This document shows, one piece after another, positions 1 to 64,000 of a stretch of DNA of 64,000 bases (positions are counted from its first letter, which is position 1; each line of letters starts with the position of its first letter). The position numbers were made by a program, and so were the translations under genes. The stretch lies in the NCBI RefSeq assembly GCF_035083965.1, contig NC_089739.1, forward strand, positions 4,780,198-4,844,197, given 5' to 3'. This DNA comes from Branchiostoma lanceolatum. Taxonomy: Eukaryota; Chordata; Leptocardii; Amphioxiformes; Branchiostomatidae. Below the pieces are notes generated by a model, which worked only from the letters and a program-made list of their open reading frames with translations, did not search any database and was not told the origin of the DNA.

Positions 1-148
1 TGGTCCTTAAACAAATACAAATACATATACACATAGATACAACATTACGCAATACTGTCCCACACAATACATTAACAAATGTTAAAAGTGTTGATTGAGA
101 AATAGTCAAACGTGTTTAGATTTTTCCTATCGTTTCATTATCTTTTAG

Positions 149-3100
149 GAGCCCAAGACTGAAAAAGATGACGACTACGAGAAGAAAGTGAACACGCTGC
201 TGAACAACCCCCCCACCCCGGGGTCCAGCGACAGCAGGGGTGGGGGCTCCGCAGGCATGCCTGACCTGGGAGCCCTGGGGGCACTCGGAGGTAGGTACAC
301 TCAACACATGTACAGACTAGTAAGTGCTTACAGCTAACAACATGTGTTGTATATTCTGTATACATCCATCCCCGTTCTCCTACTCATAGCCTAATGTCTG
401 TGGGCTATACAATATACAGGACCCTACTAAACTAGGCTGATGTTGCAAAATTGTATAGAATGCAATCAAGCAAGGCTCTGTGTAAGAGAATAATCTATAT
501 CAGGAGCTTGCATTTCAAACAGCCAAGCAGAAAAGTTTTCTGTCATCCCCAAATGGTTGACGTGTCTTTCCTACCCAGGAGACACCAGTGGACTGCAGAG
601 CATGCTGGGAAACATGGACCAGCAGCAACTGATGCAGTTACTTGGAGGTGAGAAAAGCCAAAATCAGAATCTGCCTAAAGTTTAAAAATGAAGCACCACC
701 AAAAATACACCAAAGAGGCAGATAGTATCCAGTTTTTTTTTTTTTCAGAAATAGATAGCTAAATCTAAGAATTATTCTACCAGTCAATGTAGAACATTTT
801 TTTATTCAATGTATGAAGATGTTTTATTTTTGGCAACACCTCAAAGGTGTCCCCTGCAAAATGAGAGCATCTAATTTCTTTGTTTTCTTAGGGTAGGGCG
901 TCCGGAAGACACCCTGACGCCCTGCTAGCTAATAATAGCATGCACATGTATGACTGTTTGTACATGTGGTTTCACAAGTGTGTTCATCTTTTCATCAGGT
1001 CTAGGTGGAATGGGTGGTCTTCCTGGTGGGCTTGGCGGGTTGCTTGGCAACGGACGCCCCAGCACTGGAGGTACCGCCGGGTCTGCAACACCGTCCACTG
1101 CCACGTGAGAACTTTTGTATTCTACCTGAGTGTCCTCCAAGAAAAATGGACTTTTGGGCTTGTCAGTGTCTGTGTGTCTGTCTGCGTTTCAGGATATTTG
1201 TGGTCAATATACCTTCAGAACCCTTGGATGGATTATGATGATATTTGGTATGTGGGTAGGTCTTGGGAAGACAAAGCTCAGGGCCGATTTCGGGCCCCAT
1301 GGCCATGGTGTGTGACCTTGGTACTGTAGCAGAATTTGCGTTTTTTTGTATCTTTTGACCTGGACGTGCTATGGACTTGATTTTCTGGTGGCGGATAGCT
1401 TTTGATGTAAATAAGAAGGGGTGTACATATGTTCTTGCTCTCATTCATTTTAGTTGTTTTTTTCCAATCAATGATACATTCTATGGCACAATATTTGAAC
1501 CAAGTGTTGTGGTGTTCCACATTTATATTGAGCATATTTTTACCCCCTCCCCACCCCACAGTACTACCCCCCGTCCAGCTACGGCCGCTGCTAGCCTCCC
1601 CTCCCAGAGTCAGACTCCCACCACGCCTGCACCTGCAGCTACAGCCACGGCCACAGGGGGCGCTAATGCACCACGCATCCAGCTCAGCGACCTGCAGAAC
1701 ATCCTGGCTGGCATGAATGGTTAGTAATGCCGTATATCTGACATTTGCTGCTCTCTGATTGGATGGTAAAGTTGTGTAATTTTGCTATTTGTTGGCATGT
1801 GCAAATTCAATATCTCCACAGTTAAATAGATTTCAACCTGTTCTATTCTGCTCTGCAAATATGAGTTCTGCTAGTTGTAAATTACTGTTTAAAAAAAACT
1901 GTATGCATACAGAGCTATTAAGTTGTCGGCTGTAATGAAATAACATTATATATTGTTATTGACACCCAATGGTTGAGATATATTAGATTTTTGTATTTGT
2001 GAGGAACATAAAACATTTTTGTTGGTGCCAAGAGATGCTGACATTTTGATGTACAATACAACTTACATGGAGGAAAATAAGACCGAGATATTAGAGACAT
2101 GCAACCATTGGTTGAACAGCTAATTGCCATGCTCTCATTGGTTGAACTGCTAATTGAGATGGACAGTCAAGATCGGTCTATTAGGCATAGAATTCAGAAC
2201 CACGATACTGCATAGTATGAAAGCAAGATGATTTTATGCTGCAGCCCCAGCCGAGGGAGGTGCCCAAGCAGAGGAGCCACCAGCTGTGGACTTGTCTCAC
2301 GCTCTCACCCCGGAGAACATACGACCCATCCTTAACAACGAGGTAATTTGATTCCTTTGATGATGTCACAGTGAACACGGCAGCTGAATCGAAACCTGGC
2401 ACTGTGGCTTTTGGAAAACATTATTTTCAGAAGCAAACGGTGCAGGATTATCATGATTAGGCTTAAGAAAAAAATGTTGTGTTTCGAGTTACCCGACCGA
2501 CCCTAGTAAGAACCTTTTATCAGGGTTGACAGCTGACAAGGGACATGAATTTTCGATCTGACATGATCTGAGTGATGAAATTGAAAAGACACTTGCTGCA
2601 TTTCACACTCTTTTGAACAGTACTTCTTTGTTCAGTTTAGTGATACACTTCTGCATATCGATTTTAAGTCATTTTTAAAGTAGTTACATGTTTAAACAGC
2701 AGATGCGTACATGCCTGAAATCTTCCGAAAAAATTGAGATTGCCAAGGAAATACAAAATTTTTTAAAAAATTCTTTTTATTTTCTAGGCCTTTGCTAGTC
2801 AACTGATGATGCACATGCCAGAGGGAACAGAACTACCACGAACACCGGAGGAGCTTAGTAACACTGTACAGGCTCCACAGTTCCAACAGGTAGGGCTGTA
2901 GGGATAGGCGGGGGGTGGGGGACAGGGAGGGGTAGGTACCCTGGGGGCAGTACGATAGATGAATAAGTACAGGGAGGGAAATGCAACAATCCCAGCATGC
3001 CTTGCAAAGACACATTCCACAATACACATCCCAGATGGCTGACTGTAAGCAACAAGCATGTAAATGCATGTAAAAAAAATTGAAAAACCTTTATTTTACC

Positions 3101-4277
3101 TTTATGCTCTAAGCCAAGTACATGTAGAGTAACATGTTGACTTTGACCGTGCAGCAACTGGCACAATTTGATCAGTAGATTTTTCACTATTGATTGATGA
3201 CATGATACTACTTATGCATTTTGAACTAACACGTTTGAATCATGTTTGTGTAGGCTGTGAGCATGTTCAGTGCAGCTCTACGGTCAGGACAGTTGGGGCC
3301 ACTCATGAACCAGTTCAACCTGGGCAAGGAGGCAACAGAAGCAGCAGCTAAAGGAGGTGGGTAAGATTCCAAGATCTTAGGACAACAGCATAAATTTGTA
3401 TACTGTCAACTTTATATAGAATACAACACACTCAGGGTATTCCGTATCACCCGAGGTACCAGCCCGACCGCGGAAGGGCTGGGAACGTTGGTGATGCGGA
3501 ATACGCTGTGTTGTATTTTATTCATGTCATACCCACCTGAGAAAACACACATTTCAATGCAGAGTGCACCAAAAGTTGAGGGATTTTTGTGTCCGCAAAC
3601 ACAAAACTGTAACAACATTGATTCCAACCTCCGAATCCGGTATTCAAATTTTCGGCGGCGGCACAGCCGGCGGGCTCGAAATGCATTCGAAATATTCTAT
3701 TGAAGCCCGTGTGATACAACTCCCGAACCCTATGTGATACGGATAGTTATCACACGGTCTGGAACACCCGTATCAGGCCCAGGTATGACAAAAATGCAGT
3801 TATGTCACATCTTCAGAAAGAATGCTACAGCCACATGGTTCACATTTAGAAACTTTATTCAAGCCCACACTCAGACATATTTTGCCGGTGTGGCTTCTTC
3901 AGTGGTTGGACTCAAATAAACGCAAGTACAATGTGTTCTGGCTTTTATAAGCCAGGTGCATAGTGCTCTAGGTAGTTTGACCAATCACAGTTCAGCAAGG
4001 CTTGACAAATCACAGTTTAGCACTTAGACCCAGCATCAGAGCAGACTGCACTACCTTTATAATTGCTAAACTGATTGTTGCTTTTTTTATTTCAAAAGAT
4101 TAGTTGTCAAACAGACCAATCATGCCTGTCTGTCGAAGTTGAAGATACCTAATTTCATATCCTCTTCTCTTTTCAGATGTTGTAGCTTTCGCCAAGGCCT
4201 TACAGAAAAAAGGAGGGGGGAAGGAGGGAGAGGACTCTGAGAAGAAAGAAGATGACGACAGCATGAGTTTGGACTAA
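149..4277 (+). CDS. ADRM1: Proteasomal ubiquitin receptor ADRM1/Rpn13, 3' part
   Basis: Rpn13 is a subunit of the 19S proteasome cap. It binds ubiquitin through an N-terminal Pru domain and recruits the deubiquitinase UCH37 through a C-terminal DEUBAD domain. The window holds eight coding exons: 149-290, 579-647, 999-1104, 1562-1719, 2245-2342, 2788-2889, 3254-3356 and 4177-4277 (stop TAA). Together they give 292 residues in one closed frame; the Pru domain lies upstream of the window. Diagnostic stretches include [31 protein letters not shown], the Gly/Leu-rich linker, a Ser/Thr/Ala/Pro-rich linker, [15 protein letters not shown], then the DEUBAD helices ([34 protein letters not shown]) and the acidic end DDDSMSLD. 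All match the known ADRM1 layout. A polyadenylation signal AATAAA lies at 4547-4552. The identification is firm; only the 5' end is missing. Confidence 0.97.
1150..1400 (+). repeat. Dispersed repeat, family A, copy 1 (ADRM1 intron)
   Basis: A stretch rich in TGTCTGTCTG leads into ATTTGTGGTCA and continues for about 200 bases. It is clearly similar to 12600-12840, with shared blocks such as GGATGGATT, TGTGGGTAGGT/TCTGGGTAGGT, GGGAAGAC and TTGGTACT. A shorter relative sits at 31660-31785. Copies lie in the same orientation in introns. It is a non-coding mobile or dispersed repeat of unknown class. Confidence 0.7.
3410..3790. repeat. Fold-back element in the last ADRM1 intron
   Basis: Nested inverted repeats are visible. 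ATACAACACA at about 3421 pairs with TGTGTTGTAT at about 3507, and GTATTCCGTATCACC pairs with GGTGATGCGGAATAC. Further related words (GTGTGATACAACTCCCG, TGTGATACGG, TATCACACGG) recur to about 3770. The pattern fits a fold-back or MITE-type DNA element. No protein is encoded. Confidence 0.6.
3845..3920 (-). mobile_element. 3' end fragment of a retroelement
   Basis: Read on the minus strand, this stretch gives CTGAAGAAGCCACACCGG followed by TGTCTGAGTGTGGGCTTG and AATAAAG. I know this type of conserved 3' tail from animal retroelements, but I cannot name the family. It lies in the last ADRM1 intron. Confidence 0.4.
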
Positions 4278-5164
4278 GTAATTCTATAAAGATATCCTCT
4301 ACAAAACAGACTTGTCTATTATCCTACCAAGTCAAGAGTGTGTTCAAAGCTTATAGTTTGGCAAAAACAGAACAAAGAAGCATTGATATGGAACTTAAAC
4401 GTCAACTGTCCAATGAGAAGTTTTTTTTCAGCATTATTAACCAGTATTGAAAGTTATTTCTTTGGGTTCTGTTTTAATTTTGGGTCCCATAACTATTGCT
4501 AATGTGCTTTTGACACTTGGTTGATTTAGGGGTATTTGGTATTTGCAATAAAAAAAGAATCCTTACAGAAATCACATGTATCTGTAATGCAGAGTACAGA
4601 AAAGCACAGAATGTTTTCATTCTTATAATGTCAGAGTCTGAATGTCAGTATTCATAAGTATTATTGCAAATGAATATAAGTGATGGCATACAAAGCATTC
4701 ACAGCAGTGTTTGACTTCTTTGCACAATACAAATACATCCAACAATGCTCATATTAACTTTGTCTGTTACATTTTTAGCATGTCCACTATGAAGCTATGC
4801 ACATTAAACATCCATACAATGTAACAGTAAACCAGCATCTTGAAAGTTCATCGTGTTGCTAGAAATAATTCTGCAGCAAAGTTGAAGTGTATTCTTCAAC
4901 ATGACAAATTGGACTTATCGAATATAACTCCAGTCTTTGTCAAAGAATGAGCAGTCATATGATCCACTGCTCACAGAGTCACCTGTCTGCAAAACGTGAC
5001 ATCACAGAAGCAGTGGATTGCTCAGTCCTTGACAAAAACAAGTTAGACACTAGTGGAAAATTGTGGGTAAGTCCAATTTTTGGTTGGAAATTACAGTTAG
5101 CTAGTTCAGCCTTGCTAAAGTAAACTAGCATATCATCTTATGCTGGTTATGAACAACAGTATTG

Positions 5165-5475
5165 AGTCTGGTCTCGTTAGAGTGTTCCATATGGTCTCAT
5201 CTCTGTTCTATATGGTCTCATGAGACTGTTCTATATGGTCTCATGAGAGTGTTCTATATGGTCTCATGAGAGTGTTCTATATGGTCTCATGAGAGTGTTC
5301 TATATTGTCTCATTAGAGTGTTCTATATGGTCACATTAGAGTGTTCTATATGGTCACATTAGAGTGTTCTTTATGGTCTCATAAGAGTGTTCTTCATGGT
5401 CTCATAAGAGTGTTCTTTATGACCTCATAAGAGTACTTCTTTATCTCATGACAGTGTTCTATATGGTCTCATGAC
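5165..5475 (+). repeat. 23-bp minisatellite
   Basis: About thirteen tandem copies of a unit close to TTCTATATGGTCTCATGAGAGTG. The centre copies (about 5220-5300) are nearly identical. Flanking copies drift, with GGTCACATTAG and TTTATGGTCTCATAAG variants. Confidence 0.9.
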
Positions 5476-5697
5476 CGTTATGCACTGTTCTATACAGACT
5501 ACAGAAGTCTACAGAAACTGCCACTTAGAGCACGACCTAGTCATGCACTGGAACATGCCATTGAAACTGGGGTGTTGTCTCTATCATACTTGGACAATAC
5601 TCGAAATAAAGTGTGCAATTTGGTCATTTCATACTTGCATTTCACTTGATCTTCCAGATATACTTTACCCTGGCGATAGACCTTTTTATGTATTCTG

Positions 5698-5831
5698 ATG
5701 CATTCTGGGAGGTACAGTGCAGTGTGGGTAGTGCAGAGGCAAATAAAATCATTACCATGACATTCGTGAGACTGTCTATGTAAATGATGTTGCTTTCTTT
5801 ACCCATACTGCACCATGCCTCCCAGAATGCA
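5698..5831. mobile_element. MITE-like inverted-repeat element
   Basis: GATGCATTCTGGGAGG at the left end pairs with CCTCCCAGAATGC at the right end. GTGCAGTGTGGGTA pairs with TACCCATACTGCAC just inside. The total is about 134 bp with no coding capacity. This is the structure expected of a small non-autonomous DNA transposon. Confidence 0.7.
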
Positions 5832-6648
5832 ACGGGAGCTATATGACAGCATACACACATGCAGTGATGTACTAAACGTCATCAGATTCTTTATTCTTTG
5901 TTTAACATTGACTTTTGCCCAACCTACTCACCCACCAAAACAACTAAGTCACTATATCGGGTCGCGACTAAAATAAACACAACAAATAACATACATGATT
6001 GGGTTTCCCTCATGTTTTTGAGGGTACCACTGGTCCAATGTATATCTATAACAGTTGTTATGGCAGCGAAAACAAAGGGACAGAAATTAGATATGAGCAA
6101 TGTTAAAAGGTCACCCTTGATATGCCAGTTACCCTTTGAGATGCAAATGAGATTCACTTGTTCTTCGTTCTGTGTGGTAGGGGAACGTCAAGTACATGTA
6201 GGTCTAGTTTAAGTCGTCTAGGGGACATCTAGTCACTTTAAAGTCGTGAGAAAATTGGATTGGGAGGATATTCAACGTTGGACTAATACAGCAGGTATGT
6301 GTACTAAGAGTTTATGAAGATTTCTGTCATGGCGGATGTTACTGTGTGTCAATGTCGCAGTCGATTTTGGCCGACTTTTTTTTTTTCAACGGATAGTGAG
6401 TTTAAATTTAGTTTATCTGAACGAAACGGCTATGAAAGATTGCTGCAATTTCACAGTCGTAGTAAAGGCAAAGGTATCTTAGTGTTTTCAAGAGAACGTT
6501 CCGGGATACTTACTACGTGGTATGCGACGGTATGTGTGTTTAACCGTGTGCGGGGGTATCGAGTGTGTCACACAATGCATTGATTTGCCACAAGTAAAAG
6601 GGAAGTCAGTGTTTTGATGTGAAAAGATTGTTACCTTCGCCGAGAAGG

Positions 6649-9600
6649 TTATGTTTCCTGTGTAATTTCACGGTACCGGTGGAGGGATCCTTGCGATATT
6701 TGATACATGGGTAGGTGTCGGTAAAACGATGGAACGATTTGGCAGATGAAACTCTCCTTCATACGGCAGTCCAGGTCGTACCACTTGTCTGCAGAGTAGG
6801 CGGCGCAGTCGTCCCGGCTCCCCGCGTGGTTGGGCTGTCCCGCTGCCCACCCGCTGTAGCCTCTCCCCAGAGCAGTGCCGTCCACCCACTCCCACTCCCC
6901 TTCCTCTCTCTCATCATGTAAGCCGAACCTTGTAACATGTAGATAAAGCTTTATATGCATAAAAAGAGATTGAGGAGGTAAAAACCTATGAAGCATACCA
7001 GCATTTCTCACGATATCTTCAAAACTGATACTATTATGACTAGTGTTATTGTTAGCTGGTATATTATTGTAAGATTGTTGAAAACAGTAGATGCATTGAT
7101 TTACCATTATTTTTGACTTACTGCTAAATTCTAAAATGTCGGCTCTATAACAAACAGGTCTTAACAAGCAGTAGGTTTGTGACAAGTCCATGGTCATGAC
7201 TAAGTGATTCAGGAAAATGAAGCAAATTGAATGCCAATACGACAGATATTACATTGTAAAACCTCTTAAGTTTGTGGATAAAGTGTGATCCGGTTTGAAG
7301 AAGCTGAGATTAAAGAAAGAATGTATCGTCCATGGAGTACCTTTAACAATATTGTTACATTGTAATTACTTAGTTCTCAAATAAAGATTATATCATTGAA
7401 AAAAAAGTTACACGAACCAAATGCCGTGACAGATGGACTCCTCTTCCATGAGTGAGTTGAGGAAGACGTCTATGGCGACGTCTCGGGGCATGGCGAGGGT
7501 CCCCCCGTCGGCCCGGCAGGTCTCAGCCGATTCGGAGAACGATTTCCGTTCGTTGAACAGCTTGTAGCAGACTCCGCGATACTTCTTGTAACCTTTAGGG
7601 CAGGTTCCTGAAGAAAAAAGAGTCTGATTATAGTATTTCAATGTTACGACATAGGTGTGTTTACTTCATTATTACTTCATTTAAAGTGCCCACGAGCTGT
7701 CTTGCTTATTCGTATCTGTTGATTATTTACATGGAAAATACATAACTTCGAAAACACAAACAAGCAGACAGACAGGCCAAGAACAATATAGTTAGTTACC
7801 TCTTCCGGGACCTAGACTTTCAAGTCTGAATAATGACTAGTTCTATCAACGCTGACCTGTACTTCCTGCTATGCCGGCAAGTCTGACCTTTGTGATCGTC
7901 TTCCTGTCACTCTATTGACAGTCCATTCAAATAACTACGGACACACATTCCTCACACGGGGTAAAAAACGAAACACCATGTTCGTTTGTTAAATCCAGAA
8001 GAGGAAGACCAGTGTGTTTAGCATCCTTGCAAGTGACTGTAGCTACATAATTTACACAGATTTGAATATCTGGAAAATTCCAGATTTAGACATCCAATAT
8101 GGCGGACACTAGTTACGTCATAGTCACGTGAGTGCAAACATCCTATCTATTGGCTTACCTGGTAGATGAGTCGGAACCGACGCTTTCTCTGATTGGTCAT
8201 CAGCAGGACTCTCCATGTTACAGTCCAGTTTCCCCAGTATTTGCAGTATTTTCGTCTTATTCTCCAAAACGCTCAGTAGATCAGAGTGGGCTGTTCGTGC
8301 CACCATGGCTTCAATATCACGTAGAGCCTTCCCATTTTCTTTAGCTCTGTCCGACAATTCAGCAGCTTTGCCCATAGCCTGCAAACAAAGAAACGTCTCT
8401 TGCAATCATCAATGTACGTAAAATGAACAAAAGTAATTCATGTTTTTGGCAAAGTTTCAGTGGCGAGCCAAATATATTATTGCTAGTATATCTATATGAA
8501 TGCATGCCTAGAAGATTATTCTAAATGTCTAGGAGTAGTACTGATAGGAACTATGTCATTTATTGTTTATGAAATATACGAGTCAGCGCGTTAATATATT
8601 TCAAAAGATAATTTGATGTATTCCTCAAGCTAAGCGAAACATTAAGAAGAACAGAAAACCGAGGAGGGAGGAGAAAACTGGTAGTCAAATCTTCTGTGGT
8701 GCCCCGACGGTAAAATAGTTAGATAGATGAGATGACTAGATTTTTCAAGCCTCCTTTACAAGGTTAGGTTTTCATTTACGATTTTACTGTCCATTTTAAA
8801 ATCTTAATTTCCTCTTACCTGTTGCAAACGGACAGAGGCGTTGGCTTGATTAACAGCTGTCATTCCCTTCTTTTGGTCTAACTGGTTGACTGACAGCTTT
8901 AGGTTCCACACTGTCAGCACTGTAACAGAACACAACGCCAGTAAATTACACAGTAAATACAACATGGTAAATATTTTCGATGTCCTTTATATTCTAGCTT
9001 GCCACTATTTCTTATTCTCCTACACAAAGCCTCGTGCGCGACCTATAAAGTATACCTTGGGGAGGCTCTGCTAAATCGGGCTGAGGTTTCTATCTATGGT
9101 GAGCGTGGCCAGTCTCTAACCAGCTGTCAGCCAATCAGGAGGTCGCCTGAATATTGTCTTTAGGTAAAGCCGACTCTCTGATTGGCCGACAGCTGGTTAG
9201 AGGCCACGCCCACAAAAGTGGAAACCTCAGCCTGGTTTAGCAGAGCCTCCACAAGCTATATTGTATTGTCCGTAGGCAAGGCTATGCGTAGTATAATGTT
9301 GCTGTTTTTCAATGATAGATATTGCAATACTCACTTAGAAAAATAGCAATGCCCAGTAGGCAGACGTTCAGAGCTATGGTCAGCTTGGGGAGGTTCTTCA
9401 TCATGATGGCTCTGGTCAAGCCTTGGGGCTGACCAGGAGTCCTCATCCCGACCCCTGGGATGTAACCACCGGTCTCAGAAGATCCAGGGTTGGCAACGAT
9501 GGGCTTATCGTTAGACTGAGCCCTGGAGGAAACTGTATGATAAAGTCAACATTTTACGTTCATGCTATATCATAAACCGACCTATTGCATCTTAGGGTTC

Positions 9601-10860
9601 AGTAATGGAGCAACTGGTGTAGCATACTATTTGTATTGTTCATGATATAGTGCATATGTCCACGTTGTAAACTTGACCTCACGACGGTCTATATAGCCTA
9701 CAACACAGAAGATCTTTGATAGAAGATCTTTATTGACACAACAAAAGCACAGCGACTTTCGTAAGGTCTACTACATACATACATACATACATACAAACGA
9801 TATAAGTGCATACAAATGAGTTTGATTTTGTCCAAACATTCTTTGATGTATATACATATCTGTACACTGTAGGGATTATCACCTCCTAGTTTGTAATTGA
9901 ATCTATCGACAGAACGGAGCGCATTGAATTCATTTGAACAAGCGGAGATAAAAGTAAATAGCTTTGAGCGTTTATCCTCATATCTTGAACAATTCATGAT
10001 AAAGTGACTTTCATCTTCAATCTCATTTGGGCAGAATGGACAAAACCTTTGATCACGGGGAATTTTACGATACCTTCCAGCTTCACTGTTCAATTTATGG
10101 CTACATATTCTTACCTTTGTAATTGATCTACGAATTTCAAAATTATGTATGCTTGCGAGATATTTTTCTTGTCCGTATCTTTTCTTTAAGGCGGAATAAA
10201 TGGACAGTTTTGACTTGTTTTGAATAGAACTATGCAATTCTTGTATATATATATATCCTGCAGACGTTGTCGTAACTGGTTGGTTAACAAATCGGTCTGA
10301 TATAATCTAGGGTTTGTCCATACATATTGAGCTCTTCAATCAGCCGGTAAGTTAAAGTCCGTTCCGCACCAAATGATGCATATGGCGGCGCCCATCTCTT
10401 TTTCAATAGCCCTTGGGCCGCACAGCTTTATGCAATCACCACAGCAGGGGCTAGTCCACTGGTGCGTTCAACTACCATACTCCTTCCACAAATGTTGAGT
10501 ACTAAGAAGAGAAATCAGTATGTGTACATGTGCCATTTTTACAGTGTTTGCTATGACTCGGTCGGGAATAGAACTCACAACCTACCCAATGCAAGGCGAA
10601 CACTATACTCACTTGGCCATTGTATCAGTTTTAAGCCAGCAACCACCTGTGCTTGTAGAATTTTCTGAATCGTAAAATAGCTTACCTGGTTGCCCCAATA
10701 TTTCTTCTGACATCTTGACATTTCCCTGAGGGATGTTCCCGCCATGACGAGGGACCATCTTCGCGGCGGAAACCCTCTGTTTGGAGACCGTACATGCTTC
10801 CTGATAGTCGCCAATAGAGTCGTAGACACTGCATGCCTCTTTATAGATGTTTTTGTCCAT
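6649..10860 (-). CDS. Type II transmembrane C-type lectin
   Basis: Six exons on the minus strand: 10686-10860 (ATG), 9335-9532, 8819-8919, 8159-8378, 7412-7607 and 6649-6928 (stop TAA). All phases close and give 389 residues. The cytoplasmic part covers about residues 1-108, and a membrane helix lies at about 109-129 (LTIALNVCLLGIAIFLM). A helical stalk of about 100 residues follows. The C-type lectin domain begins at residue 234 with CPKGYKKYRGVCYKLF and has FGLHDEREEGEWEWVDG at 298-314. The usual sugar/Ca2+ motif (EPN or QPD) reads QPN at 328-330, and the WND triplet reads WYD at 346-348, so Ca2+-dependent sugar binding may be altered. The domain is followed by a 30-residue tail. Likely role: cell-surface recognition. 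An intron (9533-10685) carries a LINE fragment on the same strand. Confidence 0.9.
9051..9261. mobile_element. MITE-like element with long terminal inverted repeats (lectin intron)
   Basis: GGAGGCTCTGCTAAATC and GGCTGAGGTTTC on the left match the reverse complement of GAAACCTCAGCC and GGTTTAGCAGAGCCTCC on the right. CTAACCAGCTGTCAGCCAATCAG pairs with its complement in the centre, broken only by a short loop. It is about 210 bp and non-coding. Confidence 0.8.
9720..10240 (-). mobile_element. 5'-truncated LINE retrotransposon fragment (RT C-terminal zinc-finger region)
   Basis: The minus-strand frame encodes a segment with KVRICSHKLNSEAGRYRKIP, then CPFCPNEIEDESHFIMNC, a CxxC...H...C motif typical of the region after the reverse transcriptase in non-LTR retrotransposon ORF2. 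No reverse transcriptase core is present, so the copy is 5'-truncated and dead. Its 3' tail (9720-9815 on the plus strand) includes an (ACAT)n tract. Similar tails occur at 19668-19752 and 30318-30402. Confidence 0.8.
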
Positions 10861-11439
10861 TGTACTCTGCTTTCTTCTCTCACAACGAGCTTGAATGTAC
10901 CAAAAAATATGATATTTCAGACAGTCAAAACGAGCTGACTGTTATCTGTCTTGCCCACGCTGATTGTCTGGTTGCTACGTCGACGATAGATAACATGAAT
11001 TTATTCATCTTAAAACGTCAGACCTTCGCAAAAAGAAATATGTATCATGGAGAAGGTTGAACATTTTCTTCAAAGAATAAAATGGATTCACCGTGTTTTA
11101 AACCTTCTTCAAGATAACTGACCCGATTGTCCAGGCCACGTGACCTAACGAACGTGTCACGTGCTTCATTAGACCAATAGTTATCCTGAAGAAGACCAGA
11201 GGCCTGGTTGACATTTTAGTGAGTACATTTTTTCGCGTTGCAAAAAAGTACAACTTTTTTAAGAACGCGTATGGGTACACTTTAATGCTAATGTTTGAAT
11301 GTAGAATTTTCTGTGCCGAGGGTCTTGTTGTTACAATAATATTAATAACAAAATACAGGAAATGCCTACATTTTTTTCTTCTCCATCAAGATGCTGAGCA
11401 TTTCATCTTTTCTCTCAAAGGTGAACATCTTCCAGCAGA
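10861..11439. promoter_or_regulatory. Divergent intergenic region between lectin and SEA/LDLa/trypsin gene
   Basis: About 580 bases separate the lectin start codon (minus strand) from the protease start codon (plus strand), so 5' regions of both genes must lie here or upstream. An imperfect inverted repeat at 11102-11203 (CTTCTTCA.GATAACT arms) contains CACGTG palindromes. A probable splice acceptor (TCTCTCAAAG) at about 11420 precedes the protease start. I see no clear TATA box. Confidence 0.4.
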
Positions 11440-21844
<10,405 letters not shown>

Positions 21845-21956
21845 GAGAATCTATTCTCTGTCCATTTTTTGTTGTTTTTGCTTTCTTGGCTCTCGATTTT
21901 TTTTACAGAAATAGGGGGAAAATAGAATCAAAACAAGTCATAAGCCAGTCCGCTAT

Positions 21957-22092
21957 TTGAAGTGCCCATACGCAGAGAGGTGTATTGCGGGTAATATGGC
22001 AAAGTTGAAGGTCTTTGGTAATACATGGCCAGTGGACTTCAACTTTGACATTTCACCCACAATGCATCACACTGCGTCTGCGCACTTGAAAC
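21957..22092. mobile_element. MITE-like inverted-repeat element
   Basis: TTGAAGTGCCCATACGCAGAG at the left pairs imperfectly with CTGCGTCTGCGCACTTGAA at the right. GCAAAGTTGAAGGTC pairs with GACTTCAACTTTGAC inside. Its arms resemble those at 60372-60583 (GTCAAAGTTGAAG-type core), so the two may be related. Confidence 0.7.
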
Positions 22093-22804
22093 CATGAACA
22101 AGCTTATATATACCTTGATGCTTTCACTGTACTGTGGAGAAACGTTTTAATAAGAGTTGAATGAAGCCAAAGAAAGAAATTATGAATATTTCTATTACCT
22201 CCTACTGTTGTAAATATCTTTAAAAGTGGGCTATTCCTTGAATTCTTATAAGATAATGAATCCTTTTTCGTGCTATTTATGGTGAATTGAATGTGTAAAG
22301 ATACATTACAAGAATCTAAGATTTATCATTTGAGCATTGCTGCTATTAGGATGATGTTACCAATATTCCTGTGACAATGCATTACGTGTGTTGGTTCTAA
22401 CTGTATACGAATTCGTTGACGTTGATACTTACTGCCGTTGCCTTATGCTTGGGCTTAAAAACAATGTTATATATAAGAGTCTTTATTACTATTAAGAGAC
22501 ATATCGTGTGACTGTCCTGAAGCAAGTGATGGTTGTATCAAGGTTGTAAACGAAAAGTGGCATGTCGACAGTACGTTCAAATATAGGGTCTTTTTTATAT
22601 GTAAATTAGATTGATCTGTGTATCATAAGAAATGTCTTGAGACAGAATTGGCTTGGTGCGAATAGAATATATCAATTTGTCTTGAAGTTTCATGGAATTG
22701 CAAAATATATTTGAATGAACTGAATGTGAATGAGAGTGCGTTGTGCTCATAGACGATACAATTATATCAGAATAAGTGTATGAGAGACCCTCATGAGTTA
22801 ACCC

Positions 22805-22905
22805 CATGCGTCAAATGTAAAAGAACCCAACACACTTATCGAGAAGAGTAGAAGTGACCCGGTGTTGTTGGCTAAAAACGCGAGCGGTAGAGAAGCCCCT
22901 TTGCA
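22805..22905 (+). mobile_element. SINE 3' fragment
   Basis: GTAAAAGAACCCAACACAC, CGAGAAGAGTAG, TGACCCGGTG and AACGCGAGCGG match the distal half of the SINE at 19070-19345, in the opposite orientation. The tRNA-like head is absent. Confidence 0.7.
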
Positions 22906-25900
22906 CTATATTACAGGTTACTTGCGAAATAATCATATTTCTCTTAAGGACAACAAAAGAAGAACAAGAAGAATTTTGAATGATCCTCATGTGCTGTATA
23001 GACATCACGGGGAAAACTACATTAGGATCTATTGGAAAAACACTAGCTTCAACTCACAACAACAAGTTTTCAACTAGGATACTATTATCAATAGCACAGG
23101 TAACAAAAAACTTTCCTCGTGACGTCAAAGCTCTAAGCCCAATATCCGGACCTTGGAGAGATTCCGCTAAGGTAGAGAGGATTAGGATTCAAACACTCAG
23201 ATTTGAATTTCACCGCCCGTCACTTTAGGCACAGATAAACCTGTTGTGTTACGCCGAAGGGCGCATATACCGGCTATAGAGATACGGATACAGAAATCGA
23301 AAAGAAAAACACACGACGAAAGAAAATATTCCTTGACAAACCGTTAGTTTAAACGAAGGATGCAGGTCTAAATATATTGAAGCATTTTTAAGACACCGAG
23401 TTGATTTTGCTCCAGTTAGGGCGGTCATGGCGCCCTAGGCCAGTATTACCGGGATTTGTTTACCCTTGTCTGCTTCGCTCACCTGTAAAGAGCGCCAGGT
23501 GTGCTATTACTATGTAAACAAAGATCGGTGACTACAACCCCCAACATAAGTCAACAAGGACAAGTCACATGGATAAAAGATGGCCGACCCGGATAAAAAC
23601 AGTTCTTGGAAGAGACAGACGGTTTGTTATTCATAGAAAATCACAGTGATTAGAGTTAGTGGTTTGAAGCGCCACGTATGTCATGGTGGTCTCTAAACAC
23701 CTGGACTACACTGATCTATCTGGCTGAATATGTTTCTGACTACAAAAAGGGCAAGGCATGTAGAAAGGTAAGGTCGTCAACTTTTTAATGTATCAACTGT
23801 AAACAGTAGATGTTTGATATGTATAGTTCCGTATTTTGGGTTTCTAGGGCCATGTTTTTTGTCGATGATTGCAAGACCGTAGCTCTTCGTGTAGATTGCC
23901 AGACACGGAACACGGTATCTGCTATCACTATTGTGTACTCTGGTGGCTCTTGATTATAGTTTTCAGTAAGTGTTGAACGTGTGAATGGCAGGGGCTTAAG
24001 GAAAGAATAGTTCTGAGTAAATGATACTAATTTTTGCAAATTATAGCACACACGTTGCTCAAATGATACAAAAGCACGGTTAAACGACAGAAGAGTGTTT
24101 GTCTGGTAAGAGTATCGAAAAGGTCATATTTGTGTTCAGTAGTCTGCCAACCATGAAAGTTTGTCCTACTGTTCCCACATCTGACAGAAAACACTGCCCC
24201 TATGCTGTTTTAATAGTACAAAATCAAAAGGTATTCACTAAATTAATATGTTTTTAGGGATAACGTACAAAAATATCCGTAATGTGTAAAAAGAAATAAC
24301 AGTTTCATCGACGTTTTTCCGTTTGTAACTACATGTAGTACTATTTGTGTATGACTTGAATGTACAGGATTTTTATACAGGATTTGTGTTAATTATAGAG
24401 TATGTGTACATTCGTAGAGCACATTCCTAGTGGTGATACATATCTTAAAACTTGCGCTAAGATTTGTCCATAAAGCGCAGCTATAGGTAGGCGCTCTGTA
24501 CGTCAGACAATATTTATAAGGTATCATTTCCTTGTGAGTCACAATTGGCCAGACGTTGGGCAAACAATACACCGCGGGCTGTTCTTACAACCCCCATGTA
24601 CAAACCTCAGTAAAACGAGCTATTCAAAATAAGAATTAAGATCCCAAATGATTCCCCTTTAAGACCAGAAACTGGCTACCTCTGAAACAATTTGTTTCGA
24701 AATTTTCGGATATTTTGAAAAACAAACAAGACGTCGACATGCGGTAAACATACCATAAAGCCACCAAGGTCAGCCGTACCCTTTGGAAAACCGTCTCTTT
24801 GTGAAAGATTCAACAGGAATCAACAGAACAAAATCTTTTTATCCCGCCCTAATCGTCCATTCATCTCCCAATTTTGTCGTCAATCTCTCTGCTTACGTCT
24901 AAATCCATAAACCAATGTGTATGTTTACATGGTCACGAACGCACTGACAGGGAGGTAGCATTGTTGCTTGGTGAGTCACACAGTCTGGTAGCGTTTCTTT
25001 AAGGGAAGAACAGAGATTTTAGTGTCCCTAGTAGACATCCTTAGAATAATAGACAAGACTTTAAACGTTTATAAAGCAGCAAAATGTTGTTGGAAAGTAA
25101 TTTGGTTTTATAAGAGACTCGTCGACAGCAGAGATTCATGTCTGTGGCACAGTGAAACATGATACCGGACCACCATGATGTTTTGAACATTTATTTCCTC
25201 CTATTACGCAACCTGCTGTTGATCTTCAGTAATCATCTACATATTTGCAATACACGTCATAGAACGTATGCATGGATACAGATCAAAGTCATTGTTTTAA
25301 ACGAGTCGTGATCGATGGTCTCATATATGCAAACCTGTAAGGTCAAGTGCGTCATCAAAATGGCGGTTAGAATGCGTGTGTATTCTTACACATACATGTC
25401 GCAATCATGTTCTAAATTCTCAACCTTTTTGCTGTGATACTTGCAACCGATTCGATTTATGTGAGGCAAAGGAAAGTATTTTTCATTCTTACTATGTTGT
25501 ATCGTAACCGTTGAAATACATAGTAAGTAAATGGGGTCTAATGCCGTGTTCCCTTTCTCGTTCCACAGTTTATGACAAGATGATAGATTATCCTATATTA
25601 TGTAAGGATAGACATAATTGGAATTCAGATTTGATTTGAATACTTTTATAACGGTAAGATTTGGTTAGATATTACGGATTATGTGGCTGTATTATACATC
25701 TAATGGTGAATGATATTTTGTAATAAATCTATGTACAAATAAGTGAGATTTGTCTGTTTGTGCTCTAACTTGTAAGTATGTGTGCGTGTGTATGTGAGTG
25801 TTTTATTGTTTAAGTGTTTTATTGTTTGAGTGTTTCATTGTTTAATGCAGATGCTAGACAAACTGCGTCTGTGAACACCTAGCTCCTCCAGTTGTTTTGA

Positions 25901-25975
25901 GATTTGAATGAATATGTCTTATTTTTCTTACCTGCCTTCTTATAGGTCATTTATTATGGATAGCTGTCTAATACA

Positions 25976-28900
25976 ATGAATTCTCAAAGAAGAGTACAAC
26001 CCTTGGACGCCGGCCCAGAAAACGTAAGAAATTTTAACAAACACAATTACTGTAAATCTTTTAATACTGGTGGAACTGTACATGTGATGTTATGTACAAA
26101 CTACCGTATGATATCTACACGTTGTGTACGTGATAGATATTATAGCCTTTATGCAGTGTTTTACATTACTCGAATTTCTTCTAAATGACGGATATTCGAA
26201 TATCATCACGCATACTAAATATTTTGAACGGCAAAGAGAGAACTTATTATGAGAAATATATTTCAAACGATATTGCTATCTTCGTTCGATTTAGCCAAAT
26301 CAGCATATCCACCGAGTTATCAATGATAGGCAATTGTGTCTTATTTATAGGAAATGTTCGACAACCCTGCGTTCGACGGCCATCCGTCCAACACGCCGGG
26401 ACACCAGAGCTTCTCACAAACAGCTCAAACTTCGAGAGTAGAAATCCGTCGACCGAATGAGACTGATATACAAAGATATACACAACCAAAGGATTCCACG
26501 GAGAACCATATACACAAACCTGAGCTCTGTTCCAGTCAGTTTGCTATCAGCGTAACAGTTGTTGTCATCATCGGCCTGGCAATTATAGTGGGTCTCACCG
26601 TAGGTGTCGTCCTACAAGGTATGAATACATTAGTCTTCCATCGGTGGTTTGATGAATTTTTTGAATGGATTTTTTTGAATACTTTGTTGATATAGTTACT
26701 TGCCACTCTTTACTCACCAAAAGCTACCACAAATTCTACGCAGTTAGTTATTATTGATAAGAAGAAAAATTAGCATGCAATTGAGCTTATCAATCTGAGG
26801 TTATGCTTTTCTGTTTTTATTGATAGTCAAGACTGAAAATTATTTTTGTCTTGCAGCAATGTCTTCATCATCACCGTCCAAGACAACGACTGTATCTCCT
26901 TCTCAAAACAGTAAGTTCCTTTAAGAGTATTACTGATTTAAAAGCGTCTCTAAAATGTGATTCTATAGTGGCTGCCTGGTAAGATTCAGGACACGTATAA
27001 AATATGCTGTCTATCTTTATAATATACTGATATTCAAACCTCATGTCAATCAGTTGGTTATCAACAGCTTATCAACTTTTTCTCCAGTTTGTCTTTTGCA
27101 AAATCAATATAGGTCTAATATATAAATTTCCTAATCATCAACACAATACGAATTAGGTTGAGAGTAGGTTTTGATATCACCTCCAATGAAAATGAAATGT
27201 CATATTGTATCTTTAGCTAATGACAAGACAACAACTACTGCATCACCGTATGCCCAAACTCAGGCTCCAACCGGTGAGTGTTAAATATTTCATGTTTATG
27301 TTATCTGCATTTTGTACACTAATGGCCGATTAAACATTAGTTGTCTGCATACAATATTAACAACAATGATGGTTAAGAGTTAATGATAACAAGAATAATG
27401 ATAATGATACTAATAATCTTAATGCTGATGACAATAGTAATGATGATGATGACAATAATGATGATAACGATAATAGTAATGTTATTCATAATGATGACGA
27501 TAGTGATGTTGATTATGACAAGGATGATATGATAACGACAATAATAAGGGGGTTGAAGGGTTTCCTATAGATATTAGCCCATGAATTGCTCTGGCATTCA
27601 CAATATGATTGTCATAATTATGAATGTTTGAAATTCATTACATTTAGATAACGATACTTTGAATTAGCGTACTTTTATGCAAAGTTCATTCAGAAGAAGC
27701 AATAAAGATGATACTTCCATTGCTTGTCCAGCCCCACCTACCTGTGCCCAGCAGGGCCTGTGGGGGTGTGATGATGGGAATTGTATCAACCCGGCCTGGT
27801 TGTGTGACGGGGATCACGACTGTACAGGAGGAGAGGACGAGAACAACTGTCCGAGTAAGTTCATAGCGTAGTCTCAGCGAGCAGGACATAGAGATTCATA
27901 ATGTATGTCATTTACTGAACTAACTGTACGCAATTATTACAAATTTAGTAAATGAAATTTTAAGATTCATTGTGTATTTTTATTCTGTGATTCTTATGTT
28001 GTTTAATAGCCTTTAATATTTAGTAATTGGAATCTCAAGGTCTATTTTGTATGTCTTTTTATAAGTTGTAGGGGACCAATAAAAATTCTATTGTTGCATG
28101 AATACATTTTCGTTCTACATGTGATACCAAAGTGATCCCCTTACTACTTTACTTTCTCCTGTTTTCAGCGTCCTGCAGTAGTTTCCAGTTCGAGTGTGCG
28201 GACGGTACATGTATATCCGCCAGCTGGCAATGTGACACGGAGAGCGACTGTTCCAATGGTGACGATGAGGTCAACTGTACAGCTAAAAGTACGTTATCTT
28301 ATACGTATAATGTGTACTATTATATGTTATGTATACACGAATGATTTGTATTGTTAAATGTATGAAAAGGGGGTATTGTTTAATAAAATGCAAAAATATT
28401 CAAGAAATGTTTCTTTGTATATCAATTTGCAAGCAAACTGCACATTGCTCCATAACACATAATCAAATATCATCGCAGCAGCTATATATCTTCTAAAAGC
28501 TATATCATTTTTCTACTTAAATATTCTAACAACCATTTCGTTGCAGCCTGCACTTCTACCGAGTTCACTTGTGACAACGGTGCTTGCATAGCGCTGAGCC
28601 TGACATGCGACTCGTACCGGGACTGCAGTGGAGGAGAGGACGAGCTGAATTGTCAAGGTGATCATTATGTATTCTGGCATAGACTTTTAGTTAGTCGTGT
28701 TATCTATCATAAGTGTAAGAAAATGTACCACGATTGTGCAAATGTGCTACTGTCTAGTTCATGTATAACTGTGCCCGTAATAGGCAAAAAAGAATGATTT
28801 CAAGTTATGCAGATGATATTTATATTCAATTTTCTCTAACTAAATGTATCGCTCACCTATATCACTAGACAGTTGATTCTACAGTACCTTGTGTAAAATA

Positions 28901-31900
28901 ACAATGAAATGCCTAACTAAAATATATGGACTATCTTGTTTTTTTCTATTAGGTTTGAATTCAACAGCGGTGCCAATCGTCCTCCAAGGAAACTGCAGCG
29001 CCGACCAGAGGTTTTGTTACGACAGTGCCAAAAACTGTATAGAGGCTGCGCAGTGGTGCGATGGAACGGACCATTGTCCGACCGGGAGAGACGAAAAATT
29101 TTGCAGTAAGTAAAGAAATTAAACCGCAACAAACTGGCTATAGCTACAGCTGGCATTGGCCATGGCAGTAATTTAAGAAAAATCGTTTACTACAAAGAAA
29201 CATTTTTGGAAAGAACTGATTTGTGTCTAATTAAAATCACACCACATATCATGCTAAAATTGAACGCTATGGTTCTGATCATGAGTTTGCAGTCACGTGC
29301 CTATGACGTAAGCGTCCGCCATTTTGGTGGGTTAAAGACTCGTGCAAACAAACGGCCTTATTGGAAAATTCCTATTTCCAAATGCCCCTCTTCGTTCCGT
29401 TAAACATGTTTCTTCTTCGTTATCTTTGAATATAGATATAAAGAGAGCAATATACTACCAGACTATGAGTATGAGCGTAATAGTGGGGCTCAAGCGCCAC
29501 CAATTGACCAGTTTAACGGGTCTGGACCTTTTAGCCTAGTGGTTTAGTGCGTTGTGTTCATGGGCTGGCGGCCCAGGTTCGAATCCCGGGAGCCATGAGT
29601 CTGTACTACTCGCCTCTTGTGTTTCAGTGGTTACAATCAAACACCGGGAATCTTACCCGGGCCTTGGTGGTGAGAGCGCCAAATCCTAACCACTAGGCCA
29701 CATGCGAGCTCTTTTTTTTTGGAGATTCATGAGTAACGTTTTTTGATTGTTGCCATACAGCCTGTGGTAGAAGACCTGCGGTAGAAACTAGCAGAAGGGG
29801 GAGCACGCGGATCGTAGGCGGGACTGAGCCGACCCGAGGCGCCTGGCCGTGGCAGGTGTCTCTGCATGACGGCGGGAGTCACTCCTGTGGCGCTTCCCTG
29901 GTCAACACCAAGTTTCTAGTCACAGCGGCACACTGCGTGTACGAGTAAGTAGCATGATGTATCACCGTAAACTTCTAAAGATTAGTTTTTAACCCTAAAA
30001 TTATAATAGCAGAAGATCACAGTTAATAATGGATTTTTTTCTTATCAAACGACTGAAACGATGTACACTAGTGAGTCTTGACTGATTATTCGCAAAAGTG
30101 AGATTTTGGTCAACGCGCACGACCTACAGTAATAAGTACAAGCAAACATTGCATTTGAAAATTAGTTCAACCATATGTTCACCGTTATCCATCCCTATAC
30201 CATTTCATGTGTATACAATTTATGCAGATGCTAAATTCAAATGTTAATCTAATCCTCTTGAAGCTATGTTCTGTGCAAGTAAAATTTGAGATTGAAGTAT
30301 CTATCGGGCATTTATGCAGAAGTCTTTATTGACACAACAGAAGTACAGCGACTTCCGTAAGGTCTTCTACAACTAAACATGCAAACAATAACAATGGGAT
30401 ACAAAATAATTCACCTTATGTCTTCTATGATTTGACAGTTCTCAGATCCCCGGCAGTTGGACGGCGTACCTGGGCCTCCATGAACAGGGGGAGAACACAG
30501 AACAGCTGCAGACACGTGATGTGGACAGGATCATCATTCATGAGAGGTGAACACTTTCAAATCTACTGTCGTAATTAGTATTCCCCTGGCGGTATTGAAG
30601 ACAGCTCCACCTATTGTGTACAACGGAATGCCTCTAGTACTGTATGAGTACAAAGGGCAAACATTTAACAATGCATTGATGATTAGTTGATATATACATC
30701 GACAGATGAATATGTTGGAATTTTCAATATGTTTATTCTCTTCCAATTACACTATTACAAGAGACACCACGCCCACTTTCTTTCAGAATTTGATAAGAAA
30801 CATTTACTTGGATGATGTGTTATTTTCTAGTTATTTGTATGTTTTTAAGTCGCATTCTTGATTTGATATATGAACTTTAAGCTCGGAATTATCTCTTTTG
30901 GCTGACGCCATACGTAGCCTGCAACTGAACTGGTTGTGGCCTCTTGGTTCCAATTAGTTGGTAACTTGAAGACCCAGGTTGGAGCTGCATTCGTCTTTCA
31001 GAAGGGACGTAAAATTGGGGTCCGCGATGGAGGAGGTGCATCGAGCACGTAACAAATCACTACAACAGCCTTATTACTCAGACGGGCACCTACTGGCGGT
31101 ACTTCAGATGAATATAACTTCTGAACTTTTCCCATTGTAGGTATGACGCTATCCGGACTGATTTTGATATCGCTCTGATGGAGCTGTCGTCGGAAATAAA
31201 CATCACAGACCATGTCTACCCTGTCTGTCTGCCCAGTGACGACACCGAGTTCGCTGTAGGGACAAACTGTTGGATATCAGGATGGGGCTCCGTTGCAGAT
31301 GGTGGTAAGTGCTATTTTGAGAAAATGAATTATACAGGAAAAACTGTCCAAGAAGACCCCCCAGGGGACCGATGTGGACAGGTGGTTATTACTATCATTA
31401 TTATCAGGATTCTTAATATTTGTGTCAATGGTAAAAATCATCTAAGGGACCATAAAAAAAGTCAGATTGGACAGGTGGTCCTTCTGTGAAGGTGGTAACT
31501 TGAACAGATTTGATTACACATACATCAATAAGAAGAATCCAAGAATGAATCGTTAGAATTTAGAATTCTAAATGTTACGTTGCTTGACACCTTTTACTTT
31601 TATCCGAACTGCTTAACCCAGGTGCTTTATTATTCAATATTCGCCATTGCCTCCATAAAAAATGGAGGTACTGTTTTTGGCTTGTCTGTCTGTTTTCGCC
31701 TTTGTGTGCCTGTTTGTTTGTGTTTCCGGACATTTGAGGTCAGCATAACTTGAGAACCTCTGGCTGTATTTGTATTTATCAACTTTTATTTTCCCTCTGT
31801 GATGCTGATATTAGCAGCTTGCTAGTATTCATGACCACTGGGTCGTATACTTTTCCATGTTGTTCAGTAACACAACAGTCAAACTATTACAACAGAACAA

Positions 31901-32861
31901 CCTACTGAAATTATTTCTATTGCTCGCCATAGAATTAGCTTATCAAAATCCTTGTTGCTTATTTTTGATAGGTGTTCAAGCTACTACATTACAAGAAGCC
32001 GAGGTCCCATTGGTCGACACCACCGTGTGCGATGACGCAGTTCACTATGACGGACAGATCACAGACCGGATGTTGTGTGCCGGATATGACGCAGGAGGGA
32101 TAGATGCCTGTCAGGTGAACACGTCATATTCATTCTTTTACGCTGTGATTGCGATCTTTACTTTTAGAAAAAAATGACTTATTTCTGTTATGATAATGAT
32201 GATGATAATCTTTATTTGCATGATCTTGCCCACATGGGCTAAATGCAGTTACTGTAGTTATAGTTTTACATCAAAGGCCGAATATCATTAAATGTAGCTA
32301 TAGTATTGATAGTGACTTTGACAAGGGTACGTGGAGACAAAACAGTTAAGCCTGAAAAATCTATGCTACCAGCAAATCTATCGTAGACATTTTATCACTT
32401 AATATACAGTTTTAAAACAGGCATGCAAAACTATGCTACCACTTACTCTATTATTTTCATCCTTTTCCCTTTTCTTTAAAAAAGTTCCCTTTTCTTTATA
32501 CGAATTCTCGGAGTTTCAATTGTACAATATGAGGATGTCATAAAATATACAAATAATTTGTATTTTATAATGATATAACAGACAACTCATGGAAACTATT
32601 TCTAAATGTTAAATGCTTTCGTAATATCAGTGATGTATCTTATCAAGTGCTGATAACAATATGATTAACCAATTAAATCATGATGTCTTCACCACTTTAC
32701 AGGGTGATTCAGGCGGCCCTCTGGTTTGTCAGGATGGGGTCACGTGGTACCTTGTGGGCGTGACCAGCTGGGGAGATGGGTGTGGCCAGCCGAACAAACC
32801 TGGAATTTACGCTGACGTCAAATACCTTAGGGACTGGATTAATACAAAACTCGAGAGCTGA
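25976..32861 (+). CDS. Type II membrane serine protease: four LDLa, trypsin
   Basis: Thirteen exons: 25976-26023, 26351-26618, 26857-26910, 27217-27273, 27732-27854, 28169-28288, 28547-28657, 28953-29105, 29761-29944, 30439-30546, 31141-31304, 31972-32114 and 32703-32861. They give 563 residues in a closed frame. The cytoplasmic tail shares the NPAF motif with the upstream paralogue. A membrane helix spans about 80-103, followed by a Ser/Thr-rich linker on two small exons and four LDLa modules (about 143-311). The trypsin domain has activation site STR/IVGG (R328/I329), His369, Asp418, Ser514 (GDSGGP) and S1 Asp508. There is no SEA domain. The trypsin exon pattern and phases (2-2-1-0) equal those of the upstream gene, proving tandem duplication. 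AATAAA lies at 32960-32965. Expected to be a surface-anchored Lys/Arg-specific protease. Confidence 0.94.
27360..27545 (+). repeat. GAT/AAT-rich low-complexity tract
   Basis: Imperfect trinucleotide array of GAT, AAT and GAC units in the intron before the first LDLa exon. Confidence 0.8.
29530..29706. mobile_element. tRNA-like element with an inverted second head
   Basis: The left end has box A-like TAGCCTAGTGGTTTAG and box B GGTTCGAATCCCG, spaced as in a tRNA head. The right end carries CCTAACCACTAGGCCAC, the reverse complement of another box A-like head. It lies in the intron just before the first trypsin exon. It is probably a tRNA-derived SINE with a head-to-head partner. A working tRNA gene is unlikely, because I cannot fold a complete cloverleaf. 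Confidence 0.55.
30318..30402 (-). mobile_element. LINE 3' tail fragment
   Basis: TCTTTATTGACACAACAGAAG and CTTCCGTAAGGTCTTCTAC match the tail of the LINE at 9720-10240 (TCTTTATTGACACAACAAAAG there). It ends about 35 bases upstream of a trypsin exon. Confidence 0.75.
30912..31095 (+). mobile_element. SINE, plus strand, divergent
   Basis: GTAGCCTGCAACTG, TTGGTTCCAATTAGTTGG and CCAGGTTGGAGCTGCA resemble the head of the SINE at 17341. TCGTCTTTCAGAAGGGACG, AATTGGGGTCC and GAGGAGGTGCATCGAGCACG match the 3' domain found at 34060 and 54525. It lies in a trypsin intron. Confidence 0.75.
31660..31785 (+). repeat. Dispersed repeat, family A, partial copy
   Basis: ATGGAGGTACTGTTTTTGGC, a TGTCTGTCTG stretch and GAGGTCAGCATAACTTGAGAACC resemble the first half of 12600-12840. 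Confidence 0.6.
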
Positions 32862-35825
32862 TGAACCTTACATGTTTTACAATGCCATGTTTGATTGGTC
32901 AGAATCACAGTTACAAGAGTTTTGATTGGTTATAATATGGGATGGGCTGTCACACTATCAATAAAGGGAGGCTCACCATCCCTATAGCGACAGTCGAGTT
33001 TCTTAGTAATATATATAGTGTATGGAGGAGCAAATCGGATCTAGAATAGAATGGATGCTATAGTCTAGCTGTTCCAACAGCTTTTTCTATGTAAAATTTA
33101 GAGTCTGGAGTCTGTCAAGGGAGGGGTTCCTCTGAAGGAGCGACAACACCTGGAAAGATGATGATGTAAACTTAAAACCTACAAAATGTGAAGCTTCAAT
33201 ACTTATGTAAGAGAAAACCCACCATAGATGGTATTGTATCATCATGTGACGTTGACAGTTGTTATGCCTATGGTCTTCATGTAAAATATGTTTTAGATTT
33301 TATGATAAATCCTATACAAAATGTATGTCATTTGCTGTTATGGTCAGTATAATGGAAGAAATGTTCAAGCTTAAGCCTTAGATGACAGTCTTATATCCCA
33401 CACAGGATAAAGAGAATAAGTTATAAGTTAAGTTAAGTATAGCCTTATTAGACGAAGAGAAGAATACAGTATAGACGTAGGAATTAATTCTACAATTTTA
33501 TTGCTCAACTGTTGTATATGATACATAAGTGCCCGTGCTATTTTATGACTTTAGGAAATGATAAACGATATGACGTAGCATTATTTCAATAATGCTTTTC
33601 CCAGTGCCAAAGAGAAGTGTAAATATAGCATGTAAATGTTTACTAAGATGTGAACTGCTATGTACATTTAGTTTATGTAAAAATAAAATTGTCGAGGTCA
33701 TGGGCAGGTACCCATATGCTGTTTGTATGTCGTGAATATCAATATGCTTTATACATATCAAAGAATAAATTCTATGTTGATGTTGTTCCAAATTCTGTTG
33801 ACGTTGATCATATCTTTCCCGCATTATCATTAGAAGAAGCTGTAATGTTTCTATGGACACTCAAGTCAAGGCCAAAATATGTTGTCTACTAATGAGGCGA
33901 TGCGAAACGTTTTAACTTCTCCCCCTGGCGCCTAAGGCAATATTGCAGCATTAAGTAAATCACACACCTGACAGAATTATAATAATATGATATAATAATA
34001 TCAGGTGTATTTGCAGCCAGTGCCACAGGCAGGTACCCAATGTGTAGGGTAATGAGGCTGTTTAACGTGTTCGAGGCACCTCCTCGAGCACGGGACCCCC
34101 GTTTTACGTCCCTCCCGGAAGACGATTTCGTGGAAAGCTTCGTGAGGCTACAGCAATCCGGACGTCCTTGGTTGGTCCCCCATCCAAGCACTGTCCGGAC
34201 CGCGCGTTGCTTAACTTCCGAGATAGGAAAATGGATCTGTTGACAGAAAATCAGAGAAAATTTCTTCATCTTCGTTTTTACGTTGTCAACACTTTATGAC
34301 GCCTGGAAAGTCCACATTAGCCCTTGATTTTATCGGGGAAAACCAACAACAGTCACGGAAATACCCTTGTCTTACGTCATCGCTGCTGACGTCACTGTAC
34401 TTTTCCAAAGTATGTCGGGGTCTTTCATCCGCTGGTCGTGTTCCGCTTTGCCGTCTATTTCTGACGTTGTATGACAAAAAAGTTTCCACTTCAAGACTTA
34501 AAATCATAGCTAAGGGATTCATACGAGTAGTGCGTAACGATTTTGGGACTGCTTTTTCTCATGTCGAGCTTTGAACTCAACATACTGTGTCAACATAACA
34601 TTAGGTAAGTTCAGTATGTTTCCGTATGGTAGGTAGGTTGTTACTGTACCAATACACAATACTTTGCTTCGCAGGCTGTACCGTCTGGTGGAGGTGTGGT
34701 CAAGTTTTCTTTCATAAAATCGGTAAATTCTTCATACTACAGTATCGTTTGGTTACGAGGTACGACTCTTGTACTTTGTATTGTTTTACTACTTGTGACA
34801 CGCTACCATGAAATACTTCCGTAACGCATACAGTATTGTATCATAATGTTTTAAGCCATGGTAGCCAAGTGTTGGTGCGCATGGTTCGCTCTGAGTTGAA
34901 CTTAAACACGACAAAAGGAATACGTGTAGTTTTTAGATTAACAAATATAATAGTATACTGTATGTTTAAGTCGTCTACACAGCCACTAGAGACGTCAAGG
35001 ACCGTTATAACACGGCGAGTTTACTGGGTGTAGTCGCCTTGCCCTAGTGCATAATACTAAAACGTCAAAACTACACGAGGATATTTGTCAACAAGTTCCC
35101 TTCAGAAAATACGTGTGAATCTGCATGGTATGCTGTACATAGGTGTTTTTTTGCCTTGAAAAATCCCAAATACCACGTTCGGTTACACAGCGCTGTGTAC
35201 AGCAAAATGAACCCGGAAGTAGCATAACCTGAATACGCAAACATTTGAACACCGTTACACAGGGACTAAAATTTGCTTACAGCCAGAAAAAAACGTTACG
35301 CGTCGAATATGTTGCACTTGCTAGATTACATATACACAATAGCTTATGGATGATAATGTAATGATGATATAAGAATCGTTTTGAAGTTTGTTGAATTTGG
35401 TGCTACGTGGACCAGGCTACGTAGTGATGCATGGAAAGTACCTATACACGGGGATTCCCCTAAGTCTATGTAACATGCTTCAACAGACGTTTGAAAAACA
35501 GATTCTACCGGTACCTATCCTTTATTTTGACTTAATCTGATATTCAGCTATTATCTATCAAACTTGCACTATTTGCACGTTGATATTCTTGTCAAATTTT
35601 TAGGACAACAAAATACCGCCTGACCACTGTCGTTAATCATTTACCTTGTGTACGTTACTCCCAGTTGTTTTTATTACAATGTATTCTAAGTTGTTTACGC
35701 AAGGAGGTCTATATAACCTCCTTGGTTTACGGTACTCGTAGAGATATGTTTTCATTTTAGTATCCTTCCATTCACAGGCGCTGACAGAACTATCCACAGA
35801 TATCCCACAAGTACGAAGGCAAGTT
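32862..35825. other. Intergenic: downstream of the second trypsin gene
   Basis: This region holds the 3' end of the protease (AATAAA at 32960), unassigned A+T-rich sequence and a 5S-rRNA-derived SINE (34060-34226). A 5' untranslated exon piece follows an acceptor at 35771-35777 and runs into the next start codon. I see no coding exon in it. Confidence 0.6.
34060..34226 (-). mobile_element. 5S rRNA-derived SINE
   Basis: On the minus strand the start reads ATCTCGGAAGTTAAGCAACG, then CAGTGCTTGGATGGGGGACC, both hallmarks of 5S rRNA (internal promoter region included). It continues into GAGGGACGTAAAACGGGGG, GTGCTCGAGGAGGTGCCTCG and CACGTTAAA, the same 3' domain as the tRNA-headed SINEs here. The 5' end of the 5S head is missing. 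Confidence 0.85.
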
Positions 35826-38128
35826 ATGGTGAGTTATCCTTCGCCATAGGCCTATGACTATATGTTTGACGAAGTTATTGATATAATATTGCGCAAAACT
35901 ATATTCTGCGGACTGTACGTGTCTATTGAAAGCATGATTGAGCTTTCTCTATCTCCTCTATGTCTATTAGTATGTTTGAGGATCTTTATTCATATTTTGA
36001 AAAGATTTGGAGTTCAAGTCAATCGTTCTGATACACAAAACTGATTTGTGTGTTTATGAGTGTTGGGGTTTGGTGGATAATACCTACCATGACTGTTATA
36101 TGAAACAACTTGACATTGTAATGATTCCTGCCACTGCTCCTACCAGTATAAGACTGTTTCGATTGTTCCAATGCCTATCCTCTACAGTTTAAAGACAACA
36201 AAGTGCAGCAAACACCGCAGGTTTTTCCTCCTAATAACCCAACGAAAGGAATGGCGCAAAATGGTGGCATTGAACTCAGTCGTCAAAATGGTGATCATCA
36301 AGTTGAAGAAGCACGGCCAGAAGAACAACGGACATCACACTGCCATCGCCGAAACAAGATTCTCTACAGTATTGCCGGTGTAGTCATTATTGGTGTCTTG
36401 ATCGCTGTCCCACTCTCAATTTGTCTACCAGGTATTAATAACTTCATATTTCTGTTTGTTTCTTATTGTAGTTGTATTTGTTTTTGCAACGGAATGAAAT
36501 GCGTAATACTGTTATCCCATGTTGATTTGATTATATGGATGACACCCGCGCGCGCTTCATTTTTTGTCCGTTTTAAAAAAAAGTTTTCTGTCATACTGTA
36601 AATCGTATAAAGCAGTTGCAAAATATGTATATAGAATATATGCTGTAAGTTGCAAAGACATATTTAGGAAAACGGATACTAATGCCAAGTCAATTTCAAA
36701 GTCCAAGAAGAACATGTGAAAGAAAAAATAAGAAATACGTATTATTCTGCATACCACTCTCTGTGTTTTTAGTTTTGTTCAACCTTCCTGACCACATTGA
36801 TTTCATAATGGAGGTGACTTTTTTACTTCTGTTTTATTCGCACGCTCGCATCCGTTTTGGGGTTTCCAAAGGCTTTCATCCATATGACTAAATCATAATG
36901 GCCCTACTAGGTCTGAAGCTGGCCGAGAAGCTGGCAAAATGGTATAATTATATGTGTTTGTGTTTTTCTATCCGCCTTGAAGTCGGAGGATGTCCACCAC
37001 CAAGCGGGACAGCAGTGCCTATCGTACAGACAGCGTCAGATGGTGCAACGACTCATGTCCCGATCGACCCACCACCTACACCAATCATGGTTCATCCCAC
37101 GAGTAGCCATCGACCAGCATCCACAACGATTGATCCCGGTAATAACCCTCAATCGGTGTCCGCAACGCCCAACCCATACACTACTACACAAGCAGGTACT
37201 TTCCATTTCTAGAACGCCTTTTCGTCTTCACTAAGATGGTTATGTTTTTGGTTGTATACGTTTGTTGCTTTACATTAGTTCTGTAGTTTTTTTGTGGTCT
37301 ATCATATCATATCATATCATATCAGTTATCACATATCATATCAACAAAGCTCAAGAAGCTGTAGATAATTGGTTATGACATTTGATATGTGCACAGGTGT
37401 TGGCTGAACAAAGGAACTAGTGAACTTCTTAGACACTGCAGTTGAACGTTTGCCTTATTCTACGCATCATTTACATGCTGAATCTAGGATATTTACTATA
37501 TTTTGTTTTATGGGAAACTAATAGTCTTCTGCGCACCTTGTACAATAACAGATGCTACTGAAACTCAACGGCCATCAACGCAAGGCATCTCAATTTCTAG
37601 AACCACATTTAGCACGACCCCTCTCGGAAGGTCGTGCAGTGAACAGGCCTTATCTACATGTAACAATGGACAGTGTATCGACCCAGATCTGGTGTGTGAT
37701 GGACACAATGACTGTGGGGCAGGGGGAGGCGACGAGGACAACTGTCCTGGTAAGGCAAATATTTATTGCATCAAGTACATAGTAAATGTATATACTCTCT
37801 TTTGGGAGATTTTTATCTTCAGATGACGAATAGTTAAAAACTAAAAGTCTAAAGCCAGTACCAAAAGCAGGTATGAAGTGAATAAAAAGAAATATGTATA
37901 ATAGTATACCCAAGCGGGACATATGAATACTTCTACAACAGGAATAACATAATATATTATATTTTATTGTTTGTTCATTCAGTGACAACTTGTGGGGTTA
38001 ACCAGTTCACCTGCAATGAAGGAACCTGTATACAATGGAACTGGAGATGTGATGGTAAAGAGGACTGTCCCAACAAGGATGATGAGTCAGGATGTCCTTC
38101 CGTAGAACCATCAACTGCCGTTCCGTAG
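35826..38128 (+). CDS. Type II membrane protein with two LDLa domains, no protease
   Basis: Five exons: 35826-35828 (start codon only), 36188-36431, 36983-37195, 37552-37749 and 37983-38128 (stop TAG). They give 267 residues. The cytoplasmic tail covers 2-58, a membrane helix about 59-81, then a Pro/Thr/Ser-rich stalk and two LDLa modules (CNNGQCIDPDLVCDG..., CNEGTCIQWNWRCDG...). LDLa modules bind Ca2+ and protein ligands. The intron phases (0 after the first coding exon, 1 after the anchor exon, 1 between LDLa exons) match the protease gene upstream, so this looks like its protease-less relative. The stop codon lies inside the exon, not at a broken junction. The ATG sits exactly at an exon end; an alternative is an upstream in-frame exon. 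AATAAA lies at 38522-38527. Confidence 0.8.
37300..37325 (+). repeat. (ATATC)n microsatellite
   Basis: Five copies of ATATC/ATCAT, followed by two degenerate units near 37332-37345. Confidence 0.85.
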
Positions 38129-38407
38129 GACCAACTATAATGATCGATCCTCACAGTGTGTGTGGTGAGGCGTATATCGTACTGTATGGCGTCCTATATG
38201 GAAAGTTGGAAACAGCAGAATGAACTTGCAGCGGTTTCCTTTGTTTTACAAATAACGAGGGAAAAGAAGTGACTACTACAAAAACTGAACTTGTGATGCT
38301 GTGTCTGTGCCTAGTAGAGGTATATTTTGTATGTGTAAGTCGTCCTTTACATATATCTTTACATATATGTGTGAGACTTACCAAATCAGTCAACTCCATC
38401 TGCCATA

Positions 38408-38700
38408 CTGATCAGGTTGCCTGCAATGACGGGACCTGTATCTGAAGGAAACTGGAGACGACACGGGAAAGAGCAGCAAGGACGACAGTCAAAATGTCCT
38501 TCCGTGGGACCATGAAGAGAAAATAAACTCTCATAATGGTGGCTAGTACTGCTCAGTCGTTAACGTTGATACCATGTACTCGTCCTATATGGCCGGAAAG
38601 AGCAGAATGAACATGCCGTACTGTTATTTCCCACGTTTTGCAAATGACGAGGAAACTCCAGATGACTGCTAGAAAAACTGCAAGGAAACAGCAAAAAACT
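38408..38700 (+). pseudogene. Decayed copy of the last LDLa exon and its 3' flank
   Basis: TTGCCTGCAATGACGGGACC then TGTATCTGA copies the exon at 38007 on (TTCACCTGCAATGAAGGAACC, TGTATACAA) but has a stop three codons after CNDGT. AAAATGTCCTTCCGTGG and the following stretch (CGTCCTATATGG, AGCAGAATGAAC, AAATGACGAGG) parallel 38090-38290. A weaker third repeat appears near 38975-39090 (GGTTGGAAACAGTAG, GACTGCTACAAAAAGA). Confidence 0.8.
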
Positions 38701-38814
38701 GTGATGACTGTCCAGACGGTCTCTGTGAACCATGTATTTTGTACTTGTATTAGGCGTCTATTTTACGTTTGAGACCGCATTGTAGACACCGCATGTGCTA
38801 TCGATATATGAATC

Positions 38815-38950
38815 TATGTATACGTGTAAATACATTGCATTTGGGACCGCAACTGTATGCAGTGACACCTAGCTGTAGTGCGTAACAGAACCAGTCAGAA
38901 TGGCCCTGGGGAAAGTGACAGACGGTCTTGAATAAAACGCTTGGTTGTTC
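38815..38950 (+). mobile_element. Retroelement-like 3' end
   Basis: ACCGCAACTGTATGCAGTG, GAACCAGTCAGAATGGCC, AAAGTGACAGACGG and TTGAATAAAACGCTTG match the repeats at 21060-21370. Confidence 0.65.
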
Positions 38951-39939
38951 ATGTATAAATAACGTTGTTATCCACGTTCTTTAGATGGTTGGAAACAGTA
39001 GAAGAAACATGTGTTGCTTTTATAGGTGACGTATACAAAACAGAGGTGACTGCTACAAAAAGATTAATTTTCTGTATGTGTCTTATAGAGGTCAATTTTT
39101 GTATGGACAACATGTCATTCATGTATGAGACTGCCAATAAATCACTCAATGATTTTGACACCACGTTTTGATGATTGCACTCGATACAGATGAAACCCAT
39201 GTATCAGCTATCCCATAACTATCAATTTAAGAATGTAATGTGCCATATATGCAATATGTATGGTATTATTTGCATTGAATTCATTGATATCATTAATATC
39301 TATGATCATTTGATCAAATTGTGTTTTACCCGCGGAACAATTACAGACGAAATAAGGCATATATATATATATCATACTGAACTATCCTATACATGTACAT
39401 TCCAATTTTTCAACCTCTTTTTGCTTATGAAGTTTTTGTCTGTCGGTTTGGTCACTTTACACCATCCAAGGGCTGCTATGACTCACAACAGTGGTCATCT
39501 GTTCAGCCGATACTGACCCGACAGCCGTTATATAGACGCCGTTATCGTCTTTGTTGACGCAGCGTGTTCTGTAACACTTTTGGTCTGTAGAGAGAACAAA
39601 ATGTCCGGTATACTGTTTCACTCACACCAAACACAAACAGTTCTGTCAAAAGACCGAGAAAACTGTGACTTATTTCATCGTACGCGCTGTATTTTTTTTG
39701 CTGCGGAACACTACAGGTGGCTTATTTAGCTTCCAATAAGTACCGTGACTGCTGTGTGGTGTTAAAATATCTAGCAGGCAGCACAGTTTTAGCTGTATAA
39801 TCTACTGTGGCGTTATCGGCAGTTTGAGGTCACTTTACTGGACGCCATTCTACATAGGAAACTCAGAACTGTAAGATTAACTTGTTCGTCAACACCCTAG
39901 ATCCTCTATCAACGTACACATCACGCAGGAGCCAACAAA

Positions 39940-42298
39940 ATGGTAAGTATCCTGTTGTTCCTTACATTCCCTGAACTTATAATGCAGTGGTTACCCGAAG
40001 GAAAAACGCAGAGCTGGACGACCTCACACTGCACGAAATGGCCTCGGATCCCGGCGGATACGTACAGGGATTCCTCCAGAAATATTCCAAAGCCCGTGCG
40101 GATTTAGTCGGATCCGTTAGTTACGTTGGATCCGCCTGTATCCGTCAATATCCGCCAAAAATACAGGAAGATCGATATCCCTTGTACGTATCCGCCGGGA
40201 TCCGAGGCCATTTCGTGCAGTGCCACACTACTTTATTGACAATGATCGAAAGAGACCCATGTCTCACAGGTTCTACATTTGTGTCCGCCATGATGCAAAA
40301 AAAAGTACTGGAATAACTTTATCTAGTTTACCTCACCGGAGAAATTCGGATGCAAGATGATGATGGTGCGGAGCACAAAAACAATATTCAATCAAAGTTT
40401 TCAAAATAAGTTTCAAGACCTTAAAGGTGGACTTTAAGATTTAGTAAAGAAAACTAAAACATAAATCTGACCTTTCCGTAAGCTTTCAGCGTTTGTAGAT
40501 TTGACTAAAATCTGATATATCTTTACACAAGTTTTACAAGTATTCATGATCATAATTTAGTGACGATTTCGGTGTCAGTTTCTTAGATCTTGTATAACAC
40601 AGAAGGATCATAGAGAGTAACCAGAAATATTGAAATTTTTCCCTGCAGAATCAGAATTCACCAGAACGGGAGAACAGAGACTACCGCTACTCACCCATCC
40701 CAAGCGGTGGAGGCACGGTGGGGATAGAGCTTCAGGAACTCGCTGAGATGGAAGACACTGGTGAAGGCGAGCACTTCATTCGAGAAGGAAGACCTCTCTA
40801 CACCAACCCTAGCTGCATGAGGAGTAAACGTGCCGTTACCGCGTTGTGTCTGATGCTGGTATTGGTTCTCATCATAGCGCTGGGAGTTGGAGTCAAGATC
40901 GACCAACCGAGCACACCCTTGCAAAAGGTTAGGGATTTTGCCTTCAGGGGTAAGGTGAAGATACTCATGGCAACTGAACTGACTCCAGAAACTGCTGCCG
41001 AACTGCATGACCCATCGTCGACTGCGTTTATCACTATTGCGAAACAGATAAAAAAATCGGTGAGTTATCCCATTTTTAAGTTTGCCGTTCTGTAACATAT
41101 TGAAACTTCAGTGTACGGAGGCTTTGTTTTTGGTGTGTCTGTTTGTATGTTTGTTTGTGTGTCCGTAGTCATTTGAATGTAGTATCCGAGTGGCTGGTTT
41201 CTAGATGCTAGACACATTGGGGACACTGACAGGAAGTTAGGTCAAAAGTCGCAGAAAGGTCCCAGAATGGGTTATATCATTTTCTAGCTGTTTTCAATGT
41301 TCAGCTATATGCATGTCTGTTACCTTGATAGAGCCAGTGGGGAAAATACATGAGACAGAATCAGCGAGAAATACGCAATAATGAAAGCACAAAAAATTAC
41401 AAACACTAAAAACATTTCACGGAGGTATGAAAACTTTGATTTCTTGTTTATTGTTCAAGACATTCTAATAAGGATTTTGTCAAATCTATTGTGGAAGGTA
41501 CCAAACATTCGCTCTATTGTTTAATTATATACTCCTTGTATTTATTTATTTACATATATATGTTCTTTGTAGATGGAAGAGGAATACAAGAAAAGCAGCC
41601 TAGCAGACGCCTACCGCCTCACAGAAGTCAACAGATTGCGACAGGGGATCGTCTGTAACTTCGTCATCCACTTTAGAGCCACCAGAGAACCGGACGTACA
41701 AACTGTCCGCTCAGTCATAGCCCACTCTACAACACTCGGCCAACTGACCATAGATCCAAAGTTTACAACACTCGATCGCTACGTACATGTGCATGTGTTT
41801 GTGCCCACTACCACAGTTAGCGTCCACGTTTCTCCGTCGGTATTAGGTACTCCTATTGCTACTACAACTACGACTCCTACTACTACTACTACTACAGCCA
41901 TCACTACTGCACCACCAAGACCCACGGCGACGAAGACGACAATGGCCACATCAACAAATGGTGACTTTCTTATATTTGTTTCATAATACTTTACTACTAG
42001 CACAGTAAGTAGTACAAAATACATTCCACAGTCATATCATTTCATAGCATTCTAACTATTAGTATGCCGGATTAAAAAGAGCCAGATTACTTCATCTGAT
42101 GGCTGTCTTAAGATCAATAACTGAATATAAAATTGAATGTATCTGTTGGCAGGAAGCTCTACCGAGGAGACAACCCTGCGATCATCGTCAGTACTGCACC
42201 TTACAACACCCCAAGTTCGCAGTACTGCAACAGCTGACCAGTCGGACAGAGTGTCCACAGACTCTACACCATTGGTCAATACTACTTTGTCAAACTGA
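39940..42298 (+). CDS. Type II membrane SEA-domain protein with mucin-like tail
   Basis: Four exons: 39940-39942 (start codon only), 40649-41059, 41573-41960 and 42153-42298 (stop TGA). They give 315 residues. The cytoplasmic tail covers 2-60 and a membrane helix about 62-83. A SEA domain runs about 97-225 (FRGKVKIL..., SSTAFITIAKQIKKS / MEEEYKKSSLADAY..., VCNFVIHFRA), followed by a Thr/Ser/Pro-rich tail suited to O-glycosylation. The phase-0 intron that splits the SEA domain lies at the same place as in the SEA protease gene (GEVEAG / LDAKYQASDLADTY). No GSVVV-type autocleavage motif is seen. AATAAA lies at 42540-42545. It is probably a surface mucin-like or stalk protein related to the protease by loss of LDLa and trypsin exons, or an ancestral-type member. 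Confidence 0.82.
40027..40222. mobile_element. Palindromic DNA element with CACTG ends, copy 1
   Basis: The terminal inverted repeat starts CACTGCACGAAATGGCCTCG and the right end is its exact complement. Interior arms (GGCGGATACGTACAGGGAT / ATCCCTTGTACGTATCCGCC) also pair. Flanking triplets are TCA and CCA. Same family as 44079-44268. The CACTG ends suggest a CACTA/EnSpm-type non-autonomous element. Confidence 0.85.
41100..41425 (+). repeat. Dispersed repeat, family B, copy 3
   Basis: GACACTGACAGGAAGTTAGG, GTCAAAAGTCGCAGAAAGG, GCATGTCTGTTACCTTGATAG and GAGACAGAATCAGCGAGAAA match 15525-15700 and 15925-16130. It lies in the SEA intron. Confidence 0.75.
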
Positions 42299-43940
42299 GA
42301 CTGAAAATAGAATTACTGTTAATGCTCTTTAGTAGAATGCGTACACAGTAGCCAATGATGTTGTTTCATGACCATGACATATTCATCTTTAGCGTTTTGA
42401 ACTTTAAATGATAGTGAAATTAAAGTTCATTCCTTGTTTTTTTATATAAGACGTGATCATTGTGCAGTCATTGTGATAAGTATTGTGTAGTGGCAGTGTT
42501 TTTTATGGTATAACTAAGCTATCATTTCTTGTGAAGAAAAATAAAACAAAATTTCCGAAAAACAATGTTGTTGGATTACATATCAAACTATCTCAAAGGC
42601 AGTACTTCTGTTTGTTCGAAGGACTTTTAGATTTTTAATTTAACTTGAAAATTGAGTGGTCAAAATCTTAGCTTATGTATAAAAAAAGGCAGTCGATATA
42701 GGTAATTTTAGTACGACTATATTATTGCATCAATTAATTTAAAAGGTACCGGTTTTGATGTGCTTTTTAGGAATGGCAAATAGGCCAATCGGGAAAATAA
42801 AGTATTTTTTAATTAATAATTGTTTCACTGGTTATTGTTCACTACAGCATATTATAGAAAAAAATTATTTCGAGGGGGTAAAAAATAAATCAGCTAAAAT
42901 ATCTTTATGAGACAGAAATTGTAGAAACGGGATACAAAATTAATGAACAATAAAAAGTTCGCGAACCCTGTATGAATGACTCCTGGCCAGGGCTATCCAG
43001 TAGCACAAATCTTTGACGACTGAGACACATTATCTGTAGGGGGTTGTTTATCTTACCTCTTCCGCACAAGCCCCACACGATCTAAACAACAGTCTCGATG
43101 TTCGGCCTTTTACGATAGAACAAAAATGGCCGCCGGTTACCATGGCGACGGCCGCGGGCTATGAATGCTGGGAGAAAAATGAGCCGACACGCTTGGGTGC
43201 ACGTGTGAGGGACGTGGTGGTTGCGTATGACGTAAATCTACGGTTTCTACATTGTCCCTTGTTTGTTACGGGTTGAGATATTGACTGTTGCTGCAAGAGC
43301 GAACTATAAACGAGGGGCAAGCGAACCTATAACACCATGTCGAGGTAGCTAACGGCCAACATTTCATCAGGTAAGTAGGAGTTGTTTTGCCATCAATAGT
43401 TTAAAGGATTTGCTTGCTATTTTTGGACGGTTGTGTCGTACTTAAAACTGTACGAAGAAGCCGGTACCCTCACCACGGTACCTTTAGTACAGGTAAGGCA
43501 ATATCTTCCAACTTCTGCCCCAACACAAGTTCTCGTAGGTATTCTTCTTGCGAAATATGTACATGTATAGGTTATATATTTAGAACGAATGTTGAAAATT
43601 CATAGCCAGATTTATACGCTTTTCTAAACTATAGATGCAGGTAGTTGACAATGAGTAAGATTATGTAATTTCACCTTTATTTGCCAAGTCACTTTGATAA
43701 CAAAAGCAACGTCGCTGTATCGTTTTCTTGGTATCTTCAAAGTTCAAACACATGGGCATAGACATTATAACATCAACATGTTAAAAACAGCAGTTATAGC
43801 ACAAAGATAAACATATCACCATCTAATATATGCGTGAAACTTAGGTAACGAGTAAGGTACAATGTGCGTCGTTAAAGGTTAGACATCTAGGTAATAAGAT
43901 ACGCACGAAAACAATTACTCTCATTGACAAGCAACTAGAT

Positions 43941-44040
43941 TTTGGAAACGGTCAGACGTTTCAGACAGAATCCGCTACCTTTTGCCAGTCACTGACGAAA
44001 GGTAGTGGATGCTACCAGAAATGTCTGACCGTTTCCGAAA
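43941..44040. repeat. Hairpin element of about 100 bp
   Basis: GGAAACGGTCAGACGTTTC on the left pairs with the complement of GAAATGTCTGACCGTTTCC on the right. CGCTACCTTT pairs with AAAGGTAGTGG. The loop is about 15 bases. Confidence 0.75.
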
Positions 44041-44078
44041 ATTTATCCAGTTTCTTGAGTAACTCTGCTTCTACAGTA

Positions 44079-44268
44079 CACTGCACGAAATGGCCTCGTA
44101 TCCCGGCGTATACGTACAGGGATTCCTCCGGAAATATTCCATATCCCGGTGCGGATTTAGCGTTTCCGATATAATTAACGGATACGCTAAATCCGCACCG
44201 GGATATGGAATATTTCCGGAGGAATCCCTGTACGTATACGCCAGGATACGAGGCCATTTCGTGCAGTG
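44079..44268. mobile_element. Palindromic DNA element with CACTG ends, copy 2
   Basis: Almost perfect palindrome. The left arm runs CACTGCACGAAATGG ... GCGGATTTAGCG; the right arm is its complement, with a loop of about 20 bases. It is flanked on both sides by GTA (44076-44078 and 44269-44271), a perfect 3-bp target duplication. It is in the 5' intron of the anchor-only gene. Confidence 0.92.
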
Positions 44269-44860
44269 GTATATCCTTTCATTTTGCTCATGTAAGACAA
44301 AGGATACTGGTCCTTCCATAGAATTCGATATTCATCTGAAGCATCAGTAACGTACGAAAGTACCGTGCAAAATATCGTTAATGATATTTATGAGTTACGG
44401 AAAGCGAGTAGTATATTTAGCGTGGACTAGATATTGGACAACTTCAATCTTGATTTAAGTACGTCAAATACATATAACTTTATATTTCGAACATGTATAG
44501 TGGATCCATTGCATTTAGCACCTGTATAGTAATAGTTTCAGTAGCGTACTGAAGCAACATGTTACAAACCGAGTAATGTACAAACATTTATAGCCAGTTT
44601 TACACCAGAATATGATTTCTTTTGAGGAGCACTCTATGTCTTTCTTTGAACTACAGCTGGCATCTTATCACAAAGCATATTCAGAAAATAGACAAAATAG
44701 TGTCCTCGTTCATGTGCCATTGTCCTTAATGTAATGTTCTTTTGTCTGTATAGTGACTTTGAAAAGGTGGTAAGATCATTACTGTCTAAGTCTTGGAGGT
44801 AGAAATAGAATTGATTTAAAAAATGCTTATTTTAGACCTGAGGCGTTGTCGTCTGCAACG

Positions 44861-46183
44861 ATGAGTGGCCAGAATAGCCTGGGTCTGCCTGAAAACCGCG
44901 ACACGGTAAGTTACCTTATTTTGTGTTAAAATGAATCAATTAAAACCCACAAAGTAAACGAAATCTTTATCGACAAAATCCATTGATGTAACCAGGGCCA
45001 TCAACAGCCTTACATATGGTCCCCATTCTTGAATCTGCAATACGTTATATCTAAATCTTTGAAGTACACAAAACATATTTTGGTTGATATACAATGTGGA
45101 ATATGAATGTACCTTATACACGATATAAGGCGGATTGTGAATTTTAAGTGGCTTTAGCACAATAGGGTTCTTATCAGTTTAAAAAAAATTGTGTTCCTTA
45201 TCTTTCTTTCTATAATGAGCAGACGTTGGTCTACTTTAACAAACTAACAATATTACTTTCTCGGTTTCTATCGAAGGACGATAATGACAACTCAGCCTTC
45301 AGTCACAGCCTCGCCCCACCGACATCCCGGCATCACCTCCCCCCTCTAAACCTCAAGGGCACGCTCCCACCCCTTCAAAACACACCGCAGCGCCCCCTAC
45401 CGAAAGTAGTGATTACTCCACCCCCGGAGCACAGAAAACTTGGACCAGTGGTACCAAACAATAGGGTGGCGCCTGTAGGTGTTAGTCGCTCGTGGAGGAG
45501 CAGGAGGCCTGGGAAGAAATGGATGGTGTCACTTATCGCAGCGGGGGTGCTGACGGTTATCGGCATAGCCCTGGCGCTGGGGCTTGGTCTGGGTTTGAAG
45601 CGTAAGTATTATGGTTTACAGTATCAAAAGTCTCTGTGTATGTGTGTCTGTCTGCCTGTCTTTATATATCTATATCTCTGTATGTGTGCTTTGTGTGTTT
45701 GTATTATGTATATGTGTCCTAGTGTGTCTGTATGTATGTGTGTATGTGTGTGTTAGTTTCTATGTGTATGTGTGTGTACGTGATTCGCTAAGTAACCAAC
45801 AATACAGCGTTGTCATTTTCCTCGGTGGCTGCTATTGCTTTGATTGTGGGACTTGAAGGATCGATAAGGGTAAAGTCTACCTTCCATGATGTCTTGTTTG
45901 CTGTCATTCCTGGTTCAACTGTGAATTATTTTCTCTAATCATTTTGCCTAACGATTTGGATGTCTTGCTGTTTTCCTGCCGCAATAGGATGACAGCGGAC
46001 ATCGTCTGGATTACATACAGTGCGTTAATGGAAAATGCTCCAACAGTGGAACCTGTGACTGATGATCGACGGCGCTACCTAGCGAGGGGCTTGCACATGA
46101 CAAGAAGAAAATTCTCGACACATATGTTCATATCTCATTCTCTGTACATATCTTCTTCTATGTACAGGTGTGCCTCATTTTGA
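44861..46183 (+). CDS. Short type II membrane anchor protein, family remnant
   Basis: Exons 44861-44905 (ATG, phase 0) and 45277-45601 (phase 1) encode 15 + 108 residues: a Pro-rich cytoplasmic tail, a basic stretch (RSRRPGKK) and a membrane helix of about 25 residues (MVSLIAAGVLTVIGIALALGL). This matches the anchor module of the upstream genes. The third exon is uncertain. With the acceptor at 45988 the frame stops after one codon. With an acceptor at 45996 it runs to 46183 with no recognisable domain. A Cys-rich stretch (QCVNGKCSNSGTCD, about 46018-46062) is in a frame that does not join. AATAAA lies at 46295-46300. It is either a tail-and-anchor protein or a broken member of the row. Confidence 0.5.
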
Positions 46184-47015
46184 CATTATCATTAAGATAT
46201 GACCTGTACATGTAAATATTTGTAAATCAAGCTAAGGAAAGTTGATAATCCATTTTACTGTACTGTATAATTCTACTGTATAGAGATGATCGAAAATAAA
46301 GTCTTTCCCAACCAGGAAATCATTGATACAATATATAGCATAACTGTACATACGAAATCTCTTCCGTCTCCAAAACACATAGTATCAGATGAAATGTGCT
46401 TGTGTATAGCTTATTAGACAATATAATGATAAATATTTGAAAAATAAAACATATGAGGTACATGTACTTCAATTCACGTTCGATTCAAGAGTATTCTTGG
46501 AGGTGAAGATATGACTTATGTTTGGTGATATAATCTTAGACGGGAGGGGTGTGTGTGCTATCAAAGATCATCATCCTATCCCTCACCTTAACCCACTACC
46601 CTAGTAATTTTTGGTTTCAACAACAACAAGAAGAGGATGCCATAGAGTATCTTGATTCACTTTATTCATCTCTTCAGATGTCCACTTATAGTGTTCGTCA
46701 TTTCACAAGCTTGTACAATTTTTAGTTACCTTTTTATCACAATCAGTAAAGTTTACAAGCAAAAGCGTTTCACTGGTTAGAAAAGTAATACATTTATATA
46801 CATGCCTACTATATATACAAGCTTTTTTCAAAGATCTGGGAAATTGAAAATAGAAGCATAAACATTCTGTAAATAAAACTACTCAGTCTAGGACTGCTTG
46901 CTGTATACAAGAACTGGGGCCTTTGGAATACCAATCATCAGTTTGCTCAGAAATTGGGTATAATGTGCAATTTCTAGTGCGCATGTGCAAGTCCCTTCAT
47001 ATGCGCATGCTCACT
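46184..47015. other. Convergent intergenic region
   Basis: Holds the polyadenylation signal AATAAA at 46295 (plus strand) for the anchor-only gene. A minus-strand AATAAA (TTTATT at 46661-46666) suits the caspase-like gene that ends at 47016. Otherwise A+T-rich with no gene seen. Confidence 0.6.
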
Positions 47016-50000
47016 TCACATGCCAGGCATGAAGAAGATTTGTTTTCCTAAGGTATGTTTGACGTATGACATCTGTAGGGGTGAGCTTCGCCCGGTATAA
47101 CTGTCATGGCTGCCTGTACTAGCAACGCAGTCCTCTACCCTTCCCATCATGCTCAGCAGATCTTCCACGCATGCGTACTCGGTAAAGACTCGCACTATGG
47201 CGTTCAGGAAGCAGTTTTCAGGCGAGCATGTTCTGTCTTGTACGATGAGGGAGGAGGTTAGTACGGGAGTCGTTAAAGGGGGAAATACGGTTGCCTGTGC
47301 CACGAAGAAGTCGCTGTTGTCCGGTAGTCTCGGTTCTTCGGGTGTCACGATGAGGGGACCGTAGCTGTTGAGACTGAAGGTTAACTTGAAGCCGTTCCGT
47401 CTCGGTGAGATTTCCCCCAGGACGTCGGGGTTGCCCATTCGCTGCGCCTCCAAGACAAGCTCCATGCAGGTCTGATAAAGGAGAACACAAAAAATTCAAA
47501 CATCATGATTATTTTTGACATTGTCAATGGCTTACTTATATCTTTCAAATGACGCACAACACCCGCATATAGAGCAACAAATGCCGTTAAGATGATATTA
47601 CTTCCCATCTCTATATTCAATGAAACAATTGATGACCTACAGCAACCATACCGTACAGCTATTGTCAGCTAAAATAGCCTAAACCACATGCAGCTGAATT
47701 ACATTACAAGAACGATATAATATTTACAATACGGATGACTAAATAAGTAGTATACTGAATCTAAGTACAGAAATAATTTCCCTTTCTCACCTGAATGAAG
47801 AACATCTTGGGCTGTCCCATGAGGCTGGGGCAGCGTGTGTGCTGGAAGTGTGACGTCAGCTCGTTGATGAACACCGGTTGTAGGTCCGTGCCGACCAGTC
47901 TACCCGAGGCGTCCCCATGGGCCATGACCACCACCACAACGGAACTGTACCGGCCGCTGAACTCATGGTACTCGTCGGACAGCGAGATCAGCGCTTCGAC
48001 GATTTGCTGACGGGGATAGACAAGTTGTTAAGTTAAGTGTAGATGAAATATTCACGTTTTCAAGGTAGAGTGGGAGTAAGATAAATCGATAGAGAGAGAG
48101 AGAGACAGACAGAAAGAAAGAGAGACAGAGAGAGGGACAGAGAGGGAGAGAGAGGCAGAGAAAGATATGAACAGAGAGAGAGAGACGGGTAGAGACAGAA
48201 AGAGAGAGACAGAGAGAGGGAGGGAGCAAAAAAATTTCAGAGAGACACGGAGAAAGAGAGAGAGAGAGACAGAGAGAGACAGAGAGACTCGAATAGACAA
48301 GAGAGACAGAGGGAGTGGTAGAACATGCTGCCTGATGTTTAACTTGAATTATGTAAGACATAGGAATTGTGTGTAATAAAAATGGTTATGAACAATACAC
48401 AATTACATCAAAGGAAGACTTTAAATTGACAGAAAATTATCGAATATCAATCACTTGCTGCTTTTACAACACAGAGGAAATTTGAATGTACTACTCACTG
48501 ATGACGTCAGGTTCTCCTTGACAACGATCTGGTAGCCCAACTGTCGGAACAGGCTGGCAAGGCCCCGTAGGTCCTTCCTCACGCTATGTCTGCACTTCAG
48601 TTTGTTCCGCACGATCTCGTTACAGATAATCAGGCAGATTCCCTTGGGCTGGTGGATGTCATAGACGGGAAACTGTCGCAAGATGAAGCAGGAAATGTCA
48701 TCAGCATATAATGTCTATCAATGATAACAACAACTTTCTATCCCGTCATCTTCAACAAGCACACGACTGAGGGTTTTTTTGCTTTGTTGCACCATCCGGA
48801 TAATTGCACGAAATACGCTGACAAATGGGATTTGTAGGTAAGCGGGTTCTACAATCAATCTATTTAGACATAGAAACATAAGCAGGTCTCACTATGAAAT
48901 ATACACATCTATCTGTATAGAGACTTTGATATGTGTCACTAAACATATCACATCTATATCTACATAGAGACCTAAACATGTCTCACTTAACATATGTCAC
49001 ATCAATCTAGACACAGAGATATGATCACGTCTCACGCACTAAACATATAACACATTGTAGTATTTACCGTTTTCAACTTCTCTCGAGTCATCCTGTTGGG
49101 AAGCACGGAGATGGCATCCGGGGACTGATCTGTGAAAGGTAAAAGAGTGTACAAGATAAGGACAGAGAGAAAATATCCTCACCCCCGAGGCGTCGCCAAA
49201 CGATACACAAAGAGTTGACCTTAAAGATAGGAACAGTGATGACAATGTCATCGCCACCTTTCTAGTACACACCGATGTTGCGATTTACACTGAGTGATGA
49301 TGGCCATAATAAGTAGTGCTTCTTCTTGCAGACTTAGCCCCTGGTATACATGTAGTGTGTGCCAAGTGTGGTCCAAGGGCTGTAGAGATGGACCACTTTA
49401 CCAGCTGAAACATAACGTGACACCACACACGACAGGATATAGAAAAATAAGAATGGTGTAATTATAGGTTTTGCAAAGGAAAGGCTTATTCTGTTTTATC
49501 CTTGGCCCATGGGCGTCGCCATGATAATCTGTGACGTCATGGGTCGGCCATCTTGAATTCTAACTTGTTTTCACCTGAAACATAACGTGACACCAGGCAC
49601 GACAGGAGATAGAAGGATAAGAACGCTGCACGAACCTCTCCACAGTGATTTGAGCGAGGCGTCCATGATGCCCTTGACGTAGTCGTAATCCTGCGTGACC
49701 TTGTCGTGTTCGGTGTCCAGGAAGATCAGCTCCTCACGCACCGCGCGGAAATCCAGCTTGATCCGCTCTCGCCTCTCTTCTAGTTGCCTGAAACGGTAAA
49801 ATGATGTCTTGTTTCAAAGGGACCTAAGCTAAATTAGAGCCAAAATAATGAAAATAAAAAAATCTGGAAACTTTATTGTAGCTAACTTGACATTTACTAA
49901 CACTGTTAAGCTCATTTGCGTACTAACTTCATTCTTTGAGCATTTCAAAACCTCGCAAAAACGTGCCGTACGATGATCCCCTTAGTTTCTCGAGCCTACA

Positions 50001-52818
50001 AAAACCCCAGTGACGATTTTTAGTGAGTTCTCACATCACAACGACATCGTGCTTTTGTATCATGAACGTCGCTATACATTGTGAGTGTTGTTGGAACTAA
50101 TCATGTATAGAAATAACTAAATGGATTGACTTTAAAAATCCTATTTTCGGGCCCAAATATTGGGCCCCTTTGATAAGCTGAGTTGAAAAGTTTGATGGAT
50201 TCTTGATAGATGCTTTTTTGTGACACATTTCTAAGAGAATGACAATACTCAATAGCATTGATGCCATCCTATGTAGTTTACCCGAGCTCCCATACTCGCT
50301 CTCCCACAGACATGTCTATATTCCGATTAGTGACTGACCGAGTGTGGGAGATCCGGTAAACTACATAGGATGGTACCCTAGATAAATACACAAGACAATA
50401 TCCCTGAATCATATTAGAATCTATTGAATTGCATAACCGCAATTGCAATACATGTTCTACACAGAGATTCATGGTAATGTTAACTACGCAAAATAACATC
50501 TTGGATAACATAATGATATATGTGGTACATGATGTGATAGAAAGCTTGATTGTAGGTACTTCATAACACTAAAGTTGTCTTAGACTTACCGTAATTTCTT
50601 TTTGGCGTGCCTCTGTCTTTCCTTCATTTGCATGAGTTCTACTCTTCTTTGGTCGAAGCCTCCTCGAAGGAACTCCTGTTCTGACTCGTCAAATTCTTTT
50701 TTTCGTGACGACAAATCCTCAAACTCCTCCGTCCTTGTGTAAAGAGCTTCTTGTGTTTTTGCCAGTTGTTCCTTAGACTGGTTGAGCATGTCTCTGATTT
50801 TGACTGCCCCTACTCTAGTTGATCGCAGTCGCTCTGTCATGCTCTTGATTTTTCTCTGAAGCTTTCTCTCTTCTTGTAGCAGTTTGTTTACCTCCCGCTC
50901 TGCCTGTTCTAACTGATCTGATGTACCCGAGTACTGGCTACTGAACTGAGAATCTTTAGCGTCTCGTTCGAACTCTCGAACATCTCGCGAGATCTCGTCG
51001 AAGTCTCGTTGGGCCGTCTGCACGTTGTTCTCCAGTTGGGTGATTTCTTCCTTCTTCGACTGCAGCATCTGAGGGGTGTCCAAGGAGGCGCGGCGCGTCC
51101 ACAAGTTGTCTAAGTTATTTTCGAACTGAGAATGAATCCGCCATTTTGTGGTGAGGTCGGTGATTATGCATAGTATGCCTATCGCTTTCGGTACTACTAC
51201 AAGGACAGGGAATCGCTTCTCGTTCGGTATCGCTTCGAACGCGTGCCCGTCGGTGATTTGCTTGTAATCGTCCGACAACAACTTCTCACATTGCTGCCTC
51301 CCCTTCACGAGGTCTCTTCTAACTGCCAAGAGCTCGGCGTTAAACTCGGCACTGATGGCAAAGTACGTCAGAAGAGGCGTGATCAAATACCTCTTGATGT
51401 CTGTGAAAAGAATCTTCACATAGTCGATCCTATTCAGGAGCATGCGCAGGTTTCTCACGACGTCATTCTCGTCCTCGTTATCGCGGTGGATGCCGATTCG
51501 CTTAGTTTCCCACGTGATCCACTCGCGCAGGGCTTTGATGGTGTCACATGACTCGTGGCTCTTTTTCGGGAGGCCATATTGTCGTCTACGCTGGGCAGCT
51601 ATTCCTAGCATTCGACTCACCTCCTCTCTGAAAAACTAAATTAAGTGAAAGAACATTAACAATGTCAGTAGAATACCATAATGTATTCGTTTAACTGTAA
51701 GATGTAAGCAAGCTCAAACCACCATTATTACTTAATCGCGTACAAGTTTGTGATAGCAGACATAAAAGGTCTTGCTTATAGGCGACTGTAGCTTGTGTTT
51801 TCCTATTGGCACTTGCTCTCCCATGACGTCTCCTGTTAGTGATACTTTAGATAGAACTCATCTTACTTCACAATGAGAAACTACAATCCGTCTACATTCA
51901 TGGCAAAATGCAATAGAATAAAGTAAAATGAAATAAACTCTGGCGCTTTAATCGTGTAAGTTGCGACAGTTAAAATCTGCAATGTGTTTCTCATGGCCAT
52001 TTGCTAACATTTTTCTTAATTTCTATCTGACAGTGTTGTAATTGTCCATACCTTGTCGTACTTGGCTTTCTCTGTCATGAGAGCCTGTCTGTAGAAGTGT
52101 TCCTGCATCTGCATCAGAACTCCTCTCTCCTCGTCTGACGCGTCCTCCATAGCCTCCTTCTTAGTCTAAAGGGTGGGGAGGGGGTGATGCACATATCAAG
52201 AAAGTTTCACATTACAGAAAAGGTGGGATCTTTTGTTTTTCATTGTTTAAGTTAGATTTTAGAGGCGACATTTGAACTGGAGTAGTCTAATGTTATATTG
52301 TTCTCAACTTAATAAGGTGGAACGGTAGTCAAAGATGTATATTATATAACTGTCGACTCATCACAATAAAACAAAATATTACAACAACATTTTCAGAAAA
52401 CAAACTTCCAAAACAATAATCGATCATTTCTTATCCCCCTTACGACACAACGACGAAAACTCATAGCGTAGACCTTAAAACATTGGCAAGCCACTGTCGG
52501 CCGATGTCACACTTATTGCAAGTACTAAGAGGCAAGGCCATTGAGGTTACATGTAGATATGGTGTACTGTCAAATATGACAACCAATCAGCATGCTTACT
52601 GAATTAATCATGAAAATACAACCGCTAAGCAATCTTCCAATAGTTGTCTTTGCTATCCACATATGCTATTACTCTCAAATGAAAGCATGTCAATGAAAAT
52701 CACTTTAACGAATTGAATTATTGATTATCAAATAACGATAACATTTACTTACATAGTTAGCTACAGAGTGACTCCTTGGTGACAAGTCACCGTTGAATGA
52801 ATCCATTAGAGACGACAT
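47016..52818 (-). CDS. Coiled-coil/caspase-like fusion, catalytic residues present
   Basis: Eight exons on the minus strand: 52753-52818 (ATG), 52052-52165, 50590-51635, 49636-49787, 49068-49129, 48499-48672, 47791-48006 and 47016-47471. They give 761 residues. Residues 1 to about 300 are mostly helical; about 220-450 is a strong coiled coil rich in E/K/R/Q. The caspase-like region is about 481-761. It has a p20-type strand (GICLIICNE), helix and strand (LFRQLGYQIVVKENLTS), catalytic His568 (VVVMAHGD) and catalytic Cys612 (FFIQTCME in place of the usual QACRG). A p10-like part follows (DFFVAQATV ... KQIFFMPGM). No clear counterpart of the second S1 arginine is seen, so Asp preference is doubtful. 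No CARD or DED is present. The start of exon 3 could shift by a few codons (AG choice). Confidence 0.85.
48085..48310 (+). repeat. GAGA/GACAGA purine-rich tract
   Basis: Low-complexity stretch of AGAGAGACAGA words in an intron of the caspase-like gene. The Leu/Ser-rich and Arg/Glu-rich open frames across it are artefacts. Confidence 0.95.
49402..49630. repeat. Duplicated intron segment next to an exon
   Basis: GAAACATAACGTGACACCAC at about 49405 recurs as GAAACATAACGTGACACCAG at about 49575. Each copy continues for about 40 bases through ACGACAGGA and ATAAGAA. The second copy ends a few bases from the donor of exon 49636-49787. Confidence 0.8.
49810..50165 (+). repeat. Dispersed 340-bp repeat, family C, copy 2
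   Basis: Aligns along its length with 20222-20575 in the same orientation (see shared words listed there). It lies in an intron of the caspase-like gene. Confidence 0.85.
50264..50373. mobile_element. MITE-like inverted-repeat element
   Basis: CCATCCTATGTAGTTTACC on the left is the complement of GGTAAACTACATAGGATGG on the right. Inner arms CTCCCATACTCG / CGAGTGTGGGAG also pair. It is 110 bp and intronic. Confidence 0.85.
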
Positions 52819-52830
52819 CTTAGTACGACT

Positions 52831-55800
52831 CTGAAAGAAACAATAACAGAAGATTTGAGTTGAGTTGTGTGTTGGGGCCCAGAAGGGAAAAGGAAACCAG
52901 AAGCTTTTTTATAGAAACATAGGGTGGCTATAAAAACTCTCTTTGCCAGTTCTTTAGATCTGCTTGGTGATTAAATCTTTTGTTCCTTGCCAGCGGTGTA
53001 CCCAAAAATAGCTAGGGGTGGTAGCTTTTAGCTAAAAATAAGGACAGAGAGAAAATGCCCCCATACCTGAGGCGCCGCCAAAATACACAATACTTGAGAG
53101 TAGCATCCATGTATGAGAACCATTCATCAACCTCATAAATATGTCCTTCTTGTAACTGTGTTTATTAGAAGGACAAGACGTGGTCCTGGTAAACGCCACA
53201 GTTTGTTCAGCCCAGTTTGCGAAACCTTTTAACACTATCGATTTAGTGGCGGGTTCTTTTGTAAGGGTTTGAACTATGGCAGAAGTGTAAACATGGCAGC
53301 CACCGCCGGGCTACCACTCTCCATTCAAAGTACACAGGGTCGTTTAAGTTACGTGGGAATGTTGATTGCCACCCTACTTAACCGTGCAAACGTGTAACAT
53401 TTAACTTTTAACCTTCTAAGGGTTTTGGTATAAATAGATTACTGGGAATTAGTAAAAGGTCAATCAATCAGTAAAAGGTATGATCATCGGTATTTCTAAT
53501 GTTCATGAACAGCTTTTGATTATTATGTGAAAGGCCTTAGCCGCGAAAAAAGACATTTAAAACGTATTGGTTTGCTAGTACATGTGTTATAAGATAGAAT
53601 ACAGGTCTTTATTTCAAATGGCTCACAAAAAGTTCTTTTTTTAATCTCTTCAAAATTATTGCAATCTCCAAGAGTAAATCAAAGAATTCTATTTTTGATT
53701 TTATATTTTTAATATACAGTTGACTATTGGCGGTTATTTTGAATGCTACTAGTTGAATATTATTCACTGAACGAAAAACAACACACCAAAAAAACAGTGT
53801 GCCCCCACCCCCATGTCCAAGTCAAAACATACGAAACATCTGATAGGCTAAAACACAGTGGGGGTGCAACCCGATATCCTACCACCATACATAACCAACA
53901 TTTCAGGGTTTTTCCCAGTCATCTACTCAATAATTTTTTCTTCGATTTTCTGCAATACACCTTTCTGTCAGCATATAGTTCAAATGATTCTTGATGTAAC
54001 CGTTTTCTTGCATATATAATCTTTGAAGTAATGATCAAATTAGTTGAAGGTCACCTATAACGTGGGAGGTTGCATTTCACCGCCGTTTTAAGATCGCTGC
54101 TGTTGGTTAATCTTTTTACAACAACTGGGGCATGCAAAATCACAACAGCTACTACATTTTTCTCTCTTGTGTGTCAACGATAATTAACAACGTGAATTGA
54201 AATCATGCAAACTATGGATATAATAAGCGTAGTTGATTTACGATAACCCTAAGCCAAGAAAGCTAATAATTTTGGTTGTGAACTAATGAAACCCTTGATA
54301 TGACACCGGTCTCCCATCTTGGATCACCTACATTTCTGACCATGTTGACACGCACTGAAAACTGTGTAAGGGCTTCCGTAAAGTAGCAACAAAGTATCTC
54401 CTAGGTATGTCCTGACAACAAAGTACACACCTCAAGATCACTCCAGCGTGTAAACGGTTTGCACTGTTTCTATCGCATGTCTTTCAAGACGCTCACAGCT
54501 CCAGAACATTGCCAGGACCCTATAGACATCCGTTCTTTCAGACACTTGTAGTGCCTAGTGGCACATAGGGCAGCAAGTTTCCTTGCTGTTTTGATCAGTA
54601 GCAGGACGTATTTTTACATGGAGGGGTTGCTAGCCATTCCCTTTTAACGTGCTCGAGACACATCCTCGAACAGGGGACCCCCATTATACGTCCCTTCAGA
54701 AGGACCGTCACAGCGCCAACCGAGATGGCTTCCCAAGATTGAATCAGGGTCTCTAAGCTACAAACTAATAGAAACAGGAGCTCAACTTTGAGGCTGTTAC
54801 CAGTGGAGCTACAGGGACATACCTTACTATAGATGTGACTAAGAACAAATTCTACAGTATTTATGCAAGTGGCACGTTAGGCAAAGTAGAATGTATTTAC
54901 AACTGTACTTATAGAAGTGTAAAGTATTATCAGAGAGAAAATAAATATGGTGCTGTGTATTTCTTATGAACAAATGGTTTGAACTTTTCCATATACACAG
55001 CCACTATACGGCTTGTATTACTTTTACAAAGGAAGCATAGTTTGCCCTTACCTTAGTTTCCTGATGATGGTCTGTGCTGGCCGTGAAGAAAGTTTTAGCT
55101 GGCCAACCTCGGTTGGCAAATCTAGTCAAAAATTGATTAAGCTGATTCAAAAACTTGTGATCACATCACCTAGCTTTTAAACCACGAGTCCGTAGCTTTC
55201 AAATCCATCCTTTCGATACTTAAAAGTTAGCAATTATTACATAATGTTTGGTGGTCAAACGTCAATCAAATTACACGAACAGATTTACAGAGGTTGTCGA
55301 TAGGTGTCCCTCCCTCCCTCCATTTTTGTTCCAGAAACTGCGACATTCTTACCAAGTGTTACTATGCGCCAATGACCCATGAGCCACTGCGAAGAAATTG
55401 AGCACCTTTCACTTCGACGGTTCCATTGTAATAAGGGTACTTAGGAATATTTTACAATATTGTATTCTCACTAAATCATATCAATATTTCTTTTACCAAT
55501 AATATTGTTTTTATTGTAACGCATATCAAAACTATGGATATCATATCGTGCTCATAAGAATTCTGAAATACGTTAATGCGAAATAATTTTTTTCTATAAT
55601 CATCCCTCGTCTATGCAGAAGTTCGCGTCGTCTTTTCAAGAACGACCGTAGCCAGTGTTTCTTCTTGTTTGTACAGTGGTACTGTTGTGAATACCTTCTA
55701 TTGTTACCTTCTCGCCTTACACATACACAGCCAAACACAAAGGAATTTTAAACCCTTGATGCAACTAAGCCGGTGGGGCATTAAACAGAATTGTATGGAA

Positions 55801-56792
55801 GCGTAAATGAATAGAGACTGTTGAAAAAAGCACTTGGGGGTGCCGCCGTTGTTAGGACTGGATATGTTACATGCATTTCTAACTAGGACATACACATTTC
55901 CTATATATTCCGCTAGGTGGCGCGATAGAAAACATCGACATTTATCTGACGCAATTCGTCGCAAAAAGTTTGGAAACTTGTTTTCGGTCCTATATGAACA
56001 AGAAGAATCATAGTAGAAAACATCATATATCCCACACCACATTTATTTCTGTTCCTAATGAACAACTAACGAATTATACATAAGAAAGCATCTACTTTTC
56101 ATCTGACTGTAGATTCGTCGCAAATGAGTTTGGAGACTTGATTTTGGTCATTGATGGATAAAAAGAATAGCTGGAGAAATCATATATACCACACCGCATT
56201 GATTTCTATTCCTAAGTAACAGCTAGCGAATTAAAAATGTCAAAATTTACATCTAAGAACAGTCACATACATTGCATGACTTTTCTTGATCTACGACAAC
56301 TGTGCGATGCATCCACGACTTTTACCAAGACGATGTTACTGTTACCTGTCTTATGTCTGTCGTACACCTGTCGTACGGCATTATGTGACAGGGTCTTCAA
56401 TGACGACAACACAGACGATTATGTGTCTGCGTGTTATTAAGTAAATAAAGCATCTAAAAGGACTAATTAGTGATATTACATTATAAACCACAAGTAGGTA
56501 GATAGTTGGCCTTTAAGTCAAAGATAAGATTAAGTCAAGCGTATATCGAAAGTCTCCAATCCAATTCAAGTATGGTGTCAATAGTACTAGTATTTGTAAA
56601 ATATACCACAATGCAAAAGTGCACATTTCTTATGCGCATCGTATATGTTACACTGCTATACGATTTCACTGATGCTAAGATGTGTACAGCGTAACATTGA
56701 AATGCCTTATCATTACGTATTCTGCTTGCTTTTTGTTCAACAAATGGCTCGGAATGGGCTTTAATCTCAAAACATCCTTACAAAATTGAATT
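52831..56792. other. Intergenic between the two caspase-like genes
   Basis: The upstream gene's 5' exon begins after an acceptor at 52831-52833. The region holds a dispersed stretch at 53030-53100, similar to 49150-49215 (AAGGACAGAGAGAAAAT, GAGGCG.CGCCAAA). It also holds a SINE (54525-54835) and A+T-rich DNA. TTTATT at 56042 is a possible distant poly(A) signal for the downstream gene. No convincing coding exon is seen. Confidence 0.6.
54525..54835 (-). mobile_element. tRNA-derived SINE, minus strand, near full length
   Basis: On the minus strand it starts with GTAGCTCCACTGGTAACAG (box A), with GATTCAATC as a weak box B. TCCTTCTGAAGGGACG, ATGGGGGTCCC, GAGGATGTGTCTCGAGCACG and CACGTTAAAAGG follow. 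Next come GCTAGCAACCCCTCC, CAGCAAGGAAACTTGCTGCC and CACTACAAGTGTC. Its two ends match the plus-strand copy at 17341-17625. Confidence 0.88.
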
Positions 56793-59700
56793 TTAAACCC
56801 CAGGGAAGAAAAACAACTTCTTCGATGGAAAACACAAGTATGAGAGACCGTTATCTGTGGTCGAACCATGCGAGTTCTGTTCGTCTTCTGCGTCTGCGCA
56901 GTTGCCATCGCAAACAGGTGCAGCCTTGACGCTACTGCGCATGTGCAGCTCGTGGCGCACACGGTGGAGTATTGTCGTGAAATCTTCCGTTGCCGCAAAA
57001 TGTGTGAAATATTTGACAAATGTCTGTGCAGCTAGTGTGCCTTGAACTGAGTCCTCGCATAAGAGATACCCATAGGACGGGCAGCACGCAACGAAGACGT
57101 CACTTTTGGACGTCCCACCTTGGTTGTTTCCGCCATCTTTGTCATCCTCGTTATCGTTTGGCAAGTCAGGCTCGTAGAATCTGCTGTAGAAGTCGTCGTC
57201 GTTGGTGGTATTGACGTCATCTCCGGAAGGAGTGTCCATCAACAGGAACAGCGTCGGCTTTCCCTTCATCTTCTTGGCAAATGCATCCTGGGAATAATAA
57301 AAGCGGATACCGCTTAGCAGAAAGTTTGTTCCATTTGACACCAAAGCTCATACATGATACTGCATACGATTAAATATGAACGTCTGGGACGCCATATTGG
57401 TGGGGTGGATAGATCCAAGATGGCGACTACGCACAATAAAGGAATAATTAAAAGGATGTCTGAAGCTCTCTAAACAATAGGGATCGAACTAATGAATAAA
57501 GAGGACATATCGACAGTTCTCCAACCAATCAACGGAGTGGGCGGTAAATGACGTCACAGTCACGTGACTGCAGACAAGCTATCCTTTCATACCTCGAATT
57601 GTGCCATGAAGTCCCGATGTGAGATTCCCTGTTTGTCGGAGCCGTGCAGGCGACGGTCATGTCCCGGGCTCAGTACCACCACCACCAGCGCGCTGCATCC
57701 TGGGAAGTTGTCCTCCGCCAATCGGGAGGCCTGATTCTCCATCTCCTGGCGAGAGAACAAAATGGCGTCTGGTCACGTGCTTTTAGAGTTAATCGTTTGA
57801 GCTGTCATTTGACCTAACATGTTGATTGCGGACAGAGCGTACAATCTTGAATGAAAGCGATAACGCGATCGACCGTTGTAGTCTCGTCGATAACAACTGT
57901 TTGCTTGCAGTATACAACTTGCAAGCCTTCAAAACACAGTGACCGCTTTCTTCTGTCATAATCATCTTCATCTTTCACCAACTTACGAATACTTCAATCC
58001 CTAGAAGTGGTCAACTATGACCTTGCATTGAACAAACCCATTAAAAAACAATTTGAATATGTCTGTAACTCTCGCGAGTGTATGTTCTGGAGTGATTCAG
58101 GTCATTATTGGTCCCGAAGAAGGCGACAGTGTTCGTTAAAAATTTGATCCGTGAATACCTTTATGTTAGTATTGGAAGAAAGTTTAGTATTGTATTATGA
58201 TTACTACCAACACAGATGAACTTCTATGAAAAACACACACACAAAAAAAAACAATGGCTTTAGGAGAACAAAAGTAACATCTTAATGTCCTACCGAGGCA
58301 GTAATGTTTTCTTCCAAGGTCACGGCGAACCCCAGCTGCTCAAACACGTCCGTCAGATGTCTGACGTCACGATAGTCGTCATACATGGTGCAGTGGGAGT
58401 CGTTATTGATGATGATGGCCCTGCCGCGAGGGTGTGACGTCATCTCGTACCATGCCTCGCCTCTCTTTGAACAAATCAAAATAAATTTTTGCTTATCAAT
58501 ATTTCTTAGAGTAATGATAGTCTAACCTACTTTTTTGAGCCCTGGAAACCCCATAAGGCAACCACAATACACTCTACTTCACGTTACAATATCAAAATTT
58601 ATTACTCTGAATAGAAAAACATTTTTTCTTATAGTTGACATTCTAAGGCAGTGTGTATGTTATAAGTTTTAAAGTTTCATCTGACAAAAGTGATTCTTGA
58701 CATGAGATTTGCAGTAACCTTTACAATTTGAAGTTAATTTATTAAGTCGAAAACATTTCATTTGTCATTTACTTCTAAGGAAACTTTGTATTAAATATTC
58801 CATATGATGTTTCTGTTTACATCAGACATTTCTAGGACGTACCTTTTTGAGGTCACTGACCCTGACCTCGTTTGGCCTTACCCTCACGCCCCTCTCCGAG
58901 TCCACCCCTCCGTCTACCTGCCATTGGATTCGCCTGACCTGTTCCACGTTCCTCATGGCGTAAAGGTAATCTGTGTGTAGCGAGTGTAACTTCAGCTCCA
59001 CATTCGCAGCAGACGCATTCAGATCTTGCAACCTCTTTCTAGCGCTGTCTCGCTCTCTCTCCAAAGTCTCGCGCAGCTTGGCGAGACCTGTGATCCTCCG
59101 CCTGTCGTCTGCAATCTCCAAGGTGATACTGACGAGGTTGTGCTCGGATTTCTCGTACCAGTCTTTGACTCTGTATTTTTCCTCGAGCTTCTTTCTCTTG
59201 TCGTTGATTTTGATCTGATTTCTGTCAAAATCAACGACGACTTTTCTCTGTTCGGCTTTTATCTTGTCTCTCTTGTAGTCTCGCTTGTTCGGTATGTTAC
59301 GGAGTTCGTCTTTTATTTCGACCGCCATTTTCTGAAGCTTCGTCCGTTCCCATAGCAACCCGTCTAACTGCAATTCTAGCACTTCAATTTCCTCATGAAT
59401 CCCTATAACCAAATTGATAAAACAGAATATCAGTTTAAATTTAAGTTACAATTTCCAGACACTAAACTAAATATTTAACACAAAATCCAAAATATTGCTT
59501 TACCTTTTTGTTGAGAAATGACAGCTTTTACTCTTTCCAATCCTGCGACGTTGTGACGTAATCTCGTCTCGCGATCAGCCATTTCTCGCGTGACTGCGAC
59601 GATCCTCTCGCTGATGTCATCAATGACGTGACGCCGTTGCATCTCCTGTCGTCTGACCAACCAGCGACGCTGCTCAACCTCCTCAAGCTTGTTTCGATAT

Positions 59701-61308
59701 CTAGTAGAAGAAATTGAACCGAAAAAAAATTGCATTTGCTTTCATAAGTATGTTAGCATAACCTCATCTTTGAACCTCAATGTATTCAAACTCATATTTA
59801 AACTCACTAAGAATAGCAGATGGATGGCAATTATTTGGAAATTTGAAATTTTTTAAAGAAAATGTACCATGCAAATACCACAGTAACTAACCTGACATGA
59901 ATCCTCCATTCGTGGAAAAGGTCAATGAGATGACGTAACTCCAGGTACAGGAAGGGAACGAGGCTGACAACAGGGTCCTTATCCTGCACATTCGGCCGCA
60001 GCACATTCGCTTCGACAAAATGCTGATCCAGCAGATTTTTCACATCCTTCGTTTCGACCATAATCCTGTGCAGTTCTCCTTGAAGGTTGTGGTCCGTGTG
60101 ACGCTCTATGCAGAAATATCTCTCCAGGTATTTGTAGAGGTGCTCGAGTAGGGAGCGGTAGAATCTTCTCAGCCATTTGATCTCGTTTCTGAATCGCAAG
60201 ATGGATTCCAGTCCGTCCCCGTGTTTCAGGATGCCCTTGCCGTACTCGTACCACTCGTGCAGCTGTTTGATGGACGTGACGGTTTCAAGGCGCACCTGCT
60301 CTCGTGCCCGGCGTTCTCTGATCCGACTCAGGGCATCTGAGGTAGAAAAGGTTGTGAACAAGGAGGTTCATGGTTCTAACTGCGCATGCTCAGCAAAATG
60401 CATTGCGGATGCTATGGCAAATGTGAAGGCCATACTTACAAATAGTGCTTGTCTCAACCATGCTTACTGCATGTCTAGACTCCGTCCAAGCAATGTCCAG
60501 ATGCGTTTTGTTTATATCTCAGTGGCCTTCAGCTTTGACATATAGCCCATAATGCATTTCGCTGCGCATGCGCAGTTAGAACCGGCTTAAGCCTACTTGT
60601 TCAGGAAACGTAAATTAGCTACTAAAATGATATATAACAAGGATATCAAGCATATCAAAGCAAATAAATATATATAGTTCATATGGGAAAAGTAATCTGA
60701 AACCTGATAGGGCCAGAAGGAGGCCTTCGTTGGCTTGTTTTTCACGCTGGACCAGCATGCACCGCGCGGCGTGCTCCTGGGCCTGCATCAGGTCGTCTCT
60801 CAGGTCACGTGACGCAGACGCCATTTTTTCATCAGAGGTCTGGAAGTGTAAATCAACGTGTACAGTTATAAAAACATTATCATTTCACTGGTTATTTGAC
60901 TAGTATGGGGGGGGGGTCGCATAAAGCGATATGACAACAAAAACAAGCGATATCTTAGATTCACACTTTCAACCGGTTATGTATACTAAGGAGGTTTTAT
61001 ATAAGACATTCTTGGTAAACACAACCCTTTTTCAAATTGCTAAAATGTTTTTTTCAGCTTCGTTTACTGTTAAGTTTTAGGTGAAGGACTATTTGCATTC
61101 CAGGTCAATTTGCGTCCAGATATTGTAGCATACATGTGGCGTTCCATGACTATTCTCTTTGCTACGTTGTACATATGTACTTCTTGGACCGCTACTAGTA
61201 CAGTGCACTGAAAGAGGCCGGCGTTCAATGATAACAGTGTATACTTACAATTTTCTCCATCTTACTGTCACTGCGACTGTGCTTCTCAGACTTCCCGACT
61301 CCCTTCAT
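56793..61308 (-). CDS. Coiled-coil/caspase-like fusion, catalytic residues lost
   Basis: Eight exons on the minus strand: 61249-61308 (ATG), 60704-60839, 59892-60336, 59504-59700, 58843-59402, 58294-58464, 57593-57745 and 56793-57287 (stop TAA). They give 738 residues. It is a paralogue of the neighbour, with the same order: short Ser-rich start, ALSRIRERRAREQ helix, helical block, long coiled coil (about 215-440) and caspase-like region (about 467-738). The p20 part keeps GRAIIINND and VFEQLGFAVTLEENITAS. The His motif reads LSPGHD: Pro550 where His is expected, with His552 two residues on. The Cys motif reads LFLLMDTPSG, Thr593 replacing Cys. A long acidic linker (DDDFYSRF..., NEDDKDGG) precedes the p10-like part. 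It probably lacks protease activity. An alternative start is the Met at position 17. Confidence 0.86.
60372..60583. mobile_element. MITE-like element with ~60-bp terminal inverted repeats
   Basis: GGTTCTAACTGCGCATGCTC and CAAAATGCATTGCGG on the left pair with the complements of GCGCATGCGCAGTTAGAACC and CATAATGCATTTCG on the right. GAAGGCCA / TGGCCTTC pairs further in. It lies in the intron just upstream of exon 59892-60336. Confidence 0.85.
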
Positions 61309-64000
61309 CGGAAAGGTTTATCTCCTAAAGTCTCGCGGGATAAAGTCCTCTGCAAAAGAATACATTAAGTATTACTTGTACATTCTATAGATAACACAAT
61401 GGAAGATATAAAAACCTGACGTTCCGCTGCAGTATCATAGAAAGCCGCTTGGGGACCCATTATTGAATTTGGTCGACCTTTGCTTTCCCGATCCCTACCC
61501 ACCGACCAAATATGATAAGGATCCATGGCCATCCACAGCTTCCCGAGTTACTAAAACTGTCGACAGATATAGATAGAGACACAAACACACAAAAACTGGT
61601 ACCGGAAACATAATCTTCTTGGCAAAGGTAATAAATGATAATGTTTACATTACAGATCCACCAGCATTGAAAAGGGAAATGACATAAACGTTACGTTGTT
61701 ACCAAACTAAATAATTAACGGTTAGCGTGACAATGTGAGCCTTGCGACTTTTGTGTTGTTCAAGGGTATTTTCTGCTTATACCTAACAGTGATCATTTCC
61801 AAACCCTGGGGGCCTTTGTGTGGTAATGGTGGCTACCGATCCAAAATATTTACATCAACCCCCCGGGGACGATCGTGTTCCACTAGGGGGCGATGCACTC
61901 GGTCAAATACCTAAGAAACAATACAACACATCTGACGATGGTTCAACAAGATGATGGAGTGTTACTACATTGTTGCTATGGTAGCGTGAACAAAATATTT
62001 ACCATTCCTACATAACAAACCCCAAAACTCCTTACACTTGAAAATTTATTGACAGTGTACTAAAGGCATTGGGATATTTCTTTACGTCTTCTGTAAACAT
62101 TTCCATCGGAAAAATTTATGCCGTCAGCTGCCCTTGTAATTTTGCCACAAAACGGCAACCACTATTTAGACCTACCCATATCCATATAGAGTAGACGTAC
62201 AAAGTCAACCTTTTTTTTGTATGAACAGAGTAACAATCCTGTTCAATCGAAATTACGGCATACACGGGCAACACGACATGGGGCAAAATTCAAAAGAAAA
62301 CCTACCTTCGGTTAAACATCGGCCACAAACAACAAGATACACGATGTACAGATCGAAGTAAAGTCTGAAAGAGTAAGTAGTTCCCCGATATGTTGTTTAC
62401 ATCAAAGACACTATGAAACGTCATTTCCGACCACTAGAAAACACCACAGGGCCATCCAAAACCAGCTACGTAAACAGACGCTGAGACGACGCCAGCCCTT
62501 CTCTGCTTTTAAGACAGTTACAAGTGGCGCAACGAGTACAAACTCACCCTTCTCTTCTTTGGTTAATGGAAGACATAATCCGGTTGTAGACAGCGGTATA
62601 AAATATTGGAACTGAACCAATACTCGAGTATAGCCAACCAGTCTAAAGTGTCTTTGGTTTAAACAAATACGATTCTCACCAACAAATGTACCAGCCCTCC
62701 CCCGTACTGTTGTATGGTTGTTGAAGTATACTGTGAAGTACCAATAAGCGAAAAATTACCAATACTAGCCGATATAAGTGCTATATAATGGGTTTTAGCA
62801 AAGTGTTAAGTAGCAATACCAGAGTGCTATTTCTAGCTCTCCAAACCAGTAGTAACAGTTTTCACCATTGATGCTATGCTGCCCCTCTTTTGGAAGTCGG
62901 CAGAGCGAGCGCTTTAGAACTATTGATTATTTCACCTTCAGTGGTACTTGAAGCCATTCTTCAATCAGTCTTTTAGCATGGCGATAGCGAAAGAGTGAAG
63001 GTATGTTGAGGAAGAGAAAGTTGTTTTGCTTGAAACAGTGTGGCCACTGTTTGTTTAACAACAGTAACATATACAGCATAGAAACAGGTGGTTCGAATTA
63101 ACGCAAGCCGCTAGTACCAGTATAATTATTTCTCTTCTTTGTTAGGTTGAGGTTCTATGAATGACTTTCTGCGGATATGAGATTGTAACGCTAGTTTTGG
63201 TCCGACATAAGTTACAAACAGCAACATATACGGCATACACAGGTGGTTCTAATTAACGCAAGCGGATAGTAACGGTATAATTATCCCTTTCCTTTGTTAG
63301 GTTGAGGGTACATGAATGGCTTTCTGCGGATATAAGATTGTAACGCTAGTTTGTTTCTGACAAAAGTTGTTCAGTTACGACGTGATCTAGTTAGGCGTGA
63401 TTAGCAAAGGCTTAGTTAAAGGGCAAATGTCATGTTTCAAGGACAAGGACTATGACACGGGTGGTCCAAACAACATAATAACATAGCAACAACAACAACA
63501 ACAACAAAAGCACTTGAATATTATAAAGAAAACATAAGATGAAATACATCAAAGTAAAACCGATGTTCTAGCAACTTACTATACTATTTTCATTAAAAGA
63601 ATATCTATATCTTTTTTCACTACTTTGATTTTGTGGAAAAGTAAGGAAATTTGGGCTCGCTACAAAAGGTTTAAAACATCCTTAGGCTTACAGGTTTATG
63701 ATAGATGTATATTCATATAATGCAAGTTTGATTTTAATACAAATACGTTTCAAGAATCTCTATCTTGGGAGCTTAAGGTTAAGCTTGGATTAGTCAGAAG
63801 ATGTTAGATAAACTGACTCGTGACAATTCGTGTCATGCAACAAGATTCATAGCCTCTTATAACAGATGACACGAAATACCTTGAAAGCTTTCAACACGCG
63901 TTTCTTCCGTGTGCTTCGTAATCCCACGAATCCTTCAGGGTACCTAGAAGAATTCCCCACACATTTTTTTGTCTGTTCGTATCTTTCAACCAAGAAGCCC
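61309..64000. other. 5' flank of the second caspase-like gene and unassigned end
   Basis: The first coding exon begins after an acceptor at 61350-61352 (TTTTGCAG on the minus strand), so there is an upstream untranslated exon. A minus-strand donor near 62304 (CCGAAG/GTAGGT) is a candidate for its end. A tandem duplication of about 150 bp occupies 63057-63360. The remaining sequence shows no gene. Confidence 0.5.
63057..63360 (+). repeat. Tandem duplication, period about 157 bp
   Basis: AACAGTAACATATACAGCAT at 63059 recurs as AACAGCAACATATACGGCAT at 63216. Each copy continues through AGGTGGTTC.AATTAACGCAAG, GTATAATTAT, CTTTGTTAGGTTGAGG and ATTGTAACGCTAGTTT. Confidence 0.9.

Follow-up and report, generated by a model that had tools for sequence, protein, structure and literature searches.

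Two genes, here called A and B, lie head to tail on the minus strand of the window (the entire 64-kb stretch of DNA analyzed), with about 4 kb between them. In splice models built by eye from reading frames and splice signals, gene B has a coding span of 52818-47016, divided into eight exons and encoding 761 amino acids, and gene A a coding span of 61308-56793, also in eight exons, encoding 738 amino acids. The interval singled out by an earlier sequence-only reading, 47016..61308, is thus the exact coding span of two minus-strand genes. All 14 introns are GT-AG, and neither model contains an internal stop, while the other two frames hold 28 and 44 stops in B and 26 and 34 in A; when the coding sequences were base-shuffled, none of 2000 shuffles of either gave an open frame. 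Genes A and B are real, as two minus-strand coding units.

The exon order of the two genes had been described as corresponding, and this holds for part of their length. Introns 1/2 and 6/7 are identical in position and phase (0), and intron 5/6 falls near in both, with an offset of about 2 residues; intron 2/3, however, differs in phase and is displaced by about 7 residues, intron 7/8 is offset by about 17 residues, and the exon cuts differ in the middle part of the N-terminal half. As the splicing was inferred by inspection of the sequence, the helical and caspase exons might in principle belong to separate genes. We consider such a gene-model error very improbable, given that phases are consistent over the 14 GT-AG introns, that exon order is common to both paralogues, that the 5/6 introns of A and B agree in phase, and that a single exon of A (59402-58843) spans the helical stretch and the caspase linker.

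Within the window, tblastn and a phmmer search of 1657 reading frames of at least 25 amino acids found no further copies beyond the two genes' own exons and their cross-matches. Two weak tblastn matches were seen, at 11.1-11.2 kb (E = 0.55) and on the opposite strand at 59.2 kb (E = 0.76). Viral contigs scanned with exon 3 and exon 8 of gene B gave 5 and 12 pattern-matched stretches, respectively, among which no relative was confirmed.

Caspase domains of proteins A and B

Both proteins match the Peptidase_C14 profile (PF00656), B from residue 490 (E = 7.9e-26; 91.6 bits against a cut-off of 21.4) and A from residue 479 (E = 6.1e-21), each far above the Pfam threshold, so the profile search proposed as a check on the caspase fold came out positive for each. 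The best PDB match was zebrafish caspase-3a for B (7.2e-21) and an ancestral effector caspase for A (4.9e-9). Metacaspase or paracaspase identity was dropped, as the best 60 PDB matches listed per protein were animal caspases or designed or ancestral versions of them.

In gene B, exon 6 (48499..48672, minus strand, as are all exons below) begins the p20 region and encodes Arg508, exon 7 (47791..48006) continues p20 with His568 and Gln610, and exon 8 (47016..47471) encodes Cys612, the linker, p10 with the probable Arg690, and the stop codon. Alignment with caspases places His568 and Cys612 as the catalytic dyad, and the two residues that the sequence-only reading had picked out in its first gene are indeed both present in this 47-53 kb gene. 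The p20 region of B is 38-39% identical to three caspases, with Arg508 and Gln610 identical to all three; we take these two residues, probably together with Arg690 in p10, to form the P1-Asp pocket. Arg690 falls in the p10 Arg column against zebrafish caspase-3a in phmmer, a weak match (E = 0.64), and against caspase-9 in MAFFT, where the alignment crosses 11 extra residues; p10 alone gave a best PDB match of E = 0.058, which is not significant. The active-site pentapeptide reads QTCME, not QACxG, and this, with the 11 extra residues before Arg690, means that the activity or specificity of B may be altered. Taken further, the same features (QTCME, the extra residues before the presumed pocket Arg and the weak p10 match) could mean that B is itself a pseudo-caspase or very specialized, with neither gene encoding a working protease and both products serving as structural coiled-coil proteins. 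We find this quite unlikely, since B has kept the dyad as well as Arg508 and Gln610, Arg690 can be placed, and p20 shows 38-39% identity to the three caspases. For protein B, an initiator-type caspase is the most likely identity, and it would be expected to be catalytic.

Protein A has Met493, Pro550, Met591, Thr593 and Glu652 at the positions of B's Arg508, His568, Gln610, Cys612 and Arg690, respectively. Exon 6 (58294..58464) begins the pseudo-p20, exon 7 (57593..57745) carries Pro550 where the catalytic His would stand, and exon 8 (56793..57287) carries Thr593 at the site of the catalytic Cys, followed by an acidic linker, a pseudo-p10 with Glu652, and the stop codon; the Pro and Thr noted earlier for the second gene are these residues of the 57-61 kb gene. 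The five-sequence MAFFT alignment gapped A at the Cys612 column, and Thr593 was paired by ungapped extension (KPTLFLLMDT versus QPKMFFIQTC); whichever alignment is used, Cys is absent from residues 585-640 of A. Of 34 p20 columns identical in B and the three caspases, A keeps 18, compared with 0 of 4 catalytic or pocket columns (chance 0.039, a weak figure that draws on three reference caspases and assumes random losses), and its p20 is 26-29% identical to the three caspases. With its catalytic and pocket residues replaced, A is, by its residues, a pseudo-caspase. Its intact 738-codon frame, its coding GC3 of 0.636 compared with an intron GC of 0.361, and an ATTAAA at 56765, 28 bases past the stop, together indicate that A probably encodes a protein that has been maintained, and a decayed pseudogene was dropped as an explanation on these grounds.

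An end-to-end alignment of A and B covers 795 columns at 22% identity (E = 4e-28). Likeness is low in the linker plus p10 (SW 53, z 6.3). The last p10 strand, which forms part of the caspase dimer interface, is similar in the two, reading KKLFFFPGV in one and KQIFFMPGM in the other. By alignment, A and B are diverged tandem paralogues that share a helical domain, a charged or coil stretch and a C-terminal caspase domain, and the proposed pairing of an enzyme with a pseudo-enzyme is upheld insofar as these are tandem caspase-domain paralogues with the dyad only in B. They may nevertheless be unrelated in action, having arisen by plain tandem duplication within a caspase family that has expanded, with A drifting to another role. 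An overall identity of 22% would suit such drift, as would, if the source is an amphioxus, the at least 45 domain-shuffled caspase genes given for amphioxus in the available portion of PMC3196919; the two genes are, however, still adjacent and share the same three-part design, and we judge this account somewhat unlikely.

The N-terminal helical domain and charged stretch

Ahead of the caspase domain, both proteins contain a conserved helical domain of about 210-225 amino acids, spanning residues ~21-228 in A and 23-247 in B. It follows a short first exon in each gene (B, 52753..52818, residues 1-22, start codon at 52818; A, 61249..61308, residues 1-20, start codon at 61308) and opens in exon 2 with a conserved LMQxQEHxxR leader (B, 52052..52165, residues 23-60, aligned with A exon 2; A, 60704..60839). 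Exon 3 of B (50590..51635, residues 61-408) encodes the remainder of the domain, to about residue 247, together with the greater part of the presumed coiled coil, while exon 3 of A (59892..60336) encodes helical domain and ends in a WRIH motif. Between A and B, the helical domain scores SW 141 (z 20), compared with SW 124 (z 22) for p20. That it is conserved like p20 suggests that A and B bind the same thing, and we presume the domain to be a recruitment module.

The same comparison lends some weight to another role for A, as an independent scaffold or dominant-negative decoy that would compete for an upstream platform via the helical domain and form no caspase heterodimer with B. The two proteins resemble each other most in the helical domain and in p20, and the p20 of A (26-29% identity to the three caspases) is less caspase-like than that of B (38-39%), so that the caspase part of A seems to be under looser constraint. 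Yet A still has a p20 as well as a p10 with its last strand, both of which a pure competitor could lose, as cFLIP(S) does according to the part of PMC7586951 at hand. We regard the decoy role as unlikely.

The helical domain had no accepted relative in Pfam, NCBIfam or the PDB, and no other Pfam family scored above its cut-off ahead of Peptidase_C14 in A or B. CARD, DED, Death and Pyrin profiles gave no match up to E = 1 with whole proteins or E = 10 with the N-terminal domains, under HMMER filters that drop most matches above about 0.1; this supports, by sequence, the earlier remark that the prodomain is not a standard caspase type. Searched as a profile, the N-terminal domain drew five weak PDB matches, the best to a tropomyosin/GCN4 coil (0.012). 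AlphaFold models of single exons from two-row alignments reached a mean pLDDT of 57.6 for B exon 3 and 47.4 for A exon 3, and of the 19 ten-residue blocks at the start of the former, which contain the helical domain, 16 fell below 50. Given this low pLDDT, fold models of the helical domain are unreliable, and the absence of a death fold is accordingly judged by sequence. Foldseek with the B exon 3 model returned nothing at E <= 0.001; at E <= 10 there were 190 matches, and the 50 listed were taken as noise.

A charged helical stretch follows the helical domain; in B these next ~210 residues look coil-like, ending in exon 4 (49636..49787), after which exon 5 (49068..49129) supplies the linker that leads into the caspase domain. 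In A, exon 4 (59504..59700) encodes charged, presumably helical sequence, and exon 5 (58843..59402) combines more of the same with the caspase-domain linker. Heptad periodicity is evident in B in the windows covering residues 229-368 (0, 0, 6 and 2 of 300 shuffles as high), with the next three windows reaching 83, 168 and 11 of 300; none was evident in A across seven windows from residue 201 (39 to 194 of 300 shuffles matched the real score). As the grid of periods was coarser for the shuffles than for the real sequence, the comparison slightly favors the latter. Within the B exon 3 model, 13 of the final 16 ten-residue blocks reached a pLDDT of at least 70. Between A and B the coils show weak likeness (SW 91; shuffles averaged 52 and peaked at 90, with none of 1000 as high), but 3 of 1000 shuffles preserving heptad positions scored as high; a four-row alignment placed coil fragments of A doubtfully and was kept out of the modeling. 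The description of the prodomain as a coiled coil may thus hold for part of B, where heptads were seen in residues 229-368, but the conserved first ~210-225 amino acids are a separate helical domain and A gives no heptad signal. Pairing of A and B through a shared coil, as put forward in the sequence-only reading, is accordingly conjectural.

A proposed initiator caspase and its pseudo-caspase neighbor

We propose that B is an initiator-like caspase in which a helical prodomain replaces the death fold, and that A, its tandem pseudo-caspase, modulates B by hetero-oligomerizing with it, a reading that we hold to have about an even chance of being correct. The long prodomain would cluster B, two caspase domains would meet in the cluster, and B would then cut after Asp. 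Through the same prodomain, A would most likely join the assemblies of B and set the activity of B by pairing of their caspase domains, in the way that cFLIP(L) acts on procaspase-8. Against this reading stand the weak likeness of the two coils and of the linker plus p10, the missing heptad signal in A, and the unusual features of B, with its isolated p10 lacking a significant PDB match. We infer here the clustering, the A-B heterodimer, the sign of the regulation and a role in immunity or cell death, and the pairing and expression of A and B are likewise presumed. The pair suggests a cell-death or immune enzyme accompanied by a regulatory dead copy. A bolder and improbable version would be a death-fold-free mode of caspase activation, in which a helical recruitment domain of a kind not yet described, followed by a coil, carries an initiator caspase and its obligate pseudo-caspase partner, the whole being an independently evolved counterpart of caspase-8 and cFLIP.

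If the proposal is true, the pair would be a separately evolved case of a caspase under the control of an adjacent dead copy, with no death fold in its prodomain, and it would test pseudo-caspase control as a general way of tuning initiator caspases. Should the helical domain occur in adaptors or sensors of the same animal, this would be a sign of a cell-death or immune pathway not yet mapped.

The location of cFLIP beside caspase-8, as given in the available parts of PMC11121540 and PMC7586951, provides a precedent for the pair, and the comparison drawn in the sequence-only reading fits as an analogy. In both cases neighboring genes share a prodomain and a caspase fold, one with the His/Cys dyad and one without, and the long prodomain suits clustering. 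The likeness ends at the prodomain and the replacements: cFLIP has tandem DEDs, whereas A and B have no DED match, and cFLIP carries Arg315 and Tyr360 in place of His and Cys (PMC7586951, in part), whereas A carries Pro and Thr. Caspase-8 and cFLIP(L) form a heterodimer, while for A and B one is proposed here.

Among titles and abstract openings in the open-licence literature, we recognized no description of caspases with helical or coil prodomains. The expanded amphioxus caspases, possibly from the same kind of animal, resemble A and B in fusing a caspase domain to unusual N-terminal parts; unlike A and B, the fusions reported in the accessible portions of PMC2575513 and PMC3196919 involve DED-DD, DD, TNFR or LRR parts, QACxG is retained in those with TNFR or LRR, and those portions describe neither a helical or coil prodomain nor a member lacking the dyad. 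STRICA and caspase-16 also have prodomains without a death fold, but that of STRICA is Ser/Thr-rich and that of caspase-16 caspase-like, and the available excerpt of PMC12292325 does not describe either of them as combining a helical domain with a coil. An invertebrate parallel is offered by Aedes aegypti CASPS18, which the available part of PMC4840389 regards as a decoy that enhances CASPS19; these too are caspase paralogues of which one is non-catalytic, although, unlike A and B, they are called homologues of Drosophila Decay.

Gene structures and origin of the pair

We rebuilt both genes from raw sequence on the minus strand, each with eight coding exons: gene A (61308 to 56793, 738 residues), the pseudo-caspase, and gene B (52818 to 47016, 761 residues), its paralogue with a catalytic dyad. 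They are oriented alike, and 3974 bases separate the stop of A from the start of B. All 14 introns in the two models are GT-AG, the joined exons (~2.2-2.3 kb) are open in the coding frame with 26-44 stops in the other two frames, and GC content is 0.64-0.65 at third positions versus 0.36-0.37 in introns. Base shuffles of the coding sequence gave no open frame for either gene (0/2000 each). Acceptor-like sites, read by eye, lie immediately 5' of both start codons and suggest that both genes have extra non-coding 5' exons; for gene A, an ATTAAA occurs at 56765.

Introns 1/2 and 6/7 share place and phase in A and B and intron 5/6 shares phase, while the others have moved. Given these shared introns and the end-to-end homology of the proteins, the most likely origin of the pair is the duplication of a gene already carrying both the helical and the caspase domains, and sequence divergence would place this event long ago. 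No further copies of A or B were found within the window.

Intron 4 of gene B holds two 57-base copies, 86% alike (49402-49458 and 49572-49628). On the gene strand each copy begins with a pyrimidine-rich tract and has TTTCAG near its end, resembling a 3' splice site, and the copies could allow alternative exons. A 55-base repeat, 80% alike, links the same intron (49153-49207) with sequence upstream of the B start codon (53035-53089) and is possibly a mobile-element remnant.

Caspase domains and active site

Pfam places the Peptidase_C14 family (PF00656) at residues 490-731 of B (E 7.9e-26) and 479-700 of A (E 6.1e-21). At E <= 0.01, B matched 181 distinct PDB sequences and A 68; the best 60 in each case were caspases or designed or ancestral versions, with CED-3 present among the best 60 of A and cFLIP absent among the best 60 shown for each protein. 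Across p20, the large part of the domain, identity to three reference caspases was 38-39% for B and 26-29% for A, so the p20 of B resembles an ordinary caspase and that of A is more diverged; A and B are 28% identical to each other. Likeness in p10, the small part, is weaker than in p20 by these alignments: isolated B p10 reached a best E of 0.058 against PDB sequences, its alignment with caspase-3 p10 spans 64 residues, A p10 aligned to caspase-9 inside a whole-domain match, and linker plus p10 gave a Smith-Waterman (SW) score of 53 between A and B (z 6.3 relative to shuffles).

Caspase-3 holds the P1 aspartate through Arg64, Gln161 and Arg207. In B, alignment puts His568 and Cys612 at the dyad positions and Arg508 and Gln610 opposite Arg64 and Gln161; Arg690 is the probable counterpart of Arg207, a placement that relies on one weak alignment (E 0.64) and on a second that has to cross 11 extra residues. 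The B pentapeptide, QTCME, departs from the usual QACxG. At the five dyad and P1-pocket places A has Met493 (placed beside an alignment gap), Pro550, Met591, Thr593 (placed by ungapped extension, where MAFFT had a gap) and Glu652. B and the three caspases are identical at 34 p20 columns; A retains 18 of these, and none of the four catalytic or pocket columns among the 34 (chance 0.039 assuming random losses); the comparison, from three reference sequences, lends modest support to a loss in A directed at function.

The intersubunit linker encoded by gene A exon 8 (56793-57287) is very acidic, with 11 Asp in residues 594-650 compared with 3 in residues 613-680 of B; it is a candidate caspase substrate.

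The N-terminal half

The sequence-only reading had described the N-terminal half as helical and coiled-coil. The data divide it into two parts: in front, a conserved domain modelled as helical, and behind it a stretch in which a coil is likely in B. This domain (A 21-228, B 23-247) aligned between A and B with SW 141 against a shuffle mean of 34 (z 20) and blastp E 2e-13, and no shuffle scored as high among 1000 plain or 1000 heptad-preserving ones. These scores show a real conserved domain, its A-B likeness being as strong as that of p20 (SW 124, z 22). An LMQxQEHxxR leader and a WRIH motif are common to both proteins, and structure prediction, at low confidence, makes the domain helical. Pfam gave no family at its cut-off, NCBIfam none, and a profile search of PDB no convincing match.

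Charged residues abound and Pro and Gly are scarce in the stretch that follows (A 229-440, B 248-458). A 3.4-3.5-residue periodicity appeared in B across the 56-residue windows that span 229-368, where 0, 0, 6 and 2 of 300 shuffles scored as high; for the next three windows the counts were 83, 168 and 11, and for seven windows of A from 201 they were 127, 78, 119, 56, 194, 90 and 39. This is a crude test, and the coarser period grid used for the shuffles slightly favours the real sequence. The B exon 3 model shows long helices; of its final 16 ten-residue blocks, 13 have pLDDT >= 70. Between A and B the stretch is only weakly alike (SW 91; 0/1000 plain and 3/1000 heptad-preserving shuffles as high). 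A coil is thus likely in B and unproven in A.

Proposed interplay and genomic setting

The long prodomain and conserved dyad suggest that B is an initiator-type caspase. Its helical domain and coil would bring B molecules together, so that two caspase domains meet and activation follows. A, having the same prodomain without the active site, would be expected in the same assemblies, its likeliest use being a caspase-domain heterodimer in which it steadies the B active site or limits B processing. We regard this proposal, for B as for A, as evenly balanced; cFLIP(L) acts in such a way on procaspase-8. Their heterodimer forms in preference to the homodimer, contains a single active site and, depending on level, can promote or block death (PMC7586951); the cFLIP gene adjoins that of caspase-8 (PMC11121540), and in Aedes the decoy CASPS18 is considered to enhance CASPS19 (PMC4840389).

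A 2025 review (PMC12292325) names as prodomains CARD, DED and pyrin, together with the Ser/Thr-rich prodomain of STRICA and the caspase-like prodomain of caspase-16. Amphioxus is reported to possess 45 or more caspase genes in which domains have been shuffled, and seven of these genes are of unknown class (PMC3196919); for an amphioxus source, A and B may therefore sit unlabelled among those seven. We found no description of the architecture in open-licence literature, judged by titles and abstract openings. Caspases and pseudo-caspases are known kinds; what appears to be new is the prodomain, together with the pair based on it.

Other animal-type exons in the window, at 6 to 42 kb, encode trypsin, LDLa, SEA and C-type lectin domains. 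On the plus strand at 13-42 kb, domain matches show a succession of SEA, LDLa and trypsin exons, and some reading frames there contain hydrophobic stretches that look, by eye, like single transmembrane segments; this fits the presence of several genes for membrane-bound serine proteases. A C-type lectin exon lies on the minus strand at 6652-7248 (PF00059, 3.6e-11).
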